Source of the DNA: Elusimicrobiales bacterium
Lineage (GTDB): Bacteria; Elusimicrobiota; Elusimicrobia; Elusimicrobiales; UBA9959
Reading direction: 5' to 3'
Length of the DNA stretch: 64,000 bases
Assembly: GCA_028688015.1 (NCBI GenBank)
Contig: JAQTZB010000011.1
Span: forward strand, 1-64,000
This document shows, piece after piece, positions 1-64,000 of this stretch. The first letter of the stretch is position 1. Each line of letters starts with the position of its first letter. Below the pieces are notes generated by a model. The model saw only the letters and a list, made by a program, of their open reading frames with translations, had not been told where the DNA came from and ran no database searches. Both the position numbers and the translations under genes were made by a program.

Positions 1-918
1 GAGCCCGTCGTAGGGGCGCTCCCGCTCGTCCAGCTGGATCTCGGCCTGGTACCAGTCCTTCTGCGCCGGGGTAATGCTGATAAGAGTGCCCAGCATGCCG
101 TTATAGATGGCCTTCTTGTGGTTATTGCGCAGGCAGATCACGCGGTCGCCGCTGGAGGGCGCCGGGGTCTCGAAGCCGCGCGAGGCGCGGATGAACTGGT
201 TGAGGCGGTTGCGCGTGGTGTTGTAGCCGCAGAGGATGAGCGTCTCGGGGGAGTAGCATTCCAGCAGCTCGCCGGAGCGCTCCTGCGCGTCGCAGTCGTC
301 CTTGAGGTACTTCACCACGCCGGGGCCGTACTTCATGGGCGGCACCAGGCCGGTGGCGCGCGCGTGCTCGGAGACGGTGATGATGGGGTTGCCGCGGGCT
401 TGCCGGTGGATCTGCGTCAGCATCAGCTGCGGGGCCTGCATCAGGTTAAACTTGCCGGAGATGGGCGGCAGCTGCCCGTGGTCGCCCACGGCGACGATAC
501 GGATATTGTAGGAGAGCAGGTCGGCCCAGATGGCGCCGTCCACCATAGAGGCCTCGTCGACGATGATCAGGCTGCGCTCCAGCTCGTCCTTGCGGTCCCA
601 GCCCGAGATGCGGCCGTCGGCGTCCTCGCGCGGGTTGTAGATGAGGCCGTGGATGGTGCTGACCGAGTCCTTGACGGACAGCGCCCCGGCCTCCTTCAGC
701 TTGTTCTTGAGGTTCTGCGCGGCCTTGCCGGTATAGCTGCAGAAGGCGATGCGGATGTTCTTGTCGAGCTTGAGCAGCTCTCCCTTGAAGACGGCGATCA
801 GCGTGGTCTTGCCGGTGCCGGCGTAGCCGCCCAGCGTGACAAAGGTCCCCTTGGCCGGGTCTTTGTACCAGGCCAGCAGGTCCGACAGCGCTTTTTGTTG
901 ATCTCCGGAGAGTTCCAC
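1..918 (-). CDS. RecD/Dda-like superfamily 1B DNA helicase, 3' end cut by window edge
   Basis: The frame is open from a GTG at 918 to the first base of the window, giving 306 codons with the C-terminus missing. An in-frame TAA lies four codons upstream, so the start must be close to this GTG. Walker A GYAGTGKT is at residues 31-38, Walker B IIVDEAS ends near 124, and a GDHGQLPP motif is at 145-152. This set is typical of AAA_30/UvrD_C_2 helicases of the RecD and Dda kind, which move 5' to 3' on single-stranded DNA. No RecB or RecC partner is visible, so it is more likely a stand-alone RecD2 or Dda type enzyme than a RecBCD subunit. The family call is firm; the exact subfamily is not. Confidence 0.88.
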   Translation of the reverse strand, partial: MELSGDQQKALSDLLAWYKDPAKGTFVTLGGYAGTGKTTLIAVFKGELLKLDKNIRIAFCSYTGKAAQNLKNKLKEAGALSVKDSVSTIHGLIYNPREDADGRISGWDRKDELERSLIIVDEASMVDGAIWADLLSYNIRIVAVGDHGQLPPISGKFNLMQAPQLMLTQIHRQARGNPIITVSEHARATGLVPPMKYGPGVVKYLKDDCDAQERSGELLECYSPETLILCGYNTTRNRLNQFIRASRGFETPAPSSGDRVICLRNNHKKAIYNGMLGTLISITPAQKDWYQAEIQLDERERPYDGL

Positions 919-1015
919 AGGTAGATTTTACCTTTTACGGGGCCGCGCCGGCTGGAAACAAAGCCGCCCCCGGGTCCCTCCCGGCGGGCGGCTGTTCTTT
1001 GACCGGAGTTCCGGG

Positions 1016-1615
1016 CTACTTGGCCGGAGCCGGTTTCTCTTTTACCGCTTCTATTTCCAGCGTGATCTCTATCTTTTCGCCTACCAGCAGGCCGCCGGTC
1101 TCCAGCACCTGGTTCCAGCCCAGGCCGAAGTCCTTGCGGTTGATGGTAGTCTTGGCCACGGCGGCCATGCGTTCGTTGCCCCAGGGGTCCTTCACCGGGC
1201 CGCTGCCCTCCACGTCCAGCACCACGGGCTTGGTGACTCCGTGCATGGTCAGCTCCCCGTGCAGCTTGCCCTTCATGTTCTTGTAGCCGGTCACCTTCAC
1301 GGTCTTGAAGGTCAGGGTCGGGAACTTCTCCACGTCGAAGAAGTCCGGGCCGCGCAGGTGCTTGTCCCTGGCCTCCACGCCGGTATTGATGCTGGCCGCG
1401 TCTATGACGGCTTCCGTCTTCCAGGTTTTCGTGTCCCCGGGCGTATACTCTATGGTCCCGGAGAACTTGTCGAACCGGCCGCTGACCTTGCTGATGGCCA
1501 TGTGGGCCACTTTGAAGGTAACGGCGCTGTGTGCCTCGTCTATCTTGTAGGTAGCGGCCGCCGCCTGCGCTAAAAGCGCCGGCACCAGCAGCGCGCCCAG
1601 TAAGTATTTCTTCAT
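1016..1615 (-). CDS. YceI family periplasmic lipocalin-like protein
   Basis: A 199-residue exported protein. Residues 1-20 form a signal peptide (MKKYLLGALLVPALLAQAAA). The rest follows the YceI pattern: an early YKIDEAHSAVTFKVAHM stretch, a GTIEY strand, DKHLRGPDFFDVEKFPTLTF in the middle, and the GELTMHGVTKPVVLDVE segment. YceI proteins form a single lipocalin-like barrel that binds polyisoprenoids or other amphiphiles in the periplasm; the ligand cannot be told here. A good AAGGAGG Shine-Dalgarno lies just upstream of the ATG. It stands alone between the helicase gene and a VOC gene on the same strand, with about 65 bp to the latter. Confidence 0.93.
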   Translation of the reverse strand: MKKYLLGALLVPALLAQAAAATYKIDEAHSAVTFKVAHMAISKVSGRFDKFSGTIEYTPGDTKTWKTEAVIDAASINTGVEARDKHLRGPDFFDVEKFPTLTFKTVKVTGYKNMKGKLHGELTMHGVTKPVVLDVEGSGPVKDPWGNERMAAVAKTTINRKDFGLGWNQVLETGGLLVGEKIEITLEIEAVKEKPAPAK

Positions 1616-1681
1616 AACCCCTCCTTATACCACCCGGCAGCTTCTGCCGCCGAAATTTTCACGGCCTGCGAACCCGCAGGG

Positions 1682-2041
1682 CTACAGATTTTCCACGAAC
1701 TGCACCTTGTGCCCGTCAGGGTCGCGGACATAGAAGAACTTTATTTTGGGATTCGGCTGGAAAGGCCCGCCAGCCAGGTCCAGGCCCTTGGCTTTCACCG
1801 TCTCTAGCGCCGCGTCCAGCGATCCCACCTCGAAGCCCAGGGAGATCCCGTCCGCGCCCGGTTCGAGGCGGCCGGGGCCGCAGACAAGTTCCACCTTAGT
1901 CTCCCCCTCGCCCAGGAAACAGATCTCCGTGCCTGGTCCGGCAGCGAAGCGCCTGGCCACGGGCAGCCCGACTATATCGCGGTAAAAGTTTACGGACTCT
2001 TCCAGGTTGGCTACCGTAAGCGTGCACCAGCAGAATTTCAT
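1682..2041 (-). CDS. VOC (glyoxalase/bleomycin resistance) family protein
   Basis: 119 residues, the usual length for a single vicinal-oxygen-chelate domain made of two beta-alpha-beta-beta-beta repeats. Visible family features are the opening strand with ANLEESVNFYRDIVGLPV, the central FLGEGETKVELV strand, and the closing FYVRDPDGHKVQFVENL, which carries the usual DPDGH...E metal-site strand. The ATG follows an AAAGGAG ribosome site. Members of this family include lactoylglutathione lyases, epimerases and drug-binding proteins. Nothing nearby indicates the substrate, so only the fold is assigned. Confidence 0.88.
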   Translation of the reverse strand: MKFCWCTLTVANLEESVNFYRDIVGLPVARRFAAGPGTEICFLGEGETKVELVCGPGRLEPGADGISLGFEVGSLDAALETVKAKGLDLAGGPFQPNPKIKFFYVRDPDGHKVQFVENL

Positions 2042-2115
2042 ATCGGCTCCTTTAATAGGAGGCGGCGTTGCGCGCCGCCCGCCCTTACCCGCTTAAATTT
2101 TAGCATCTAAAAGGG

Positions 2116-3105
2116 CTATTTTTTAGAAAAAATGCCGCCCAGCTTTTCGCGCAGGGTGCGCTTGACGGGCGAGGCGCAGGCCTGGTCCAGCGCGGCCAGG
2201 TCGTCAGGGAACAGGGCCAGCACGACGCCGCGGTTCATCGGGTACATAAGCGACTCTGGGCCGGGGACATGGTCGATGTTCAGCGCATGGCCCAGCTCGT
2301 GGGCCAGCAGCCGCGTCAGTTGGGCGCGGCCGGCGTTCTTGAAGATATCTATCCGGCGCAGGCCGCCCTCCACTATGTAAAGCCCTTCCTCGTAAACGCC
2401 CAGGGCGGAGCCTTCCCGCTTGTACTGCTCGGCGTTCAGACTCAGTTCAACTATCAGCTGGTTCAGGGTGGTGGCCAGCGCGTTGAGCAGGTCTATGTCG
2501 GAGTTGACTTCCCTTTCCAGCCTCTTTATCGCCGCGAACTCGCGCTCCAGCAAGCCCTTAGCCCGCTGCAGCTTCTCCAGCTGGCGCCGCGTGGCGGCGC
2601 CGCGCTGGTTGTACACGGCCACGATGCCGTTGTACTCAGCCTCGCCCTTCTTGTAGTCGGCCAGCCGGGCGGCCAGCGCGGCCTGCCGCGGGTCCAGCTC
2701 GGCGATGAGCCCGTCGTAGCGCTCTTTTAAAAGTTTGTAGGCGGCCAGGCTCTGGTCGGTCAGCAGGCCCAGGCCCTTCAGCTTGTCCAGCGCGGCCTGG
2801 CGCTTGTCGTACACCATGTTCACGGTCAGGTCGGCGCCGCCGGGGACCAGGGCGAACAGGTCGCGCCCGGCGGCAGCTTCCCAGACGGCCTCGGCGTCTT
2901 TGAGATAGTCGCGGAACTCTTCCGGGGACACGTTGAAAGCGGGGTCGATGGCCCCTATGGCGTAGGTGACCGGCTTGGAGCAGGGAAAGGTCCGCTGCAG
3001 GGTAATGCGCGCGGCGGAGCGGTACAGCGCCTTATGCGTGTGCCACTGGAAGGCGGCGACGCCGAGCAGCAGCAGGAGGATGAACCATAGTATAAGTTTG
3101 CGCAT
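2116..3105 (-). CDS. Membrane-anchored matrixin-like zinc metalloprotease
   Basis: 329 residues from the ATG at 3105. An earlier in-frame ATG exists, but the 3105 start puts the hydrophobic anchor (LILWFILLLLLGVAAF) at the very N-terminus. The zinc motif HELGHALNIDH is at residues 269-279, followed by SLMYP, which looks like the Met-turn of metzincins. Between anchor and protease lies a long charged helical region (about residues 110-240) with coiled-coil character. It therefore looks like a protease domain held outside the cytoplasmic membrane on a helical stalk. A possible promoter lies upstream (TATACT as -10 at 3137-3142, minus strand). Substrate unknown. Confidence 0.82.
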   Translation of the reverse strand: MRKLILWFILLLLLGVAAFQWHTHKALYRSAARITLQRTFPCSKPVTYAIGAIDPAFNVSPEEFRDYLKDAEAVWEAAAGRDLFALVPGGADLTVNMVYDKRQAALDKLKGLGLLTDQSLAAYKLLKERYDGLIAELDPRQAALAARLADYKKGEAEYNGIVAVYNQRGAATRRQLEKLQRAKGLLEREFAAIKRLEREVNSDIDLLNALATTLNQLIVELSLNAEQYKREGSALGVYEEGLYIVEGGLRRIDIFKNAGRAQLTRLLAHELGHALNIDHVPGPESLMYPMNRGVVLALFPDDLAALDQACASPVKRTLREKLGGIFSKK

Positions 3106-3169
3106 GGGCCAGGGATACAGGGCCGATCCCGAACATAGTATACCGAATTTTTTATCGAGGCAAAGTAAT

Positions 3170-3205
3170 GGCCGGGGAAAAGGAGCCCGTGCCTTTTCCC
3201 CGGCC
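3170..3205 (-). terminator. Strong hairpin between the VIT/VWA gene and the metalloprotease gene
   Basis: A perfect 14-bp stem, GGCCGGGGAAAAGG (3170-3183) with its complement at 3192-3205, and an 8-nt loop. It lies nine bases past the VIT/VWA stop. On the minus strand the bases after the stem are not a clear T-run, so it may be a weak terminator or a 3' end stabiliser rather than a classical intrinsic terminator. Confidence 0.55.
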
Positions 3206-3213
3206 AAAACGGC

Positions 3214-5685
3214 TTATTTCAGTTCGCCCAGCACTTTGGCCAGAGCCTCCAGCTCCGCCTGCACCGCGGCACGGCCCAGGTAGGGCCCGCCCTTGAGCGC
3301 GTTGGTCACGGCCGCCTTGGCGCCCAGCCCGGCGGGGGTTTTGGCGCGCAGGTAGCCCCAGGCCCGCCGCAGCGCGCCGTCCATCTCCGCGCCGTACTCG
3401 GCCTTAGCCTTGGCGAGCGCCAGCACGGCGAGGGCCTGGTCGGCCAGCGGGACCGCCTTGCCGTCGGGCTCCACGAACGCGCCCGACGCTTCCTGCAGCG
3501 AGATCAGCTGCCTGGCCAGCCGCGTGGAAGGTTCGGCCAGCAGCTCCCCGGCGAGAGCGGCCACCCGGCTGTCGCCGTTGGCCACGGCCGCGTCCACGGC
3601 CTGAACCTCGTTGGCCGCCTCGCGGCGTTCCAAGCCGCCGCCGCCGGCCCTGAACCCGAAGGAGAGGGACGCGGCGGGGCTGGCGTACTTGGCCTGCCCG
3701 AAACTCCCGCGCACCGCGGCCACGACCGAACCCATGGCCCGGCCCGCGGCGCCGCCCGCCCCGCCGAAGAAGCCCTCGTACCGGGTGCCTTCGGGCAGCG
3801 CGCTCTCGACGGGCACCAGCAGCGGCGCCTGGCCGGGCGCGGCCGTGCTCTGGTCCACCGCCACGAACGAGGTATACTCCGACACCAGCTTATGCTCCAG
3901 CGCCAGCCCCGTTATCTTCTCTTTAAGGCCGGCGTCCTGCCTGCCGTACATGGCCCGGCTCAGCTCGGTGATGCGCGAGCGCGCCCACAGCGGCCCCAGG
4001 GCGGCGTTGGCCGTCTCGCGGGCGGGCAGGTTCACCTGCACGGGCATCTCCCACGGCTGGCCCTTCATCTTGCCGCGCAGCACCACGGCGGCGCTGCCCG
4101 CCTTTTTGTACCGGGCGTGGATGAACACCGGCTGCCCGGAGAACAGGTCGCGCAGGACGGCGGGCGAGGCGTCCGCCACGTCCAGCCCTTTCCAGTCCAC
4201 GGCCAGGTCGGTCAGCACCGGCTTGGAAATGCGGTCGTAGAATTTCTCTATCACTTTTTCCAGCTTGGCGGGTTTCTCGTCCTGGCGCACGTACTGCACC
4301 GTACCCTTGCCCAGCACCGCCATCTCCTCCAGCAGGTAGCGGTTGGGCGAGGAGCCCACGCCCAGGGGGAAGATGCGGCTGCCGTTGAGGTGCTCTTTGA
4401 TGAACGCCAGGATCTCCGGGTCGTTGCCGATGTAGCCGTCCGTCATGAACAGCACTATGCGCAGGCGCGCCGGGTCCTTGGGGAACTCCAGCACCTTGCG
4501 CAGGGCCTCCAGCATCTCCGTGCCGCCGCCGCCGTGCAGCTCGTTGATCACCGTGCGGCCCAGCGCCACGTTCTCGGGCGTGTTCCTGAGCGGCCGCTCG
4601 AAGTGCAGCTGGTTGCCCGAGGCGAAGCTGAAGATCTGGAAGGTGTCTCCGGGGTTCATGCCCTCCAGGCAGCGCAGCGCCGTCTCCTTGGCGGTCTCCA
4701 CCGGGAAGCCGCTCATGGAGCCGGAGACGTCCAGTGCGAAGACCAGCTCTTTGGGCGTCACGTCAGACAGAGGGAAGTCGGCCTGGGGCTGCACTATCAG
4801 CGTCAGGTAGCCCTCCTTGCCGTCCTTGTGCGCCAGCACCGCCGCGTCCACCGCCTTGCCGTCGGGCTCGTAGGTAAGCAGGAAGTCCTTGTTGGGGATG
4901 CGGTCGCCGGGGTCCAGCGCTATCTCGGCCGCGTTCGCGCCCAGCGCCTTCACCGTGATCTCGTGCGAGGAGCTGCGGATGTTCTTCACCGCCAGCCCCG
5001 CGTTCAGCTTCACCTCCACCGTGATGTTGCGGCCGGAGCGCTGCCCGGGCCGCGTCACGGGCGGCGTGATGCGCGACGCGTCCGGCACCTGCGCCGTGTC
5101 CCGCGCCCAGCCCGTGCCGCTCTTGCCGGCAGGTTCGCCCGGGATATACCGCGGCCCCACCGTCATGGGAAAGGCGAACTTGTACACGCCGTGGTCGTAG
5201 TCCAGGTTCTGTAGGTATTTAAGGGTTACCTTTATCTCGCGGCCGGGCTGGATATTGGCCACCGACTGGGTGAAGATATTGGGCCGTTCCTGGTCCAGCA
5301 GCACGGCGGTCTGGCCCAGCGCCTTGGCCTGTTCGTAAACCTGGCGGGCCTCCTCGCGCTTCTTTATCTGGCCCTTTATCACCCGGTCGCCCACGGTCAG
5401 CGTCAGGTCGTTGACGGCGGCGTTATCGGGCAGCGGGAACACGTAGACCGCCTCTATGGGCTTGTCAGAGGTGTTGCCGAACACCTGCGTCACCAGCACC
5501 TCGGCCACGAAGCCGGAGATCTCCGCCTTCACCTCGGTGCGCTTCAGGGGCAGGATGCGCAGGGCGTCTCCTTTTATCTGCATGGAGCCCTGGCCCAGGT
5601 CCTGCACCTGCGCGGGCAGCAGCCCCGCCAGCCCCAGCAGCAGCGCCGGCGCCAGCGTTTTACGGATCAGAGTCATGGTCTTCAT
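3214..5685 (-). CDS. Exported VIT and von Willebrand factor A domain protein
   Basis: 823 residues from the ATG at 5685, chosen because AGGAGG sits six bases upstream and the next residues are a signal peptide (MKTMTLIRKTLAPALLLGLA). An N-terminal VIT domain (about residues 25-160, with VYVFPLPDNAAVNDL) is followed by a vWA domain whose MIDAS motif DVSGS starts at D319. After about residue 620 comes a glycine and alanine-rich segment, then a helical C-terminus. Proteins of this build bind partners at the cell surface or in the periplasm through metal-dependent vWA contacts. Residues 656-668 (AAVRGSFGQAKYA) closely match a stretch in the neighbouring anti-sigma factor. Its promoter matches that of the adjacent ECF sigma gene, so it is probably a direct target of that sigma factor. 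Confidence 0.88.
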   Translation of the reverse strand: MKTMTLIRKTLAPALLLGLAGLLPAQVQDLGQGSMQIKGDALRILPLKRTEVKAEISGFVAEVLVTQVFGNTSDKPIEAVYVFPLPDNAAVNDLTLTVGDRVIKGQIKKREEARQVYEQAKALGQTAVLLDQERPNIFTQSVANIQPGREIKVTLKYLQNLDYDHGVYKFAFPMTVGPRYIPGEPAGKSGTGWARDTAQVPDASRITPPVTRPGQRSGRNITVEVKLNAGLAVKNIRSSSHEITVKALGANAAEIALDPGDRIPNKDFLLTYEPDGKAVDAAVLAHKDGKEGYLTLIVQPQADFPLSDVTPKELVFALDVSGSMSGFPVETAKETALRCLEGMNPGDTFQIFSFASGNQLHFERPLRNTPENVALGRTVINELHGGGGTEMLEALRKVLEFPKDPARLRIVLFMTDGYIGNDPEILAFIKEHLNGSRIFPLGVGSSPNRYLLEEMAVLGKGTVQYVRQDEKPAKLEKVIEKFYDRISKPVLTDLAVDWKGLDVADASPAVLRDLFSGQPVFIHARYKKAGSAAVVLRGKMKGQPWEMPVQVNLPARETANAALGPLWARSRITELSRAMYGRQDAGLKEKITGLALEHKLVSEYTSFVAVDQSTAAPGQAPLLVPVESALPEGTRYEGFFGGAGGAAGRAMGSVVAAVRGSFGQAKYASPAASLSFGFRAGGGGLERREAANEVQAVDAAVANGDSRVAALAGELLAEPSTRLARQLISLQEASGAFVEPDGKAVPLADQALAVLALAKAKAEYGAEMDGALRRAWGYLRAKTPAGLGAKAAVTNALKGGPYLGRAAVQAELEALAKVLGELK

Positions 5686-5714
5686 ATAGCCTCCTGTGCC
5701 TTGCCTTACCCCGG

Positions 5715-5742
5715 TTAGACACCGAAGTTCCAAAAAAGTTCC
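5715..5742 (-). promoter_or_regulatory. ECF sigma promoter of the VIT/VWA gene
   Basis: On the minus strand GGAACT (5742-5737), 16 bp, then GTCTAA (5720-5715). This is the RpoE/SigW-type pattern and has the same -35 core, spacing and -10 as the promoter facing the other way at 5802-5829. The start codon follows about 30 bp downstream with a good ribosome site. Confidence 0.82.
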
Positions 5743-5801
5743 AGCGGGTGCCCCATTTTGCTAAACTTTCCCCGGGAACCCCGCTAATGACGCATCCTTT
5801 T

Positions 5802-5829
5802 GGAACCTTTTCAGCCCCCCGGTGTCTAA
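5802..5829 (+). promoter_or_regulatory. ECF sigma promoter of the sigma/anti-sigma operon
   Basis: GGAACC (5802-5807), 16 bp, GTCTAA (5824-5829). With transcription starting about 7 bp later, the GTG at 5854 gets a short leader holding GGAGG. The match to the divergent promoter implies that the sigma factor drives its own operon. Confidence 0.82.
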
Positions 5830-5853
5830 CGCTTGTGGCCAACGGAGGCCGCG

Positions 5854-6396
5854 GTGGACGCTGAGGAGCTCTTTGAGAAATTTTCGCCCATGGTGTATAA
5901 CCTGGCGCTGCGCCTCAGCGGCAACAAGGCCGACGCCCAGGACATAGCCCAGGACGCTTTCCTCAAGGCGGTGCGCGGGCTGGGCGATTTGCGCGAGCAC
6001 TCTTTCGCCGGCACCTGGCTGTACCGCATCACCGTGAACGTGTGGAAGAACCGGGTGCGCAGCGAGAAACGCAGGTCTTTCTGGAAAACCTTCTCGCTGG
6101 ACTGGGGCGGGGACGGCGGCGAGGAAAAGCCGGCTCTGCAGGTGCAGGCCCCGGACGCCCCGCCGGACGCGGCGCTGGAGAAGGGCGACGAGAAGCGGGC
6201 GCTGGAAGCGGCGCTGGCGCAGCTGGACCCGGAAGACCGCGCCATGCTGGTGCTGCGCGAGGTAGAGGGGCGGTCGTACGCAGAAATAGCGGAGATCACG
6301 GAGAAGCCGCTGGGCACGGTAAAGTCGGGGATCTCGAGGGCACGCGAGGCGCTCAGGCTGAAGCTGAACGCCTTGCTGAAAGACAATGGAACATAA
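5854..6396 (+). CDS. ECF-family RNA polymerase sigma factor
   Basis: 180 residues, normal for an ECF sigma. Region 2 is visible as FEKFSPMVYNLALRLSG...DAQDIAQDAFLKAVRG followed by FAGTWLYRITVNVWKNR. Region 4 is LDPEDRAMLVLREVEGRSYAEIAEI with a recognition helix ending GTVKSGISRARE. A TTG at 5833 is also in frame, but it would sit at the predicted transcription start; the GTG at 5854 has GGAGG five bases upstream and is preferred. The gene overlaps the anti-sigma gene by 11 bp, which implies coupled translation. It is likely held inactive by that membrane anti-sigma factor until an envelope signal releases it. Confidence 0.93.
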   Translation: MDAEELFEKFSPMVYNLALRLSGNKADAQDIAQDAFLKAVRGLGDLREHSFAGTWLYRITVNVWKNRVRSEKRRSFWKTFSLDWGGDGGEEKPALQVQAPDAPPDAALEKGDEKRALEAALAQLDPEDRAMLVLREVEGRSYAEIAEITEKPLGTVKSGISRAREALRLKLNALLKDNGT

Positions 6397-7462
6397 GCTT
6401 TGCAGGGAAAACCTTTCCGCTTACTTCGACGGCGAACTGCCGCCGCAGGAGCGCGCCGCCGTAGACGCCCACCTGGCCGGCTGCCCGGAGTGCAGCGCGG
6501 TGCTGGCGCAGCTGGGCGCGGTCTCCGGCCTGGTAAAGAAGCACGGGCTGGAGCCCGTTCCCCTCTCCTTAAAGGGCCAGGTGCTGGCCGGGCCGAAGAA
6601 AGCCTCTTACCCCTGGCTCAAGCCGGTGCTGGCCCTCTCCACCGCCGCCGCAGGCGTGCTGATAGTGCTGAATATCACCAAGGTCCCTGAGCAGCCCTCT
6701 CTCTCCCTGGGCTTCGGCGCCCGCGCCAGCGAGGGTTTTGGTTCCGCAATGTCCGCGGCCTCCGGCGAAACCAGCCAGGCCCTGCCTCCCCGGGAGCCGG
6801 CCGCCGCCGCGGTTCCCGACGCCGGCTATGCGGCCGACGGCGGCCAGGCCGAGGCCGCTCCCGCCGCCAGGGTTTCAGCCAACGCCGCTAAATATTCCGC
6901 CACGGCCGCGGTGCGCGGCTCTTACGCACAGGCCAAGTTCGCCGCCAGGAGCCCGGGCGCGGGCGGCGGTGGCGCGGGCCTCTCCTCCTTATCGGGGGAC
7001 GGGCAGCCGGCGGACAACGAGGCGCCGCCGCTGGACGCGGCGCAGAAGCGCTGTTTCTGCGTAAAACTTTCCAAACCGGGTGTCATGCCCCCGTATTTCA
7101 TAGGCAGGATGGACTCGCAGGAGTGCAAGGGGCGCAAGGCGGACTTCCTGCAAGGCCGTACTGTCTACGATCTGGGGTTGCTCAACTGCGACGACCTGGC
7201 GGCCTGTTTGGAGGCCCCGCAAGAAGAGAAAGCGGCGCGGGAAGCCGCGCTGAAGAAAGTGAACGATGTCACCCTGGAGCTGCAGGCCTGCTGCCGCGGG
7301 AGCATGGAGAACTGCGGCAAGGCCTGCGTGACCGAGTTCGAGCCGCTCCTGGGCAAAGCCAGGGCCGACTCCGCAGCGCTGGAGCAGCAGGCCCTGCGCC
7401 GCCAGGACGCCTGCATAGCCGGCGCCGCCCCCGTAAAGCCGCCCGCTGGCGCCTCCGACTAA
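6386..7462 (+). CDS. Transmembrane zinc-type anti-sigma factor with cysteine-rich outer domain
   Basis: 358 residues. The N-terminal cytoplasmic part is a zf-HC2/ZAS domain: H29-x3-C33-x2-C36 with H3 or C6 as the likely fourth ligand. One membrane segment spans about residues 79-97. The outer part begins with an alanine and proline-rich stretch containing AAVRGSYAQAKFA (174-186), almost the same as residues 656-668 of the divergent VIT/VWA protein. It ends with a domain holding ten cysteines, including CFC, CC and CGKAC. Such a domain could sense envelope redox state or form disulfides; that is inference. It ends just before a terminator. Confidence 0.88.
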   Translation: MEHKLCRENLSAYFDGELPPQERAAVDAHLAGCPECSAVLAQLGAVSGLVKKHGLEPVPLSLKGQVLAGPKKASYPWLKPVLALSTAAAGVLIVLNITKVPEQPSLSLGFGARASEGFGSAMSAASGETSQALPPREPAAAAVPDAGYAADGGQAEAAPAARVSANAAKYSATAAVRGSYAQAKFAARSPGAGGGGAGLSSLSGDGQPADNEAPPLDAAQKRCFCVKLSKPGVMPPYFIGRMDSQECKGRKADFLQGRTVYDLGLLNCDDLAACLEAPQEEKAAREAALKKVNDVTLELQACCRGSMENCGKACVTEFEPLLGKARADSAALEQQALRRQDACIAGAAPVKPPAGASD

Positions 7463-7492
7463 AAGCAGCCGGCCGCCTTTTTTCAGCGGAAT

Positions 7493-7527
7493 AAAAAAGC
7501 CCCGGAAGTCCGGGGCTTTTATTTTTA
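7493..7527. terminator. Intrinsic terminator after the anti-sigma gene, usable in both directions
   Basis: The stem AAGCCCCGG / CCGGGGCTT is flanked by an A-run on the left and TTTTATTTTT on the right. It ends the sigma operon on the plus strand and can also stop minus-strand transcription of the receiver gene at 7574. Confidence 0.9.
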
Positions 7528-7573
7528 ACACTGGAGGGCCTGTGTCCGCCGGCCGTCACTAAGACGGGGCTTT

Positions 7574-7957
7574 TTACTTTTTCCCCTTGCCGCAGAAGCG
7601 GGAGACCAGGGCGGTGAGCGTTTCCACGCGCGAGGGCTTGGTGAGCACGTCCACGGCCCCCAGGGCCTCGGCCTTTTCCTGAACGTCGGGCAGGCCGGTG
7701 ATGATGGCCACGGGGATGTCCGCCAGCGCGGGATCGTCCTGCTGGACGCGCCTGAATTCCCAGCCGGTCATCACCGGCATCATCAGGTCCAGCAGGATCA
7801 GGCTGGGGCGCAGGGCGGCGCCCCTGAGGTAGGCCAGCGCCTCCTGACCGTTGCCGGCCACCACCGTGGCGTAGCCCTGGCCGCCCAGCTCGGCTCTGAT
7901 GATGTCGCAGACGTTCTTGTCGTCGTCCACCACGAGTACCGTGGAAGCCGGGCTCAT
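7574..7957 (-). CDS. Single-domain response regulator (receiver only)
   Basis: 127 residues from the ATG at 7957, which has GGGGAT upstream; an earlier TTG adds ten residues with no conservation. The receiver features are all present: VVDDDKNV acidic pocket, LILLDLMMP with the phospho-acceptor Asp, IITGLP, and the KPS lysine. There is no output domain, so it acts through protein contacts or as a phosphate relay. No kinase is adjacent. The next gene on the strand, a secreted protein of unknown function, ends 43 bp upstream. Confidence 0.9.
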   Translation of the reverse strand: MSPASTVLVVDDDKNVCDIIRAELGGQGYATVVAGNGQEALAYLRGAALRPSLILLDLMMPVMTGWEFRRVQQDDPALADIPVAIITGLPDVQEKAEALGAVDVLTKPSRVETLTALVSRFCGKGKK

Positions 7958-7999
7958 AAAGTTATCCCCATAGGTCCATGATACCAAAAAGCGCCGCCG

Positions 8000-8728
8000 C
8001 TAGCGCAGGGCCCTGGCGGAGAAGACGCAGTCCCCCGCCTTGGCCGTTCGCTTGGCGCCGCCGGGAGCCAGGATCAGCTCGCCCTGGCCTTCGGCCTGTG
8101 TCTCACCGCCCTCCTTGAGCTGCAGGGTGTACTGCAGCAGGAAGGTGCCGTCCAGTGAGGGCGCATTGGGCAGCAGGCCCACCATGAACTTGCGCACCGT
8201 TTCGCCCTCGGCGTCGTACTGCACGGCGGTGTACTGCTCGTCGGGCAGGTACACGAAATTCGCCGGGTAGGCCTTGCGGCCGCATTTCAGGCTGGTGGCC
8301 AGCGTGCCGGCGCCGCGCCTGGGGTACTTGCCCTCCGCCGCTCCTTTCAGTTCCAGGATGAGTTTCCAGCCGCCGGCCTCGGCGGCCAGCACCGGCTTGC
8401 CCGGCCGCAGCAGCACTTTGCCCGACGCCTGGAAAGGCGGCCGCGCGGGGTGCCCGCCGGTCAGCTCTACCTGGTAATCCAGCCGCAACAGGCCCTCCTC
8501 CGGCTCGTTGAGCAGGGAGTTGAAGATAAGCTCCCGCGCCTGGCCCGGCCCGCGCATGCGGACCTTGCCGTCGTAGGCGCTCTGCTTGCCCAGGGCGAGG
8601 GCCTGCGAGTGGGAATAGGTGACCCGGCCGTTGACGGCCTTCAGGTCCACCGTCCAGTCAGAGGCCGCAGCCGCGCCGGCCAGCGCGAACGCCAGGCCGA
8701 GCGGGATAAACGCCATAATTTTCTTCAT
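8000..8728 (-). CDS. Exported protein of unknown function
   Basis: 242 residues with a clear signal peptide (MKKIMAFIPLGLAFALAGAAAA). The mature part is predicted mostly beta: alternating hydrophobic strands such as LLRLDYQVELTGG, WKLILELKG and FLLQYTLQLKEGGE. It contains two cysteines (LKCGRK and GDCVF) that could form a disulfide. I recognise no family motif. It may be co-transcribed with the receiver gene downstream. The ribosome site is weak. Confidence 0.7.
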   Translation of the reverse strand: MKKIMAFIPLGLAFALAGAAAASDWTVDLKAVNGRVTYSHSQALALGKQSAYDGKVRMRGPGQARELIFNSLLNEPEEGLLRLDYQVELTGGHPARPPFQASGKVLLRPGKPVLAAEAGGWKLILELKGAAEGKYPRRGAGTLATSLKCGRKAYPANFVYLPDEQYTAVQYDAEGETVRKFMVGLLPNAPSLDGTFLLQYTLQLKEGGETQAEGQGELILAPGGAKRTAKAGDCVFSARALR

Positions 8729-8764
8729 AGTTTTTCCAGCTTAGCCGCCGCGGCAAAGCGGCGG

Positions 8765-9574
8765 TCAGACGAATAATTTTTTCACATCCGCGAACAGTTC
8801 TTCGCTATAGTCGAAGCCGGACATCGTGTCGCGCTCGGTGCCGGGGCCGTGGTAGTCTATCCCGGCGGTGACGAAGAGGCCGTAGCTCTTGGCCGCAGCC
8901 AGGAAATTGCGCGTCGCTTCCTCGGTATGGCGCGGGTAAAAGGCCTCCAGCCCTTCCAGGCCGGCGTCTTTCAAGGCGGCCAGGTCCAGTTCCTCTCCGA
9001 GCGTGTAAGGATGGGCCAGCGCGGCCCTGCCCCCGGCGTCCTTGATGATCTTTATGGCCTCGGCGGCGCTGGGGGAATTGCGGGGCAGGTGCACGGGCGC
9101 GCCCGGCGCGAAGTACCGCTGGTGCGCCTCTTTACGGCTGGCCGCCAGCCCGCGGTCGCGCAGGATCGCCTCCACCTGGAAGGTGTCCGGCGGGCAGGAG
9201 CCCCGCCAGTACAACTCGTCGGGCTTTATTTCGATACCGAGGCCCTTGAGCAGCGCCAGCGTCTGGTTAAGCCGGTCTATTTTTCTTTCGCGCAGGGCCG
9301 CCAGGCTGGCCAGCAGCCCGGGATCCGCGGGATTTATGCCGTAGCCCAGGATATGCAGGTAGTTGTGCGGTCCGGCGCCTATCTCCACCCCGTAGCAGTA
9401 AGCGATGCCGCGCTCTTTCAGTGCGGCTTCCATCTCCCCCCAGCCGCCGGCCGCGTCGTGATCCGTGAGCGAGAAATATTTTACGCCGGCCCGCGCGGCC
9501 TCCGCCGCCAGCGCCACCGGCGTCAGCGTGCCGTCGGAGTAGGTGGAATGATTGTGCAGATTTATAAACGGCAT
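8765..9574 (-). CDS. PHP-domain metal-dependent phosphoesterase (YciV/TrpH type)
   Basis: 269 residues, the size of RNase AM/YciV-like PHP proteins. The PHP metal motifs are in order: HNHSTYSDG near residues 7-15, LTDHD near 37-41, GVEIGA near 63, ALAHPYT near 185, and GIDYHGPG near 240. Characterised relatives hydrolyse nucleoside 3',5'-bisphosphates or trim short 5'-monophosphate RNA ends. The trinuclear-site ligands appear intact, so it should be active. It lies between an exported unknown protein and the SAF/TPR gene group. Confidence 0.87.
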   Translation of the reverse strand: MPFINLHNHSTYSDGTLTPVALAAEAARAGVKYFSLTDHDAAGGWGEMEAALKERGIAYCYGVEIGAGPHNYLHILGYGINPADPGLLASLAALRERKIDRLNQTLALLKGLGIEIKPDELYWRGSCPPDTFQVEAILRDRGLAASRKEAHQRYFAPGAPVHLPRNSPSAAEAIKIIKDAGGRAALAHPYTLGEELDLAALKDAGLEGLEAFYPRHTEEATRNFLAAAKSYGLFVTAGIDYHGPGTERDTMSGFDYSEELFADVKKLFV

Positions 9575-9661
9575 TTCATTGAAACTCGCCGGATTATCAG
9601 TTTAAGCCTGACATCTTAATCTATGAAATTCCAGACTGAAGGGCAATGGATTTTAATGAAA

Positions 9662-9690
9662 GAAAAAGAGGCCGCCGGGCGGCCTCTTTT
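9662..9690 (-). terminator. Intrinsic terminator of the SAF/TPR operon
   Basis: On the minus strand the stem AAAGAGGCCGCC / GGCGGCCTCTTT is followed by a T-rich run. It lies 17 bp past the stop of the gene ending at 9708. The surrounding gap from 9575 to 9707 holds nothing else that I can see. Confidence 0.88.
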
Positions 9691-9707
9691 GCGGCTGCGG
9701 GCGGGGC

Positions 9708-10217
9708 TTACTTGCCCCCGGCCTCTATCATGGCTATGCGCTTCAGGCCCGCGGCCGCGTCGGCGTTCTTGGGGCTGAGCTTCAGCGCTTCCTGCCATTC
9801 GGACCGCGCCATGGGGTAGTTGGAGTTCTGGAAATACTTCAGGCCGGACAGGTAGCGTTCCTGCGCCTGCAGCAGTTTGTCCGCGGCGGCCGAGGAAGGC
9901 TTTGCGCCGTCGTCCTTCAGGCAGTTTTCGGTAACCTGGTCGCCCTTGGGAATGCGCACTACGGCGGTCAGGCCGGCCGGCGCTTTAATATCGGTCATGG
10001 ACTTCACCTCGTAGGCGCCCTGCTGCAGGGCGTAGCGCGGCAGGGTCCTGGTTTCCAGCATATCTTCGGTGAGCACCGTGCCAGGGGCCAGGTCGGCGCG
10101 GGCCGAGATGACGACCGCGGTTTCCTGGGCGCCGGCCGGCAGGGCGCCGCCGTACAGGCGCCAGCCGAAGAAAGCAGCGGCGGCGGCCAGGCAGAGGATC
10201 AGGAGATTTTTCCACAT
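9708..10217 (-). CDS. Membrane-anchored SAF-domain protein with C-terminal TPR
   Basis: 169 residues from the ATG at 10217, which has GAGGTG upstream; a start 27 bp earlier is possible but has none. An N-terminal membrane anchor (LLILCLAAAAAFFGW) is followed by a SAF-like domain, ARADLAPGTVLTEDMLETRTLP, as in CpaB and flagellar or pilus assembly proteins. The C-terminus holds a TPR-like pair, YLSGLKYFQNSNYPMARSEW and LKLSPKNADAAAGLKRI. CpaB-like proteins help build secretion or pilus systems in the outer envelope, but no other pilus gene is adjacent. Probably co-transcribed with the two genes upstream. Confidence 0.75.
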   Translation of the reverse strand: MWKNLLILCLAAAAAFFGWRLYGGALPAGAQETAVVISARADLAPGTVLTEDMLETRTLPRYALQQGAYEVKSMTDIKAPAGLTAVVRIPKGDQVTENCLKDDGAKPSSAAADKLLQAQERYLSGLKYFQNSNYPMARSEWQEALKLSPKNADAAAGLKRIAMIEAGGK

Positions 10218-10251
10218 AAGTTCACCTCGATGGACTAATTGCATTAAAAGT

Positions 10252-11043
10252 TCAGGGCTTATACCCGGCCGCGCCCTGGTTTACTATGCCCGCGGTTTTA
10301 GGGTTGGACATCAGGGCTCCCATCACCGCCGGGTCGGCGAGCACCAGTGCCAGGTCGGGGTTGGCCTGCACTATGGCGGCCATGGCGGCGGGGTCGGCCA
10401 GCAGGGCCCTGCCGCCCGGCGTGTCCAGCATGGCGCCCACCATCTTGGTGCCCGCCATGGCGTTAAGCACGTCGGCGCGCTTGAGGCCGGCCTGCACCGG
10501 CGGCTTGGCCAGAAATTTTGAAAGGTTGGCCGGGTTCTTTAGGTAGGCGGAAAGCGACGCCTTGCTGGAGGTGGCGTTCTTTACCGTGGCGCGCGACATG
10601 AAGCCCTTTACCACATACTCGTTATTGAACAGCGCTGTAAGCGCCTTGGGATTGTTGAGCAGCGTGCCGGCAGCCTTGGTCAGCGCGCCGTACACGAAGC
10701 CGGTCTCGGAATCTTTTTTGACGGTTGCAGGGTCGGCGGCGGGCGGCGCTGCCGCGGCGGGCTCTCCGGGCTTGGGCGCGGCGGGTTTTTCGCCCCAGAC
10801 CACGCCGGCCTCGCCGGTGGTGGTCTCGTCGCTCTGCAGTTCGAAATTGTCCCTAGCCGCAGGCGCGGCCTGCTGGGCCGGTTCAGCGGCGGGAGCTGGA
10901 GCGGCGGTTTCGGCCGGCACAGGAGGCCGGCGCGCCCGTATAGGCGCCAGCCCCCAGCGCACGGCCAGCGCGCCCAGGGCCGCACAGGCCGGGATGATCA
11001 GGAGCCATTTAAGCCAGCCGTAATCGCGCCCGCTTTCTTGCAT
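10252..11043 (-). CDS. Membrane protein with proline/alanine linker and NP-motif helical repeats
   Basis: 263 residues. A single N-terminal membrane segment (WLKWLLIIPACAALGALAV) is followed by a proline and alanine-rich low-complexity linker to about residue 105, then a helical domain. That domain has repeated NPxxL/M units: NPKALTALF, NPANLSKFL, ADPAAMAAIV, NPDLALVL, ADPAVMGALM, NPKTAG. The spacing resembles STI1/heat-shock chaperonin-binding repeats. No known bacterial family is recognised with confidence. It starts 9 bp after the receiver gene stop, so the two are probably one operon with the SAF/TPR gene. Confidence 0.72.
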   Translation of the reverse strand: MQESGRDYGWLKWLLIIPACAALGALAVRWGLAPIRARRPPVPAETAAPAPAAEPAQQAAPAARDNFELQSDETTTGEAGVVWGEKPAAPKPGEPAAAAPPAADPATVKKDSETGFVYGALTKAAGTLLNNPKALTALFNNEYVVKGFMSRATVKNATSSKASLSAYLKNPANLSKFLAKPPVQAGLKRADVLNAMAGTKMVGAMLDTPGGRALLADPAAMAAIVQANPDLALVLADPAVMGALMSNPKTAGIVNQGAAGYKP

Positions 11044-11051
11044 AGATCAGT

Positions 11052-11423
11052 TCAGACCGCGGGCAGCAGCGCCAGGCGTACCTTCTCAACCAGCGCCTGC
11101 GTGTCGAACGGCTTGGTTATAAAACCCTTTACCTGCGGCAGCGTGCTGAAAAGGGCCTCGGAGGTGTCCAGGCCCGAAACCACCAGGATGGGCAGGCGGC
11201 AGGTGGCGTCGTCCTCGGCCAGGCGCATGGCCAGCGTGAGCCCATCCACGCCGGGCAGCATGACGTCGAGCAGCAGCAGGTCGGGTTTGAAATTTTTAAC
11301 AGCTTCAGCCACGGCTTTGCCGTTATCGCACAGGTCCACTACGTAACCGGCCGCTTCCAGCGGGCCCTTCAGGGCCAGCTGGATCTCCAGATCGTCGTCC
11401 ACAACAAGTATTTTTTCCCCCAT
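11052..11423 (-). CDS. Single-domain response regulator (receiver only)
   Basis: 123 residues from the ATG at 11423; an earlier TTG would add twelve residues. The receiver motifs are complete: VVDDDLEI, DLLLLDVMLPG with the phospho-acceptor, VVSGLD, and KPFD with the conserved lysine. No clear ribosome site is seen before the ATG. It is the first gene of a run with two membrane-anchored proteins and may control their activity by direct contact. No kinase lies nearby. Confidence 0.87.
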   Translation of the reverse strand: MGEKILVVDDDLEIQLALKGPLEAAGYVVDLCDNGKAVAEAVKNFKPDLLLLDVMLPGVDGLTLAMRLAEDDATCRLPILVVSGLDTSEALFSTLPQVKGFITKPFDTQALVEKVRLALLPAV

Positions 11424-11469
11424 GAACGAAAATCTATCAGTTATGGGGCGCGCGGTCAAGGAAGGCGGT

Positions 11470-13167
11470 TCAGGGGGCCGGAGGAAAGACCGCTTCGGAA
11501 AAGCGCAGAAAACTGTCGGCGGTGTTCTGCCGCTCCAGCAGGGGGCGCAGCTTGTACTCCGGACCGAGCTCGGTAGCGGGCGTGGGCCGGCCGGTGGCGT
11601 ACAGGATTTCCTGAAAGACTATGACGCGGCTGAAGAGGTGGCGGCGCTGCTCGGCCGCCAGGGAGATGTAGTTGGCGCGGGCATAGTCGAAATTTATGGC
11701 CCCGCGGTCCAGCACCACGAACTGGCCCGGGCGGTCCGCTATAACAAGCACGTGGTCGTCGCCGAGCCCCTCCAGGAAGCGGACCTGGTGGCGGTATTCG
11801 CGGCCCAGGAAGAGGCTGTTATAGAAGCGGTTCTCAGCCGCCGACGGCGCGTAGAACAGGAACAGCGCGGCGCTGGCCAGCAGCGCCGGCACGGGGCGGC
11901 CGCGAGTCACGCGGGCGAGCAGACCGGCGGCGAGCAGCGAGAGCGTGAGAACAGCCGGCAGGAAGAGCCGGGCGGAGGCCTGGTGGGCGGGATCGCCGAA
12001 ATAGTAGAGGCAGGTCACCAGCCAGTAGAGCGCGAGCCCGGCCGCGGCTATGCCGGCCAGCAGGCGGTCCTCCCCCTCCCCGCCGCCGCGCCGGGCCAGC
12101 CGCAGGAAGAGCGCCCCGGCGGCTGCCAGGCCGGCCAGGTTCACCAGCGAGGCGTAAGGAAAGAGCAGGGAGCCGTTGAATTGCAGCAGCAGGAAGGAGA
12201 CCGTGTTCTTGAGCAGGCTGGCCGCGCTGAACGGCACCACCCCGGCGGCCTGCTCGAAATTGGTGCTGAAACACACGCGCTGTACGAACACCGGCAGCAG
12301 GGTCAGCGGCAGCACGGCGAACTGCCAGGTGGCCAGGCCCGCGGCCTTCACCCGCCCGGCCAGCAGCAGGATCACCGCCGCCGCGGCCAGGAACACCGGG
12401 CCCTCGTAGCGCGTGTTAGCCAGCAGCAGCAGCAGGGCCAGCAGCAGGCCGAAATTCTCCGGGCAGCCGTCCTTCAGGTATTCGCGCAGGGCGAGGAAGG
12501 AAAAGAAGATGAGCGCCGCGTACATGAAGTCCATGCCGCCCGAGGTGGCGTTGAGGATGAGCAGCGGCTGCGCGGCCGCCAGCAGCACCGCGGCGTAGGC
12601 CGGAGCGGCGCCGTAGAGGCCGCGGAAGAAGGCGAAGATCCCGCAGAACAGCAGCGCCAGCAGGACGAAATTGACGGCGAAGGCGTTGGCTGGCCGGTAA
12701 CCGGTCAGCGCGTGCGCGGCGTACACGGCGAAAGGGTAGGCGTAAGGGCGCTTGTCGCGCTCGCGCGCGAGGGGCTGCAGGTTGAAGTAGTACCATTTGC
12801 CCTGGGTGATATTGTCCACACGGCGCTCGGACAGCATGGTGCGGGAGACGGACAGCAAATTGGTCTCGTCGCTGAGGATGCGGAAGGAGGGCTTGGCGGC
12901 AACGAAGATGACAGCCGCCAGCGCTAGCGAGAACAGGAAGCCGGCCTTGTTGCGGGCAAAGAACCCGGGCAGTTGTTCCCGGCGCTTTGCGGCGAAGGAG
13001 ATGACCGCCGCGGCCAGCGCCAGGTACAGCGCCAGCAGGCAGTAGAAGGTGTAGCGGGAGAAGGCGTCTTCCAGCGCGGCCCCGGGCAGCAGCGCGGCCG
13101 CGAACAGCGCCAGTCCTCCGGCGAAAACGGCGGCCTTGAGCTTATTCTCTTTCAGCAGGCTCCACAT
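11470..13167 (-). CDS. Multi-spanning glycosyltransferase-like membrane protein (PMT/ArnT type)
   Basis: 565 residues with about 11-12 membrane segments and a soluble C-terminal part from about residue 450. The early loop FRILSDETNLLSVSRTML places an acidic pair after the first segments, as in GT39/GT83-type transferases that take lipid-linked sugars and act on the outer face of the membrane. The C-terminal domain is not recognised. A TATTAT element ends 8 bp before the ATG and there is no ribosome site, so the mRNA may be leaderless. The family assignment rests on topology and the acidic loop. Confidence 0.68.
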   Translation of the reverse strand: MWSLLKENKLKAAVFAGGLALFAAALLPGAALEDAFSRYTFYCLLALYLALAAAVISFAAKRREQLPGFFARNKAGFLFSLALAAVIFVAAKPSFRILSDETNLLSVSRTMLSERRVDNITQGKWYYFNLQPLARERDKRPYAYPFAVYAAHALTGYRPANAFAVNFVLLALLFCGIFAFFRGLYGAAPAYAAVLLAAAQPLLILNATSGGMDFMYAALIFFSFLALREYLKDGCPENFGLLLALLLLLANTRYEGPVFLAAAAVILLLAGRVKAAGLATWQFAVLPLTLLPVFVQRVCFSTNFEQAAGVVPFSAASLLKNTVSFLLLQFNGSLLFPYASLVNLAGLAAAGALFLRLARRGGGEGEDRLLAGIAAAGLALYWLVTCLYYFGDPAHQASARLFLPAVLTLSLLAAGLLARVTRGRPVPALLASAALFLFYAPSAAENRFYNSLFLGREYRHQVRFLEGLGDDHVLVIADRPGQFVVLDRGAINFDYARANYISLAAEQRRHLFSRVIVFQEILYATGRPTPATELGPEYKLRPLLERQNTADSFLRFSEAVFPPAP

Positions 13168-13190
13168 AGGTACTTATAATAACAAAATAC

Positions 13191-13260
13191 AGGGGACGCT
13201 TGACTATGTGACTATTTCTGGGGAAGCCGACAATTAGGAATATAATCATCAGCGTCCCCT
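13191..13260. repeat. Palindromic repeat, copy A (AGGGGACG family)
   Basis: 70 bp. The outer ten bases, AGGGGACGCT, are perfectly inverted at both ends, and the interior diverges. It is the same family as the elements at 36234, 39726 and 44121. It lies 23 bp upstream of the glycosyltransferase-like gene. Confidence 0.85.
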
Positions 13261-13279
13261 ATCAATCTGAATAATCCGA

Positions 13280-13394
13280 GGCCCCCCCATGCGAGCGTCA
13301 GCGAGCTTCTTATAAGGAACCTTTCGGCAGGGGGCTGATGATTTCTGTTAAATTTACCTACAAACGAGAGGGCCCCCTACCGAAAGGGGGCCCT
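13280..13394. other. Structured intergenic segment with two mutually exclusive hairpins
   Basis: Hairpin 1 is a 10-bp perfect stem, AGGGCCCCCT (13369-13378) with 13385-13394, and loop ACCGAA. Hairpin 2 pairs 13320-13335 with 13372-13387, 15 of 16 positions. They share 13372-13387, so only one can form. A further run of C at 13281-13288 could also pair with the G-run at 13330-13334. No T-run follows, so it is not a plain terminator. The function is unknown. Confidence 0.55.
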
Positions 13395-13425
13395 ATCATC
13401 GGCCGAAGCCGTTACTTTAGTTTGT

Positions 13426-13722
13426 ACCGCAGACCGCACACCACACAAGGGCGACCGGGGCAAGAACCGCGAAGACCGCGGGAGCCGGAGCGCCAACCCG
13501 GGAGCCGGAACACCGCCGCAACGGGCGGGCCGCCGAACCAGGAAGCCGGCCGCGCGCCGCCGGAGAGGCGGGAGACGGGCCGAACCACACCCCGGACGCG
13601 GGAACCGCCATGACCGAAGCGGGCGCCGCAAGACGCCGCGCGAGAGCGGGGCCGCGAACCTGGGGGAACCGAGCACCGGACCGGGGCCGAACCCCGAACC
13701 GCACTGCCAACCACGCCGCCGG
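13426..13722. other. Non-coding tract nearly devoid of T on the plus strand
   Basis: By hand count there is no T from 13426 to 13610 (185 nt, 44 A), and only three T against 67 A from 13426 to 13722. G+C is about 75 percent. Because every stop codon needs a T on the plus strand or an A on the minus strand, all six frames are open here for trivial reasons. I see no gene. The following 13723-13802 is A/T-richer with no recognisable feature. Confidence 0.8.
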
Positions 13723-13802
13723 TGCACTATCAAAGATCAAGACTACAACTAGAATATAACAGACGGATGTTGACTTGTCAAGGGGGGCGGCAAAATATTT
13801 TT

Positions 13803-14645
13803 TCAGGGCTTCACGGTGAAGTCTTCCAGCTTGGCGAAATCGAAACCGCGGCGGCGCAGTTCCGGCACGGTTTTCTCCAGCGCTTCCACCACCGGCCACT
13901 CGGGGTGGTTGAAGTGCATGATCACCACGGCGCCGTGCCGCGCCCCGGCGAGGATGTTGCGGCTCATCGCCTTCGCCGAGGCGCGCATCGCGTCGCCGGA
14001 CAGCACGCTGTAGCCCACCACCTCCATGCCGAGGCGCTGCGCCACTTTCAGGGACAGCTCGTCGGTGAAAGCGGTGGCCGAGCGGAAGAACAGCGGGCGG
14101 CGGCCGGTGAGCTGCGCTATCTTGCGCGAGTTCAGCTCCATCTCGTCGATCACGTCGCCCAGGTCGCGCGTGGGATACACGCCGTACTTGCTGCGCCCCT
14201 CGGTGGAGCAGAGGCGGTGCAGCAGGCCGTGGTTGGCGATCTCGAACAGGGGGTCCTTCGCCAGCTCGGCGAAGGTTTCTTTGTTCTCGTCTATCCAGAG
14301 GCCGGTGACGAACAGGGTGGCGGGGATCTTCTCGCGGCGCAGGTACTCTATCAGCGCCTTGTTGTAGCCGCTGTGGCGCCCGCCGCACGCGTCGAAGGTG
14401 AGCGCGATAACCTTGTGGTCGCTGCCCGGCTCGGCCTTCGTGCGCCTGGAGAATTCGCTGAACCTGCCCGGCGGGATCTTGCCCAGTTCCTCGACGAGGC
14501 GCTTCTTGTAGGCCAGGTATTCCTGCGTATAGTAGGACCTGAAGGCGTTGCGCTCGTCGCCGCGCTGCCGCGCCTGCGGGCCGGCGGCCGGCAGGCAGAG
14601 CAGCGCCAGGGCGGCGAGCAGTATTCCGGGGCTTGCCTTAAACAT
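13803..14645 (-). CDS. Exported polysaccharide deacetylase (NodB homology domain, CE4)
   Basis: 280 residues with an N-terminal signal peptide or anchor (residues 1-25). The NodB domain runs from about residue 75. Motif 1 is TFDACG (83-88), where the usual TFDDG has lost its second Asp, a metal ligand. Motif 2 is H139-G-L-L-H143, and motif 3 has FFRSATAFTDE. The final MHFNHPEWP matches motif 5 territory. CE4 enzymes remove acetyl groups from peptidoglycan or surface sugars. The gene is last in a probable operon with two exported TldD/TldE-like proteins, six bases after the upstream stop. Confidence 0.87.
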   Translation of the reverse strand: MFKASPGILLAALALLCLPAAGPQARQRGDERNAFRSYYTQEYLAYKKRLVEELGKIPPGRFSEFSRRTKAEPGSDHKVIALTFDACGGRHSGYNKALIEYLRREKIPATLFVTGLWIDENKETFAELAKDPLFEIANHGLLHRLCSTEGRSKYGVYPTRDLGDVIDEMELNSRKIAQLTGRRPLFFRSATAFTDELSLKVAQRLGMEVVGYSVLSGDAMRASAKAMSRNILAGARHGAVVIMHFNHPEWPVVEALEKTVPELRRRGFDFAKLEDFTVKP

Positions 14646-14651
14646 CGTTAC

Positions 14652-16322
14652 CTATTTTCCGAAGTACGGGTGCGGCAGGTACGGCTTCTTCTCCGGCTTC
14701 ACCTCGGTCTTCTTGATCTCCATCTCCTGCAGCAGCAGCACGGCGGGAGTGACGATGGCGCCGGGCTTGCTCCAGCCCAGGCTGTGCACGTAGGTTTCGC
14801 GCGAAACTGCGGCGATATCGCGCAGCGCGCGCAGCGTGACGCCGGTGAACTCGATGCCGTGCACGGGTTCCTCGTGGCCGTCGAGGTAGACCTTCCAGGC
14901 GGAGAAGGGCGCGTTCAGGTTGTCAAAACTGGTAACCCTGAGGCAGTATTCCTGTTCCTCCTCGCGGCAGAGTTCCAGGAACTTGCGCCGGAGCTCCGCC
15001 AGCGGCAGCGCGCGCGGCGAATTCTCTTCCGGGGTTATGAAGACGTTGGACGGCGCGCCGGCGGGGTAATCGTCCAGGTCCGCGCGGCCGTGGCCGTTGG
15101 ACCGCTTATAGTCGCGCGTGGCGGCGCGGGACATGTAATAGTCGGTCAGCTTGCCCTTGGTCACCAGGCCGATCTTTTTCGCGGGCACGCCCTCGTCGTC
15201 CGCCTCGTAGAAGCCGGGCAGCGGGCGCCCCTCGTGGTAGCGCGCCAGCGGGTCGTCGACCACGTTCAGGAAAGAGGAAGTGACGCGCATGCCCAGCCGC
15301 TCCACCAGCTGGCCGGCGCGCCGGAAGACGGAGTCGGGCGTCCAGCGGCTCTTCTCGGTCCAGATCTCGCGGGGGTTGGCCACGTTGGCCACCAGCAGGG
15401 CTTCGAAGAAGCGGCCGGCGGCCGTTTCCTCCAGCAGCACCGGGCCGATATAGGCCTGCAGCGGCTCGGATTTGCCCTTGGCCGTTATCTCCGCGCCCAG
15501 CGCGGCGGCCCGGGCCAGCAGCTTTTCGCGGGAGGGCGCGTCCTTGGCCAGGCAGAAGTCTTCGCGGTAGGCGGCGCGCAGCGGGAAGTTGTCCCGCGCG
15601 TAGCCGGAAGCCGAGATGTAGACCGATCCGGAGCACGAGGGCTGCCGGTAGAAGGAACCCTCGCTGTTGAGATAGCTAACGCGCCCGGAGCTGAAATTCA
15701 TTATAACGGAGGAATGCTTGACGGCGGGGTAACCCTTGAAGACGGCCGAAACCCGGCGGACGGTCTCTTTCCACCCCTCCTCGTCCAGGCGCTCCGCGGC
15801 GGCGGGGCGCAGCAGGCCGCTAACGGGCTGGGGGGTCAGGTCGTCGTAAAGCTCGGCCAGGTTCTTGGACTCGATGAAGGCCTTCTTCTTGGAGTAGGTC
15901 TCCAGCGCCTTCTTGTAGGCGCGGTCGGTGACGGACCACAAGGCGAAGCGCAGAGCGTCGTAATTTTCCTCGATAGGGGCGAAGGAGTCGGACTCGGCGG
16001 TGTAGCCGTCCCAGGCGCTGGGGGCATAATGGCTGTTGTCCAGCGCGTAGGAGCCCAGACGCAGGTCGGCCTTGAGGCTGCGGTAGTCGCGCGAAGAGGC
16101 TTTCTCCAGCTCGCCGAAACTGGCGGATACGCCGAACGAGTGGCCGTCCAGCACCTGGTAGGCCAGGAAGTGCGGCTTGCCGAGGCGGTCCATCTCCAGC
16201 CGCGCGGCGGAGCGGGCGAGCTCGTCCTTCATGGCGGAGAAGACGGCGTCCCCGGCGGGAAGCTCCAGCGCGGAGGCGGAGCCGGCGGCCAGCAGCAGTA
16301 AGGGCAGTATAAGTTTGATCAT
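14652..16322 (-). CDS. Exported TldE/PmbA-like protein lacking the metalloprotease motif
   Basis: 556 residues with a signal peptide (MIKLILPLLLLAAGSASA). It shares the overall pattern of the next protein upstream, including the GRPLPGFYEADDEGV and SNGHGRADLDDYPAG segments typical of the TldD/PmbA fold. Where its partner has HEIIGH, this protein has EETAAG, so the zinc-binding HExxxH is missing. That is the usual split: TldD is the active subunit and TldE the inactive one in a heterodimer. Ten bases separate it from the partner gene. Export of this pair is unusual, since TldD/TldE work in the cytoplasm in other bacteria. Confidence 0.82.
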   Translation of the reverse strand: MIKLILPLLLLAAGSASALELPAGDAVFSAMKDELARSAARLEMDRLGKPHFLAYQVLDGHSFGVSASFGELEKASSRDYRSLKADLRLGSYALDNSHYAPSAWDGYTAESDSFAPIEENYDALRFALWSVTDRAYKKALETYSKKKAFIESKNLAELYDDLTPQPVSGLLRPAAAERLDEEGWKETVRRVSAVFKGYPAVKHSSVIMNFSSGRVSYLNSEGSFYRQPSCSGSVYISASGYARDNFPLRAAYREDFCLAKDAPSREKLLARAAALGAEITAKGKSEPLQAYIGPVLLEETAAGRFFEALLVANVANPREIWTEKSRWTPDSVFRRAGQLVERLGMRVTSSFLNVVDDPLARYHEGRPLPGFYEADDEGVPAKKIGLVTKGKLTDYYMSRAATRDYKRSNGHGRADLDDYPAGAPSNVFITPEENSPRALPLAELRRKFLELCREEEQEYCLRVTSFDNLNAPFSAWKVYLDGHEEPVHGIEFTGVTLRALRDIAAVSRETYVHSLGWSKPGAIVTPAVLLLQEMEIKKTEVKPEKKPYLPHPYFGK

Positions 16323-16332
16323 GGCCGTGTCC

Positions 16333-18009
16333 TTATTTATCGTGCAGCGGCGGTTTCAGCACCGGCGGCTTCTGCTGCGACTTCGCCGACTTTTCCACTT
16401 CCAGCTCGCTGATCAGGATGCTGGGCGCCACCGCGGAGACGGGCAGCGGCCCGGACTCGGCGCCGCAGGAGCCATTGAAGATGTCGTAGTCGTCGGCGGC
16501 CGCGGCCACCTTGCTGAAGTTGGTAATGGGCGTGCCCACTATGTCCACGCCGCGCACCACCTCGTCGGGGCGGCCGTCGGTGTAGACGCGGTAGACCAGC
16601 AGCGGCAGCACCTTGAAGGTCTGCCCGCCGCTGCGCCAGGTGTTGGTCAGCCCGCCGTAGATGTCGGCGAAGACCAGGCCGAAGGGCTTATTCTGTTTCC
16701 TGCACTCGGCTATCAGCTGCTGCCGCAGCTCGGAATAAGGCACGGTGACGGAGGCCTCCACCATGGTGTTGCCCATGCGAGAGACGGCCCGGTAGCCCGG
16801 GGCGCGGCGGCCGTGGCCGTTGGAGGCGGCGAAGCCGCGGATCGGCGAGCGGCCCATCAGGAAGCCCTTGAGCACCCCGCCCTCTATCAGGTCGGCGCGC
16901 TGGCCGCGCACGCCCTCGCTGTCGTAGCGGTAATAGCCGCGCAGGGGGCGGCCGCGGAACTCCTTCAACGACGGGTCGTCGTAAAGCGTGATGATGCCGG
17001 AGGTCACCTTCTGCCCCACCTTCTTGGCGAAAGTCTGGCCGGCGTCCTCCAGCTTCTGGCGGTGGCCCTCCAGCCGGTGGCCGATGATCTCGTGGAAATA
17101 CACCGCCGCGGCGCGGGCGTTGAGGATGGCCGGGCCGCTGTAGGGCTCCACCACCGGGGCGTCTTTGAGCGCCTTGAGCTCGGCGATGGACTTCTCCATG
17201 TCGGCGGCCACCGCCTCTTCAGAGGGGAGATCGTCGAAGGAGTCGCCTGTGTAGTTCATGTGCCGGCTCACGTCCAGGCCGTCTGTGGTGCGGCTGGACA
17301 GAGAATAGCTGAGCGTGATGTAGTTGCCGCCCGTCTTTATGCGCGTCCCCTCGCTGGTGACCAGGTAGCGGTTCTCGTTCTCGTAGAACAGCATCGCGGA
17401 GCCGTCGTAGATGAAGGGTTCGGCCGCGAACCGCGCCGACTGCCGCTTCAGGCGGCCGCGCCAGTAGTCCAGGTCCGGCTCGGCCAGCTCGATGGTCTCG
17501 TAGAATTTTTCCGGCTTGGCCGGCGAAAAGTCCGGAGACGGGTCGTCTTCGGCCGCCGTCACCGCCTTGTTCATCTTCACCTTGGTGAATTCTTCCTGCA
17601 CCTTCCTGAATTCCTTGTCAGTGCATTCCCAGATCCGTGAGCGCAGCGCGTCTTCCCCCCCTTCCGTCGATAGCTGGCAGGAGGCGGACTGCTCGCGGTA
17701 GGCGGCATTGGCGCCCTTCACCTGGTGGGTATTATCGAGCTCCATGGAGTTCACGCGCATGTCCACGTCCAGCGTAGCGGCGGCCTGGCGCGCGTCGTAT
17801 TCCAGCGAGCCCATCTTGGCGGCCAGTTCGCCGTAGCTGGAAACCGTAAGTTCGTAGCCGAGGTAGTAGAGCGGGACTTTTTCGGCGCTTTTGAGACCGG
17901 CGAAGGAGCGGTCCAGTTCCTTAACCAGGGCGTTCATCACCGGGTCCGCGGTTTCGGCCGCGGCAGCGGGCAGGGCGAGCAGGCAGAGGGAAAGCAGCGT
18001 GTTCAACAT
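16333..18009 (-). CDS. Exported TldD-like metalloprotease
   Basis: 558 residues from the ATG at 18009, preferred because GGAGG lies just upstream and the next residues form a signal peptide (MLNTLLSLCLLALPAAAA). The zinc motif HEIIGH is at 306-311, followed by RLEGHRQ. Further family features are LRGYYRYDSEGVRGQ and a C-terminal half rich in beta strands. TldD with TldE opens peptides such as microcins and antitoxins inside cells. Here the signal peptide would put the enzyme in the periplasm, where it may act on secreted peptides or cell-wall proteins. It heads the operon with the TldE-like and deacetylase genes. Confidence 0.85.
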   Translation of the reverse strand: MLNTLLSLCLLALPAAAAETADPVMNALVKELDRSFAGLKSAEKVPLYYLGYELTVSSYGELAAKMGSLEYDARQAAATLDVDMRVNSMELDNTHQVKGANAAYREQSASCQLSTEGGEDALRSRIWECTDKEFRKVQEEFTKVKMNKAVTAAEDDPSPDFSPAKPEKFYETIELAEPDLDYWRGRLKRQSARFAAEPFIYDGSAMLFYENENRYLVTSEGTRIKTGGNYITLSYSLSSRTTDGLDVSRHMNYTGDSFDDLPSEEAVAADMEKSIAELKALKDAPVVEPYSGPAILNARAAAVYFHEIIGHRLEGHRQKLEDAGQTFAKKVGQKVTSGIITLYDDPSLKEFRGRPLRGYYRYDSEGVRGQRADLIEGGVLKGFLMGRSPIRGFAASNGHGRRAPGYRAVSRMGNTMVEASVTVPYSELRQQLIAECRKQNKPFGLVFADIYGGLTNTWRSGGQTFKVLPLLVYRVYTDGRPDEVVRGVDIVGTPITNFSKVAAAADDYDIFNGSCGAESGPLPVSAVAPSILISELEVEKSAKSQQKPPVLKPPLHDK

Positions 18010-18081
18010 AGGCCTCCAGCAAGTATCGCTAAATTGTATAAAAATAGCCCGGCCGCCGGGGGACAACTTCCCGACAGGCCC

Positions 18082-18109
18082 TTGTCGGCAGCGTCTGCTA
18101 GGCTATAAG
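18082..18109 (+). promoter_or_regulatory. Probable sigma-70 promoter of the small gene at 18141
   Basis: TTGTCG (18082-18087), 16 bp, TATAAG (18104-18109). Transcription would start about 25 bp before the ATG at 18141, leaving room for the GGGGAAGGGGG ribosome site. Confidence 0.55.
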
Positions 18110-18140
18110 CGGGAGTTACCGCCGCGGGGAAGGGGGCATT

Positions 18141-18434
18141 ATGAGATGGAACGTGAAGGAATGGCAGCCGGGCGGCTACAGGGCGTACAAGACGGGCACG
18201 CTGACCGCCTTTATCTACCGCTCGCTGAACTGGCCGGATTACTTCAGCACCGGGAGCGCGGCCTACGAGGTCAAGTACAACGGCCGCGCCATAGCGGTGA
18301 TCCGCTTCGAGGGCAAGGGCGCCACCGTGCGCTCCCTGGCGGCAGCGGCGAGCTATCCGGAGATCTCGGACCTGGACCTGGTGGAACTGGCGCTATGGGT
18401 CAGCAAGCTGCGGGCGCAGCCCCCGCTCAATTAG
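18141..18434 (+). CDS. Small protein of unknown function
   Basis: 97 residues, cytoplasmic in character, with no signal peptide or membrane segment. A strong purine-rich ribosome site (GGGGAAGGGGG) and a promoter-like sequence upstream support it as a real gene. Visible features are an N-terminal aromatic-rich half (WNVKEWQPGGYRAYKTG) and a C-terminal helical half (DLDLVELALWVSKLRA). No family recognised. Its end overlaps the convergent rhomboid gene by 8 bp. Confidence 0.65.
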   Translation: MRWNVKEWQPGGYRAYKTGTLTAFIYRSLNWPDYFSTGSAAYEVKYNGRAIAVIRFEGKGATVRSLAAAASYPEISDLDLVELALWVSKLRAQPPLN

Positions 18435-19098
18435 CTTCTTTGTCCTCGAAGAAGCGCGAGGGCATATACGCCCCTATGACGCTGCCGGCGAGCATGCCGC
18501 CCAGGTGGGCCCAGTTGTCCACGCGCGGGTTGAGGCTGCCCAGCCAGAGCTGCAGCAGCGACCAGGCGATGAGGAAGTTGCCCACGCGGCGGTTGCGCGC
18601 GTAGAAGGAGTTGCCGTGGCGGAAGAAGAACACCATCACGGCGCCCATCAGGCCGAAGAGGGCGCCCGACGCGCCCACGGAGGGGCGCGTGCCCAGGAAG
18701 GCGCTGGCGAAGGAGGCCGCCAGGCCGCTGATGAAATAGATGGCCAGCGAGCGCCGGCGGCCCCAGGCCTGCTCGGCGGCCATGCCCACCAGGTACAGGG
18801 CCAGGCAGTTGCTTAGGAGGTGGCTCAGGTTGGCGTGCATGAACATGCCGGTGACCAGCCGCCAGCTCTGCCCGGCAAAGACCTTCTCGCCGTAGACGGC
18901 CCCTGCGTAGATCACGTCCGTGCGGCTGGTGAGCAGGCTCAGCTTTATCTCCAGGGCGAAAACCAGGACGTTAACTACGATCAGCCCTATCGCAAAGGCC
19001 GGCGCCGAGGACAAGCCCTTCTCGAAATCTATCCGCGCCGGGCGGAACGGGTCGTCCGCCAGCATGGCGGGGGTTATCATCTTGAGCTGCTCGCCCAT
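18427..19098 (-). CDS. Rhomboid family intramembrane serine protease
   Basis: 223 residues from the ATG at 19098, which follows a GGAGGGG site and overlaps the upstream stop as TGATG, a sign of coupled translation. Six membrane segments are visible. The catalytic dyad is S144 in VGASGALFG and H198 in WAHLGG; the HANLSHLLSN motif lies in the second segment. Rhomboids cut membrane proteins inside the bilayer. The catalytic residues are intact. The substrate is unknown; its coupled neighbour, a two-segment membrane protein, is a candidate partner. Confidence 0.92.
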   Translation of the reverse strand: MGEQLKMITPAMLADDPFRPARIDFEKGLSSAPAFAIGLIVVNVLVFALEIKLSLLTSRTDVIYAGAVYGEKVFAGQSWRLVTGMFMHANLSHLLSNCLALYLVGMAAEQAWGRRRSLAIYFISGLAASFASAFLGTRPSVGASGALFGLMGAVMVFFFRHGNSFYARNRRVGNFLIAWSLLQLWLGSLNPRVDNWAHLGGMLAGSVIGAYMPSRFFEDKEAN

Positions 19099-20003
19099 CA
19101 GCGCCCCTCCCCCGTGTCCAGCAGCACGCCCAGCGCCAGCGCGGCGCGCCGGTCCAGCGAGCGCAGCGGGTCCGGCGTCAGGTCCAGCACGTAGCGGTCC
19201 CGCAGCGTCATACCGCGGTTGAACTCCCCCAGCACCCGGCCGTCCTCCGGCGAGCGGATGATAAAATCGGTATGCATCAGCCCCAGGAAACCCAGCACCA
19301 TGCGGCGCAGCAGCGACAGGATAGGCGAGTCCTCCTCCGCCACGAACAGCGGGCCGTCGGGACCCAGGCCATACCAGCGCTTGCGGAGGATATTGCGCAG
19401 GCGCTTCTTGAAGATGAAGGCCAGCGGCCCGCCGTCCGGGCCGGATACGGTGTAGGAGGCGGTGAGCAGCTGCAGGCGCGTATCCTGCGTTATCCGCAGC
19501 AACGCCTCCGCGCGGCTGTCGTCGCGGTAGACCGTGATGTGGCGCTTCTTGAACAGCAGCTGGGCGACCGCCACCACAGCCAGCGCGCTGCCGCCGAAAG
19601 TCCACAGCAGCAGCAGGCCGCGGGTCACGGCGTCCAGGCCGGCGCGCTTGGCGGCCATGCCCAGCCCGACTAAGGCGAAGAAGTGCAGCAGGCCGCCGGC
19701 CAAGCCGCCGAAGATGGCCAGCACGTTGAGGAAAGGGTGGTTGGGGCGCTCGACAAAGAGCAGCGGGGAGCCGTCCTTGTCGAGCACGGAATATTTCTCG
19801 CTGACGCCGAAGTGCCGCTCGTGCAGCAGGAAGGTTTCGCGCGCGAAGGCGGGGTCGCCGTCCTGGGGGCGCACGGGCGGGGGCGGCGGGAGCCTGGGCA
19901 CGTCTACGCCGCGGCCGCAGAGCGGGCAGCCCAGCCGGGAACCGGAATACTGGTCCTTGAGATTATAGACGGCGCCGCAGGCGCAGATGACTCTTACGGG
20001 CAT
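19098..20003 (-). CDS. Zinc-ribbon membrane protein with a possible scramblase/LURP-like fold
   Basis: 301 residues. The N-terminus has a zinc-ribbon-like set of cysteines (CACGAVYNL...LGCPLCGRG, residues 8-30). Two membrane segments follow at about 90-115 and 125-150. The rest has short beta strands with repeated 'GPDGGPL', 'GPDGPLF' and 'SPEDGRVLGEFNRG' turns, resembling phospholipid scramblase/LURP-one proteins, where strands of a barrel are joined by such turns. That likeness is an inference from the turn pattern. Coupled by TGATG to the rhomboid gene. Confidence 0.6.
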   Translation of the reverse strand: MPVRVICACGAVYNLKDQYSGSRLGCPLCGRGVDVPRLPPPPPVRPQDGDPAFARETFLLHERHFGVSEKYSVLDKDGSPLLFVERPNHPFLNVLAIFGGLAGGLLHFFALVGLGMAAKRAGLDAVTRGLLLLWTFGGSALAVVAVAQLLFKKRHITVYRDDSRAEALLRITQDTRLQLLTASYTVSGPDGGPLAFIFKKRLRNILRKRWYGLGPDGPLFVAEEDSPILSLLRRMVLGFLGLMHTDFIIRSPEDGRVLGEFNRGMTLRDRYVLDLTPDPLRSLDRRAALALGVLLDTGEGR

Positions 20004-20055
20004 AGGCAGCCCCCGCGCGGGAGGCTGGAGGAATTTTACTATAAAGCGGGGCGGT

Positions 20056-21435
20056 TCAGGCCGCGGCGCGCTTGGGCAGGGCGAAATAAAAAGCGCTGCC
20101 CTTGCCCTCTTCCGACTCCGCCCAGACCCGGCCCTTGTGCCGCAGCGCCACTTCCCTGGCTATGGACAGCCCCAGGCCGGTGCCCGTGCGCTCGGCCGCC
20201 TTGGCGTTGCGGGCGCGGTAGAACTCTTCGAAGATGCGCGGCAGCTCGTCCTCAGGTATGCCCATGCCGGTGTCCGTCACGCGGATCAGCACCGAAGCCC
20301 CGGCGTCGCCTATCGTCAGTTCCACGCTGCCCCCCTCCGGGGTGTACTTTACGGCGTTGGCAAGGAACCCGGCGATGGTCTCCTCGATATAGATCTGCGA
20401 ACCGTGTACCTCGTCCACCCCGGGGTTTACAGTCCAGGTGAGCCTGATATTCCGGGCCTTCGCGCGCTCCAGCACGTGGCTCACCGCGCTCTCTGCCGTC
20501 TTGAGCAGCGAGAAGTCGGCGGTCTCCATTTTACGGCTCAGCTTGATGCGGGTGATCTCGAGCAGCGCCTTCACGAAGAGCATCAGCTTGCCGGTGCGTT
20601 CATAAGAGCGCCTGATAAGGCTCTCCTGGGCGGGCGGCACCGGGCCGGTTACGCCGTGCAGCACCGGGTCCAGGCAGGCCTGGATCGCGGCCAGGTGCTC
20701 CTTGATGTCGTGCGTGACGCGCAGCACGTAGTTGCTCTTGATCTTGTCCTTCTCGCGCAGCTGCTCGTTGGCCGCGCGCAGGTGCGCCTCCTTCTGGCGC
20801 AGCTTGTGCGAGATGGACGAGGCCATGTAGACGGCGATGAACAGCGTGGTGCCGAAGGCCGCGCAGGAGCCCAGCAGGTGCAGGAAATCCCCGCGCAGGC
20901 AGAGCGCCGGCGTTGAGGCCGCGCAGTGGTGCGGCCAGGCGCCGGTATATTCAAGGCCGGCCAGCAGCAGGTAGAGCAGCAGCGCGAAAGCCGCCTGCAG
21001 GTAGCTGGCGCGGCGGCTCAGCAGCACGCTGGCGATGATCATGTGGAAAACGAAATAGTAGGAGAACGGGTTCTCGACGCCGCCGGTAAGGTGCACCAGG
21101 GCCGTCAGGCACAGCAGGTCCAGCGGGATCTGGGCGTTGGCCAGACGGTTGGTAGTGCGGGCCAGCCCCGGGCCGGCAGCAGCGCGCGACCGGTCCAAAT
21201 AGATCAGCAGCAGGTAGTTGCAGACTCCGAGGCCAGCGGCCACGCCCAGCACCGCGCCGTACGGCAGGCGCAGGCCCAGCCAGCCGCGCGCCAGCAGGGC
21301 GGTAAAAAAAATGCCGGCCACGGCGAACCAGCGCAGGCGGATCAGCCAGTAAAGGCTTTCCGCCAGGCCTTCCGCCGCGGCCGGCAGCTCCCGGCTATTT
21401 CCGGAGCAGGGACTCGACTTTGACGAGGAGTTCAT
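20056..21435 (-). CDS. Membrane sensor histidine kinase
   Basis: 459 residues. Five or six membrane segments occupy residues 28-210 with no large periplasmic loop, so it likely senses something in or near the membrane. A coiled helical linker leads to the phospho-acceptor box VTHDIKEHL, which has Lys-Glu where Glu-Leu is common. The ATPase part has the N box (ANAVKYTPEGG), G1 (DTGMGIP) and G2 (GTGLGLSIA). It overlaps the receiver gene upstream by 41 bp with no ribosome site of its own, so a later start is possible, but the overlap fits coupled translation. Confidence 0.9.
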   Translation of the reverse strand: MNSSSKSSPCSGNSRELPAAAEGLAESLYWLIRLRWFAVAGIFFTALLARGWLGLRLPYGAVLGVAAGLGVCNYLLLIYLDRSRAAAGPGLARTTNRLANAQIPLDLLCLTALVHLTGGVENPFSYYFVFHMIIASVLLSRRASYLQAAFALLLYLLLAGLEYTGAWPHHCAASTPALCLRGDFLHLLGSCAAFGTTLFIAVYMASSISHKLRQKEAHLRAANEQLREKDKIKSNYVLRVTHDIKEHLAAIQACLDPVLHGVTGPVPPAQESLIRRSYERTGKLMLFVKALLEITRIKLSRKMETADFSLLKTAESAVSHVLERAKARNIRLTWTVNPGVDEVHGSQIYIEETIAGFLANAVKYTPEGGSVELTIGDAGASVLIRVTDTGMGIPEDELPRIFEEFYRARNAKAAERTGTGLGLSIAREVALRHKGRVWAESEEGKGSAFYFALPKRAAA

Positions 21436-21781
21436 TGGGCTTCAGCGGCTTCTCCAGATAGGAATCCACCGGCAGCCAATCCTTGTCGCCTGCCTCGGTC
21501 TCGAAATCCAGGCCGGTGCTCTCCTTGATGGCGGTGAGCAGCAGGATCGGGGTTTTGGCGTTGGCCGGCACGCCCTTCAGCGCCCTGGCGACCTCGAAGC
21601 CCTTGCTCATGGTCTCCATCATCACGTCGAGGATGACCAGGTCGTAGGCGGCGGCAGCCGCCTCTTTCAGGCCTTCTTCGCCGTTCTTGGCCAGCTTCAC
21701 GGAGTGCCGGCAGCTCTCCAGTATTATCCGCATGGACTCCGTTATGTCCGGATCGTCGTCTATTATAAGTATCTTCGCCAT
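21395..21781 (-). CDS. Response regulator receiver protein paired with the downstream kinase
   Basis: 128 residues, a receiver domain alone: IDDDPDI, LVILDVMM with the phospho-acceptor, LLTAIK, and the EKPLKP lysine. GGAGGATGCA lies before the ATG. The overlap with the kinase gene shows they are a pair. No DNA-binding domain is attached, so the output is through another protein. Confidence 0.92.
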   Translation of the reverse strand: MAKILIIDDDPDITESMRIILESCRHSVKLAKNGEEGLKEAAAAAYDLVILDVMMETMSKGFEVARALKGVPANAKTPILLLTAIKESTGLDFETEAGDKDWLPVDSYLEKPLKPNELLVKVESLLRK

Positions 21782-21822
21782 TGCATCCTCCAGAAGGATA
21801 AAATACCGCGGGCCTTACGGGC

Positions 21823-21865
21823 TGAAAAATCAAGCCTGCCCGGCCGCGGAAACCGGCGGGCAGGC
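21823..21865 (-). terminator. Intrinsic terminator of the flavin locus
   Basis: On the minus strand GCCTGCCCG / CGGGCAGGC (21865-21857 with 21842-21834) is followed by TTGATTTTT. It lies 12 bp past the stop of the FMN-binding gene, ending the operon that starts at 27021. Confidence 0.85.
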
Positions 21866-21877
21866 GGAGGAGAGAAC

Positions 21878-22447
21878 TCAGTGTTTCGGGAACAGCACGG
21901 AGTAGACCACCACCGCCTTGCGGGCGGCGAACGCCGCCGCCTTGGTGGAGACGGTGGCGCCGGCTATGGCGTTCACGTCCTTGCCGGTCTCGAACTTGTC
22001 GGTTTTGCCCTTGCCGAAGAACTGCTTCAGAAAGCTCTTCAGCGCCACCGGGCGGCCGCGCTTCTCCGAGAGGGTGGTGACGGCCATGTTCACGATCTTG
22101 CCGTTAGCGGCGTCCAGACCGACGGCGAAGCCGACCACGCCCCACTTGCCGGGCTGCGAGTCCAGCAGGGCCGCGCCGGCGCGCTTGCCGCCCTTGAGGC
22201 CGAAGTGGAAGATGAATTCCTTCGGGTCCGCGGCGGCTTTGGCGTCGACGCTCAGGAAGCCGCCGAGCTGGGCCTTTATGGCGGCCAGTTCTTCGGCGGA
22301 CACCGGCCTGGCCACTTTTTCCACGCTCTCGGCCCCGGGCAGCATCTCGGCTATGGCCTTCTCGTCGGTGAGCAGGCGCTCGGCCCTGGCCGGGCTGAAG
22401 GCGCCCGCGAGGGTAAGCACAGCTGCCGCGATCACTAATTTACGCAT
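21878..22447 (-). CDS. Exported FMN-binding domain protein, predicted ApbE substrate
   Basis: 189 residues with a signal peptide (residues 1-22, ending ARA). The C-terminal half is an FMN-binding domain like those of RnfG/NqrC. The segment D158-V-N-A-I-A-G-A-T165-V-S-T matches the flavinylation signal, with T165 the likely FMN-bearing threonine. Such proteins carry covalent FMN and pass electrons outside the cytoplasmic membrane. The gene for the enzyme that attaches FMN (ApbE) is directly upstream, 21 bp away, in the same operon. AGGAGG before the ATG fixes the start. Confidence 0.9.
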   Translation of the reverse strand: MRKLVIAAAVLTLAGAFSPARAERLLTDEKAIAEMLPGAESVEKVARPVSAEELAAIKAQLGGFLSVDAKAAADPKEFIFHFGLKGGKRAGAALLDSQPGKWGVVGFAVGLDAANGKIVNMAVTTLSEKRGRPVALKSFLKQFFGKGKTDKFETGKDVNAIAGATVSTKAAAFAARKAVVVYSVLFPKH

Positions 22448-22468
22448 AAGTATTCCTCCTGTCTGCTA

Positions 22469-23479
22469 TTAATCTCCCGCAGGGGCAGCCTGCGAACTGA
22501 AAACCTTACCGGCGGCATCGACTATGATCACGTCGAGGCCGCGCCCGCGCGCGAATTCCGCGGCGCGGCGGGGGCCCATTACGAAAAGGGCAGTGGACAA
22601 CGCGTCGGCCCAGGCCGGGTCCGCGGTTATCACGCTGACGCTCATGCTCCCCCGCGCCGGGTAGCCGGTCCCGGGGTCCAGGATATGGTGATAGCGCACG
22701 CCGCCCTCTTCAAAAAATCTCTCGTAGTCTCCCGAGGTGGAGATGCCCAGGTCTCCATCGAACGGAAGGCTGGCTATGTAGCCGTCCTTGCGCGGATTAC
22801 GCAGACCTACCTTCCAGGGAACTCCGGGGGCGGCGCTGCCGAACACCTGCACCTGGCCGCCGGCAAGTATGAGCCCTGACTTGGCGCCCGCGGCTTTAAG
22901 TTCCTTGACGGCCTCGCCCATAGAATAGCCCTTGGCTATGCCTCCGAGGTCCAGGCGCACAGCTCGGTCGGACGCAGTAACCGCGCCCTCCTTGACAGTT
23001 ATCCGCCGCCAGCCGGCGAGGGCCAGCGCAGCCCGGATCCGGGCCGGGGCGGGAACTGTCCTGGCCGAGGATGAAACCGATGTAGTATAAAAGCCCCACA
23101 GGTCTACCAGCGGGTAGACCGTCGGGTCAAAAGCCCCGCCGGTAGCCCGGCTGATCTCCAGGGCCTTCCCTGTCACGGCGGCTATCTCCGGGTCGGTTAT
23201 GGGGGCCCGGCTTTCGTTAAATTTATAGAGCGGGCTTTCAGGATTGAGGCAGTTGAACTTGCGCTCGATCTCCGCCATCCTGTCAAAAGCCCTGTTAATG
23301 GCGGCCTCGGTCCTGCGGGTTCCCAGTTCGTTGGGGACCTGGATAGTGACCAGCGTATCCATCATGAAGCGCGTGCGCTTGATGATCTTGCCCTTCGGCG
23401 CAAAAGCGCCCGAGCGCAGGGCGTAGGCCCAGCCAAGGGCGGCGGCCAGCGCGGCGATAAGTACAAGTGCCTTCTTCAT
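22469..23479 (-). CDS. apbE: FAD:protein FMN transferase
   Basis: 336 residues with an N-terminal membrane anchor or signal (residues 1-20). ApbE motifs are intact: GGAFDPTVYPLVDLWGF, LDLGGIAKGYSMG, and the Mg-binding DALSTALFVMG near the end. The enzyme moves FMN from FAD to a threonine of exported proteins, here most likely the FMN-binding protein encoded next. The gene has no visible ribosome site, and a strong hairpin lies between it and the porin gene upstream, which may hold its expression down or separate the transcripts. Confidence 0.95.
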   Translation of the reverse strand: MKKALVLIAALAAALGWAYALRSGAFAPKGKIIKRTRFMMDTLVTIQVPNELGTRRTEAAINRAFDRMAEIERKFNCLNPESPLYKFNESRAPITDPEIAAVTGKALEISRATGGAFDPTVYPLVDLWGFYTTSVSSSARTVPAPARIRAALALAGWRRITVKEGAVTASDRAVRLDLGGIAKGYSMGEAVKELKAAGAKSGLILAGGQVQVFGSAAPGVPWKVGLRNPRKDGYIASLPFDGDLGISTSGDYERFFEEGGVRYHHILDPGTGYPARGSMSVSVITADPAWADALSTALFVMGPRRAAEFARGRGLDVIIVDAAGKVFSSQAAPAGD

Positions 23480-23490
23480 CGTATGAGCGG

Positions 23491-23516
23491 CCCGGGCGGC
23501 CTCAGCGCCGCCCGGG
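23491..23516 (-). other. Strong intercistronic hairpin between porin and apbE
   Basis: A perfect 10-bp stem, CCCGGGCGGC (23491-23500) with 23507-23516, and a 6-nt loop. No T-run follows on the minus strand. It lies 12 bp before the apbE start, which itself lacks a ribosome site. It could be a processing or stability element that sets the porin:apbE ratio. Confidence 0.6.
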
Positions 23517-23532
23517 ACCGTTTACAGCTTTA

Positions 23533-24705
23533 TTAGAACGTCACCTTCACCGAGGTCTGGAACCGGTTGAACTGCACGTAGTCCTTCTTGGCAGGAATAT
23601 CGTTGTTGCGCCAGTTGCCGCGGGTGTAGCCGACCAGCACCGTGAACGCCGGGGCCGGCTCGTACTGCAGGCCCAGGTAGGTCGTGTCGTACTTCTCCTG
23701 CATCACGCCGTTGGAGCTGCCGTTGACCACGTCGTTGACGTAGTAGTTGTAATGCGCCATCGCGGTCAGCTTGTCGGGCATGACGGTGTAGAACAGCTTG
23801 CCATAGTAGCCGAAGTCGTCGCGGTTGCGGGAATACGGCGCGCCGGTCAGGGACAGGCTGTCGTTCCAGCGGCCCCACGCGGCCTCGCCGCGCACCTTGA
23901 AGCGCTTGTAGGAGTAGCCCAGGCCGCCGGAGACGCGGTAGAAGACCTTCTTGTCGTTGTCGTCGACCACGCCGTTAAGCGTGCCGGTGGCCAGCGCCAC
24001 GGAGTCGCCCCACTTGCCGGCGCCGAAAGACGCGAAGGTCTTGAGCGCGCCGAACTCGGGCTCTACGTGCAGCATCACAGCGCGGCTGTTGTTGTTGTCG
24101 CGGTTGTGGCTGCTGTTGCCGTTGACGACATAGGCGGAGGCGGGAACAGAAACGCCGCCCAGCTCGAAAGCCTTATAGATCTCGAGGCCGGTGTCGTGCC
24201 ACGAAGAGGCCAGCGTGAACTTGCCGCCGTTGTGCTCCTCGTGCCAGAACAGTTCTTTGCCGTAGTCCTGCGTGAACGGCAGGCTCATGTAGCCCGCCCG
24301 CAGCTGGACGCCCAGCTCGGTCAGGTTCATGCTGGCGGTCAGCTCCTGGAACTTGTAAGCCGTGGCGCCGCCGGTATCCTTCAGGGTTTCGCCCATCTTC
24401 TTGCCAATGCTGGGCGAGGCGCCGGCCCCGGCCGAGCCGAAATCCGGCACGGCGTGCACGGACACGTTCTCGGTGATATCCTTCGAGATGTATAGCTGGA
24501 AGGCGTGCGTGCTGAAATAGCTGCCGGCGGAGTAAGAGCCCGCGCTCTTGACGCCGTTCACCATCGCCTTGCCCCAGACGTTGTCGGTCAGCACCGGGCC
24601 CTTCATGTGGCCGCCCACCTTCACCAACCCTTCTTCCGCACTGGACGGCAGCGCGAGGGCCCCGAAGAGCGCCGCGCAGCCGGCCAGGATAGCTAGTTTC
24701 TTCAT
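23533..24705 (-). CDS. Outer-membrane beta-barrel porin-like protein
   Basis: 390 residues with a signal peptide (residues 1-23, ending SSA), many alternating polar/hydrophobic strands, and a C-terminal Phe (SVKVTF) typical of outer-membrane barrels. The pattern of long strands with short turns (GYSYKRFKVRGEAAWGRW, YGKLFYTVMPDKLTAMAHY) fits a 14-18 strand barrel. I recognise no specific porin family. Its place inside a flavin redox operon suggests it lets an electron donor, acceptor or metal pass the outer membrane. AAGGAG precedes the ATG. Confidence 0.82.
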   Translation of the reverse strand: MKKLAILAGCAALFGALALPSSAEEGLVKVGGHMKGPVLTDNVWGKAMVNGVKSAGSYSAGSYFSTHAFQLYISKDITENVSVHAVPDFGSAGAGASPSIGKKMGETLKDTGGATAYKFQELTASMNLTELGVQLRAGYMSLPFTQDYGKELFWHEEHNGGKFTLASSWHDTGLEIYKAFELGGVSVPASAYVVNGNSSHNRDNNNSRAVMLHVEPEFGALKTFASFGAGKWGDSVALATGTLNGVVDDNDKKVFYRVSGGLGYSYKRFKVRGEAAWGRWNDSLSLTGAPYSRNRDDFGYYGKLFYTVMPDKLTAMAHYNYYVNDVVNGSSNGVMQEKYDTTYLGLQYEPAPAFTVLVGYTRGNWRNNDIPAKKDYVQFNRFQTSVKVTF

Positions 24706-24759
24706 TAGATACTCCTTGTTTTGTTTTTTCGGGCGCAGCCGCCCGGAAATTTCAGATAC

Positions 24760-25419
24760 TCAATCGGAGTGCATCTCCGTAGAGGGATCGGCCGCGGGCG
24801 CGACTGCGGGCGCGGCGGCCGCCGGCTCTTTAGCCGGCGCGGGCCTGGGCTCTGGGGCCGGGCATTCGCACTCCTTGTAGAGCCAGAGTTCGTAGAGCGG
24901 CACGGTCGTCTCGAACATCACGCAGAACCCGAGCAGCATGCCGGAGAACATCATCAGCACCGCCATCTGCGGGGCGATATACTTGATGGCCCAGAAAGCG
25001 CCCACGGCTATCAGGACCGCCACGAAGGAATCCACCAGCACGAATTTTTTGAGCCACTCGGGCAGCGTCACCGTGAACAGGAAGGGCAGGCCCAGGCAGA
25101 ACACCATCACGCCCATGGCTATGAAGTGGGTATGGCTGGTAGAGGTCATGGTGGGCAGGTCCATGCCGGGGTAGGCGGCCGGATCCTCCGCGGAACCGCG
25201 GTAATGCCTGACTATGTTCTGATAGGCGCTCCCGCCGAACTCGTAGGTGATCTCCCCGCCGGGGGTGTAAGACTCCCGCAGGATGCCCATGGAGGTATTG
25301 ATGTTCAGTATAGCCATCAGGTAGCCGCAGGTCATGACGATCAGGAACATCGTGATGAACCACTTGACCGGGGCCGGCAACTCGCCGAGTTTCACTTTCT
25401 TAAGGATGTCCTTGCTCAT
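24760..25419 (-). CDS. Inner-membrane protein of unknown function in the flavin locus
   Basis: 219 residues with about four or five membrane segments (near residues 20-40, 98-118, 126-145, 150-172). A large loop after the first segment holds GGEITYEFGGSAYQNIVRHYRG. The motif SHTHFIAMGVMVF at the start of segment two places two histidines near the membrane face, where they could bind haem or a metal; this is inference. The C-terminus has a CEC and a proline/alanine tail. No family is recognised. It sits 17 bp after the Gx/T gene and before the porin. Confidence 0.72.
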   Translation of the reverse strand: MSKDILKKVKLGELPAPVKWFITMFLIVMTCGYLMAILNINTSMGILRESYTPGGEITYEFGGSAYQNIVRHYRGSAEDPAAYPGMDLPTMTSTSHTHFIAMGVMVFCLGLPFLFTVTLPEWLKKFVLVDSFVAVLIAVGAFWAIKYIAPQMAVLMMFSGMLLGFCVMFETTVPLYELWLYKECECPAPEPRPAPAKEPAAAAPAVAPAADPSTEMHSD

Positions 25420-25436
25420 TTCTTTCTCCTTGCAGC

Positions 25437-26642
25437 TCAGGCGGCTGCGGTTTCCGAGTTAACTTCCTCTCCGGGCACGCACATACCGGCTATCACGCCG
25501 GCGGCAAGTCCTACCGACCAGCGCAGGGGCGCGCCGCGCCAGCCCCCGCGCGCCATGGCGGCGGAGGCGGAGGCGCGCGCCCGGGCGGTAAAGGCCGGGA
25601 GCTCGCCCCAGGCCAGGCCTATCACCGCTCCCGTCCGCTCGGCGGGAAAGCCGAGGCGGCCGAACGGCCGGCAGAGCCGGCCGATGGCGGCCGCGAGCTC
25701 ACCCGGCGAGGCATAGACGTTAAGCAGGAAGCCGGTCCAGCCCATCACCAGGATACGCGCCGCGAAAACATAGCCGGAGAGCAGACCGTCCGGGGCAAAG
25801 ACGAAAGGCCCGGCCCGGAACAACTCTCCGCCGGAAGGGGTAAAGAACAGCGGAAAAAAGAAGGAGACCGCGGCCAGCCAGGACAGGCCCCGCAATCTGC
25901 GCAGCAGAGAGGCGTATTCCGCGGCCGGCAGGCGCGTGGCGGCCATCACAGCCAGCAAGCCGGCGGCCAGGGCCGGGAAGGCCAGCGGGTGCCGCAGAAA
26001 GACGGCCGCCAGCAGCGCGGCGCAAGCCAAAACCAATTTCAGTTCCGCGGGAACCGCCGCGGCGTACTGGCGGCGCGGCGCGGGGGCGGCCGTTCCCGTC
26101 ATGCCCGGCAGGGCGCGGGTAAAAGCGCTTTGCCGGCGCAGCACCTCGGCCGCCACCAGCGCGGTCAGCCAGCCGGTGGCCAGGCCGCTCATCGCCATCC
26201 AGGGCGCGAAGTAAAAAATGCTAGAGTGGCGGATCAGCAGCAGGTAGGCCAGGCCCAATTGGGAAGCGTTATGGGCCACGGCCCCCGCCACGCTAACCCC
26301 GACGATGCTGAAGCCCCAACGGGGAAAGCGGGAAGAGACGGACAGCAGCGCCCACATGACCGCGGTGCTCGCCGCGGCGCTGAAGAAGCTCAGCAGGAAG
26401 CCCGGGGTCAGGAAAGAGCCCAGCACCAGAGAGGCCACCACGGTGCGCAGCAGGGCGACTTCGAGCGCGGCAGCGAAGCCCAGCTCAGCCAGCGTGACCA
26501 GCGTCACTATATTGGCCAGGCCCAGGCGCACGCCGGGCACGGGATGCGGGATAAAGGATTCTGCCACCTGCAGCACGCAGGCGGTGGCCACCAGGGCCGC
26601 TGCGCGGCGGGCGCCGGCGGGCTCAGCGGACGACGGCGTCAT
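25437..26642 (-). CDS. Fusion of Gx-transporter domain and an energy-coupling T-component-like domain
   Basis: 401 residues. Residues 10-175 match the Gx transporter/heptaprenyl diphosphate synthase component I family: PGVRLGLANIVTLVTLAELG, GFLLSFFSAAASTAVMW and AHNASQLGLAYLL. Residues 205-375 look like a CbiQ/EcfT-type T component, with a YASPGELAAAIGRLCRPFGRLGFP segment resembling the coupling region. The two are usually separate genes. The Gx family often travels with NusG-II, ApbE and FMN-binding genes, as here. GGGGAGGA before the ATG and a 20-bp overlap with the NusG-II gene support the start. The substrate is unknown; a flavin or quinone-related compound is a reasonable guess. Confidence 0.78.
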   Translation of the reverse strand: MTPSSAEPAGARRAAALVATACVLQVAESFIPHPVPGVRLGLANIVTLVTLAELGFAAALEVALLRTVVASLVLGSFLTPGFLLSFFSAAASTAVMWALLSVSSRFPRWGFSIVGVSVAGAVAHNASQLGLAYLLLIRHSSIFYFAPWMAMSGLATGWLTALVAAEVLRRQSAFTRALPGMTGTAAPAPRRQYAAAVPAELKLVLACAALLAAVFLRHPLAFPALAAGLLAVMAATRLPAAEYASLLRRLRGLSWLAAVSFFFPLFFTPSGGELFRAGPFVFAPDGLLSGYVFAARILVMGWTGFLLNVYASPGELAAAIGRLCRPFGRLGFPAERTGAVIGLAWGELPAFTARARASASAAMARGGWRGAPLRWSVGLAAGVIAGMCVPGEEVNSETAAA

Positions 26643-27021
26643 ATTCAGCGTCCTCCCCGGCCACTTCTATCAGGAATTTGTTGGGCAGACAGACGATGGT
26701 TTCCCCTGTCTTGCGGGCCCAGCCATGGTGCAGGCAGGTCTTTGCCGGACAATTGGTGTCCGAGATGTGAACCCCCCTCCCAGGCACCACCTCGACCGTC
26801 AGGGGGCCGGTCGCCAGCGCATAGGTGCGCCGGGCGGGCCGGTCCAGGGGCAGCTCGGCCAGGGCTTCGCCAGCGAGCAGCAGCCGCGCCGCCGCCGGGG
26901 CCGCGCCACCGGCGCCCGAGGGCGCCGCCAGCCAGAGCAGCGAAGCGGCCAGCACGGCACAGCACAGGAGGTAATCCTGGGGCCTGGCCGTAAGCAAAGT
27001 TTCCGGGTAGCTGTTTTTCAT
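26623..27021 (-). CDS. NusG domain II-containing membrane-anchored protein
   Basis: 132 residues: one N-terminal membrane segment (about 15-35), then a NusG-II domain with its hallmark VHISDTNCPAKTCLHHGW and ETIVCLPNKFLIEV, including the CPxxxC pair. These proteins are found beside Gx transporters, ApbE and FMN-binding proteins in extracytoplasmic electron-transfer loci. First gene of the operon. Its promoter region carries two copies of an inverted repeat that I assign to the adjacent Rrf2 regulator. No ribosome site is clear before the ATG. Confidence 0.88.
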   Translation of the reverse strand: MKNSYPETLLTARPQDYLLCCAVLAASLLWLAAPSGAGGAAPAAARLLLAGEALAELPLDRPARRTYALATGPLTVEVVPGRGVHISDTNCPAKTCLHHGWARKTGETIVCLPNKFLIEVAGEDAEYDAVVR

Positions 27022-27034
27022 CGCGCAAGCTGAT

Positions 27035-27103
27035 TATCGGATAGTTATTGTCCAATATTGAAGCGTGAATTGTCAAGAATTATTGGATTCTTTTTGTCCG
27101 ATA
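27035..27103 (-). promoter_or_regulatory. Promoter of the flavin locus with two Rrf2-type operators
   Basis: Two copies of the same inverted repeat, TATYGGA-N9-TCCRATA, lie at 27035-27057 and 27081-27103, with centres 46 bp apart. On the minus strand a consensus -35 TTGACA lies between them (27076-27071). An 18-bp spacer leads to a GACAAT -10 candidate that overlaps the first operator. A protein bound to the downstream site would block the polymerase. The half-site TCCGAT recurs in the -35 of the Rrf2 gene. Confidence 0.72.
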
Positions 27104-27111
27104 TGAAGGGT

Positions 27112-27137
27112 AAAAAAGGGCCCCGCGAGGGGCCCCT
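27112..27137 (-). terminator. Intrinsic terminator of the Rrf2 gene
   Basis: On the minus strand GGGGCCCCTCGCGGGGCCC is followed by TTTTTTA. It lies 15 bp past the Rrf2 stop and separates that gene from the flavin operon promoter. Confidence 0.92.
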
Positions 27138-27151
27138 GCCGCGGGAGCGGC

Positions 27152-27547
27152 CTACAGCTGGGAGAGCTTCCTGGACTCCAGGATCATCTTGATGATCTTG
27201 CCGAGGTCCTGCCAGACTATGTGGATCTTGCAGGATTTCAGGAACGTGCAGGGCTCCTTGGTCTTGGAGCAGACCACCTTCATCACGGTCTCGCAGCCGC
27301 AGACGGCCTGCATGATGTTATAGACGCTGATGCGGTCCGGCTCTTTGGCGAGCCTGAAGCCGCCGCTCTTCCCCTTGCTGGACTTCACCAGGCCGCCCTT
27401 GATCATCTTCTGCAGGATCTTGGACAGGAAAGCCTGCGGAATCCTGGTGCCTTTAGCTACGTCGCCCAGCGCGGAAACCACGTCCCGGTGGTCCTTCAGG
27501 TAGACCATGCAGCGCACCGCGTAATCCGTTTCAAGGGTAATTTGCAT
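27152..27547 (-). CDS. Rrf2 family transcription regulator
   Basis: 131 residues from the ATG at 27547. The opening MQITLETDYAVRCMVYL and the winged helix with IPQAFLSKILQKMIKGGLVKSSKGKSGGF are classical Rrf2. The C-terminal region holds the three-cysteine set C-G-C...C...C expected for an iron-sulfur cluster (VCGCE, VVCSK, EPCTFLKSC), more cysteines than the usual three. It likely senses redox state, iron or nitric oxide. A -10 lies only 7 bp upstream of the ATG and no ribosome site exists, so the mRNA is probably leaderless. It is the likely regulator of the divergent-facing operators at 27035-27103. Confidence 0.92.
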   Translation of the reverse strand: MQITLETDYAVRCMVYLKDHRDVVSALGDVAKGTRIPQAFLSKILQKMIKGGLVKSSKGKSGGFRLAKEPDRISVYNIMQAVCGCETVMKVVCSKTKEPCTFLKSCKIHIVWQDLGKIIKMILESRKLSQL

Positions 27548-27554
27548 ATATACA

Positions 27555-27583
27555 ATTATACCTTTATGCCGCAAATCGGACAA
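27555..27583 (-). promoter_or_regulatory. Sigma-70 promoter of the Rrf2 gene
   Basis: On the minus strand TTGTCC (27583-27578), 17 bp, TATAAT (27560-27555). The -35 overlaps TCCGAT, the right half of the operator found twice upstream of the flavin operon, so the regulator may bind here too. Transcription would begin at about the A of the ATG. Confidence 0.75.
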
Positions 27584-27584
27584 C

Positions 27585-29027
27585 TTAAGCCTGATTTCGC
27601 TCGGCGCGGGCGCGGATCTCCAGCGCCTGCCCCCTGAACATCCAGGCGTGCACGGGGTACAGGGAGTACCAGTAGAGGCTGCCGAACAGGCCGTGCGGCT
27701 CGAAGTAGGCGGTCAGGCGCAGCGTAGAGCCGCCGCGGCGCGGCACGGCCTCGAACTGCAGCCAGCCTTTCCCGGGCAGGCGCATCTCGGCTCGCAGCAG
27801 CAGCAGGCGGTCCTCTATGACCCGCTCCACCCGCCAGGAGTCCAGCGCCTCGCCCTGGTGCACCGTGTCCGGGTGCCTGCGGCCCCGGCGCATGCCGATC
27901 CCCCCTACCAGCCGGTCCTGCAGGGCCTTCAGGTACCAGAGCCACTGTCCGTAGAACCAGCCCCGCTCCCCCCCGACCCCGGAAAAGACGCGGTAGACCG
28001 CCCCCGGGGGGGCGTCGATGTCCAGCACGTGGGCGTGGCTGATCATTCCCTCGCGGTCCTCGAAAGTATAGGGCCTGGCGTAGGACGGCGTGTAGGCCGC
28101 GGTCCAGGAGGTTTCCACGGCGTTCTCGCTCAGGCGGACCAGGGCGTACTTTACCGCGGTAGCGTAGTCGAGGGGCTTTATCTCCGGAAAGAGGCGCAGC
28201 GCCTCGGAATTGTCGCAGGTAACCTCGCACCGCAGGCTCTCCATCAGCGGCAGAGCAAAGACCTTGGGCACCGGGGTGATGAGCCCCACCATAGAGCTGC
28301 AGAAACCGAGGTTCCAGCGGTGCAGGTCGATAAAAAAGCGCTTCAGGCCGCGGATGTCGGCGTAGATCCGCAGCAGGTCCCTGTAGCGGTGGGCGGTGGA
28401 ACCGCCTATCTCTATCACGCGGCCGGCCGTATCCGGCTTGTCGAGGCAGTTTAGCAGGTAGGAGAGGGCGTCCCGCACGGCCAGAGGCTGCGAGCGGGTC
28501 TCCAGGCAGCGGCAGGTGGGGATCACCGGCAGGCGCTCCACCATGTAGCGGATCATCTCGAAAGAGACGCTGCCGGAGCCGACTATGATGGCCGCGCGGA
28601 ACTCGGTGACCGGGACGCCGGTAGAGCGCAGGATCTCCCCCACTTTATGGCGGGAGGCGAGGTGATGGGAAAGCGCCACCTTGTCGCTGCCCAGGCCGCC
28701 CAGGTAAATTATGCGCCCGCAGCCGGCGGCCGCCGCGGCCGCAGCGAAATTGGCGGCGGCGGCGGCCTCCAGGGCCTCGAAGCCGGGCACGTCGGACATT
28801 GAGTGGACCAGGTAATAGGCCGCGGAGGTCCCGGCCAGGGCCTCTTTAAGGCCCTCGTTCTTGCAAACGTCGCCGCGGACAATTTCCACGCTGCCGGCCC
28901 AGGGCCTGCCTTCCAGCCGCTCCGGGTGGCGCGCCAGGCAGCGCACGGCATAGCCCCTGGCCAGCAGCCGCGGTATCAGCCGCCCGCCGATATACCCAGT
29001 AGGTCCGGTGACGAGAATGGTCTTCAT
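27585..29027 (-). CDS. SDR-family NAD(P)-binding protein with C-terminal DUF2867
   Basis: 480 residues. The N-terminal Rossmann fold has TGPTGYIGGRL (residues 7-17), an atypical short-chain dehydrogenase pattern, with no YxxxK catalytic pair evident where the NmrA-like or NDUFA9-like branch also lacks it. From about residue 330 comes a SRPBCC-like DUF2867 domain (SHAHVLDIDAPPGAVYRVFSGVGG...GWFYGQWLWYLKALQDRLVGG). Proteins of this layout are common and uncharacterised; a role in quinone or lipid metabolism is often guessed. The gene starts directly after the AAA gene stop, so the two are probably one operon. Confidence 0.86.
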   Translation of the reverse strand: MKTILVTGPTGYIGGRLIPRLLARGYAVRCLARHPERLEGRPWAGSVEIVRGDVCKNEGLKEALAGTSAAYYLVHSMSDVPGFEALEAAAAANFAAAAAAAGCGRIIYLGGLGSDKVALSHHLASRHKVGEILRSTGVPVTEFRAAIIVGSGSVSFEMIRYMVERLPVIPTCRCLETRSQPLAVRDALSYLLNCLDKPDTAGRVIEIGGSTAHRYRDLLRIYADIRGLKRFFIDLHRWNLGFCSSMVGLITPVPKVFALPLMESLRCEVTCDNSEALRLFPEIKPLDYATAVKYALVRLSENAVETSWTAAYTPSYARPYTFEDREGMISHAHVLDIDAPPGAVYRVFSGVGGERGWFYGQWLWYLKALQDRLVGGIGMRRGRRHPDTVHQGEALDSWRVERVIEDRLLLLRAEMRLPGKGWLQFEAVPRRGGSTLRLTAYFEPHGLFGSLYWYSLYPVHAWMFRGQALEIRARAERNQA

Positions 29028-30506
<1,479 letters not shown>

Positions 30507-30528
30507 TTAAGAGGCGGAACGGGGAAAC

Positions 30529-30603
30529 TGGTGCGCCCGGCAGGAATCGAACCTGCACTTAGAGCTTCGGAGGCTCCCGTGATATCCATTTCACTACGGG
30601 CGC
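30529..30603 (-). tRNA. tRNA-Arg (anticodon CCG)
   Basis: A complete cloverleaf can be folded: acceptor GCGCCCG / CGGGCGC, D stem GUGA / UCAC, anticodon stem GGAGC / GCUCU with loop CUCCGAA, T stem GCAGG / CCUGC with loop UUCGAUU, and an encoded CCA end at 30531-30529. The anticodon CCG reads the arginine codon CGG. A TATAAT lies about 25 bp upstream (30634-30629). Confidence 0.93.
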
Positions 30604-30647
30604 CAGAATTCCCTGCTGACTACGCTATATTATAACCAAATACCGCT

Positions 30648-33293
<2,646 letters not shown>

Positions 33294-33437
33294 GGGAATA
33301 AAAAGGTCCTTTGCGGCTTGTAATATTCATTAATTATACAATTTTGCCCCCCTCCCAAGCCCCCAAAACAGCGCGGCCGCTTTTAAGGTTGAAACAGGCC
33401 GGGGAATTGTGGTATTTGTATAACAGTTGAGGGGACC

Positions 33438-34466
33438 ATGAGAAAGACCGTCTTGTTCATTTGCGCGCTGGCGCTGCTGGCCGGGGGCTGCTCCCGCCGC
33501 GGCAGCACCGCGACCTTCGCGCAGAAGGCCTTCATCCTCAACGTCTCGGCGCAGTTCCGCGCCTACGGCGTTAAAACGCCCGGCGCCAAGGAGCTGGCCG
33601 ACGAGATCTTCGCCGAGTGGGAGCGCATAGCCGGCGAGTTCAGCTACAGCGACGCCTACAGCCTCACCTCGGTGATCAACAAGCGGGCGGCCAAAGAGTG
33701 GGTGCCGGTCACCGATGAGTATCTGTACCTGCTGCAGCTGGCCCTGGATTACTCCAAGCTCACGGACGGGTCCTTCGACATCACCTTCGCGCCGCTGTGG
33801 CCGCTGTGGAAGGAGGCCGGCTCGCGCAAGAAGCTGCCGCCGCAGGCGGAGATACACAAGGCCCTGCGCGAGATAGGCTCCAAGTACATAGAGTTGGACG
33901 CCGAAAAAAAGATGGTGCGGTTCACCCGCCCGGTGCAGATCAACCTGGGCGGCCTGCTGCGCGGCTACTGTTTCGAGCGCGCCTACAAGATCCTGAAAGC
34001 GCGGGCGCCGGCTTACCCGGTGCAGCTGCGGCTGGGCGGCAACATGATGGTCTACGGCAAGCGCAGCTGGAAGTACCGCGTACCGGACCCCTTCAACAAG
34101 GGCGAGCTGCTGGGGATGTTCGCCTTCGAGGACGGCATGGTGATGGCCTCCTCCGGCCGGGACAGCTTCGTGGAGATAGAGGGCAAGCTGTACTCGCACA
34201 TCCTCGACATCCGCACCGGCTACCCGATAAAGGATTTCTCGGCCCTCTGCGCCTACTTCCCCGGCATAGAGGACGGGAATTTCATGGCCTCGGCCGCGCT
34301 GGCCGTGATGGGCCGCGAAAAAGCCTTCAAACTGCTGGGCGGCGTGAAGGGCTCGGCCGCCGTCTGGGTGGACGAGGCGGGCAAAAAGCACCTGTTCGTC
34401 AACGAAGCCAGCGGGGCGAAATGGGAACCCCCGCCGGGCCTGCTGGACCGCGTGCCCATCAGGTAG
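33438..34466 (+). CDS. ApbE-like lipoprotein with altered active-site motifs
   Basis: 342 residues. A lipoprotein signal ends in the lipobox LAGGC (C18). The body follows the ApbE fold, but key motifs differ from a working FMN transferase such as the one at 22469-23479: GSFDITFAPLWPLW in place of GAFDPT, NLGGLLRGY in place of DLGGIAKGY, and NFMASAALAVMG in place of DALSTALFVMG. Loss of the Asp and Thr that hold magnesium suggests changed or lost activity. It may have kept FAD binding. GAGGGGACC precedes the ATG, and a terminator follows directly. No FMN-binding protein is adjacent. Confidence 0.85.
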   Translation: MRKTVLFICALALLAGGCSRRGSTATFAQKAFILNVSAQFRAYGVKTPGAKELADEIFAEWERIAGEFSYSDAYSLTSVINKRAAKEWVPVTDEYLYLLQLALDYSKLTDGSFDITFAPLWPLWKEAGSRKKLPPQAEIHKALREIGSKYIELDAEKKMVRFTRPVQINLGGLLRGYCFERAYKILKARAPAYPVQLRLGGNMMVYGKRSWKYRVPDPFNKGELLGMFAFEDGMVMASSGRDSFVEIEGKLYSHILDIRTGYPIKDFSALCAYFPGIEDGNFMASAALAVMGREKAFKLLGGVKGSAAVWVDEAGKKHLFVNEASGAKWEPPPGLLDRVPIR

Positions 34467-34477
34467 CGGTTCCCGAC

Positions 34478-34517
34478 AAAAAAAGAACCGGCGGGCTCTC
34501 CCTCCGGTTCTTTTTTT
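34478..34517. terminator. Bidirectional intrinsic terminator between the ApbE-like gene and pit
   Basis: A 14-bp stem, AAAAAAAGAACCGG (34478-34491) with CCGGTTCTTTTTTT (34504-34517). It gives a T-run in both directions, so it ends both convergent genes. Confidence 0.95.
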
Positions 34518-34526
34518 CAGACCGCG

Positions 34527-35525
34527 CTAGAAGAAGTTTACCGCCAGCCAGTAGGAACCGGCGGAGATGGCGGCCGCGGCCGGGATCGTGATGATCCACG
34601 CCCAGACTATACTGCCGGCCACGCCCCACTTCACGGCCTTTATGTTCTTTATCATACCCACGCCGACTATGGAGCCGGTGATGGTATGCGTAGTGCTGAT
34701 CGGCACGCCCATCACGGACGCCCCGAACAGCATGATCGAGGCGCCGAACTCGGCGCAGAAGCCGTCCACCGGGCGCAGCTTGGAGAGCTTGTCGCCCATG
34801 GTCTTCACTATGCGCCAGCCGCCGGACATGGTGCCGATGGCGATGGCGGCCTGGCAGGACAGGACCACCCAGGTGGGCACGTGGAACTCACCGTGCAGGT
34901 AGCCGGCGCTGAACAGCAGGCCGGTTATGATGCCCATGGTCTTCTGCGCGTCGTTGCCTCCGTGCCCCAGGCTGTAGGCCGCGGCCGACAGCAGCTGCCC
35001 CTTGCGGAAGATATGGTCAACCTTTGCCGGGGTAGACTTGGCGAACAGGTTATAGACTATGACCGCCAGCGTCAGGCCCAGCAGCAGGCCCGCCACCGGG
35101 GAAATGATGATGAAAGCCAGCGTCTTCAGGATGCCGCTCATCACCAGCGCCGTGGGCCCGGCTTTAACCAGCGCCGAACCTATCAGCCCCCCCACAAGGG
35201 CGTGGGAGGAGCTCGACGGGATGCCGTAGTACCAGGTAATGAGGTTCCACGCCGAGGCGCCTATCAGCGCGCCGAAGATCACGTAGCTGTCAACCTGTCC
35301 AAGCTCCACGATGCCCTTGCCGATGGTCCCGGCCACGTGCAGGCCGAAGAACAGGAAGGCGATGAAGTTGAAGAAGGCCGCCCAGATGACCGCGTACTTT
35401 GGCGACAGCACGCGGGTGGCCACGATGGTGGCGATGGAGTTGGCGGCATCGTGGAAGCCATTCAGGAAGTCGAAGAACAGCGCCAGGCCTACCAGAAAGA
35501 CTATCCAGATCAGCATGCTATCCAT
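34527..35525 (-). CDS. pit: PiT family inorganic phosphate transporter
   Basis: 332 residues with about ten membrane segments. The PiT signature GFHDAANSIATIVATRVLSP is near residues 23-42, and its second copy is the HGGNDAQKTMGIIT segment near residue 186. PiT proteins import metal-phosphate with protons or sodium. The gene overlaps the DUF47 gene upstream by 8 bp, a common pairing in which the DUF47 protein modulates the transporter. Both are driven by a promoter with phosphate-type repeats at 36177-36230, so this low-affinity type transporter seems to be part of the starvation response here. Confidence 0.95.
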   Translation of the reverse strand: MDSMLIWIVFLVGLALFFDFLNGFHDAANSIATIVATRVLSPKYAVIWAAFFNFIAFLFFGLHVAGTIGKGIVELGQVDSYVIFGALIGASAWNLITWYYGIPSSSSHALVGGLIGSALVKAGPTALVMSGILKTLAFIIISPVAGLLLGLTLAVIVYNLFAKSTPAKVDHIFRKGQLLSAAAYSLGHGGNDAQKTMGIITGLLFSAGYLHGEFHVPTWVVLSCQAAIAIGTMSGGWRIVKTMGDKLSKLRPVDGFCAEFGASIMLFGASVMGVPISTTHTITGSIVGVGMIKNIKAVKWGVAGSIVWAWIITIPAAAAISAGSYWLAVNFF

Positions 35526-36144
35526 GTTTCACCATGATGGCCTCGATGACCTTGGCCACGTGCTCGCACTTGTCCAGCGTGCCTTCGGCCACCTCGTAGA
35601 TCTCCTTCCACTTGATGACCATGATAGGGTCCTTCTCGTTCTCGAAGAGTTGGCTGATGGCTTTTTCCCTGACGGCGTCGCCCAGGTTCTCCAGCCGGTT
35701 TATCTCTATGCAGTAGTCCAGCACGCGGCGCTGCCGCTTGGTGTCGGGCATGAATTTAACAGCGCTCGCCAGGGCGTCGGCGGCCTGGTCTATCAGGTCT
35801 ATGAACTGCGAGAAGTGCTCGTCGGCGGGGCTCAGCTTGTAGAGCTTGACGCGGCCGGCCATGGCGTTGAGCATGTCCAGCACGTCGTCGAGCTGGTTGG
35901 CCAGCGCGTAGATATCCTCGCGGTCTATCGGGGTGATGAAGGTCTTATTGAGCATGTCCGTGATCTCGTGGGCCAGCGTATCTCCCTCGTGCTCCAGGTC
36001 ATGGATCTTCTTCACTTCGGCTTCGTCCAGCACGCCGTCTTTAACGGCGCTTTTAAAGAACGCGGCGGCCTTCTTAAGGTTCTCGGCCTGCTGGCTGAGG
36101 AAGTCGAAGAACTTCTCTTCTTTCGGCATAAAATTTAATCCCAT
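35518..36144 (-). CDS. DUF47 PhoU-like accessory protein of the Pit transporter
   Basis: 208 residues from the ATG at 36144, which has AAAGGAG upstream; the open frame extends further but without conservation. The fold is all helical with two PhoU-like halves; HDLEHEGDTLAHEITDMLN and ENLGDAVREKAISQL carry the acidic metal-binding pattern of this family. In other bacteria the protein controls the neighbouring Pit transporter. First gene of the Pit operon. Confidence 0.93.
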   Translation of the reverse strand: MGLNFMPKEEKFFDFLSQQAENLKKAAAFFKSAVKDGVLDEAEVKKIHDLEHEGDTLAHEITDMLNKTFITPIDREDIYALANQLDDVLDMLNAMAGRVKLYKLSPADEHFSQFIDLIDQAADALASAVKFMPDTKRQRRVLDYCIEINRLENLGDAVREKAISQLFENEKDPIMVIKWKEIYEVAEGTLDKCEHVAKVIEAIMVKHG

Positions 36145-36176
36145 CTTGTTTCTCCTTTTAACTTGTCCTTGGGTAT

Positions 36177-36230
36177 AGTGTAGGAAAAGCCGGTCAAGGC
36201 CGTTTAAAGCCCGTGTAAATTCCGTGTAAA
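36177..36230 (-). promoter_or_regulatory. Phosphate-regulon promoter of the DUF47-pit operon
   Basis: Read on the minus strand: TTTACAC, TTTACAC, TTTAAAC, TTGACCG, each starting 11 bp after the last. Nine bases after TTGACC comes the -10 TACACT (36182-36177). There is no separate -35; the last repeat takes its place, as in PhoB-activated promoters. The same 54-bp layout is found at 39667-39720 and 44061-44114. Confidence 0.85.
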
Positions 36231-36233
36231 GCC

Positions 36234-36313
36234 AGGGGACGTTCTTAACTATTGGATTATTTATCAACAATCCACATCTGGGCCAATTAGTCCAATAGTT
36301 GAGAACGTCCCCT
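36234..36313. repeat. Palindromic repeat, copy B (AGGGGACG family)
   Basis: 80 bp. The arms match in 19 of the first 20 bases (AGGGGACGTTCTTAACTATT against the complement of the far end), and the match continues weakly inward. One end touches the phoU stop codon; the other is 3 bp from the phosphate box. Both ends end in AGGGGACG. Confidence 0.9.
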
Positions 36314-36978
36314 CAGAGTTCTTCGGGGTGGTGGCGCACTACTACGGCGGAGACCATGTAGACTATGTCCTCGGCCATGCTGACGGCGTGGTCGCAGATC
36401 CGCTCCAGGTGGCGGGCTGTCAGCAGCAGCGGCACGGCCCGGTCGGCCGTGGCGGCGTCCTTCATCATATAGTCGTAGATCAGTTCTTTCTCCACCGCCC
36501 GCTTGAGCTCGTCGGCCTCGAAGTCAGCCAGGATAACCTGCTTGGCCAGCGCGGCGTCGCCGTTCAAAAAGGCCTGTATGGCCTGGCCGGTCATGCGCTT
36601 TGCGGCCTCGGCCAGGCGCGGGATGTCCACCAGCGGCTTGAGCTCCGGCTTGCCCGAGAGCTCCAGCGCGCGCTGGGCCACGTCCACGGCCAGGTCGCCT
36701 ATGCGCTCCAGCTCGGCGTTGAGTTTGATGGCGGTGGTAATGAAGCGCAGATCGCCAGCCATGGGCTGGTGCAGCGCTATCAGGTCTAGGCACTTGTCGT
36801 CGATGACCAGTTCCAGGCTGTCCATGCGCACGTCGGAATCTATCACCCGCTGGGCGGCGGCGCCGTCGCGCTTCTTGAGCGCCTCCACGGCCTCGGTGAT
36901 GGCCGACTGGGCCAGCCGGGCCATCTGCTCCAGCTCGCCCTTGAGCTGCCTCAGTTCCTCGTCGAAATGTCTGTGCAT
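36313..36978 (-). CDS. phoU: Phosphate signalling regulator PhoU
   Basis: 221 residues from the ATG at 36978, with GGGAGG upstream and a TGATG overlap with pstB. Two PhoU repeats with the metal-binding motifs ELERIGDLAVDVAQRA and HLERICDHAVSMAEDIVYM. PhoU links the PstSCAB transporter to the PhoR kinase so that the regulon is off when phosphate is plentiful. Last gene of the pstCAB-phoU operon. Its stop codon shares a base with the end of repeat copy B. Confidence 0.97.
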   Translation of the reverse strand: MHRHFDEELRQLKGELEQMARLAQSAITEAVEALKKRDGAAAQRVIDSDVRMDSLELVIDDKCLDLIALHQPMAGDLRFITTAIKLNAELERIGDLAVDVAQRALELSGKPELKPLVDIPRLAEAAKRMTGQAIQAFLNGDAALAKQVILADFEADELKRAVEKELIYDYMMKDAATADRAVPLLLTARHLERICDHAVSMAEDIVYMVSAVVVRHHPEEL

Positions 36979-37853
36979 CAGCCGAACCTCCCGGTGATAT
37001 AGTCCTCGGTGCGCCGGTCGCGCGGCGCCTTGAAAATATTGTCGGTGCGGCCTTCCTCTATCAGGTCGCCCATCAGGAAGAACGCCGTGCGGTCGGACAC
37101 GCGCGCGGCCTGCTGCATGTTGTGGGTCACAATGATTATGGTGTAGTCCTTCTTCAGCTGCAGGATGAGCTCCTCTATCTTGCCGGTAGAGATGGGGTCG
37201 AGGCTGGCGCAGGGCTCGTCGAAGAGTATCACCTCCGGCGAGACCGCGAGGCACCGGGCGATGCACAGCCGCTGCTGCTGGCCGCCGGAGAGGCCCAGGG
37301 CGCTGTCCTTCAGGCGGTCCTTGACCTCGCCCCACAGCGCGGCCTTCTTGAGCGAATCCACCACCCGTTCCTCTATCGCGCGCTTATCCGTCTCGCCGTT
37401 GACCTCCAGGCCGTAGGCCACGTTCTCGAAGATGGTCTTGGGAAAGGGGTTGGGCTTCTGGAACACCATGCCCACGCGCTTGCGCAGCTCGGCCGCGTCG
37501 CAGGCCGGGGACACTATGTCCAGGCCGTCGAGCAGGATCTCACCCTCCAGCCTGGTGCCGGGCACCAGCTCGTGCATGCGGTTCAAGAGGCGGATAAAGG
37601 TGGATTTGCCGCAGCCCGACGGGCCGATGATGGCCGTCACGCGGCGTTGGGCGAAGGAGATGTTGATATTGTTCAGCGCGCGTTTGGAACCGTAGTAAAA
37701 GTTCACGCCGCGGGCGGTTATCTTGGGCTCCAGGCCGAACAGGTCCGCCTCGCCCAGCGAGTTGGTGTTCAGCCCGACGGGGCTTTTCACCAGCGCGGGA
37801 TGAAAGTTCTCCATCCCCATCTGCTTGTCGTAGTCCACTATGGCGTCATGCAT
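36978..37853 (-). CDS. pstB: Phosphate ABC transporter ATP-binding protein PstB
   Basis: 291 residues. Walker [10 protein letters not shown] near residues 77-85, signature [16 protein letters not shown], Walker [14 protein letters not shown], and the H-loop [13 protein letters not shown]. The Q-loop region is [12 protein letters not shown], typical of PstB. An N-terminal extension of about 45 residues precedes the ABC domain. It overlaps pstA by 8 bp and phoU by one base. Confidence 0.98.
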
Positions 37854-38778
37854 GGTAGGTTTTCCTTTGGCGCTGGCGCAGCCAGATGGCCAGCATGGAT
37901 ACCGACAGCACCAGCCCGAGCAAGAGCAGGCTGGAGGCGTAGGCGATGCGGGTCTGCTCCTCGGGGTGCGTGCCCTCCGTCATCAGCGCGTAGATGTGGT
38001 AGGGCAGGGCCATCACCTCGGAGAACGGCGAGTTTGGGTAGCCCTTCACGTAGAAAGCGGCGGCGGTGAACAGGATGGGTGCGGTCTCGCCCGCTACGCG
38101 CCCGACGCTCAGGATAACGCCGGTGAGTATGCCGGGCAGGGCGGCGGGCAGCACCACCTTGCGGATGGTCTCCCACTGCGTGGCCCCCAGCGCCAGCGAA
38201 GCCTCGCGGATGGACTGCGGCACCGCCGTCAGCGCCTCCTGCGAGGCCGAGATGATGACCGGCAGGGCCAAAATGCCCAGCGTCAGCGCGCCTGAGATCA
38301 TGGACACGCCGAAGCCGAAATATTTCACGAAGACGGTGAGCCCGAACAGGCCGAACACCACCGACGGCACGCCGGCCAGGTTGTTGATGCTGACGCGCAG
38401 CAAATTGACTATCCAGCCCTTGGGCGAGTATTCCGTCAGGTAGACCGCGCAGGCCACGCCCAGCGGCAGCGCGAAGAGGATGGCCCCCAGCGTCAGGTAC
38501 AGGGTGCCCACTATGGCCGGCGCCACGCCGCCGGCGGTCATGGAGTCGCGCGGGACCTGCGTCAGGAATTCCCAGTTGATAGTGCCCAGCCCCTTGGCGG
38601 CTATGAAGAAGAGTATGCCCGCCAGGAACAGGATATTGGCGGCCATGCAGGCGGCGAGCGCGCCGAAGCCTATCTTCTGCGCCCAGCTCCGGCGGCTGCG
38701 GGCGGAGCGGCGGGCGGGCGCCGGCAGGCAGGCCGGGGCCGGGCCGGCCGCTATATTCATGAAGGCGTTGGTCATCAT
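37846..38778 (-). CDS. pstA: Phosphate ABC transporter permease PstA
   Basis: 310 residues with six membrane segments and the permease loop [46 protein letters not shown] is typical of PstA. The first 35 residues are a proline/arginine-rich cytoplasmic tail. It overlaps pstC by 4 bp and pstB by 8 bp. Confidence 0.96.
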
Positions 38779-39659
38779 CTGGCGAGCCCCAGCTTCAGGC
38801 GGTACCGGCGGCTGATGTATTCTGCCGCCACGTTGAAGACGAAGGTGATGAGGAAAAGGATCAGCGCTATGGCGAACAGCGCGTGGTAATGGTCGCTGCC
38901 CACCGGGGCCTCGCCCATCTCGGCGGCTATGGCCGCGGTCATGGGCCGCACCGGGTCGAAGATAGACTCGGGGATTATCGCCGAGCCGCCGGCCACCATC
39001 AGCACGGTCATGGTCTCGCCTATGACCCGGCTCATGCCCAGGATCACGGCGGTGGAGATGCCCGAGCCCGCCGCCGGGATTATGACTTTCGTCAGCGTCT
39101 GCCAGCGGTCGGCGCCCACGGCGTAGGAGGCCTCGCGGAAAGAGCGCGGCACGTAGCTCAGCGCGTCCTCGGCGATGCTGGCCACCGTGGGGGTGGCCAT
39201 CACGCCCAGTATGAGGCTTGTGGTGAAAGCGGTCAGGCCGATGGGCAGGTCCAGCGCCCGCTGCAGGAAGGGCGCCACCACCACCATGCCGAAGAAACCG
39301 TAGACTATTGAGGGAACCGAGGCCAGGATCTCTATTACGGGCTTGAGGAAGGCGCGCTGTTTAGCTCCCGCGAGCTCGTGCAGGTAGAGCGCGCTGCCCA
39401 CGCCCAGCGGCACGCAGATCACCAGCGCTCCGGCCGTCACCCACAGCGAGGCCGCTATCAGCGGCAATATGCCGAACTCGGGCGGCTCGGCCGTGGGATA
39501 CCAGCTGGTCCCCAGCAGGAAGGCCTTGGGCGAGACCACCTTGAAGATCGGGAGCGCTTCCTTGAACAGGACCAAGATTATCCCGACGAGGAAAGCCAGC
39601 GAGGCGAAGGCCGTCACCGTGAACAGCCACTTTATCAGCTTCTCTTTTCTCCGGTTCAT
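38775..39659 (-). CDS. pstC: Phosphate ABC transporter permease PstC
   Basis: 294 residues with six membrane segments and the permease loop EASYAVGADRWQTLTKVIIP. The segment GTSWYPTAEPPEFGILPLIAASLWVT is characteristic of PstC. First gene of pstCAB-phoU. GGGAG lies just before the ATG; the phosphate-type promoter ends 7 bp upstream of the start, so the leader is very short. Confidence 0.97.
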   Translation of the reverse strand: MNRRKEKLIKWLFTVTAFASLAFLVGIILVLFKEALPIFKVVSPKAFLLGTSWYPTAEPPEFGILPLIAASLWVTAGALVICVPLGVGSALYLHELAGAKQRAFLKPVIEILASVPSIVYGFFGMVVVAPFLQRALDLPIGLTAFTTSLILGVMATPTVASIAEDALSYVPRSFREASYAVGADRWQTLTKVIIPAAGSGISTAVILGMSRVIGETMTVLMVAGGSAIIPESIFDPVRPMTAAIAAEMGEAPVGSDHYHALFAIALILFLITFVFNVAAEYISRRYRLKLGLAR

Positions 39660-39666
39660 CTCCCAT

Positions 39667-39720
39667 AGTTTAAAAAACTATGGTCAAACCCGCGTGAAGC
39701 CCGCGTAAATTCCCTGTAAA
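39667..39720 (-). promoter_or_regulatory. Phosphate-regulon promoter of pstCAB-phoU
   Basis: On the minus strand: TTTACAG, TTTACGC, TTCACGC, TTGACCA at 11-bp steps, then nine bases, then -10 TAAACT (39672-39667). A 9-bp perfect inverted repeat (39663-39671 with 39675-39683) covers the -10 and the last repeat. Confidence 0.85.
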
Positions 39721-39725
39721 TACCG

Positions 39726-39800
39726 AGGGGACGCTGAGTCCTAATTCCCAACAATCTCAAGCCCTCTGTTACAATTAGGAATTAGGAATCAACGTCCCCT
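39726..39800. repeat. Palindromic repeat, copy C (AGGGGACG family)
   Basis: 75 bp. Arms match in 18 of the first 20 bases (AGGGGACGCTGAGTCCTAAT against the complement of the other end). It begins 6 bp from the pst promoter repeats. Confidence 0.9.
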
Positions 39801-39856
39801 ACCCACCTGCCACTTCTGAGTGGCGGACACGCTTGCGCCCGGTATCACTACAAGTT

Positions 39857-41092
39857 CTATTTAATGCCGGCGCCCGCAAGGTCGTCCCAGCGGGTATCCT
39901 CCGCGAAGGACAACGCGCGGAACTCTTTCTTGAATTTCTTGGCAGGCAGGTAGGCGCTCAAGCCGTATTCCTTCTCTTTGTCGGCAGCATGGTTGTATAG
40001 TACCGTCTCATTGCTGAGGATGTCGAAAGCCTCTCCGGCGGCGCCCCGCACCGCGGTGTCGGCGGAGGTTCCCAGGGCCTTCAGGAAATGCCCCAAGTCG
40101 CCCTGGAAAGAATAATCCGCGTCGGGCCGGAAAGCGGCGTCACGAGCGGCCCTGTAGTCGGCCAGCCTGCCGGCCAGCAGGCGCGCCGCCAAGGTGTCCA
40201 GGCGCGAGGCCAGTTTCCCCAGCGCCGCCGTCCGCACGGCGGACAGCGTGAAGACGGGCTGGGCGATGCCGGAGTCGCGTCCCCCGGGGAAGATCATGAA
40301 CTCGGCGGCCTCCTCGGCCGTCATCTCCGGCTGTTCCCGGACGCGCTTCAGCGAAAATTTATACATCACGCCGTTGGCCTGGATGGTGTCCTGCGAGCCG
40401 ACCACCACCGCGGCGTGTTTCCGGATCTCGTACAGGGCGGAAAGGTCCTGCATAAGGCACGAATCCATGAACAGCAGGTCCACGGGGCCGGCGGTCTCGA
40501 AGACCTTGCGCAGTTCCACCGAGGTCACGTGATTACCGCTCTCGTCGTCGTAGAGCATCCCCTTGGTCAGGGGCTTATCCATGGACATCCAGCTGGAGCC
40601 ATGGCCGAATACGATCAGCATGTACTTCTTGGCCGGATAATTCATCTTCGCCCATTTAACGAAGTCCGCCAGGTGACGCCAGTCGCCCATGTCGGCCGTT
40701 CCTAGTTCCTGCACGGGTCTGGAAGAGAAGCCGTACTCCATGCCGTCGGCTGTCAGATAATAGCGCCGCGAACCGGACCATTGCTGGCCGTCATTGGTGG
40801 AGCCTTTGGTCTTGCCCAGTTCGGCTACGATATTGACCCGGTCGGAGGACCCGACGTCCTCCATGTCGGACAGTTTTGTGATCGCATGGTGCTCAAGGTT
40901 GTTGTTCCCGTTCAGGAAAGCCATTATGGTCCACTCTTTGAGCGGAGCCGCTGGCGCAGGGATGATGAGTTGCGACGCCTTTATATCTCCGGCGGTAACG
41001 CCGGAAAGGGTGAATTCGGATGCGAACGCTCTGGAAGACGTCAGCGCGAACAGGAGCGCGGCTGCCACCGCGGCTTTCTTTGACATTGACAT
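39857..41092 (-). CDS. Exported clostripain-like (C11) cysteine protease
   Basis: 411 residues with a signal peptide (residues 1-24, ending AFA). The peptidase C11 dyad is visible: H164 in VFGHGSSW and C212 in LLFMDSCLMQ. Other family features are MAFLNGNNNLEHHAITKLSDMEDVG near the start of the domain and VVGSQDTIQANG. C11 proteases are clan CD enzymes that cut after basic residues and often mature themselves. It lies between pstC and the porin/pstS pair but has its own promoter region and no phosphate-type repeats. Confidence 0.9.
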   Translation of the reverse strand: MSMSKKAAVAAALLFALTSSRAFASEFTLSGVTAGDIKASQLIIPAPAAPLKEWTIMAFLNGNNNLEHHAITKLSDMEDVGSSDRVNIVAELGKTKGSTNDGQQWSGSRRYYLTADGMEYGFSSRPVQELGTADMGDWRHLADFVKWAKMNYPAKKYMLIVFGHGSSWMSMDKPLTKGMLYDDESGNHVTSVELRKVFETAGPVDLLFMDSCLMQDLSALYEIRKHAAVVVGSQDTIQANGVMYKFSLKRVREQPEMTAEEAAEFMIFPGGRDSGIAQPVFTLSAVRTAALGKLASRLDTLAARLLAGRLADYRAARDAAFRPDADYSFQGDLGHFLKALGTSADTAVRGAAGEAFDILSNETVLYNHAADKEKEYGLSAYLPAKKFKKEFRALSFAEDTRWDDLAGAGIK

Positions 41093-41335
41093 GATATATT
41101 GTACGTTCCGGGCGGTTTAGAGGGGAGGGCCCAAAAGCCTGAGATTGGCGGTTTTTAGACCCAGAAGCGACTGGGCCAAACAGTCCAGGCCCAAGTATAA
41201 TGCAGGCCCGCCGCGGCCCTATTTTAAGAGAATGGGACAATAGGTCTCTCGGGCAAAAGCGATAGGCCGAATTACATGCGAGACAGGGCCATATGCCCCA
41301 AGATGCTGCGACCTGGCGGATGCTAGAATATCAGT

Positions 41336-41761
41336 ATGAAAAAAACGATAACTTTCGCGGCGGTTTTTCTCGGTCTCGTCGGAATGGCTTCAGCTTCCGG
41401 GTATAATTATGAAAGCTCCAGGATGGACAGCGGCAAGTTGTTCTTCGAAATGCAGACCGGCAAGCGCATGGGTTCAGGGTCACCTGTTGCGATGAAAGGC
41501 GATTTCTCACCTGTAGAGAAGGCCAAGATCAACGCCATGCCCCACGATTATGGCAAACTGACCCACAAGGCGCCCCCGCTTTTGAATTCCGTAGGTACAG
41601 TTAAAAGCGCCTCAGGCAACCATGGCAAAAAAACCGGCCTGATAGTCGGAGGTGTGGTAGTGGTCGGCGCGGTGGTCGCCACCGCGCTGATAGCTCCGGA
41701 GTTCGCCATCCTGGCGGCCGGAGGCGCGGTTATTGTCATGGTAGGACTCATGGCAAATTAG
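41336..41761 (+). CDS. Small exported/membrane protein of unknown function
   Basis: 141 residues with a signal peptide (residues 1-20, ending ASA) and a C-terminal glycine/alanine/valine-rich hydrophobic stretch (about 100-140) that could form one hairpin in a membrane. The middle part is charged (GDFSPVEKAKINAMPHDYGKL). No family recognised. A TAGAAT lies 6 bp before the ATG with no ribosome site, so it may be leaderless. A terminator follows. The 243-bp gap upstream to the C11 gene shows nothing else recognisable. Confidence 0.72.
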   Translation: MKKTITFAAVFLGLVGMASASGYNYESSRMDSGKLFFEMQTGKRMGSGSPVAMKGDFSPVEKAKINAMPHDYGKLTHKAPPLLNSVGTVKSASGNHGKKTGLIVGGVVVVGAVVATALIAPEFAILAAGGAVIVMVGLMAN

Positions 41762-41795
41762 GATGGGAATGGCCCCTGTAGATAGGGGCACTGCG

Positions 41796-41828
41796 GAACC
41801 GCCGGGTTTCCCCGGCGGTTCTTTTTTT
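41796..41828 (+). terminator. Intrinsic terminator after the small gene at 41336
   Basis: Stem GAACCGCCGGG (41796-41806) with CCCGGCGGTTC (41811-41821), then seven T. Confidence 0.95.
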
Positions 41829-41951
41829 GCCGGCACTGCACTATCGGTGGCTGCTATCTTGTTTTGAGCTCTTTTTGGATACAACATTCTTAGGTTAGCG
41901 TTATCCAGCAATCGCACCGCACTGCGGTCCATCGCTTTTGCGGGACAGCGG

Positions 41952-42752
41952 CTATTTCAGGGGGACGAAGCCCTCTTCGGAAACTATCTTCTGGCCTTCG
42001 GGGCCCTTCAGGAAATCTATGAACTTCTTGACGGTGCCCTGCGGGACGCCGACCGTGTACATGAACAGCGGGCGCGAGATGGCGTACTTATTGCGCAGCA
42101 CCGAGCCGCGGTCGGGCATCACGCCGTCCACGGCTATGGCCTTCACCGCATCGGTCACGTAGCCAAGGCCCACATAGCCGATGGCGCCCGGCGTGCGGGC
42201 CACTATGGAGGCGATGCCCTGGTTGGAGGCCTGCATGATGGCGTCCGGGCGCACCTTCTTCTTGTTGAGCACCAGTTCGCTGAAGGCCTCGAAGGTGCCG
42301 CTGGCGCTGTCGCGGGAGATCACCACTATCTTCAGGTCGGGGCCGCCTATCTCCTTCCAGTTCTTCACGCGGGAGGTGTAGATCAGCTTGATCTGCTCGC
42401 GGGTAAGGCCGGTCGTGGTGTTGGACGGGTGCACGATGTGCGAAATGCCGTCCATGGCTATGATATGTGCCTTCAGGTCGCGGCCTTTCTTGGAGGCCTT
42501 CTCCAGTTCGGAGGGCTTTACGGCCCGGGAGGCGTCGGCGATGTCGCAGGTGCCGTCTATGATGGAGGCTATGCCCACCCCCGAGCCGCCGCCGCGCACC
42601 ACGATTTCCTCGTCGGGGTTGTTCTTCATGAACACCTCGGCGGCCTTCTGCGCTATGGGCAGCACCGTGGTGGAGCCTTCCATCACTATCTTGCCGGCGG
42701 TGGCCGGTACGGCCAGGCCGAGCGCCGCTATGGCTATTATCAGTTTTTTCAT
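41952..42752 (-). CDS. pstS: Phosphate-binding protein PstS
   Basis: 266 residues with a signal peptide (MKKLIIAIAALGLAVPATA). It has the PBP-like phosphate motifs: GSTTVLPIAQKAAEVFMK, GGGSGVGI, the SRAVKPSE loop, SRDSASGTFEAF and GAIGYVGLGYV. It delivers phosphate to PstCAB. It lies 21 bp after the porin gene with no promoter between, so the two share the phosphate-type promoter at 44061-44114. Confidence 0.96.
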   Translation of the reverse strand: MKKLIIAIAALGLAVPATAGKIVMEGSTTVLPIAQKAAEVFMKNNPDEEIVVRGGGSGVGIASIIDGTCDIADASRAVKPSELEKASKKGRDLKAHIIAMDGISHIVHPSNTTTGLTREQIKLIYTSRVKNWKEIGGPDLKIVVISRDSASGTFEAFSELVLNKKKVRPDAIMQASNQGIASIVARTPGAIGYVGLGYVTDAVKAIAVDGVMPDRGSVLRNKYAISRPLFMYTVGVPQGTVKKFIDFLKGPEGQKIVSEEGFVPLK

Positions 42753-42773
42753 TTTTATTCTCCTGTATCTAAT

Positions 42774-44054
42774 TTAAAACTTCAGGTTCACGTCCGCCTG
42801 GAACAGCTTTTCCTGCTTGAGGCTGCCGGCTGCCGCCTGCGTCTGGTAATAATCCAGGTCCACCGCGAAGTCGCGCAGCAGGCCCAGGGTCAGCACGGCC
42901 TCGTGCCCCTTCACATTTGTCGAGCCGCCGTAAAAGTCGGAGTCCGGGTAACTGTCCAGCCAGGCGTCGGCCTCCAGGCGGCGGTAGCTGTAGCGCAGCT
43001 GCCACTCCCCTGCGTCCGACACCTTGCGCTGGCCTAGCCTGAAGCCCGCCAGCCAGCCCTCGGACGCCCTGCCGTGGTCGAGCGATTTTATATAGTTGCC
43101 GAACGCGCCGGCGTAGGTTAGGTTATAGCCCAGCAGCGACGTCACCAGCGGCAGGCTGACCGGGTCCAGGATATTGGCATTAAACTCCAGTTCAGGGCTG
43201 AACGCGTCGTAGTTGTACTTGTATTCGCTGCGGACCAGGGTATTGGCCTTCTGGTAGCCGTCCGTAGTGGACGGCCTGTGGGCCAGCTCGGAGGAGTTGT
43301 CCAGGTGATTGAAGGCGTAGAGCGCGGCCCCGGCTTTGAAGTCATAAACGCCGTCGTCGTCGCGCCAGCTGACTCCGGGCTGGACGAAGGTCATGTAGGG
43401 ATCCTTGGGGTCGGAGGCTGACTCGGCCAGCACCATGAGGCCGGCGTTGGCGAAGCCCTGCCAGTTGTAGCTTACGGGCAGGTTCACCCTGGCGCTCAGG
43501 CCTTCCATGTTGATATCGCTGTCCCACAGCATGTCGCTGGTCAGCCACAGCGGGTTTTTGGTGCGGCCGGCCGTGAAGGCCAGGTTGTCGTTGGCGTTAT
43601 ACTCGGCGAAGACATAGTCTATCCATAGGCTCTTCTTGCCGTAATTGTCGCCGAAGGTCTGGTTGGTGGAGCGCGGGTCGGCGCTGGAGCCGCTGGCGAA
43701 GCCGAAACCGGTGTAGACCTTCTCGTTTATTTTGGCGTCCACGAAGAACCTCAGCCGGAAGCGGCCGCGGTGCTGGGTCAGAGCCTTGTTGTGGTTGTCG
43801 TTGAACTGGTAGCGCAGGCGCACGTCGCCGCGCAGCTTCATGGTCTGCAGCCACATGGGCAGCGTGGCGTGGCGCTGCTGGGAGATCTCCTTCTTCACCT
43901 CTTCCTGGGTTCCGACGCGGATCTCCTGTGCCTCGCCGGGATCTATAATGTTCTTCTCCACAAGCCGGTCGAGCAGCAGATCGAGTTCGCCGGCGCGAGC
44001 GGGCAGGGCCGCCGAGAGAAACAGAACCGCGAGCATGAGTTGGATGAATTTCAT
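42774..44054 (-). CDS. Outer-membrane porin co-expressed with PstS, probable phosphate porin
   Basis: 426 residues with a signal peptide (residues 1-21, ending ARA) and a short N-terminal helical part (LLLDRLVEKNIIDPGEAQEI, residues 25-44) as in putative porins with a coiled or periplasmic start. The barrel follows, ending in a C-terminal Phe (ADVNLKF). The promoter carries phosphate-type repeats, and pstS follows in the same operon. That context suggests a phosphate or organophosphate entry channel, as with OprP/OprO in Pseudomonas, but the sequence itself does not show that specificity. Confidence 0.88.
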   Translation of the reverse strand: MKFIQLMLAVLFLSAALPARAGELDLLLDRLVEKNIIDPGEAQEIRVGTQEEVKKEISQQRHATLPMWLQTMKLRGDVRLRYQFNDNHNKALTQHRGRFRLRFFVDAKINEKVYTGFGFASGSSADPRSTNQTFGDNYGKKSLWIDYVFAEYNANDNLAFTAGRTKNPLWLTSDMLWDSDINMEGLSARVNLPVSYNWQGFANAGLMVLAESASDPKDPYMTFVQPGVSWRDDDGVYDFKAGAALYAFNHLDNSSELAHRPSTTDGYQKANTLVRSEYKYNYDAFSPELEFNANILDPVSLPLVTSLLGYNLTYAGAFGNYIKSLDHGRASEGWLAGFRLGQRKVSDAGEWQLRYSYRRLEADAWLDSYPDSDFYGGSTNVKGHEAVLTLGLLRDFAVDLDYYQTQAAAGSLKQEKLFQADVNLKF

Positions 44055-44060
44055 GCCTAT

Positions 44061-44114
44061 AGTTTAGGAAAGCCGCGTCAAAGCGGCTTAAAGCCGCGGT
44101 AAAATGCGGGTAAA
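44061..44114 (-). promoter_or_regulatory. Phosphate-regulon promoter of the porin-pstS operon
   Basis: On the minus strand: TTTACCC, TTTACCG, TTTAAGC, TTGACGC at 11-bp steps, then nine bases, then -10 TAAACT (44066-44061). It has the same 54-bp layout as the pit and pst promoters. Confidence 0.85.
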
Positions 44115-44120
44115 ATAGAG

Positions 44121-44204
44121 AGGGGACGTTGATTCCTAAGTTCTATTTTTTAGTATCAGTTTCCAGAGTGTCCTGGATTTAGGAATCAGGAATCAACGTC
44201 CCCT
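44121..44204. repeat. Palindromic repeat, copy D (AGGGGACG family)
   Basis: 84 bp. The first 17 bases, AGGGGACGTTGATTCCT, are perfectly inverted at the other end. It begins 7 bp from the porin promoter repeats. Confidence 0.92.
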
Positions 44205-44236
44205 TCGGGCGGATTTACCGGCCATTGCGGGAATTT

Positions 44237-44265
44237 TTGCCCCCCGCGGCCATGAAAGGTATAAT
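44237..44265 (+). promoter_or_regulatory. Sigma-70 promoter of the TPR membrane protein gene
   Basis: TTGCCC (44237-44242), 17 bp, TATAAT (44260-44265). The leader to the TTG start would be about 60 bases. Confidence 0.72.
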
Positions 44266-44334
44266 CTCAAAAACAGCGCCTGACGGCCGGGGATAGCTCC
44301 CGCCGGGGGAAGGCGGCGGCCAGGGAGCCCCGGC

Positions 44335-46188
44335 TTGAACGAAAAAAAGATCTTACTTCTGGCCATCCTGGCCCTGTCGGCGCTTTCATTTTTGCTTTAC
44401 GCCCGCACATTAAAGGCGCCGTTCATCTTTGACGATTTCTCCTGCGTAGTCCAGAACCCGGACGTCAAGCAGCTCTCTAATTTGAAAACGAGGTTGTTCT
44501 ACCCGCTAAAGGCCGGGCTGCACGAAGACAGGAACGACCCGTCCAGGCCGCTCGCTTTTCTAACTTTCACGCTTAACTACGCCCTGGGCGGCAAGGATCC
44601 TTTCGGCTTCCACCTGTTCAACCTGACCCTGCACCTCCTCAATTCCATCCTGGTCTTCCTCCTGCTGAAAAAGCTGCTGCGAGACAGCTGCGGCGAAACC
44701 GGGGACTTCCTTGCGCTTGCCGCTTCCCTTTTCTTCGCCGCCCACCCGGCCGGCGCGGAGGTGGCCGCCTATATCGCGCACAGGACCGAGGGCCTTGTCC
44801 TGCTCTTCTATCTTCTTTCCATCCTCCTTTTCACCCGGGGCGGCGGCAAGGTCCGCTATGCCCTGTCCTTGCTCAGCTTCGCCCTGGCCCTGGCCTCCAA
44901 GGAGATTGCGGCGACACTGCCGCTCATGCTGCTGGCGGTTGAGTACCTGCACCCTGGCCTCGGCTTCCGGGGCAGGGGCGGGCGCTGGCAGTTCTATCAC
45001 GCCCCGTACTGGACCCTGCTGGCGGTCTACCTTGTCCTCAGGGGCCTGACGATAGGTTTCGGCACGGGAAGGTTAGATACCGCCCTGAAGTGGACTCATT
45101 ACTCTTATTTCCTGACCCAGATACATGTCGTATCGCAGTATCTGAAAATGGTAGTCCTCCCTACGGGCGCCTGCGTGGACCACTTCATCGCGCCCGTGCG
45201 CTCCGCGCTGGACCACAGGGTCTGGTCCGCGCTCCTCTATCTGTCGGCCGTCCCCGTCTTCCTGGGAATAGTGAAGAAAAAGGAGCCGGCCCTGTTCCGC
45301 CCAGCCTTGTTCGTCGTCCTTTGGATCCTTATAGCCCTGGCGCCGACCTCCTCCATCCTGCCGATCGACGATCCCATGGCCGACAGGCGCCTTTACCTGC
45401 CCGGGGCCGGCTATTCCCTGCTCCTGGCGCTGGCCTACCTGATGGTTGTAAAGTTACTGGCCGCCGGCGCCACCCTTAACCGCCGCTGCAGTTATGCCGC
45501 CCTGCTCCTGCTGGTCCACGCGGGCCTGGCCGGCGCCGTGACCTGGGCCAGAAGCGCGAAGTTCTCCGACCCGGCCGCCTTGTGGACGGAAGCCATCGCC
45601 GTCTACCCGGGTAATTACCGCGCCTACAACAACCTCGGGAAGATCTACGCAGACGGCGGGGACGGGGTCAGGGCCGAGGAGTTGTTCAAGAAAACCCTTC
45701 AGCTGAACCCGGAGTATTACCTGGCGCACAAGAATCTGGGCGACATCTATTACTACCGCAGGGATTTCGACAAGGCCATTTCAGCCTACCGCTCCGCGCT
45801 GGCGGCCAGCCCTCAATATTGGGAGCCTTACAATAACCTGGGCGCGATCTACGTGCAGCTCGGCAGGGCAAAAGACGCCGGAGCCGCGTTCCAGAAAGCG
45901 CTGGAGCTTAACCCCGGCTCGGCGGAAGCCGCCAATAACCTGGGCGTCATCTGCCTGCACCTGAAGCAGTTCGACCGGGCCGCGCAGTTTTTCCGGCAGG
46001 CCGCCAAGGCCGACCCCTACTACGGGCTTCCCCTCAAGAACCTCGGCGACCTGCATTTCAGCCTCAAGGATTATAACAGCGCCCTGGAAGAATTCGAGGC
46101 CTATTCCAGGCTCACTCCCGGCGACGCCTCGGTACAGGAAAAGATCGCTGCCATAAAGAAACTCCGGGAGCAGGGCCGAACCCGCTGA
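44335..46188 (+). CDS. Membrane glycosyltransferase-like protein with C-terminal TPR repeats (TMTC-like)
   Basis: 617 residues from a TTG at 44335 with AGGGAG upstream. Residues 1-400 hold about ten membrane segments. The early loop FIFDDFSCVVQNPDVK has the DD pair of TMTC/PMT-like transferases, and the ADRRLYLPG segment is shared with TMTC proteins. Residues 420-610 form five or six TPR units (for example NNLGAIYVQLGRAKDAGAAF and NNLGVICLHLKQFDRAAQFF). Such proteins add sugars to exported proteins or lipids, with the TPR domain binding the acceptor; this role is inferred from eukaryotic relatives. Confidence 0.83.
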   Translation: MNEKKILLLAILALSALSFLLYARTLKAPFIFDDFSCVVQNPDVKQLSNLKTRLFYPLKAGLHEDRNDPSRPLAFLTFTLNYALGGKDPFGFHLFNLTLHLLNSILVFLLLKKLLRDSCGETGDFLALAASLFFAAHPAGAEVAAYIAHRTEGLVLLFYLLSILLFTRGGGKVRYALSLLSFALALASKEIAATLPLMLLAVEYLHPGLGFRGRGGRWQFYHAPYWTLLAVYLVLRGLTIGFGTGRLDTALKWTHYSYFLTQIHVVSQYLKMVVLPTGACVDHFIAPVRSALDHRVWSALLYLSAVPVFLGIVKKKEPALFRPALFVVLWILIALAPTSSILPIDDPMADRRLYLPGAGYSLLLALAYLMVVKLLAAGATLNRRCSYAALLLLVHAGLAGAVTWARSAKFSDPAALWTEAIAVYPGNYRAYNNLGKIYADGGDGVRAEELFKKTLQLNPEYYLAHKNLGDIYYYRRDFDKAISAYRSALAASPQYWEPYNNLGAIYVQLGRAKDAGAAFQKALELNPGSAEAANNLGVICLHLKQFDRAAQFFRQAAKADPYYGLPLKNLGDLHFSLKDYNSALEEFEAYSRLTPGDASVQEKIAAIKKLREQGRTR

Positions 46189-46256
46189 GGCCGGTGTTGA
46201 ATACGGCGCGGATAATTGCTTTGATTAGTCCTATAAAAGGGTAAGGGAGGCGAAAC

Positions 46257-47330
46257 ATGAAGTTGAACTTTTCAATCCTTGCGGTTTTCTTCTTCTGGGC
46301 CGGCCCGGCGCTGGCGGCCGGCGAGGGCCCCAGGCTGGAGCTTACCGACGTCCTGGCCGGCAGCAAGAGCATAATCTTCGAAGGCCGCGCCTACGCGGCC
46401 TCCGGCAAGGCGTCGGTCTCCTACGCGGTCCTGAAGCCGGGCGCCGGGGCGCCGGACCTTAAGCCGGTGAAGGGCGAGGACTTCTCAATAAAAGTCCCGG
46501 CGCCGTTCAACAAGCCGGGCGAGGCGCTGGAACTGCTGGTGCAGGCCGCCGACCGCGCCGGGCGCACGGCGCAGATGAAGGCCAATATCAGCCTGGGTTA
46601 TGACGGGAAATTGCACTATACGCTGCTGTTTTCCAAGAGCGCCCTGGAGCTCAAGAGCGAGCAGGCCGGCGCCTTTACCGTGCTTTACCCCCCGGCCCTG
46701 CCGGCCGGGCCGGTAGCCGACGCCGCCGGCAGGCTCAAGGCCTTGACCCGCATGGCGGACGAAGCGCTGGGCATGGGCGGCTACCCCTCTTTCGGCGTGC
46801 TGCTCTACAGTCCCGACGTGCCGGGGGCCGCCACCTACGTGATGTTCCGCGGCTTTACCGACGGCGATTTCTTGTTCTCTTTCCCCGCCCCGTTAGGCCC
46901 CGGGGGCGCGCTGGCGACCAGGGACTATGTCCTGGACGACTGGGTGCCGCATGAGCTGGGGGACCACGGGGCCAGGCAGTTTTCACCCAAGAGGTTCGAT
47001 ATCCGCTGGCTCTCGGAAGGCACCGGCGACTATCTTAAGGCGCTCTGGCTCTCCGGCGGCCGCCCTGACCCGCTGGAGCTGGACCGCCCCGCGCCGGCCA
47101 AGCCGGCCGACCTGCTGGACGGAGAGTGGAGCCCTGACCACTACGCCTGCAGCGCCCGCTTCATCAAATCCCTGGTGCTCGGGCACCCGGGCGTATTGAA
47201 GAAACTCTTCACGGAATTAAGGGAGAAGCCGGCGAGCGAAAGAAGCGAACCGCTGGCGCGGGAGACGCTCTCCCGCCTGGTCGGCTCCGACATTACCCCC
47301 GCGCTCCGGAACTGCGGGGAAGCCCCGTAA
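46257..47330 (+). CDS. Exported peptidase MA-like protein with a displaced zinc motif
   Basis: 357 residues with a signal peptide (residues 1-20, ending ALA). The first half is beta-rich. The second half has PHELGDHGARQF with H232, E233 and H237, followed by RWLSEGTGDYLKALW with E254. Gluzincin proteases of the MA clan have HExxH then an EGxAxY-like motif; here the second His is one position late (HExxxH). It may be a divergent protease or an inactive relative. GGGAGG precedes the ATG. No partner gene is evident; the next gene is convergent. Confidence 0.72.
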   Translation: MKLNFSILAVFFFWAGPALAAGEGPRLELTDVLAGSKSIIFEGRAYAASGKASVSYAVLKPGAGAPDLKPVKGEDFSIKVPAPFNKPGEALELLVQAADRAGRTAQMKANISLGYDGKLHYTLLFSKSALELKSEQAGAFTVLYPPALPAGPVADAAGRLKALTRMADEALGMGGYPSFGVLLYSPDVPGAATYVMFRGFTDGDFLFSFPAPLGPGGALATRDYVLDDWVPHELGDHGARQFSPKRFDIRWLSEGTGDYLKALWLSGGRPDPLELDRPAPAKPADLLDGEWSPDHYACSARFIKSLVLGHPGVLKKLFTELREKPASERSEPLARETLSRLVGSDITPALRNCGEAP

Positions 47331-47336
47331 AAGGCA

Positions 47337-47379
47337 AGGGTCCTAATCCCCTCGTTAGGAATTAGTAATCGACGTCCCA
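47337..47379. repeat. Decayed palindromic repeat, copy E (AGGGGACG family)
   Basis: 43 bp between two convergent genes. The right half, TTAGGAATTAGTAATCGACG and then TCCC, closely resembles the right half of copy C. The left end is reduced to AAGGGTCCTAAT. It seems to be a remnant. Confidence 0.65.
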
Positions 47380-47382
47380 CGC

Positions 47383-50300
47383 CTACTTGATAGCGAGCGG
47401 GAAGTCTATCTCCTGGTATAAATTATCCCTGTCCACCGTGGGATGCTGCAGGCCGTCGGTGTTGACGGCTACCGCGTCGGCGACGTATTTCCGCAGCTCC
47501 CGCGTGGAGAGACTGCCGTTGTGGTCAGTATCCGCCGCCCGCCCGGACAGGGCGGCTATGACCTCGCCGGTAAAGAAGCCGTTGCGCAGCAGCGGGCTCT
47601 CGTAAGAGATCTCTCCGCCGCGCGAGGAGGAGAACACTATGGCGCCGGTGCGGCGGGACAGGTCGTTGTAGACTAGGCGGTTCTTGATGTAGAGATAAGG
47701 CCGTGCCGCCGGGCCCTGCGCCCCGCGTTTTTTAAGCGGCTTGCGGTAACTGCGCGGGGAAATATTCCTGGCCTGCGCGGTGGCGTAGTAGCGGCCCAGG
47801 GTGTCCTCGTCAAGTTCCCCTGAATCACAGGTGTCGAGCAGCAGCAGTTTCTTCCTCGGTTTTATCCCGTCGAGCAGGGCCTCTATCTCCTCGAACTGCA
47901 CCCCGGTCCCGGCCAGGTCGGCGGGGTCGGCTTCGTAGGGCAGGTAATAATACTTCGGGTCGGCGCCCCTGTCGTAGCCGCCGTGTCCCGCCGCGAAGAC
48001 CACCACAGTATCGTCCGTCCCCGCGTCGGCCAGGAAATCCTTGGCTTTCTTGATATTCGCAGCGGTAGCCTCGGAGTTCAGCAGGACCTTGGTGAACACG
48101 CCGGCGTAACCGGGGCGCATCCTGGAGATCACCGCTTCCAGGTCGCTGGCATCCTTGTCGGCGTAGCTCAGGGCAAGTTCAGGCTTGCGATAGTTGGAGA
48201 TCCCGAAAGCCAGGTAATACAGTTTTCCGGCCGGGCCGGAATAGTCGGCGTAAGCCTGGGCGCGGTAGGACTCAGCGCCGGCGGCGTTGACGACGGTGAC
48301 CTCAATTTTGTTCTTTCCGGGGGCCAGTTCTATCCTTTCCGTCCCGCTGAAGGCGCTGCCCTTCAGCGGCCGGCCGGAGGCGGCGAACAGCGGCACATTA
48401 TTGACGTAGATGTTCCAGGCCTTTAGCGGGAACCTGCTGTCGGAAAGAGTGAAATTCACCTCCAGGAACTTCCCGTCGCGGCGCGTGAAATTTATTTTGG
48501 CCTCAGGGGCGTGCAGCTCCGCGCTCAGGTCCGCCTCGGCCAGCCCCATTTTCTTCAGCCTTTTGAGGTATTGGGTCTTATAGTGAGCCAGCTGTTCCGG
48601 CGTGCCGAGCCCCATCCGCCCGAGAATTATGTCCGGGCGGTTGTTGCGCGCCGCGAACTGTTCCAGACTGAAGACTTCCGTGCCGCGCACCATGGCGGCC
48701 AGCGCTTCGCCGCGGGGCGAGGCGTCAAAGTAGCCGTCGGAGGTGTACATCAGCCATTCCCCCCCCGCCGAGAAGCGGGTGTAATGACTGTAATTCTTAA
48801 GGCTCCACACCTTGGTGGTATTGTCCAGGCTGGAGGAGACCAGGAACCTGCCGTCGCGGCTGAACTCCAGGTCGGTCACGCCCTGCGCGTGCGCGCGCAG
48901 GTTCTTTAACGGCTGCAGCCCCGGCAGGCCGCGCAGTTCTATCCCGCCGGAGTCGTAACCGACGGCTATCATTTCCCCGCCCGGCGCGAAGCGAAGCACA
49001 GTAGGCCTGTTGGCGGTAGCCACCCCCGCCACCGTCTTCCCCTGCAGGTCGCTCAGGATAACATTGTTCTGGTAGCCCGCGATGGCCAGAAAATTTCGGT
49101 CCGCGTCCAGCACGTTAGTACCCAGCACCCTCACCGTCTTCCTCAACCTGAGGTCATAGACGCCCCGCCCCCAGACCAGGTAGCGTCCGTCCCCCGCGAA
49201 GGCTGTCTTTTCTATGGGGAAATAATTCACCGGGACCTCGTCCACAAGCTTGCCGGTGGCGATCTCGCGCACCGCCAGCCGGGGCGAATACGGCGCAGCG
49301 CCGATAGGCGGCATATAAGCCAGCAACCTGCCGTCGGGGCTAAGCGCCACCGGGCTAAACTGCTGCGCGGCGTCGTATACCCGGCTCTCCCCGCTGGCCG
49401 TTTCCGTCACTTCTATGCCGTAGCGGCGGCTTACCACCAGGTGCCGCCCGTCGGGAGCGAAGAGCACCTTGGAACTCAGGAACTGGCTGGGCACGGCCCG
49501 CGCCGCGCCGCCGTCTATTGGCCAGAGACCCACCGAATAGCCGCCTGAAGCCACAGATTTGCCGTCAGGGCTTATAGCGGCCGTAACCGGCATGTCCGCG
49601 GACTTGTAGAGCCCCAGGTGCAGCGCTCCGGAACGCGGGTCTATAAGCCTGTTGGAGGGACCCAGGCCGGCTATGGCTATGAACCTGGAGTCCGGCGTGT
49701 AGGCGGCGTTCACGTCCCAATGCTCGCCCAGGTCGTAATCGGCCAGCCGTTCCAGACCGGGCAGGGAGAGTAGTATCAGCCTGGTCTGGGGAGGAGCGGT
49801 AATCAGAGCCAGCTCCGCCCCGTTCGGGCTAAGGAACGCCCTGGAGATATCCTGCACCCGGCCGTACGAAACCGCTGAGGTAGTCTTGAGAACCTTGAAA
49901 CTGCCGTCCAGCACCCACACGGTCTTCTTGTCGTGGATGGCTATCAGTTCCGAAGCGGGCGAAAAGGCGAGCGTCTCCGCGCCGGCGGCGTTAGTCCAGG
50001 AGAACTTTTCCACCTTCCGGCCGGCCGGGTCTATAAGGCCGGCCTCGTAGGCAATGTCTCCTCTGTTCAGGGTCTTGCTGACGCCTCTCCCTGAACGCAC
50101 AATGGTAAACAGTTCCGACTCGCCGTAAACCAGCCTGCCGTCGCGCAAAAAAACCAGCGCGCCGATATTGCTGTCGCTAAGATGCAGCCGGCGCAGCAGC
50201 TTCCGGGAGGCATAACTCCAAAGTTCCACGTAGCCCTCCGTAGTACCTATGGCCAGCGTGGCGCCATCGCCGGAAAGGGCCAGGCAGGCGGCATTGCCCT

Positions 50301-50685
50301 CCCCGCCCAGGATAATGGTGCGGGAGATCTTCCCGGACGCGGCGTCGTAGATCCTCACTGTCTTTTCGCTCTTTGAGGCGGCGACCACTTCTTTCCCATC
50401 CCGGGAAAAGAGCAGCAGCCCGAAGCCATAAAGTCCGGCGCCGGGATCGGGCAGGACGTTCCTGACAAGGTAGCCCTTGGTGCTCCAGATATCGAGGTTC
50501 AGGCCGCCCAGCGCCGCGCTGGCACCGTCGGGGGAAAAGGCGATAGCGTATTTGCGGTCGTCGTTGGCAGTCTTGGTGCGCTGCAGTGAAATGGAGAACT
50601 TTGGCGTGCTGGTTTCAGCGCCGGCCAGCGGCGCAGCGCAATTGATCGCAAGGCCAGAGGCCAGAAGCAAAGCGGCAACTTTCAT
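47383..50685 (-). CDS. Exported WD40 repeat, caspase-fold (C14) and EF-hand protein
   Basis: 1100 residues with a signal peptide (residues 1-23, ending AGA). Residues 30-680 consist of WD40-like beta-propeller units (for example GVTDLEFSRDGRFLVSSSLDNTTKVW). Around 740-840 is an Ig-like linker. The caspase-fold domain follows, with H901 in FAAGHGGYD and C953 in LLLDTCDSGE, then an EF-hand-like loop DTDHNGSLSTRE at 1052-1063. It looks like an active caspase-like protease whose activity may depend on calcium and on ligand binding by two propellers. Its export to the periplasm or beyond is inferred from the signal peptide. Confidence 0.88.
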   Translation of the reverse strand: MKVAALLLASGLAINCAAPLAGAETSTPKFSISLQRTKTANDDRKYAIAFSPDGASAALGGLNLDIWSTKGYLVRNVLPDPGAGLYGFGLLLFSRDGKEVVAASKSEKTVRIYDAASGKISRTIILGGEGNAACLALSGDGATLAIGTTEGYVELWSYASRKLLRRLHLSDSNIGALVFLRDGRLVYGESELFTIVRSGRGVSKTLNRGDIAYEAGLIDPAGRKVEKFSWTNAAGAETLAFSPASELIAIHDKKTVWVLDGSFKVLKTTSAVSYGRVQDISRAFLSPNGAELALITAPPQTRLILLSLPGLERLADYDLGEHWDVNAAYTPDSRFIAIAGLGPSNRLIDPRSGALHLGLYKSADMPVTAAISPDGKSVASGGYSVGLWPIDGGAARAVPSQFLSSKVLFAPDGRHLVVSRRYGIEVTETASGESRVYDAAQQFSPVALSPDGRLLAYMPPIGAAPYSPRLAVREIATGKLVDEVPVNYFPIEKTAFAGDGRYLVWGRGVYDLRLRKTVRVLGTNVLDADRNFLAIAGYQNNVILSDLQGKTVAGVATANRPTVLRFAPGGEMIAVGYDSGGIELRGLPGLQPLKNLRAHAQGVTDLEFSRDGRFLVSSSLDNTTKVWSLKNYSHYTRFSAGGEWLMYTSDGYFDASPRGEALAAMVRGTEVFSLEQFAARNNRPDIILGRMGLGTPEQLAHYKTQYLKRLKKMGLAEADLSAELHAPEAKINFTRRDGKFLEVNFTLSDSRFPLKAWNIYVNNVPLFAASGRPLKGSAFSGTERIELAPGKNKIEVTVVNAAGAESYRAQAYADYSGPAGKLYYLAFGISNYRKPELALSYADKDASDLEAVISRMRPGYAGVFTKVLLNSEATAANIKKAKDFLADAGTDDTVVVFAAGHGGYDRGADPKYYYLPYEADPADLAGTGVQFEEIEALLDGIKPRKKLLLLDTCDSGELDEDTLGRYYATAQARNISPRSYRKPLKKRGAQGPAARPYLYIKNRLVYNDLSRRTGAIVFSSSRGGEISYESPLLRNGFFTGEVIAALSGRAADTDHNGSLSTRELRKYVADAVAVNTDGLQHPTVDRDNLYQEIDFPLAIK

Positions 50686-50748
50686 ACAAGTCGTTCCCCC
50701 GTTTCATTTTACATTTTAACGCGCCAAAACGGCCCGGTAAATCCAGGA

Positions 50749-52125
50749 CTATTCAGGCAGGGTGAACCAGAAGAGGGAACCCAGGGCCTCGGAGCTCTCG
50801 GCGCCGACGGAGCCGCCGTGCAGTTCAACGAGGTGTTTGACTATCGAAAGCCCCAGGCCGGTGCCGCCCTGCTCGCGCGAGCGGGCCTTGTCGGCGCGAT
50901 AGAAGCGCTCGAAAATATGCGGCAGGTGCTCCGCCGGGATGCCGGGGCCGTTATTCTCCACCGAGACCTTCACGGCGCCGGGCTCCTCTACTGCGGAGAT
51001 CTTTATCCAGCCGCCCTCGCGGCCGTACTTGGCGGCGTTATCCAGCAGGTTTATCAGCACCTGCGCCAGCTTGTCGCGGTCCGCGTTCACGGCCAGGCCG
51101 GCCGGCACCAGGTTAGCCAGGGAAATGCGCTTTTTAGCCCGCGGCCCTTCAAGACCGGCCGCCACCTGACCGACCAGGGACATAAGTTCCACGGCGGTCT
51201 TGTCGGCGCGGGCCTTGCCGGATTCGGCGTAGGAGATCCTCAACAGGTCGTCCACCAGGTTCTCCAGGCGCACCGACTGCTCGTAGATGCTGCGCGCGAA
51301 GCCGGGGCCATGCTCCCTGTCCTCCAGCGCGCCGGAGAGCAGGGTCTCGGCGCAGCCTTTGATGGCGGTGAGCGGGGTCTTCAGCTCGTGAGAGACGTTG
51401 GCCACAAAATCCTTGCGCAGGGTTTCCAGCTTGCGCGGGCCGGTGATGTCCCGCGCCACCAGCACGCAGCCGCGCACGGCGCCGCTCTCCAGGATGGGCG
51501 CGGCGCTGACGGCCAGGAGCGTGCCGGGGGCCGGCTCGAACTCGAAAGCCACCGGGCCGCCGCTGGAAAGGGCCTTGATGGCCGCAGAAGAAAGCTCGTC
51601 GCCGCCGGGCATACCGGACAGGCGCATCCCTTCCGGCTCGAAGCCTTTTACCTCCATCAGCTGGCGCGCGCGGGGGTTCATGCGGGTTATCACGCCGCCG
51701 CCGTCGGTAACGAAGATGGCTTCGGACATGTCGCGGAAGGCGGCCTCCAGTTCCAGGCGACGCAGCTCCGCGTCGCGCACCTTGGCGCCCAGCTCCCCGG
51801 CCATGAAATTGAGGGTTTCGGAAAGCTTGCGCAGCTCGCCGGAAGAGCCCACGGGGATGCGGTAATCGAACTCTCCCGCGGCGAAGCGCTTGGAGCCGGA
51901 GATTATCTCACCGAACTGCCGGGCCAGCACCTGCGCCGCCAGCCAGCCCGCGCCCAGGGAAAACAGGAGCGAGAGGGCCAGGATCTGCCCCGCGTGGGCG
52001 CGCAGGGCGGCCAGGGGCAGGGTCCCCGAACGGTCCAGCAGCAGCGCGGCCGCGGCCAGGGCTAACAGCGCCACCAGCGCGTAGGAGAGCAGGATGCGGA
52101 GCCTGAGGGTTGGAAGAAAATTCAT
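50749..52125 (-). CDS. phoR: Phosphate-regulon sensor kinase PhoR
   Basis: 458 residues. Two membrane segments (about 10-30 and 45-68) with almost no periplasmic loop, a HAMP-like stretch, and a PAS domain (about 120-215, FRDMSEAIFVTDGGGVITRMNP). The HisKA box is VANVSHELKTPLTAIKG; the ATPase part has NLLDNAAKYG, ENNGPGIP and GTGLGLSIV. The short outer loop is typical of PhoR, which reads phosphate through PstSCAB and PhoU. It overlaps phoB as ATGA. Linkage to pst genes in the same window supports the name. Confidence 0.93.
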   Translation of the reverse strand: MNFLPTLRLRILLSYALVALLALAAAALLLDRSGTLPLAALRAHAGQILALSLLFSLGAGWLAAQVLARQFGEIISGSKRFAAGEFDYRIPVGSSGELRKLSETLNFMAGELGAKVRDAELRRLELEAAFRDMSEAIFVTDGGGVITRMNPRARQLMEVKGFEPEGMRLSGMPGGDELSSAAIKALSSGGPVAFEFEPAPGTLLAVSAAPILESGAVRGCVLVARDITGPRKLETLRKDFVANVSHELKTPLTAIKGCAETLLSGALEDREHGPGFARSIYEQSVRLENLVDDLLRISYAESGKARADKTAVELMSLVGQVAAGLEGPRAKKRISLANLVPAGLAVNADRDKLAQVLINLLDNAAKYGREGGWIKISAVEEPGAVKVSVENNGPGIPAEHLPHIFERFYRADKARSREQGGTGLGLSIVKHLVELHGGSVGAESSEALGSLFWFTLPE

Positions 52126-52820
52126 TCTGCTTCGAAGCGGTAGCCGTAATTCTTGACGGTGACTATGCGGCGGCCTTCCTTGCCCAGCTTCTTGCGCAGC
52201 GTGCCTATATGCACGTCCACCGTGCGGGTTTCAACCTCGAGGGAGGAGTCCACGCCCCAGGCCTTCTCCAGCAGTTCCTCGCGGGTCAGCACGCGGTCGC
52301 CGCAGGCCATAAGGGCCTTGAGCAGCTCGAATTCCTTGGAGGTGAGCTCCAGCGGGGCGCCCTTCAGGCGCACTTCCACCTTGGCGGCGTCCAGCTCCAG
52401 CGTCCCGGCCTTGAGCCGCGCCGGGCCGGGCGCGGCGGCGGCTTTGACCGAAGCGCGGCGCAGCACGGCCTGCACCCTGGCCAGCAGCTCCTTAAGGCCG
52501 AAGGGCTTGGTCACGTAGTCGTCGGCGCCGAGGCCGAGGCCCAGCACCTTGTCGGATTCTTCGCCTTTGGCGGTCAGCATTATGATGGGGATGGCGGCGG
52601 TTTTGGCGTCCGCCTTAAGCCTGCGGCAGACTTCCAGGCCGTCGAGGCCGGGCAGCATCAGGTCCAGCAGGATCAGCGCCGGTTTTTCCTTGGCGGCCGT
52701 CAGTGCCGCGTAGGAACCGTCGTGCACGAGGACGGCCCGGTAGCCCTCTTTCTTGAGGTTGTATTCTATCATGCGGGCTATGTCCCGCTCATCTTCTACT
52801 ATCAGGATCTTCTCGTTCAT
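52122..52820 (-). CDS. phoB: Phosphate-regulon response regulator PhoB (OmpR/PhoB family)
   Basis: 232 residues from the ATG at 52820. Receiver: VEDERDIARM, LILLDLMLPG with the phospho-acceptor, MLTAKG, and TKPFGLKEL. Winged-helix DNA-binding domain: LTSKEFELLKALMACGDRVLTREELLEKAWG and TVDVHIGTLRKKLG. It is the expected activator of the 11-bp repeat promoters at 36177, 39667 and 44061. Its own promoter carries at least two such repeats, so it probably raises its own expression. Confidence 0.95.
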   Translation of the reverse strand: MNEKILIVEDERDIARMIEYNLKKEGYRAVLVHDGSYAALTAAKEKPALILLDLMLPGLDGLEVCRRLKADAKTAAIPIIMLTAKGEESDKVLGLGLGADDYVTKPFGLKELLARVQAVLRRASVKAAAAPGPARLKAGTLELDAAKVEVRLKGAPLELTSKEFELLKALMACGDRVLTREELLEKAWGVDSSLEVETRTVDVHIGTLRKKLGKEGRRIVTVKNYGYRFEAE

Positions 52821-52835
52821 AGGGCTTGCATATAT

Positions 52836-52877
52836 TTTATAACAGCGCCGGCCCTGTTGTGGTAAATTCCTTGTAAA
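52836..52877 (-). promoter_or_regulatory. Phosphate-type promoter of phoBR
   Basis: On the minus strand TTTACA (52877-52872) and TTTACC (52866-52861), 11 bp apart, then 19 bp to TATAAA (52841-52836). The third repeat place reads AGGGCC, so this box has two clear repeats instead of four. The region is shared with the divergent tilS promoter. Confidence 0.7.
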
Positions 52878-52910
52878 ATAGCCGCGGCCGGCCTTTGCTA
52901 TAATCTCGGT

Positions 52911-53660
52911 ATGACCACAAGGCGGGCGCTGACTTTGAACTTCTGGAACCGGGTTTACGAGAACGCGCGGCGGCGGCGCCTGTTCAGGGACGGCGACGCC
53001 ATCCTCCTGGCCGTGTCGGGCGGGCCCGATTCCGTGGTCATGCTGGATTTTTTCGCGGGGCAGGCCCGGAAGCACAGGCTGAAGCTCCGGGTCTGCCACA
53101 TCAACCATAAATTGCGCGGCCGGCTGGCCGACGCTGACGCCGCCTTCGTGAAGAAGCTGGGCGCGGAATACGGGCTGGAAACCTCGATCCTCTCCGCCGA
53201 CGTCAGGAAGCTGGCGAAGGCGCACAACAAGAGCGTGGAGCACGCCGCGCGCGACGCCCGCTACCGACTGCTGTCCGGGACCGCCCTAAAGCACGGCTGC
53301 GCCCTGGTGGCCACCGCCCACCACGCCGACGACCACGCCGAGACCATGCTGCTCAACCTGCTGCGCGGCACCGAGCCGAAGGGGCTGCTGGGCATACCGG
53401 AGCGGCGCGAATTATGCAGGAAGGGCCGGCGCAAAGTGGAGCTGATCCGGCCGCTGCTGGCCGTTTCGCGGCGGGAGATAGAGGGATATCTCAAAGTCAA
53501 CGCTTTAAAGTCCAGGAAGGACCACACCAACGAAGACGAGCACTACACCCGCAACTGGATACGCGCCACGCTGCTGCCGCTGATGCTCAAGCGCCAGCCC
53601 CGCCTGCGCGAGCACCTGGCCGAGCTGGCCGCCAAGCTGGCGCCCTACCTCAAAAAATAA
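52911..53660 (+). CDS. tilS: tRNA(Ile)-lysidine synthase, short form
   Basis: 249 residues. The PP-loop ATP site SGGPDS is at residues 36-41, followed by HINHKLRG, SVEHAARDARYRLL and the ATAHHADDHAETMLLNLLRGT signature. It converts the wobble C of tRNA-Ile(CAU) to lysidine. The protein ends after the second helical part and lacks the C-terminal TilS_C domain found in longer forms, like some other bacterial TilS proteins. TATAAT lies six bases before the ATG and no ribosome site is seen, so the mRNA may be leaderless. Its stop codon directly touches the stop of the convergent gene. Confidence 0.93.
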   Translation: MTTRRALTLNFWNRVYENARRRRLFRDGDAILLAVSGGPDSVVMLDFFAGQARKHRLKLRVCHINHKLRGRLADADAAFVKKLGAEYGLETSILSADVRKLAKAHNKSVEHAARDARYRLLSGTALKHGCALVATAHHADDHAETMLLNLLRGTEPKGLLGIPERRELCRKGRRKVELIRPLLAVSRREIEGYLKVNALKSRKDHTNEDEHYTRNWIRATLLPLMLKRQPRLREHLAELAAKLAPYLKK

Positions 53661-55202
53661 TTACCGCCGCAGCCGCGAGGCCGCCGCCAGCAGGGCGGCG
53701 GCTTCTGCTTTTTGGCCGCGCCTTTCAAGGCTGACGGCGGCGGCGAGTATCACCTCGGGAGCGACGGAGGCCGGGTCGGCGGCGGCCGCTTTGTCCAAAG
53801 CCGCCAGCGCCTTACGCCCGTCGCCGGTCTCGGCGTAGACCGTGACCAGCTGCAGCCAGCCGGCGCCCTCGGCGAGGCGCAGATTGAAAGGCGGCGGCAG
53901 CAGGCAGACGGCCAGCAGCGGCAGGGCCCACAACGCACGCAGGGCGCGCCGGTCCCGGGCGGCCAGCGCCGCGGCCAGCCCCCCCGCCAGCGGCAGGAGC
54001 AGCGGCAGGGCCGGCAGGCGGTAGCGGTCGGTCACCCAGAACGGCAGCACCGACAGCAGGTACCCGGCGAAGAGGAACACCAGCAGGCCGGAGGCTTCCT
54101 TCCTGCGGGCCAGGAACAGCCCGGCCGCCCCCAGGCAGCCGGCCAGAGCGAAAGAGACCAGTGGCCAGCCCAGCACGGTGGAGAAGTTGGCGGCGACGAA
54201 CTGCAGGTCGTAATTGTCCGGGATCTCGTAGCGGTTCCAGAAGAAGAAGAATTTGGCGGCGGTCAGTTTAAGCCAGGCCCCGGGGTTCTCCACGACGAAG
54301 GCGAGCCCCTTGCGCAGCCAGAAAGAGGATATTTCCGAGGGCTTCAGCCGGCGGCCGAGGGCCTCTTCTGCCAGCTGCGCCGGCTGGGTCTCCTCCAGCA
54401 GCGGGTTGGAGCTGAAGCCGGGCGGGTAAATGCCGGTCCCCGTAGCCTCGGGCGCGTTGCCGAGAAAAAAGGTGAAGCCGCCGTTGTAATTCACCGGCAC
54501 GAAGTCGCGGCTGGCCGCGAAATTGTGCAGCGTCGCCGGCAGGATAGGCAGGGCGGCGCCCAGCAGCAGGGGCAGGGCCGCGTTCTTGAGCAGCTTCCGG
54601 AAAGCCGCGCGCTGCCACGCCCAGAGCAGCAGCGCCGGCAGCAGCAGCAGCGCGTTGGTGCGCAGCAGCGCGGCCCAGCCGCCGGCCAGGCCGCAAAGGA
54701 ACCAGGCGCGCCAGGCGCCGCCCTCTCCGGCCCGCAGGGCCAGCAGGGCGAAAAGGGCCACTGAGAAGACCGCCAGGGTTTCCTTGCCCGGCACGGCCGC
54801 GCTGAAGACGAAGGGGCGGTACAGGGCGCACAGCAGGCCGGCCCACAGGCCGGCTTTCTCCCCGAAGGCCCGCTCGCCCAGGCGCATGACCAGCAGGCAG
54901 GTGCCGGCGTCGGCCAGTGCCTGCAGCCACAGCACCGGGGCGGAGCTGTGGCCGAAGAGCTTGTAGGAGAGGGCCAGCAGGTAGGGGTAGAAAGGCGACT
55001 GGTAAAAAGCGGTCTGGCGCAGCAGGCCGCCGTCGAGGATCTCCAGCGCCCAGCGGTCGTAGGCCCAGGCGTCGGCGCTGAGCGCGCCGAGGTAAGGCAG
55101 GCCGAACCATTGCAGCAGGAAGGCCGCGCGCAGGGAGAAAGCGCCCAGGAACAGCGCGGCCCAGCGCAGGCGCCAGAGTTTTTCCAAAGTTTCCGGTTTC
55201 AT
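53661..55202 (-). CDS. Multi-spanning glycosyltransferase-like membrane protein (PMT family 39 type)
   Basis: 513 residues with about eleven membrane segments. The first outer loop has the acidic pattern GALSADAWAYDRWALEI, and the second has FYQSPFYPYLLALSYKLFG, both typical of ArnT/PMT-like lipid-sugar transferases. The C-terminal 60 residues hold a TPR-like pair (LAALDKAAAADPASVAPEV). It lies 19 bp after the amylase gene. Substrate unknown. Confidence 0.77.
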   Translation of the reverse strand: MKPETLEKLWRLRWAALFLGAFSLRAAFLLQWFGLPYLGALSADAWAYDRWALEILDGGLLRQTAFYQSPFYPYLLALSYKLFGHSSAPVLWLQALADAGTCLLVMRLGERAFGEKAGLWAGLLCALYRPFVFSAAVPGKETLAVFSVALFALLALRAGEGGAWRAWFLCGLAGGWAALLRTNALLLLPALLLWAWQRAAFRKLLKNAALPLLLGAALPILPATLHNFAASRDFVPVNYNGGFTFFLGNAPEATGTGIYPPGFSSNPLLEETQPAQLAEEALGRRLKPSEISSFWLRKGLAFVVENPGAWLKLTAAKFFFFWNRYEIPDNYDLQFVAANFSTVLGWPLVSFALAGCLGAAGLFLARRKEASGLLVFLFAGYLLSVLPFWVTDRYRLPALPLLLPLAGGLAAALAARDRRALRALWALPLLAVCLLPPPFNLRLAEGAGWLQLVTVYAETGDGRKALAALDKAAAADPASVAPEVILAAAVSLERRGQKAEAAALLAAASRLRR

Positions 55203-55221
55203 GCCCCCCGCCCGCCGCCGG

Positions 55222-57027
55222 TCAGCTCCAGCGGTGCTGCAGTTCCCTGAAGCCCTCTGCGGGCAGCAGGCGGTAATGGGCCGGGCGGTTCTCGTAAAGC
55301 ACGCCGTCCCCGTCCTTCTCTACTACGAACTTGTAGGCTATCGCCTTGCCCGCGCTCTCGACCATGGAGATATTTCCCAGCCACATGTTCTCGTTGATAT
55401 ATTCCAGCCTGAAGCCCTTCTCCAGGTCCCAGTTCCCCAGCTCCGGGCAGTTGCCGATGACCTTGACGTGCTGGCCGTACTCGGTGCGGAAGCCGTTGAG
55501 CACGAAGGTGATCTCCATGCCGCCCTTCTCGCGGGCGGGCGCGCGGTAGGCAGCGACGAAGACCGAGTCCCGCCCCAGGGACAGGTTCTCTATGCGTCCG
55601 TCGCGGACCGTGACGGCCCGGTCGGACAGGAGGTCCTTGTAGATGCCGTCGGGCAGTTCTATCTTCTCCAGGGTCAGCCTGGTCTCGGGGCCGCGGTTGA
55701 ACACGGCCAGGCAGCAGCTGCCGCGGTAGACGCGGGTATAGGCGTAGGCGTCCGGAGACAGGTATTTCTGCCGGTGGCTGCCGCGCTTGATGGCCGGGTT
55801 CTCGCGGCGCAGGGCGGCCAGGCGCTTGACCAGCCGGAAGGCCGGCGTATTGGTGTCCCACTTCTCCATCATCGGCCTGTTGTAGGGGTCGGCCCCGCCG
55901 TTGGTGTCGTTGTGCAGGTACTGCTCGGTGCCGTAATAGATGCACGGCGTGCCGCGGCAGGTCAGGATCAGGGCGAGCGCCATGTCCACGCGCCGCTCAT
56001 TGGCGCCGGCCGACATGAAGCGCGGCATGTCGTGGTTGTCGATGAAAGTGACGAGGTGGCGGCAGTCGTCAAACAGGTGGTCGTTCTTAAAGACGTTCTC
56101 CACCAGTTCGAAGCCCTGCCCGTGGCTCCTGGCCAGGCAGTCCTCCAGCCCGCGCTGCAGGGCGAAGTCCAGCATGCCCATGCCGCTCTTGTTGGCGAAC
56201 TGCACGCTCAGCCCGTCCCAGCAGCCGCCCTGGAACCACTCCCCGAAGATGAACAGGTCCGGCTTGTGGAAGACCATGTCGGAGACGAACTCCTGCCAGA
56301 ACCACTGCGGCATGTGCTTGACCGTATCCACGCGGAAGGCGTCCACGCCCTTGTCCAGCCACAGGCGCATCGCGTCCTTGATATAGTTGCGGTAGCCGAT
56401 CTTGGATTCGTTGAAGTCGGCCAGGCCGGCGAGTTCCGCGGTCTCCACCTGCCCCTTGTTGTTCCAGTCGTTCACGCCGCCGTTGCGGTGATACCAGCCC
56501 AGTTTGTCGTCGTCGTAGGAGGTCAGCAGCACCCCGTCGTCGTAGATCTCGCCCTTGGTCGGGCGGCCGCCGGTGTCCACCCGCTGCGAGGGGCTGGAAT
56601 GGTTGCAGACGATGTCGAGCACCAGCTTCAGGTCCAGGTCGCGCATGGAGCGCACCAGCCGGTCCACCACCGTATTGTCGGAGGCGAACACGCGCACGTC
56701 GTCGGGCGAGCCGGCCAGGTGTTCGTCGAGCCGCTTGAAGTCCTTGGCCCAGTAGCCGTGGTAGCCGGCCATGCCGCGCCCTTCCACGTCCACCAACCCG
56801 TCGATCTGGTCGAAGATGGGCGTCAGCCACAGCGCCGAGCAGCCCAGCTCTTTCAGGTAGTCCAGCTTCTGGACCACGCCGCTGAGGTCGCCGCCCCAGT
56901 ACTTGAACCAGTCGGTATGGGTGGGGTCGCAGGATTCCGGGTGGCAGCCGCCGTCGTTGCCGGCATGGCCGTTGTGGAACCTGTCCACCACCGCGAAGTA
57001 GATCACGCTGTCGTTAAAGGGACGCAT
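55222..57027 (-). CDS. GH13 alpha-amylase with C-terminal CBM20 starch-binding domain
   Basis: 601 residues with no signal peptide, so probably cytoplasmic. GH13 regions: DIVCNHSS, then the nucleophile D234 in FRVDTVKH, the acid/base E263 in FGEWF, and the third acid D333 in FIDNHDMPR. The CBM20 domain is at about residues 500-601, with VKVIGNCPELGNWD and W..S-type ends. The overall build resembles cyclomaltodextrin glucanotransferases and maltogenic amylases. Inside the cell it would act on glycogen or maltodextrins. AGGAG precedes the ATG. It follows nnrE by 62 bp on the same strand. Confidence 0.92.
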   Translation of the reverse strand: MRPFNDSVIYFAVVDRFHNGHAGNDGGCHPESCDPTHTDWFKYWGGDLSGVVQKLDYLKELGCSALWLTPIFDQIDGLVDVEGRGMAGYHGYWAKDFKRLDEHLAGSPDDVRVFASDNTVVDRLVRSMRDLDLKLVLDIVCNHSSPSQRVDTGGRPTKGEIYDDGVLLTSYDDDKLGWYHRNGGVNDWNNKGQVETAELAGLADFNESKIGYRNYIKDAMRLWLDKGVDAFRVDTVKHMPQWFWQEFVSDMVFHKPDLFIFGEWFQGGCWDGLSVQFANKSGMGMLDFALQRGLEDCLARSHGQGFELVENVFKNDHLFDDCRHLVTFIDNHDMPRFMSAGANERRVDMALALILTCRGTPCIYYGTEQYLHNDTNGGADPYNRPMMEKWDTNTPAFRLVKRLAALRRENPAIKRGSHRQKYLSPDAYAYTRVYRGSCCLAVFNRGPETRLTLEKIELPDGIYKDLLSDRAVTVRDGRIENLSLGRDSVFVAAYRAPAREKGGMEITFVLNGFRTEYGQHVKVIGNCPELGNWDLEKGFRLEYINENMWLGNISMVESAGKAIAYKFVVEKDGDGVLYENRPAHYRLLPAEGFRELQHRWS

Positions 57028-57089
57028 AGGGCTCCTGGTGTAAAGTGCCGGCCCGCGCCGGCGGCAGATCCTGGAAAAGAGCGGGGCCT

Positions 57090-57818
57090 TCAGCCGCGCG
57101 CTTCGTCTATCAGTTCCTGGGGGTAGCCGATGGGCAGCACCCGGATGACGCCGGTGTTCTTCTGCGCGTGGGCGGCCATCAGGCCGCTCTTGGCGAAACC
57201 CAGTGTCAGCGTCAGCTTGGCCATGACGTAGACGCCGCTGTGGTGGCCGGTGTCCGGGCTCAGGCCGGAAGGGAGATCCACGGCTATAATGGGGCTGCCG
57301 CTCTTGTTCATCAACTGTATGATCCGGTGGACGGGCCCTACGGGTTTGCCCACCGCGCTGACGCCCAGCAGCGCGTCCAGCAGCAGGTCCGCCGCGGCGA
57401 ACTCCGCAAGCAGCGCGTCCAGGTCCCCCTTTTCAGTCAGGGCCACCGGCACCCCGGCCGCGCGGGCGGCCTCGAGGTTCTTGACCACCAGCTCGCCGTA
57501 GCCGGTCTCTTTGGGCGGCAGGATGAAAGCCTTCACCTCGGCGCCGGCCTGCTTCAGAAAACGCGCCGCTGCCAGGCCGTCGCCGCCGTTATTGCCCTTG
57601 CCGCAGCAGACCACAACTTTCAGACCGGCCGGCTGCTTTTTGAGCTCGGCTGCGGCGAACTCCAGCGCAGCCTGCGCCACGGCCCGGCCCGCGTTCTCCA
57701 TCAGTACCGCCGACGGGATGCCGTACTCGCTGGAGGCCTTGGTGTCCAGGTACTTCATCTTCCCGGAGGTAACCACCGGGTAGCCGTCGAACTCTTTTAC
57801 CTGCGGGATCTTTGACAT
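57090..57818 (-). CDS. nnrE: NAD(P)H-hydrate epimerase
   Basis: 242 residues, an YjeF N-terminal domain alone, without the ADP-dependent dehydratase fused in many bacteria. Family features: AVLMENAGRAVAQAAL, CCGKGNNGGDGLAAARFL, DLLLDALLG and AVDLPSGLSPDTG. It interconverts R and S forms of hydrated NAD(P)H so that they can be repaired. It starts one base after the YIP1 gene stop, in an operon with sppA and two GGDEF genes. Confidence 0.95.
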   Translation of the reverse strand: MSKIPQVKEFDGYPVVTSGKMKYLDTKASSEYGIPSAVLMENAGRAVAQAALEFAAAELKKQPAGLKVVVCCGKGNNGGDGLAAARFLKQAGAEVKAFILPPKETGYGELVVKNLEAARAAGVPVALTEKGDLDALLAEFAAADLLLDALLGVSAVGKPVGPVHRIIQLMNKSGSPIIAVDLPSGLSPDTGHHSGVYVMAKLTLTLGFAKSGLMAAHAQKNTGVIRVLPIGYPQELIDEARG

Positions 57819-57819
57819 G

Positions 57820-58365
57820 TCACACTACCAGCCAGATCAGCCAGGCGACCCCGTAGACGAAGAGCAGAAAGAACAGGGCGCAGCACGCGGCGTACGGCAG
57901 CAGCACCGACAGCAGCGCCTTGTTGGCGGAGACCGGGTACACGCGCCGCACCAGGCGCACCCGCGCGTAGACCACCAGCCCCGCCACCAGGCAGACGGAC
58001 AGGAACGCGCCCGGCGCGCCCAGCTTGGAGAAGAAGGCCAGCGGAACCAGCAGCGCGAAGAAGTAGTCCGTCACGCCGAAGGCCAGGAAGAGCCGCCCGG
58101 CGGCGCCCCTGGCCCCGGTCAGGTCCATGAACAAATGCGTCAGCCCGGCGACCAGGAAGTTGGCCGCCAGCACGAAGGTCAGCACCACCAGGTAGGACAG
58201 CACGCCCGGCGGCACGGCGGAGAAGAGGCGCAGGAAGATGAAGCCGCCCAGCGTGCCGGCGGCGTAGCCCAGCATGGCGGCGCGCCCCAGCCCGGCGGGG
58301 CGCGGCTCCGCGGTAAGGATCTCGGGCCGCTCGAGCAGGGCGGCGAGGGAGGAGAGGGCGTTCAT
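57820..58365 (-). CDS. YIP1-like membrane protein
   Basis: 181 residues with five membrane segments. A short cytoplasmic N-terminus (SLAALLERPEILTAEPRP) leads to hydrophobic segments with a FGVTDYFFALLVPLAFFSKLG loop, resembling Yip1-domain proteins. These have no known enzymatic activity in bacteria. It is tightly packed between sppA and nnrE. Confidence 0.68.
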   Translation of the reverse strand: MNALSSLAALLERPEILTAEPRPAGLGRAAMLGYAAGTLGGFIFLRLFSAVPPGVLSYLVVLTFVLAANFLVAGLTHLFMDLTGARGAAGRLFLAFGVTDYFFALLVPLAFFSKLGAPGAFLSVCLVAGLVVYARVRLVRRVYPVSANKALLSVLLPYAACCALFFLLFVYGVAWLIWLVV

Positions 58366-58366
58366 C

Positions 58367-59413
58367 TCAGCGCCCGCTCCAGCGGTATTCCAGCCTGGGG
58401 GCCGGGTTCACGGCGTCGGCCACGGCCTGCGAGCCGAAGAGCGAGAGCTTGGTGTCGAGCAGCGAGAAGAAGTTCTCCAGCGGGTCGCCGTCTGACAGGA
58501 CCTGAGGGTTCTTGCCCAGCCCCGCGGCCGTACCGGCCGCGTCTATGGCGTCCTGCAGGTCGCCCATCTCGTCCACCAGGCCGTTCTCCTTGGCCTGCCG
58601 GCCGGTGTAAATGCGGCCGTCGGCCAGCACCTTGACCTGCTCGGGGGTCATCTTGCGGCCCTGCGCCACCGCCGCCACGAACTGCTCGTAGGAGTCGTCT
58701 ATCATGCCCTGCAGCAGCTTGCGCTCGTCGACGGTCAGTTCGCGCGTCATCGAGCCTATGTCCTTGTGCTTGCCGGACTTGATGGCCTCGCTCTTGTAGC
58801 CGATCTTCTTCATCAGGCCCTCGATGTTGGCCACGCTGAAGATCACGCCGATGGAGCCGGTGATGGTGCCGGGGTGCGCCACTATCTTGTCGCAGGCCGC
58901 CGCCACGTAGTAGCCGCCGCTGGCGGAAACCTCTCCGAAGCGGGCGATGAAAGGCTTCTTGGTCTCGGCTTTGGCCTTCAGCACGGCGGAGTAGATCTCC
59001 TGCACAGCCCCGACTGAACCGCCGGGCGAGTTGATATCGAGCACGATGGCCTTGACCTCTTTCTTGGCGGCCAGCGTCTTGATGCGCTTGGCCGTCTGCT
59101 GGCTGCCGCGGTCCCAGGAGCGCGACGAGGCGCCCTGCGAGATGACGCCGTAGAGCGGGATGACGGCGACGGAATCTTTCTTCTTGCCGAGCCCGGCTAT
59201 CTTGGACATGTCCATGTCCTTGGGCTGGGCCTTCCTGGCGGCGTCGGCCCTGCTCAGCACGGCGAAGGCCGCGAAGAGCGAGAGCGCGTAGAGCACGGCT
59301 ATGGCCTTAAGCCAGGCCGCGGCGCCGCGCGGGCCTGGCTGCGCCGGCTGGGGCGCGGCCGGGGGCGGGAGCGGGGACTGAGGTGCGGGTGCGGGGTTAT
59401 TCTGTTCTTCCAT
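58367..59413 (-). CDS. sppA: Signal peptide peptidase SppA, short S49 form
   Basis: 348 residues with one N-terminal membrane segment after a proline-rich cytoplasmic tail. Family features: VIPLYGVISQG, LDINSPGGSVGAVQEIY, the catalytic Ser in GEVSASGGYYVAAACDKIVA, and TGSIGVIFSVANIEGLMKKIG. It digests leftover signal peptides and other membrane peptides. The single-domain form works as an octamer in other bacteria. Confidence 0.95.
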   Translation of the reverse strand: MEEQNNPAPAPQSPLPPPAAPQPAQPGPRGAAAWLKAIAVLYALSLFAAFAVLSRADAARKAQPKDMDMSKIAGLGKKKDSVAVIPLYGVISQGASSRSWDRGSQQTAKRIKTLAAKKEVKAIVLDINSPGGSVGAVQEIYSAVLKAKAETKKPFIARFGEVSASGGYYVAAACDKIVAHPGTITGSIGVIFSVANIEGLMKKIGYKSEAIKSGKHKDIGSMTRELTVDERKLLQGMIDDSYEQFVAAVAQGRKMTPEQVKVLADGRIYTGRQAKENGLVDEMGDLQDAIDAAGTAAGLGKNPQVLSDGDPLENFFSLLDTKLSLFGSQAVADAVNPAPRLEYRWSGR

Positions 59414-59423
59414 TGTTCCTCCG

Positions 59424-60665
59424 TTACAGGTTGCCAGCGTCCATCACGCGGTTGCGGCCGCCTTCCTTGGCGGCGTAAAGCGCGGCGTCGGCCCGGGCTA
59501 TTACTTCCTCCGGGGTCCGGCCGTCGCGCGGAAAATGGGCTATGCCGATGGAGACCGTCAGGCGCACCTGTTCGAGGCCCTGCGAGAAGGGCTCGGCCTC
59601 GATGCGGGCGCGGATGGCCTCGGCCTTGCGCAGCACGCCGGCGGATTCCGCCCGCGGCAGCACTATGCCGAACTCCTCGCCGCCGTAGCGGCCCACGAAG
59701 TCCGTTTCGTAAACTCCGGCCTTCAGCAGTTCGGCCACGCGGCGCAGCACGGCGTCGCCGAACTGGTGGCCATAGGTGTCGTTGAGGTGCTTGAAATGGT
59801 CGATGTCGGCTATCATGAAGCCCATCGTGGTGCGGAAGGCGGCGGCGCGGCGGATCTCCTCCTTCACTTTCTCGTCCAGCGCGCCGCGGCGCCACAGGCC
59901 GGTTAGCCCGTCGGTCAGCGACAGCCACTCCACCTGCCTGAACAGCATCACGCGCTTCAGGGCGAAAGAAATTTCATTGGCGAAGCGCCCCGCGGACTCG
60001 GGGCCCTGCGTGCCGCCCCGCACGGCCAGCAGGCCCACGGCCTCGCCGCCGGCCAGCACCGGGGCCAGCGTCACGCCGGAAACGGTTACGGGCTCGGCGG
60101 GAGGCCCGCCGGCGGCGGCCAGCAGCCCTGGCAGGGCGGGCAGCGCGGCGCCGCGCGCTCCCTGCGCGAACAGCTCCAGGCCTCCGGCGGAGCCGCCGGC
60201 CATGTAGAGGGCGGCCTCCTCGGTCTCGAAATAGTCGGCCAGGTAGCGGCCCAGCTGCTTGGCCGCGGCGGGCGGCTCGACCGTCTCGGAGAGCAGCTTG
60301 ACGGCGGAATAGACGGCCAGGGATTTTTTCTCGCCGGCGGCGTTCACCGTGGCTTCGGTCTTGATGACGGCCAGCTCCTTGGCCAGCCCGTCGGCGCGGG
60401 CCAGGGCCTTTTCCAGCCGGGCCCGGTCGGGCGGGGCGCCGGCGCGGCCGTTGAGCAGCGCCGAGTGGGCCAGCGCCGCGGCGGTCCACAGCGCCAGCGC
60501 AGCGTAAGGCGCCCCGGCGGCTATGTCGCCCGCCAGCATGAAAGAAGCGAAGAGAAAAAGCCCGGCGCCTGCGGCCACGCCGGCCCAGCGGTTGAGGCGG
60601 CCCAGGAAATAGGAGAGCAGCGGCGCGGCGGCGGCGGCGGCGACCCAGAGCGCGCGGGCGGTCAT
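59424..60665 (-). CDS. Membrane diguanylate cyclase with GAF-like and GGDEF domains
   Basis: 413 residues. Three short membrane segments near the N-terminus, a GAF-like domain (about 110-240), then a GGDEF domain with the active-site motif GGEEF, preceded by FMIADIDHFKHLNDTYGHQFGD. The active site is intact, so it should make cyclic di-GMP. It overlaps the other GGDEF gene by 4 bp. No I-site RxxD is obvious before GGEEF. Confidence 0.93.
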   Translation of the reverse strand: MTARALWVAAAAAAPLLSYFLGRLNRWAGVAAGAGLFLFASFMLAGDIAAGAPYAALALWTAAALAHSALLNGRAGAPPDRARLEKALARADGLAKELAVIKTEATVNAAGEKKSLAVYSAVKLLSETVEPPAAAKQLGRYLADYFETEEAALYMAGGSAGGLELFAQGARGAALPALPGLLAAAGGPPAEPVTVSGVTLAPVLAGGEAVGLLAVRGGTQGPESAGRFANEISFALKRVMLFRQVEWLSLTDGLTGLWRRGALDEKVKEEIRRAAAFRTTMGFMIADIDHFKHLNDTYGHQFGDAVLRRVAELLKAGVYETDFVGRYGGEEFGIVLPRAESAGVLRKAEAIRARIEAEPFSQGLEQVRLTVSIGIAHFPRDGRTPEEVIARADAALYAAKEGGRNRVMDAGNL

Positions 60666-62008
60666 GCGGTCACCACCCTGTTGCGGCCGGCCTGCTTGGC
60701 GCGGTAGAGCCGCTCGTCGGCGGCGCGCACCAGCTGGCCCGCGGCGGCGCTTTCGGCCGGGAACTCGGCCACGCCGAAACTGGCTGTCACCCGCGAGGGC
60801 TTGCCGCCGAAATTGAACGCCCGGGCCTCCAGCGCGCGGCGGATGCCTTCGGCCGCGGCGGCGGCCTGGGCCTTGTCGGCCCCGGTGATCACCAGCGCGA
60901 ATTCCTCGCCGCCGTAGCGGGCGGCGAAGTCTATTTCCCGGATGCCGGCGGAAACCACCTCGGCCACGGCCTTCAGCACGGCGTCGCCGGCCTGGTGGCC
61001 GAAGGTGTCGTTGTAGGATTTAAAATGGTCTATGTCGCACATCACCACGCAGAAGGGCACCTTGGCGCGCGCCGAACGCAGCACTTCCTCCTCCAGCCGC
61101 GACTGAAAGGCGCGGTGGGTGTAGAGGCCGGTCAGCGCGTCCCGGATGGCCAGCTCGTTGACCTTCTCGAAGAGGTAGATGTTTTCCATGCTCACGCCGG
61201 CCAGCGTGCAGGCGAGCTCGGCCCCGCGCAGGTCCTCGGCGCGGAAGCGGTCCGGCTCGGGGGCGGCGGCGCGCACGAAGCCGACCAGGCGGCCGAAGAG
61301 ATGCAGCGGCAGCGCCATGAAGGAGCGCTCCGCCTCTGCGAAGAAGCCCTTGGGAAAGCGGTTATCGGTCCCGGCGTTGCGCACCAGCAGCGGGATCTTG
61401 CGCTCCGCCACCCACTTGTCGGCGGCGTCGCGCGGCGCGCCGGAGCGCAGTTCCACGGCGGCGCCGGGGAAATAGTTGGAAAGCAGGGTCTCGAGGCGGG
61501 CCTTCACCTCGTCGGGGTTGGTGGCCAGGCCCATGTCGTGCATGGCGGCCGCCAGGGCGCCCTTGTCGCGGATGCGGGCCAGCGTGCTGTCGAGGTGCAG
61601 GCGGTAGCGGGCCAGTTCGTCCTCCAGGTTCTTTATCCGCTCCTCGGCGGCGGCCTCCTCGGCGGCCACCGCGGCGCGCGCCGCGCTGCGGGAAGTCTCG
61701 GAGCTGGAGAGGGCGAAAAAGAGCAGCCAGAGGCAGACCACCTCGGCCACCGCGCCTATCATCAGGTAAGCGGTTTCGCCCGGGTTCAGGATCCCGGGCA
61801 GCACCAGCCCGGCCACCGTGGCCAGGAACAGGAAGATATACTTGATCTCTTTTTCACCGGACCAGGAGAACCAGATGAACAGCGCCCCGAGCGCCGGATA
61901 GACCCAGAGGAAATGCGCGGGCCACTGCCAGAGGGACCAGCCGACCGCCCCCAGGATGGCGGCGGGGCCGGCGATCTTGGCGGCGGCGTTGGGCCTGAAC
62001 TTGTTCAC
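60662..62008 (-). CDS. Membrane diguanylate cyclase with GAF-like and GGDEF domains
   Basis: 448 residues from a GTG at 62008. Four membrane segments (residues 10-105), a coiled helix, a GAF-like domain (about 150-265), and a GGDEF domain with CDIDHFKSYNDTFGHQAGD and GGEEF. A paralogue of the next gene, with the same domain order, so the pair probably arose by duplication. First gene of the GGDEF-GGDEF-sppA-YIP1-nnrE run. Confidence 0.93.
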   Translation of the reverse strand: MNKFRPNAAAKIAGPAAILGAVGWSLWQWPAHFLWVYPALGALFIWFSWSGEKEIKYIFLFLATVAGLVLPGILNPGETAYLMIGAVAEVVCLWLLFFALSSSETSRSAARAAVAAEEAAAEERIKNLEDELARYRLHLDSTLARIRDKGALAAAMHDMGLATNPDEVKARLETLLSNYFPGAAVELRSGAPRDAADKWVAERKIPLLVRNAGTDNRFPKGFFAEAERSFMALPLHLFGRLVGFVRAAAPEPDRFRAEDLRGAELACTLAGVSMENIYLFEKVNELAIRDALTGLYTHRAFQSRLEEEVLRSARAKVPFCVVMCDIDHFKSYNDTFGHQAGDAVLKAVAEVVSAGIREIDFAARYGGEEFALVITGADKAQAAAAAEGIRRALEARAFNFGGKPSRVTASFGVAEFPAESAAAGQLVRAADERLYRAKQAGRNRVVTA

Positions 62009-62041
62009 GCCTATAACAATAATATAAATATGGGGCGGGTT

Positions 62042-63739
62042 TCAACGGCGGCAGGCGGCCGGGAAGCCGCCCAGCCAGGCGCGGAAGGCGTCGGCCTCGC
62101 CGGTGGAGCGGGCGCCGGCGGCGGCTTTGTAGTAGAGGTCCAGCTCCGCGGCGGCGGCTTTCTGGGACAGCGCGCCGGCGCAGAGGTCCAGCTTTACGCT
62201 CTCCAGGTCGCCGGCGCGCACGATCTTCAGTTCCCGCGGCAGCGGAGCGCCGCGGCGCGCGAACAGCACCGAGAAAGCGTCCCAGTAGACCAGCGCCCAT
62301 TTTTCCTCCGGCATGAAAAGCAGGTAGGACGGGCGCAGGATGGTCGTGGCCGATCCGCCGGCGCGGCGCTCGAAGGGCAGGGCGGCGTAGTCGCGGCGGA
62401 ACAGAACCAGCTCGAAGCCGCTCTGCGCGGCGAATTTTTCCCAGGTGTCCTGGCTTTCCATGGCCGCGCTGACCGGGACCAGGTACTTGTGGAACAGGTA
62501 GCGCCCGTCGGTAAACACCTTGTAGTCCGGGTTCAGGGCCCAGCCCAAATAGCCGCCCCAGGTCCAGGGGTTGTAGAGTTTTTTTCCGCCCAGCTGCGCG
62601 GCGTTGGCCTTCAGGTAGGCCGCGGCGCCGGCGGCTTCCTCGCCCAGGTTCACCTTCAGGGCGGCGTAGCGCGGCCAGACCAGCACGGCGAGGTAGAGGA
62701 AGGCCAGGCCGAGCAAAACCCGCCCCCGGCGCAGCAGGCGCTCGGGCTCCCAGAGCCGCGCCGCGGCGTCCAGCGACACCACCGCCGCCGCCATGCAGAA
62801 GAAAACGATGTGCCGGGTATGGCGCCCCGCCTCGAAGCCCAGCACGGCCAGGACGAAGAAGTGGGCCGGCGGCAGGCGCCGCTCGCGAAGAAAGCGCAGC
62901 AGCAGCAGGCCGAAGGCAGCCGCCAGGAAAGCCATGAAGGGCCAATGCCAGGGATTGGCGAGCGTTGGCGGGGCCCACTCGGCCAGGTAGCGTGCCAGGG
63001 CGCCGGCGTCGGCCGCGTGGGAGAGCAAAATGGAGTAGAGCTTGTAGCCCCAGGGGTTGAGCAAAGTTCCGGCCAGGCCGGCGGCCAGGAAGAGCGGCGA
63101 CACTAAGCCGGGAGGCTCGGCAGCGGCCGGCCAGGTTTTGAGCTCCAGGAAATTACCGACGCAGTAAGCGGCCAGCAGCAGCAGGCCGTAGGGGAAGCCC
63201 GCGTGCAGGTTGGCCCAGAGCGCGAAGAAGGCCGCCAGGCCGGCCAGCCCCCCCGGCGAGGCGCGCCAGCCGCCCTTCAGGCGGGCCGTCTCCATCTTGA
63301 GCAGCAGCAGCGCGAAGAACAGCACGCTGAAATTCTCCGGCCGCAGATCGGCGTTGGCCATCAGCGCCAGGCCCCAGGCCGGCAGCGCGAAGAAGGCCGC
63401 GCGCTGCAGCCCGTTGAGCTTAAGTATGGAATAGAAGACCGGCAGCGTGGCGCCCAGCACCGCCATTTTCAGCAGGAAGAAGCCGGCTTTGCCGCCCAGC
63501 GCGTAGACGCCGTAGTAAATGACCTGCGCCAGCCACTCGAAGTCGGTCCACGGCGCGCCCCCCTCCGTCCAGGAGAGGAAGTCCGCCGCCGGCAGACGCA
63601 GATTGGTCACGATATACTTGCCGGCGGAGAGATGCCACCAGAGGTCGGGGTTCAGCACGGGCATGGCTAGCGCGCCCAGCGCAATAACGGCGCCGGCCCA
63701 GAGCCAGAGTTTGCCGCCGAGCGTTTCGTTTTCTTCCAT
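62042..63739 (-). CDS. Large multi-spanning membrane protein of unknown function
   Basis: 565 residues from the ATG at 63739; a TTG three codons earlier is also in frame. About eleven membrane segments, with the motif NPDLWWHLSAGKYIV in the first outer loop and WANLHAGFPYGLLLL later. These motifs recur in a family of bacterial membrane proteins of unknown function related in shape to glycosyltransferases. The C-terminal 170 residues are soluble. A TATAAT lies 8 bp upstream with no ribosome site, so a leaderless mRNA is possible. It lies just downstream of ssrA. Confidence 0.72.
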   Translation of the reverse strand: MEENETLGGKLWLWAGAVIALGALAMPVLNPDLWWHLSAGKYIVTNLRLPAADFLSWTEGGAPWTDFEWLAQVIYYGVYALGGKAGFFLLKMAVLGATLPVFYSILKLNGLQRAAFFALPAWGLALMANADLRPENFSVLFFALLLLKMETARLKGGWRASPGGLAGLAAFFALWANLHAGFPYGLLLLAAYCVGNFLELKTWPAAAEPPGLVSPLFLAAGLAGTLLNPWGYKLYSILLSHAADAGALARYLAEWAPPTLANPWHWPFMAFLAAAFGLLLLRFLRERRLPPAHFFVLAVLGFEAGRHTRHIVFFCMAAAVVSLDAAARLWEPERLLRRGRVLLGLAFLYLAVLVWPRYAALKVNLGEEAAGAAAYLKANAAQLGGKKLYNPWTWGGYLGWALNPDYKVFTDGRYLFHKYLVPVSAAMESQDTWEKFAAQSGFELVLFRRDYAALPFERRAGGSATTILRPSYLLFMPEEKWALVYWDAFSVLFARRGAPLPRELKIVRAGDLESVKLDLCAGALSQKAAAAELDLYYKAAAGARSTGEADAFRAWLGGFPAACRR

Positions 63740-63763
63740 GCCTACCAATTATACCCAAATTAA

Positions 63764-63791
63764 AAGCCGGCCTTCCTTCGAAGGCCGGCTT
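63764..63791 (-). terminator. Intrinsic terminator of the tmRNA gene
   Basis: An 11-bp stem, AAGCCGGCCTT (63764-63774) with 63781-63791. On the minus strand it is followed by TTAATTT. It starts three bases after the encoded CCA end. Confidence 0.85.
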
Positions 63792-63794
63792 AAA

Positions 63795-64000
63795 TGGTGG
63801 AGGTGCCGGGATTTGCACCCGGGTCCGCCAACCGCTTGCAGGAACCGCTACAGGCTTAGCCCTGAGTTTGTCTCGGACGGCATAAGTTCAAGGCGACAAT
63901 GCCGGCCCAGCTCCGTGTTGTCTTAAGCCGCCGCGGGACGAAGCGCGCCCCCGGCGACAGCAGCCTGAATTTAACGCAGTACAGTCCGCTCAGGCGGGCA
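63795..64000 (-). ncRNA. ssrA: tmRNA (ssrA), 5' part beyond window edge
   Basis: The minus strand ends with a tRNA-like 3' domain: T stem CCGGG / CCCGG, then GCACCTCC-A-CCA with CCA encoded at 63797-63795. About 125 bases upstream an open frame ends at TAA (63925-63923) with last codons for A-L-R-P-A-A-A, fitting the alanine-rich end of a tag peptide. The 5' half of the tRNA-like domain lies outside the window. It frees stalled ribosomes and tags their products for degradation. Confidence 0.9.

Follow-up and report, generated by a model that had tools for sequence, protein, structure and literature searches.

Candidate Pho-box promoters of one fixed geometry precede three phosphate operons of an Elusimicrobiales bacterium

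How do three separate phosphate loci of one bacterium come to begin with the same 54-bp arrangement of short repeats, and which regulator would read it? The window considered here is the whole stretch of 64,000 nucleotides that was analysed, from an Elusimicrobiales genome. An original prediction placed 54-bp blocks at 36177-36230, 39667-39720 and 44061-44114, ahead of pit/DUF47, pstCAB-phoU and porin/pstS; we find all three on the minus strand, and the gene assignments are borne out by Pfam and NCBIfam models. The predicted 11-bp step is correct. The prediction also had four repeats followed by a TTGAC element, whereas each block holds four copies in total, TTGAC being the fourth. As predicted, exactly 9 bp and then TAMACT follow the last copy in all three blocks, and the bases between the fixed letters differ from block to block. 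Read on the minus strand, the motif is four TTnA(C) copies at an 11-bp period, a 9-bp spacer and TAMACT, with a weak third copy each time (TTTAA, TTCAC, TTTAA). Judging from sequence comparison, each block is very probably a promoter activated by PhoB under phosphate starvation. The blocks and the genes they precede are the following:

36177-36230, minus strand: candidate Pho-box promoter of DUF47-pit, TTTACACGGAA TTTACACGGGC TTTAAACGGCC TTGACC GGCTTTTCC TACACT; hexamers at 36225-36230, 36214-36219, 36203-36208 (weak) and 36192-36197 (TTGACC), then the 9-bp spacer and the -10 TACACT at 36177-36182
35518-36144, minus strand: DUF47 / PhoU_div gene (Pfam)
34527-35525, minus strand: pit, PHO4 family phosphate transporter (Pfam)
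39667-39720, minus strand: candidate Pho-box promoter of pstCAB-phoU, TTTACAGGGAA TTTACGCGGGC TTCACGCGGGT TTGACC ATAGTTTTT TAAACT; four repeats, 9-bp spacer, -10 TAAACT at 39667-39672
38775-39659, minus strand: pstC (Pfam; TIGR02138 above cut-off)
37846-38778, minus strand: pstA (TIGR00974 above cut-off)
36978-37853, minus strand: pstB (TIGR00972 above cut-off)
36313-36978, minus strand: phoU (Pfam); start set by eye at the ATG overlapping the end of pstB, the longer reading frame running to 37335
44061-44114, minus strand: candidate Pho-box promoter of porin-pstS, TTTACCCGCAT TTTACCGCGGC TTTAAGCCGCT TTGACG CGGCTTTCC TAAACT; four repeats, 9-bp spacer, -10 TAAACT at 44061-44066
42774-44054, minus strand: porin, Porin_5 (Pfam)
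41952-42752, minus strand: pstS (TIGR02136 above cut-off)

The arrangement is unique to these places in the 3.34-Mb genome. The full pattern with at most three mismatches matches only the three blocks, as do the four repeats without the -10 at up to two mismatches, and the reversed patterns match nowhere. Because both search patterns were derived from the three sites themselves, we take as the independent test a matrix built from 74 sites of relatives, with the organism's own genome left out. It gives the three blocks scores of 80.9, 74.0 and 56.6, compared with at most 7.4 for shifted frames overlapping them and -15.1 for the best unrelated position in the window; ten 20-kb stretches elsewhere (200 kb) reach best scores between -15.5 and -22.5 each. 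Across the window and these 200 kb, no unrelated position comes within 70 bits of a block. The outcome that the original prediction named as counting against it, genome-wide matches unlinked to phosphate, did not appear: 3/3 matches in the organism's own genome lie at phosphate genes.

The same blocks recur among relatives. Every one of the 18 searched genus genomes with a pstC of at least 79% identity carries the block before that gene, and in the family as a whole 33 of 37 genomes together carry 77 sites, the organism's own genome included; another family of the same order yields one three-mismatch match in 24 genomes, and the reversed control one match in 61 genomes. Phosphate genes, among them ppk (polyphosphate kinase) and phoB, follow or adjoin 69 of the 77 family sites, the other eight being without a recognised phosphate gene. 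The family half-site is TTTAC(A/C), and conservation extends to positions outside the search pattern: A at -51 (73/77), C at -39 (61/77) and T at -17 (63/77).

Beyond the family, we examined 69 named loci whose PstC is at most 77% identical. The 11-bp period returns 67 plus-strand matches in 50 of these loci, and none in the reversed control, compared with 0-3 matches at the other periods (7-10 and 12-16). TAnnnT peaks at exactly 9 bp after the repeats (50/67); 19/69 loci have no match, 17/67 matches lack TAnnnT at that distance, and five matches fall on the opposite strand. Keeping in three Elusimicrobia loci at 79-81% identity gives 71 matches in 53/72 loci, with TAnnnT at 9 bp in 54/71. The fifth base is C in 6/67 third copies and in 48/67 fourth copies. 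The pstC blocks of the genus, the family sites and the distant loci at the 11-bp period together support the original reading as tandem Pho boxes. Repeats, period, fixed spacer, uniqueness in the genome, conservation and gene company are all directly visible in the DNA.

How do these blocks compare with known Pho boxes? That regulators of the PhoB/PhoP family bind 11-bp direct repeats, as the original prediction stated, agrees with passages in PMC4415409 and PMC3616915, which describe 11-nt direct repeats replacing the -35 element. Our blocks agree: they are 11-nt tandem direct repeats, they occupy the -35 position at a constant spacing from the -10, and phosphate-acquisition genes follow (3/3). 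The blocks do not match the E. coli half-site consensus CTGTCAT; since the Pho-box consensus reportedly varies among species (part of PMC4415409), CTGTCAT marks the E. coli form and not the wider family. The pstS and phoA promoters of E. coli share with our blocks the 11-bp direct repeats adjoining the -10, and the pstS sequence likewise has four repeats, of which the third departs from the others (CTTACA). They differ in the half-site, CTGTCA as against TTnACM here, and in the distance from last hexamer to -10, which is 11 bp in pstS and phoA (the only two measured, with the -10 placed by eye) and 9 here. In Bacillus subtilis, PhoP boxes are TTAACA-like and lie at about -60 to -20, with half-site type and position as here; our literature search on this species found no paper on PhoP spacing. 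Similar repeat features are noted for B. subtilis in part of PMC4415409. Cyanobacterial SphR boxes, as described in a portion of PMC1906773, are tandem CTTAACCT with 3-bp linkers, which gives an 11-bp period and a sequence near C-TTnACC here; unlike ours, they are described as at least three copies.

Which protein would bind the repeats? The original prediction had placed phoBR in the same window, and NCBIfam models identify such a pair at 50749-52817:

52122-52817, minus strand: phoB-like response regulator; best NCBIfam model PhoB (TIGR02154), 246.5 bits, below the cut-off of 296.2
50749-52125, minus strand: phoR/pnpS-like histidine kinase with HAMP, PAS, HisKA and HATPase domains; PnpS 328.9 and PhoR 261.8 bits, both below cut-off

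We call the regulator PhoB-like because its TIGR02154 score stays under the curated cut-off. Its recognition helix reads HIGTLR, compared with HIRRLR in E. coli. It is unlikely, in our judgement, that a different OmpR-family regulator reads the repeats and that the PhoB-like gene is merely a neighbour. The genome does hold 14 matches to Trans_reg_C, the C-terminal domain of that family, the equivalog cut-off is missed, and four family genomes have sites and no close PhoB; against this, the PhoB model tops all 102 NCBIfam families matching the regulator, none of the three blocks is more than 16 kb from the gene, and in one relative (G011) phoB itself has a box, with a poor -10, some 220 bp ahead of it. 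Presence of a site and of a close PhoB orthologue agree in 55 of 61 genomes (29 with both, 26 with neither, 5 with the site only, 1 with PhoB only). Of the 26 lacking both, 23 belong to one family, and the joint absence of sites and close PhoB in 23/24 genomes of the order's other family also speaks against a different regulator; the host family by itself shows weak co-occurrence (p = 0.016). The exceptions are G001, G007, G029, G032 and G059 (site only; G029 is 97% complete, and G059 is a likely chance match) and G004 (PhoB only).

A second alternative, which we consider very improbable, is that the shared layout reflects not selection but recent duplication of one promoter cassette, aided by adjoining palindromes. 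A GGGGACG...CGTCCCC palindrome does stand 4-7 bp upstream of every one of the three blocks, and in one relative (G013) a box without a -10 is flanked by two palindromes. Yet outside the fixed letters the three blocks differ in sequence, other phyla show the same layout, and at 69 of the 77 family sites a palindrome arm at 4-7 bp is missing, which is also why we do not regard the palindromes as required for the Pho promoter. The evidence for the palindromes is the matched sequences themselves together with the arm search (35 matches, control 0). Spaced patterns give no such evidence because the reversed control exceeded the pattern both times: GGGGACG N{25,55} CGTCCCC has 3 matches per strand as against 10 reversed, missing the three Pho-box palindromes because their loops are longer, and N{50,80} has 10 per strand as against 13. 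A connection of the palindromes with a REP-associated transposase did not emerge: the 1.5-kb flanks of the genome's single Y1_Tnp gene contain neither GGGGACG nor CGTCCCC.

That these are constitutive sigma-70 promoters with repeats arisen by chance is practically negligible: TTGACC resembles a -35 hexamer, but only 9 bp separate it from the -10, whereas about 17 bp are required of a sigma-70 -35. The genome has the repeat series nowhere else, and near pst genes of other phyla it reappears. This spacing and conservation refute TTGAC as a -35 box.

Returning to activation by PhoB, we infer binding by the window's own PhoB, activation through that binding, and phosphate as the signal. Under phosphate starvation the PhoR-like kinase would phosphorylate the PhoB-like regulator, whose gene lies 8-16 kb from the blocks. 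Two PhoB dimers would then occupy the four half-sites of 11 bp head to tail, covering roughly -60 to -22, taking the place of the -35 element and holding sigma on a -10 exactly 9 bp past the last half-site. From the geometry, transcription of porin and pstC would start at the start codon or one base before it.

The porin ATG lies 6 nt and the pstC ATG 7 nt after the -10, and because these distances are so short both mRNAs look leaderless; the porin mRNA is predicted to be leaderless, and that of pstC leaderless or with a 1-nt leader. DUF47 has 32 nt between -10 and ATG with AAAGGAG within them, and the DUF47-pit mRNA probably keeps a leader with a Shine-Dalgarno sequence. Across the sites compared the porin ATG stands at 6 nt in 17/20 sites (3/20 without). 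An in-frame pstC start is found at 6-7 nt in 11/18 sites; in 5/18 a start codon there opens only an out-of-frame mini-ORF, and 2/18 have none. DUF47 has its ATG at 28-39 nt in 23/24 sites and a Shine-Dalgarno-like sequence in 24/24, four of these genes having an in-frame start codon nearer the -10. In a sampled genome TAnAMT peaks 6 nt before candidate start codons, where 15/206 genes carry it; leaving aside spacings 6 and 7, the mean is 1.8. Beyond the genus we looked at 54 sites whose TAnnnT stands at 9 bp. An ATG 4-6 nt past the -10 begins a frame of at least 80 codons in two of them, and a GTG or TTG at 4 nt does the same in another four; five have an ATG at 6 nt whose frame is just 24-37 codons long (L127, L138, L140, L147, L151). 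With so few cases, the leaderless layout is no general rule outside the genus.

According to part of PMC3160421, leaderless genes in Actinobacteria and Deinococcus-Thermus have TAnnnT roughly 12 bp ahead of their start codon; porin and pstC of the window have their -10 in this position. Unlike those genes, the leaderless promoters here would also depend on an activator. Elusimicrobiota is not among the leaderless groups named in that part of PMC3160421, and the string 'elusimicrob' is absent from the paper's main text; among the matches listed in a limited literature search, neither an activator-controlled promoter nor leaderless translation is described for the phylum.

A broader proposal, which we put forward tentatively and which seems almost as apt to stand as to fall, is that a PhoB promoter core is common to Elusimicrobiota, Omnitrophota and other phyla, with four half-sites, the third (over the -35) kept deviant, and a -10 fixed at 9 bp, which falls two short of the spacing in E. 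coli pstS and phoA. Within the present genus of Elusimicrobiota the start of transcription would be fused to the start codon, PhoB directly driving leaderless mRNAs, and in 5/18 pstC promoters a leaderless mini-ORF overlapping pstC would stand in its place.

What we describe are candidate Pho-box promoters of the textbook kind, and their new details are modest. They provide a candidate phosphate regulon, together with a search matrix of high specificity, for an uncultured phylum that has seen little study, and they show Pho-box geometry kept to the base across long evolutionary distances. If the leaderless reading is true, activator-controlled promoter and leaderless translation would be combined in one compact design.

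The original prediction placed three phosphate promoters of one 54-bp architecture in the window, and we find its coordinates to be exact for all three blocks, each of which lies on the minus strand:

36177-36230, minus strand, block before DUF47-pit
39667-39720, minus strand, block before pstC-pstA-pstB-phoU
44061-44114, minus strand, block before porin-pstS

The genes downstream are those named in that prediction, and the phoB-like and phoR-like genes it mentions are present at 50749-52817. Read 5' to 3', each block holds TTTAC, TTTAC, a weak third copy (TTTAA, TTCAC and TTTAA in the three blocks) and TTGAC in 11-bp steps, and in 3/3 the end of the fourth hexamer is separated by 9 bp from a -10 of TACACT or TAAACT. 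The constant steps and gap stand as claimed, but the repeats number four with TTGAC included, not four plus TTGAC. The fourth hexamer is located at approximately -27 to -22.

Scanning the 3.34-Mb genome with the full pattern (up to three mismatches) returns three matches, and the repeats without the -10 (up to two mismatches) return the identical three; neither pattern matches when reversed. The proposed genome-wide link to phosphate is borne out, all three matches adjoining phosphate genes. Because both patterns derive from these very sites, we built an independent matrix from 74 sites of related genomes, own genome excluded. It scores the three blocks at 80.9, 74.0 and 56.6, while shifted frames overlapping them reach at most 7.4, the top unrelated score within the window is -15.1, and ten 20-kb stretches taken on other contigs of the genome, 200 kb in all, have maxima between -15.5 and -22.5.

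Now we consider related genomes. Among the matches listed, the closest named PstC sequences come from Elusimicrobia metagenome genomes: GWB2_63_16 (97% identity), Elusimicrobiales R2F_R2FSRR_metabat.29 (95%) and GWB2_63_22 (94%). Our comparison covers 61 genomes: our own, 31 others of the genus, five others of the family and 24 from a second family in the order. Together they contain 78 matches to the pattern, in 34 genomes, and one to the reversed control; a match with three mismatches in G059, a genome of the other family, is likely due to chance and was excluded from later counts, leaving 77 sites in 33 of the 37 family genomes. A site precedes pstC in 18/18 genus genomes with a pstC of at least 79% identity (own included), and conservation across the 77 sites extends to positions outside the search pattern. 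By tblastn, 24 sites lie before DUF47-pit, 20 before the porin (19 genomes) and 18 before pstC. Four of the remaining 15 lie before polyphosphate kinase (G017:C56, G020:C327, G026:C84 and G027:C39; one identity confirmed with Pfam, three judged by eye from translations), a gene at which the whole-genome pattern scan finds no box in our own genome. One further site, whose -10 is poor, stands about 220 bp ahead of a relative's phoB; for another two, a DUF47 or pstS match lies 0.75-1.2 kb downstream. In total, 69 of the 77 sites are linked to phosphate genes, in line with the predicted association; the eight without a recognised phosphate gene include two that precede genes for a calcineurin-like phosphoesterase and a metallo-beta-lactamase-fold protein.

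REP-like palindromes (GGGGACG...CGTCCCC, about 68-84 bp) and a peptidase gene are found in the window as follows:

13192-13259, REP-like palindrome
36234-36313, REP-like palindrome, 4-7 bp upstream of the DUF47-pit box
39726-39800, REP-like palindrome, 4-7 bp upstream of the pstC box
39857-41092, clostripain-family (C11) peptidase gene, between pstS and pstC
44121-44204, REP-like palindrome, 4-7 bp upstream of the porin box

A palindrome arm lies at this distance upstream of 8/77 family boxes, whereas the density measured over 200 kb of our own genome predicts about 0.02 (0.16 if palindromes were tenfold denser between genes). Some box-adjacent palindromes are shared by descent, and differing types occupy the same place in different species. 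In the window a palindrome separates the C11 peptidase gene from the pstC box; pstC comes straight after pstS in some relatives such as G026, unlike here. A box without a -10 in a further relative (L194, at G013:C27:8332-8385) is flanked by two palindromes and, judged by position, lies just past pstS, the place of the pstC promoter in some other species, and the pstC operon of G013 has its own box on a separate contig. L194 looks like a promoter remnant of rearrangement.

Beyond the genus, we took the best 80 named loci by PstC similarity, set aside eight matching genus genomes and also three (L122-L124, Elusimicrobia, 79-81% identity) that may belong to the genus, leaving 69 loci (708,670 bases) titled Omnitrophota, Endomicrobiales, Aminicenantes, Deltaproteobacteria and others. 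At period 11, a search for four repeats tolerating up to one mismatch in 14 letters yields 67 coding-strand matches spread over 50/69 loci, five matches on the opposite strand and none with the reversed pattern; at periods 7-10 and 12-16 the coding strand has between 0 and 3 matches. All 67 blocks are distinct, though the counts are partly non-independent because some loci are closely related. TAnnnT stands exactly 9 bp past the fourth hexamer in 50/67, with 17 at 11 bp and no more than eight at any other distance; including L122-L124 gives 71 matches in 53/72 loci, 54/71 of them with TAnnnT at 9 bp. These distant blocks also have a deviant third copy, in which the fifth base, left unconstrained by the search, is C in 6/67 versus 48/67 in the fourth copy.

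The distance from the -10 to the start codon differs among the promoter classes. An ATG lies exactly 6 nt past the -10 in 17/20 porin sites, and an in-frame start 6-7 nt past it in 11/18 pstC sites (nine ATG, two GTG). At five more pstC sites (G003, G011, G020, G027 and G030) the ATG found 6-7 nt past the -10 begins a frame of 6-11 codons that shares 4 or 8 nt with the start of pstC, an arrangement which suggests translational coupling from a leaderless mini-ORF. For DUF47, the ATG is 28-39 nt past the -10 in 23/24 sites (67 nt in one), with a Shine-Dalgarno-like sequence in 24/24. Transcription usually starts seven bases past the -10; were this start point used, the porin mRNA would begin at its ATG and the pstC mRNA one base ahead of it, so that both starts are apparently leaderless. 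In 206 genes from the window and ten sampled stretches (L278-L287), called by simple codon usage, TAnAMT lies 6 nt before the candidate start in 15 and 7 nt in four, whereas other spacings average 1.8; a Shine-Dalgarno-like sequence is present in 64 of the genes. Given this peak, leaderless starts look common in the sampled genome rather than specific to phosphate genes. The TAnAMT-type sign is also seen at 44054, at 39659 and at the gene beside phoB at 52911 (tilS-like by eye). Among the distant sites with TAnnnT at 9 bp, the leaderless layout is not the rule; at five distant sites (L127, L138, L140, L147 and L151) an ATG at 6 nt opens 24-37 codons.

Which regulator might bind these repeats? 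The NCBIfam PhoB model ranks first of the 102 families matching the window's PhoB-like protein, at 246.5 bits, which is below the cut-off of 296.2. Close orthologues (above 240 bits; the next match is at 194) occur in 30/37 host-family genomes and 0/24 of the other family. Site and orthologue occur together in 29 of the 61 genomes and are both missing from 26; five have only the site and one only PhoB. Overall this association is strong (p about 4e-11), but it rests largely on one family; inside the host family, p = 0.016. Four family genomes (G001, G007, G029 and G032) have boxes and no close PhoB was found in them; three site-only genomes are 79-83% complete and G029 97%, and both another regulator and missing contigs are possible. 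Aligned to E. coli PhoB, the window protein is identical at 100/225 positions. It and 25 relatives (extracted from 29 fetched) carry H(I/V)GTLR and TVK(N/S)YGYRF where E. coli has HIRRLR and TVRGTGYRF. In E. coli PhoB, R201 and R219 are base-contacting residues, and the differences would fit the altered half-site.

In the literature the PHO box is described as a pair of direct repeats of 11 nt with a species-variable consensus (PMC4415409). The cyanobacterial CTTAACCT repeats have a period equal to that here, and for E. coli the gap between the tandem repeats and the -10 is given as 10 bp, on a longer repeat unit than ours (PMC1906773). Reading E. coli pstS and phoA directly, we find 11 bp from the last hexamer to the -10, versus 9 here. 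According to PMC3616915, the E. coli box takes the place of the -35, and of the 33 Sinorhizobium genes for which boxes are predicted, 16 have the box 22-25 nt ahead of the start point; strict spacing is supported by structural models (PMC10294691). We found no account of phosphate regulation in Elusimicrobiota in the titles and abstract openings of open-access papers naming Elusimicrobi and PhoB, nor is Elusimicrobi mentioned among the matches listed in broader open-access searches. In open-access literature on leaderless, PhoB and pstS, the Sinorhizobium PhoB passages describe no leaderless PhoB promoter. An open-access paper naming both leaderless and Elusimicrobi groups the phylum by its anti-Shine-Dalgarno sequence. 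Judged from sequence comparison, the reading of the three blocks as PhoB-type Pho-box promoters is well supported. Promoters of this kind are already known; the details that merit specialist notice are the 9-bp spacer, the deviant third copy and the apparently leaderless starts.
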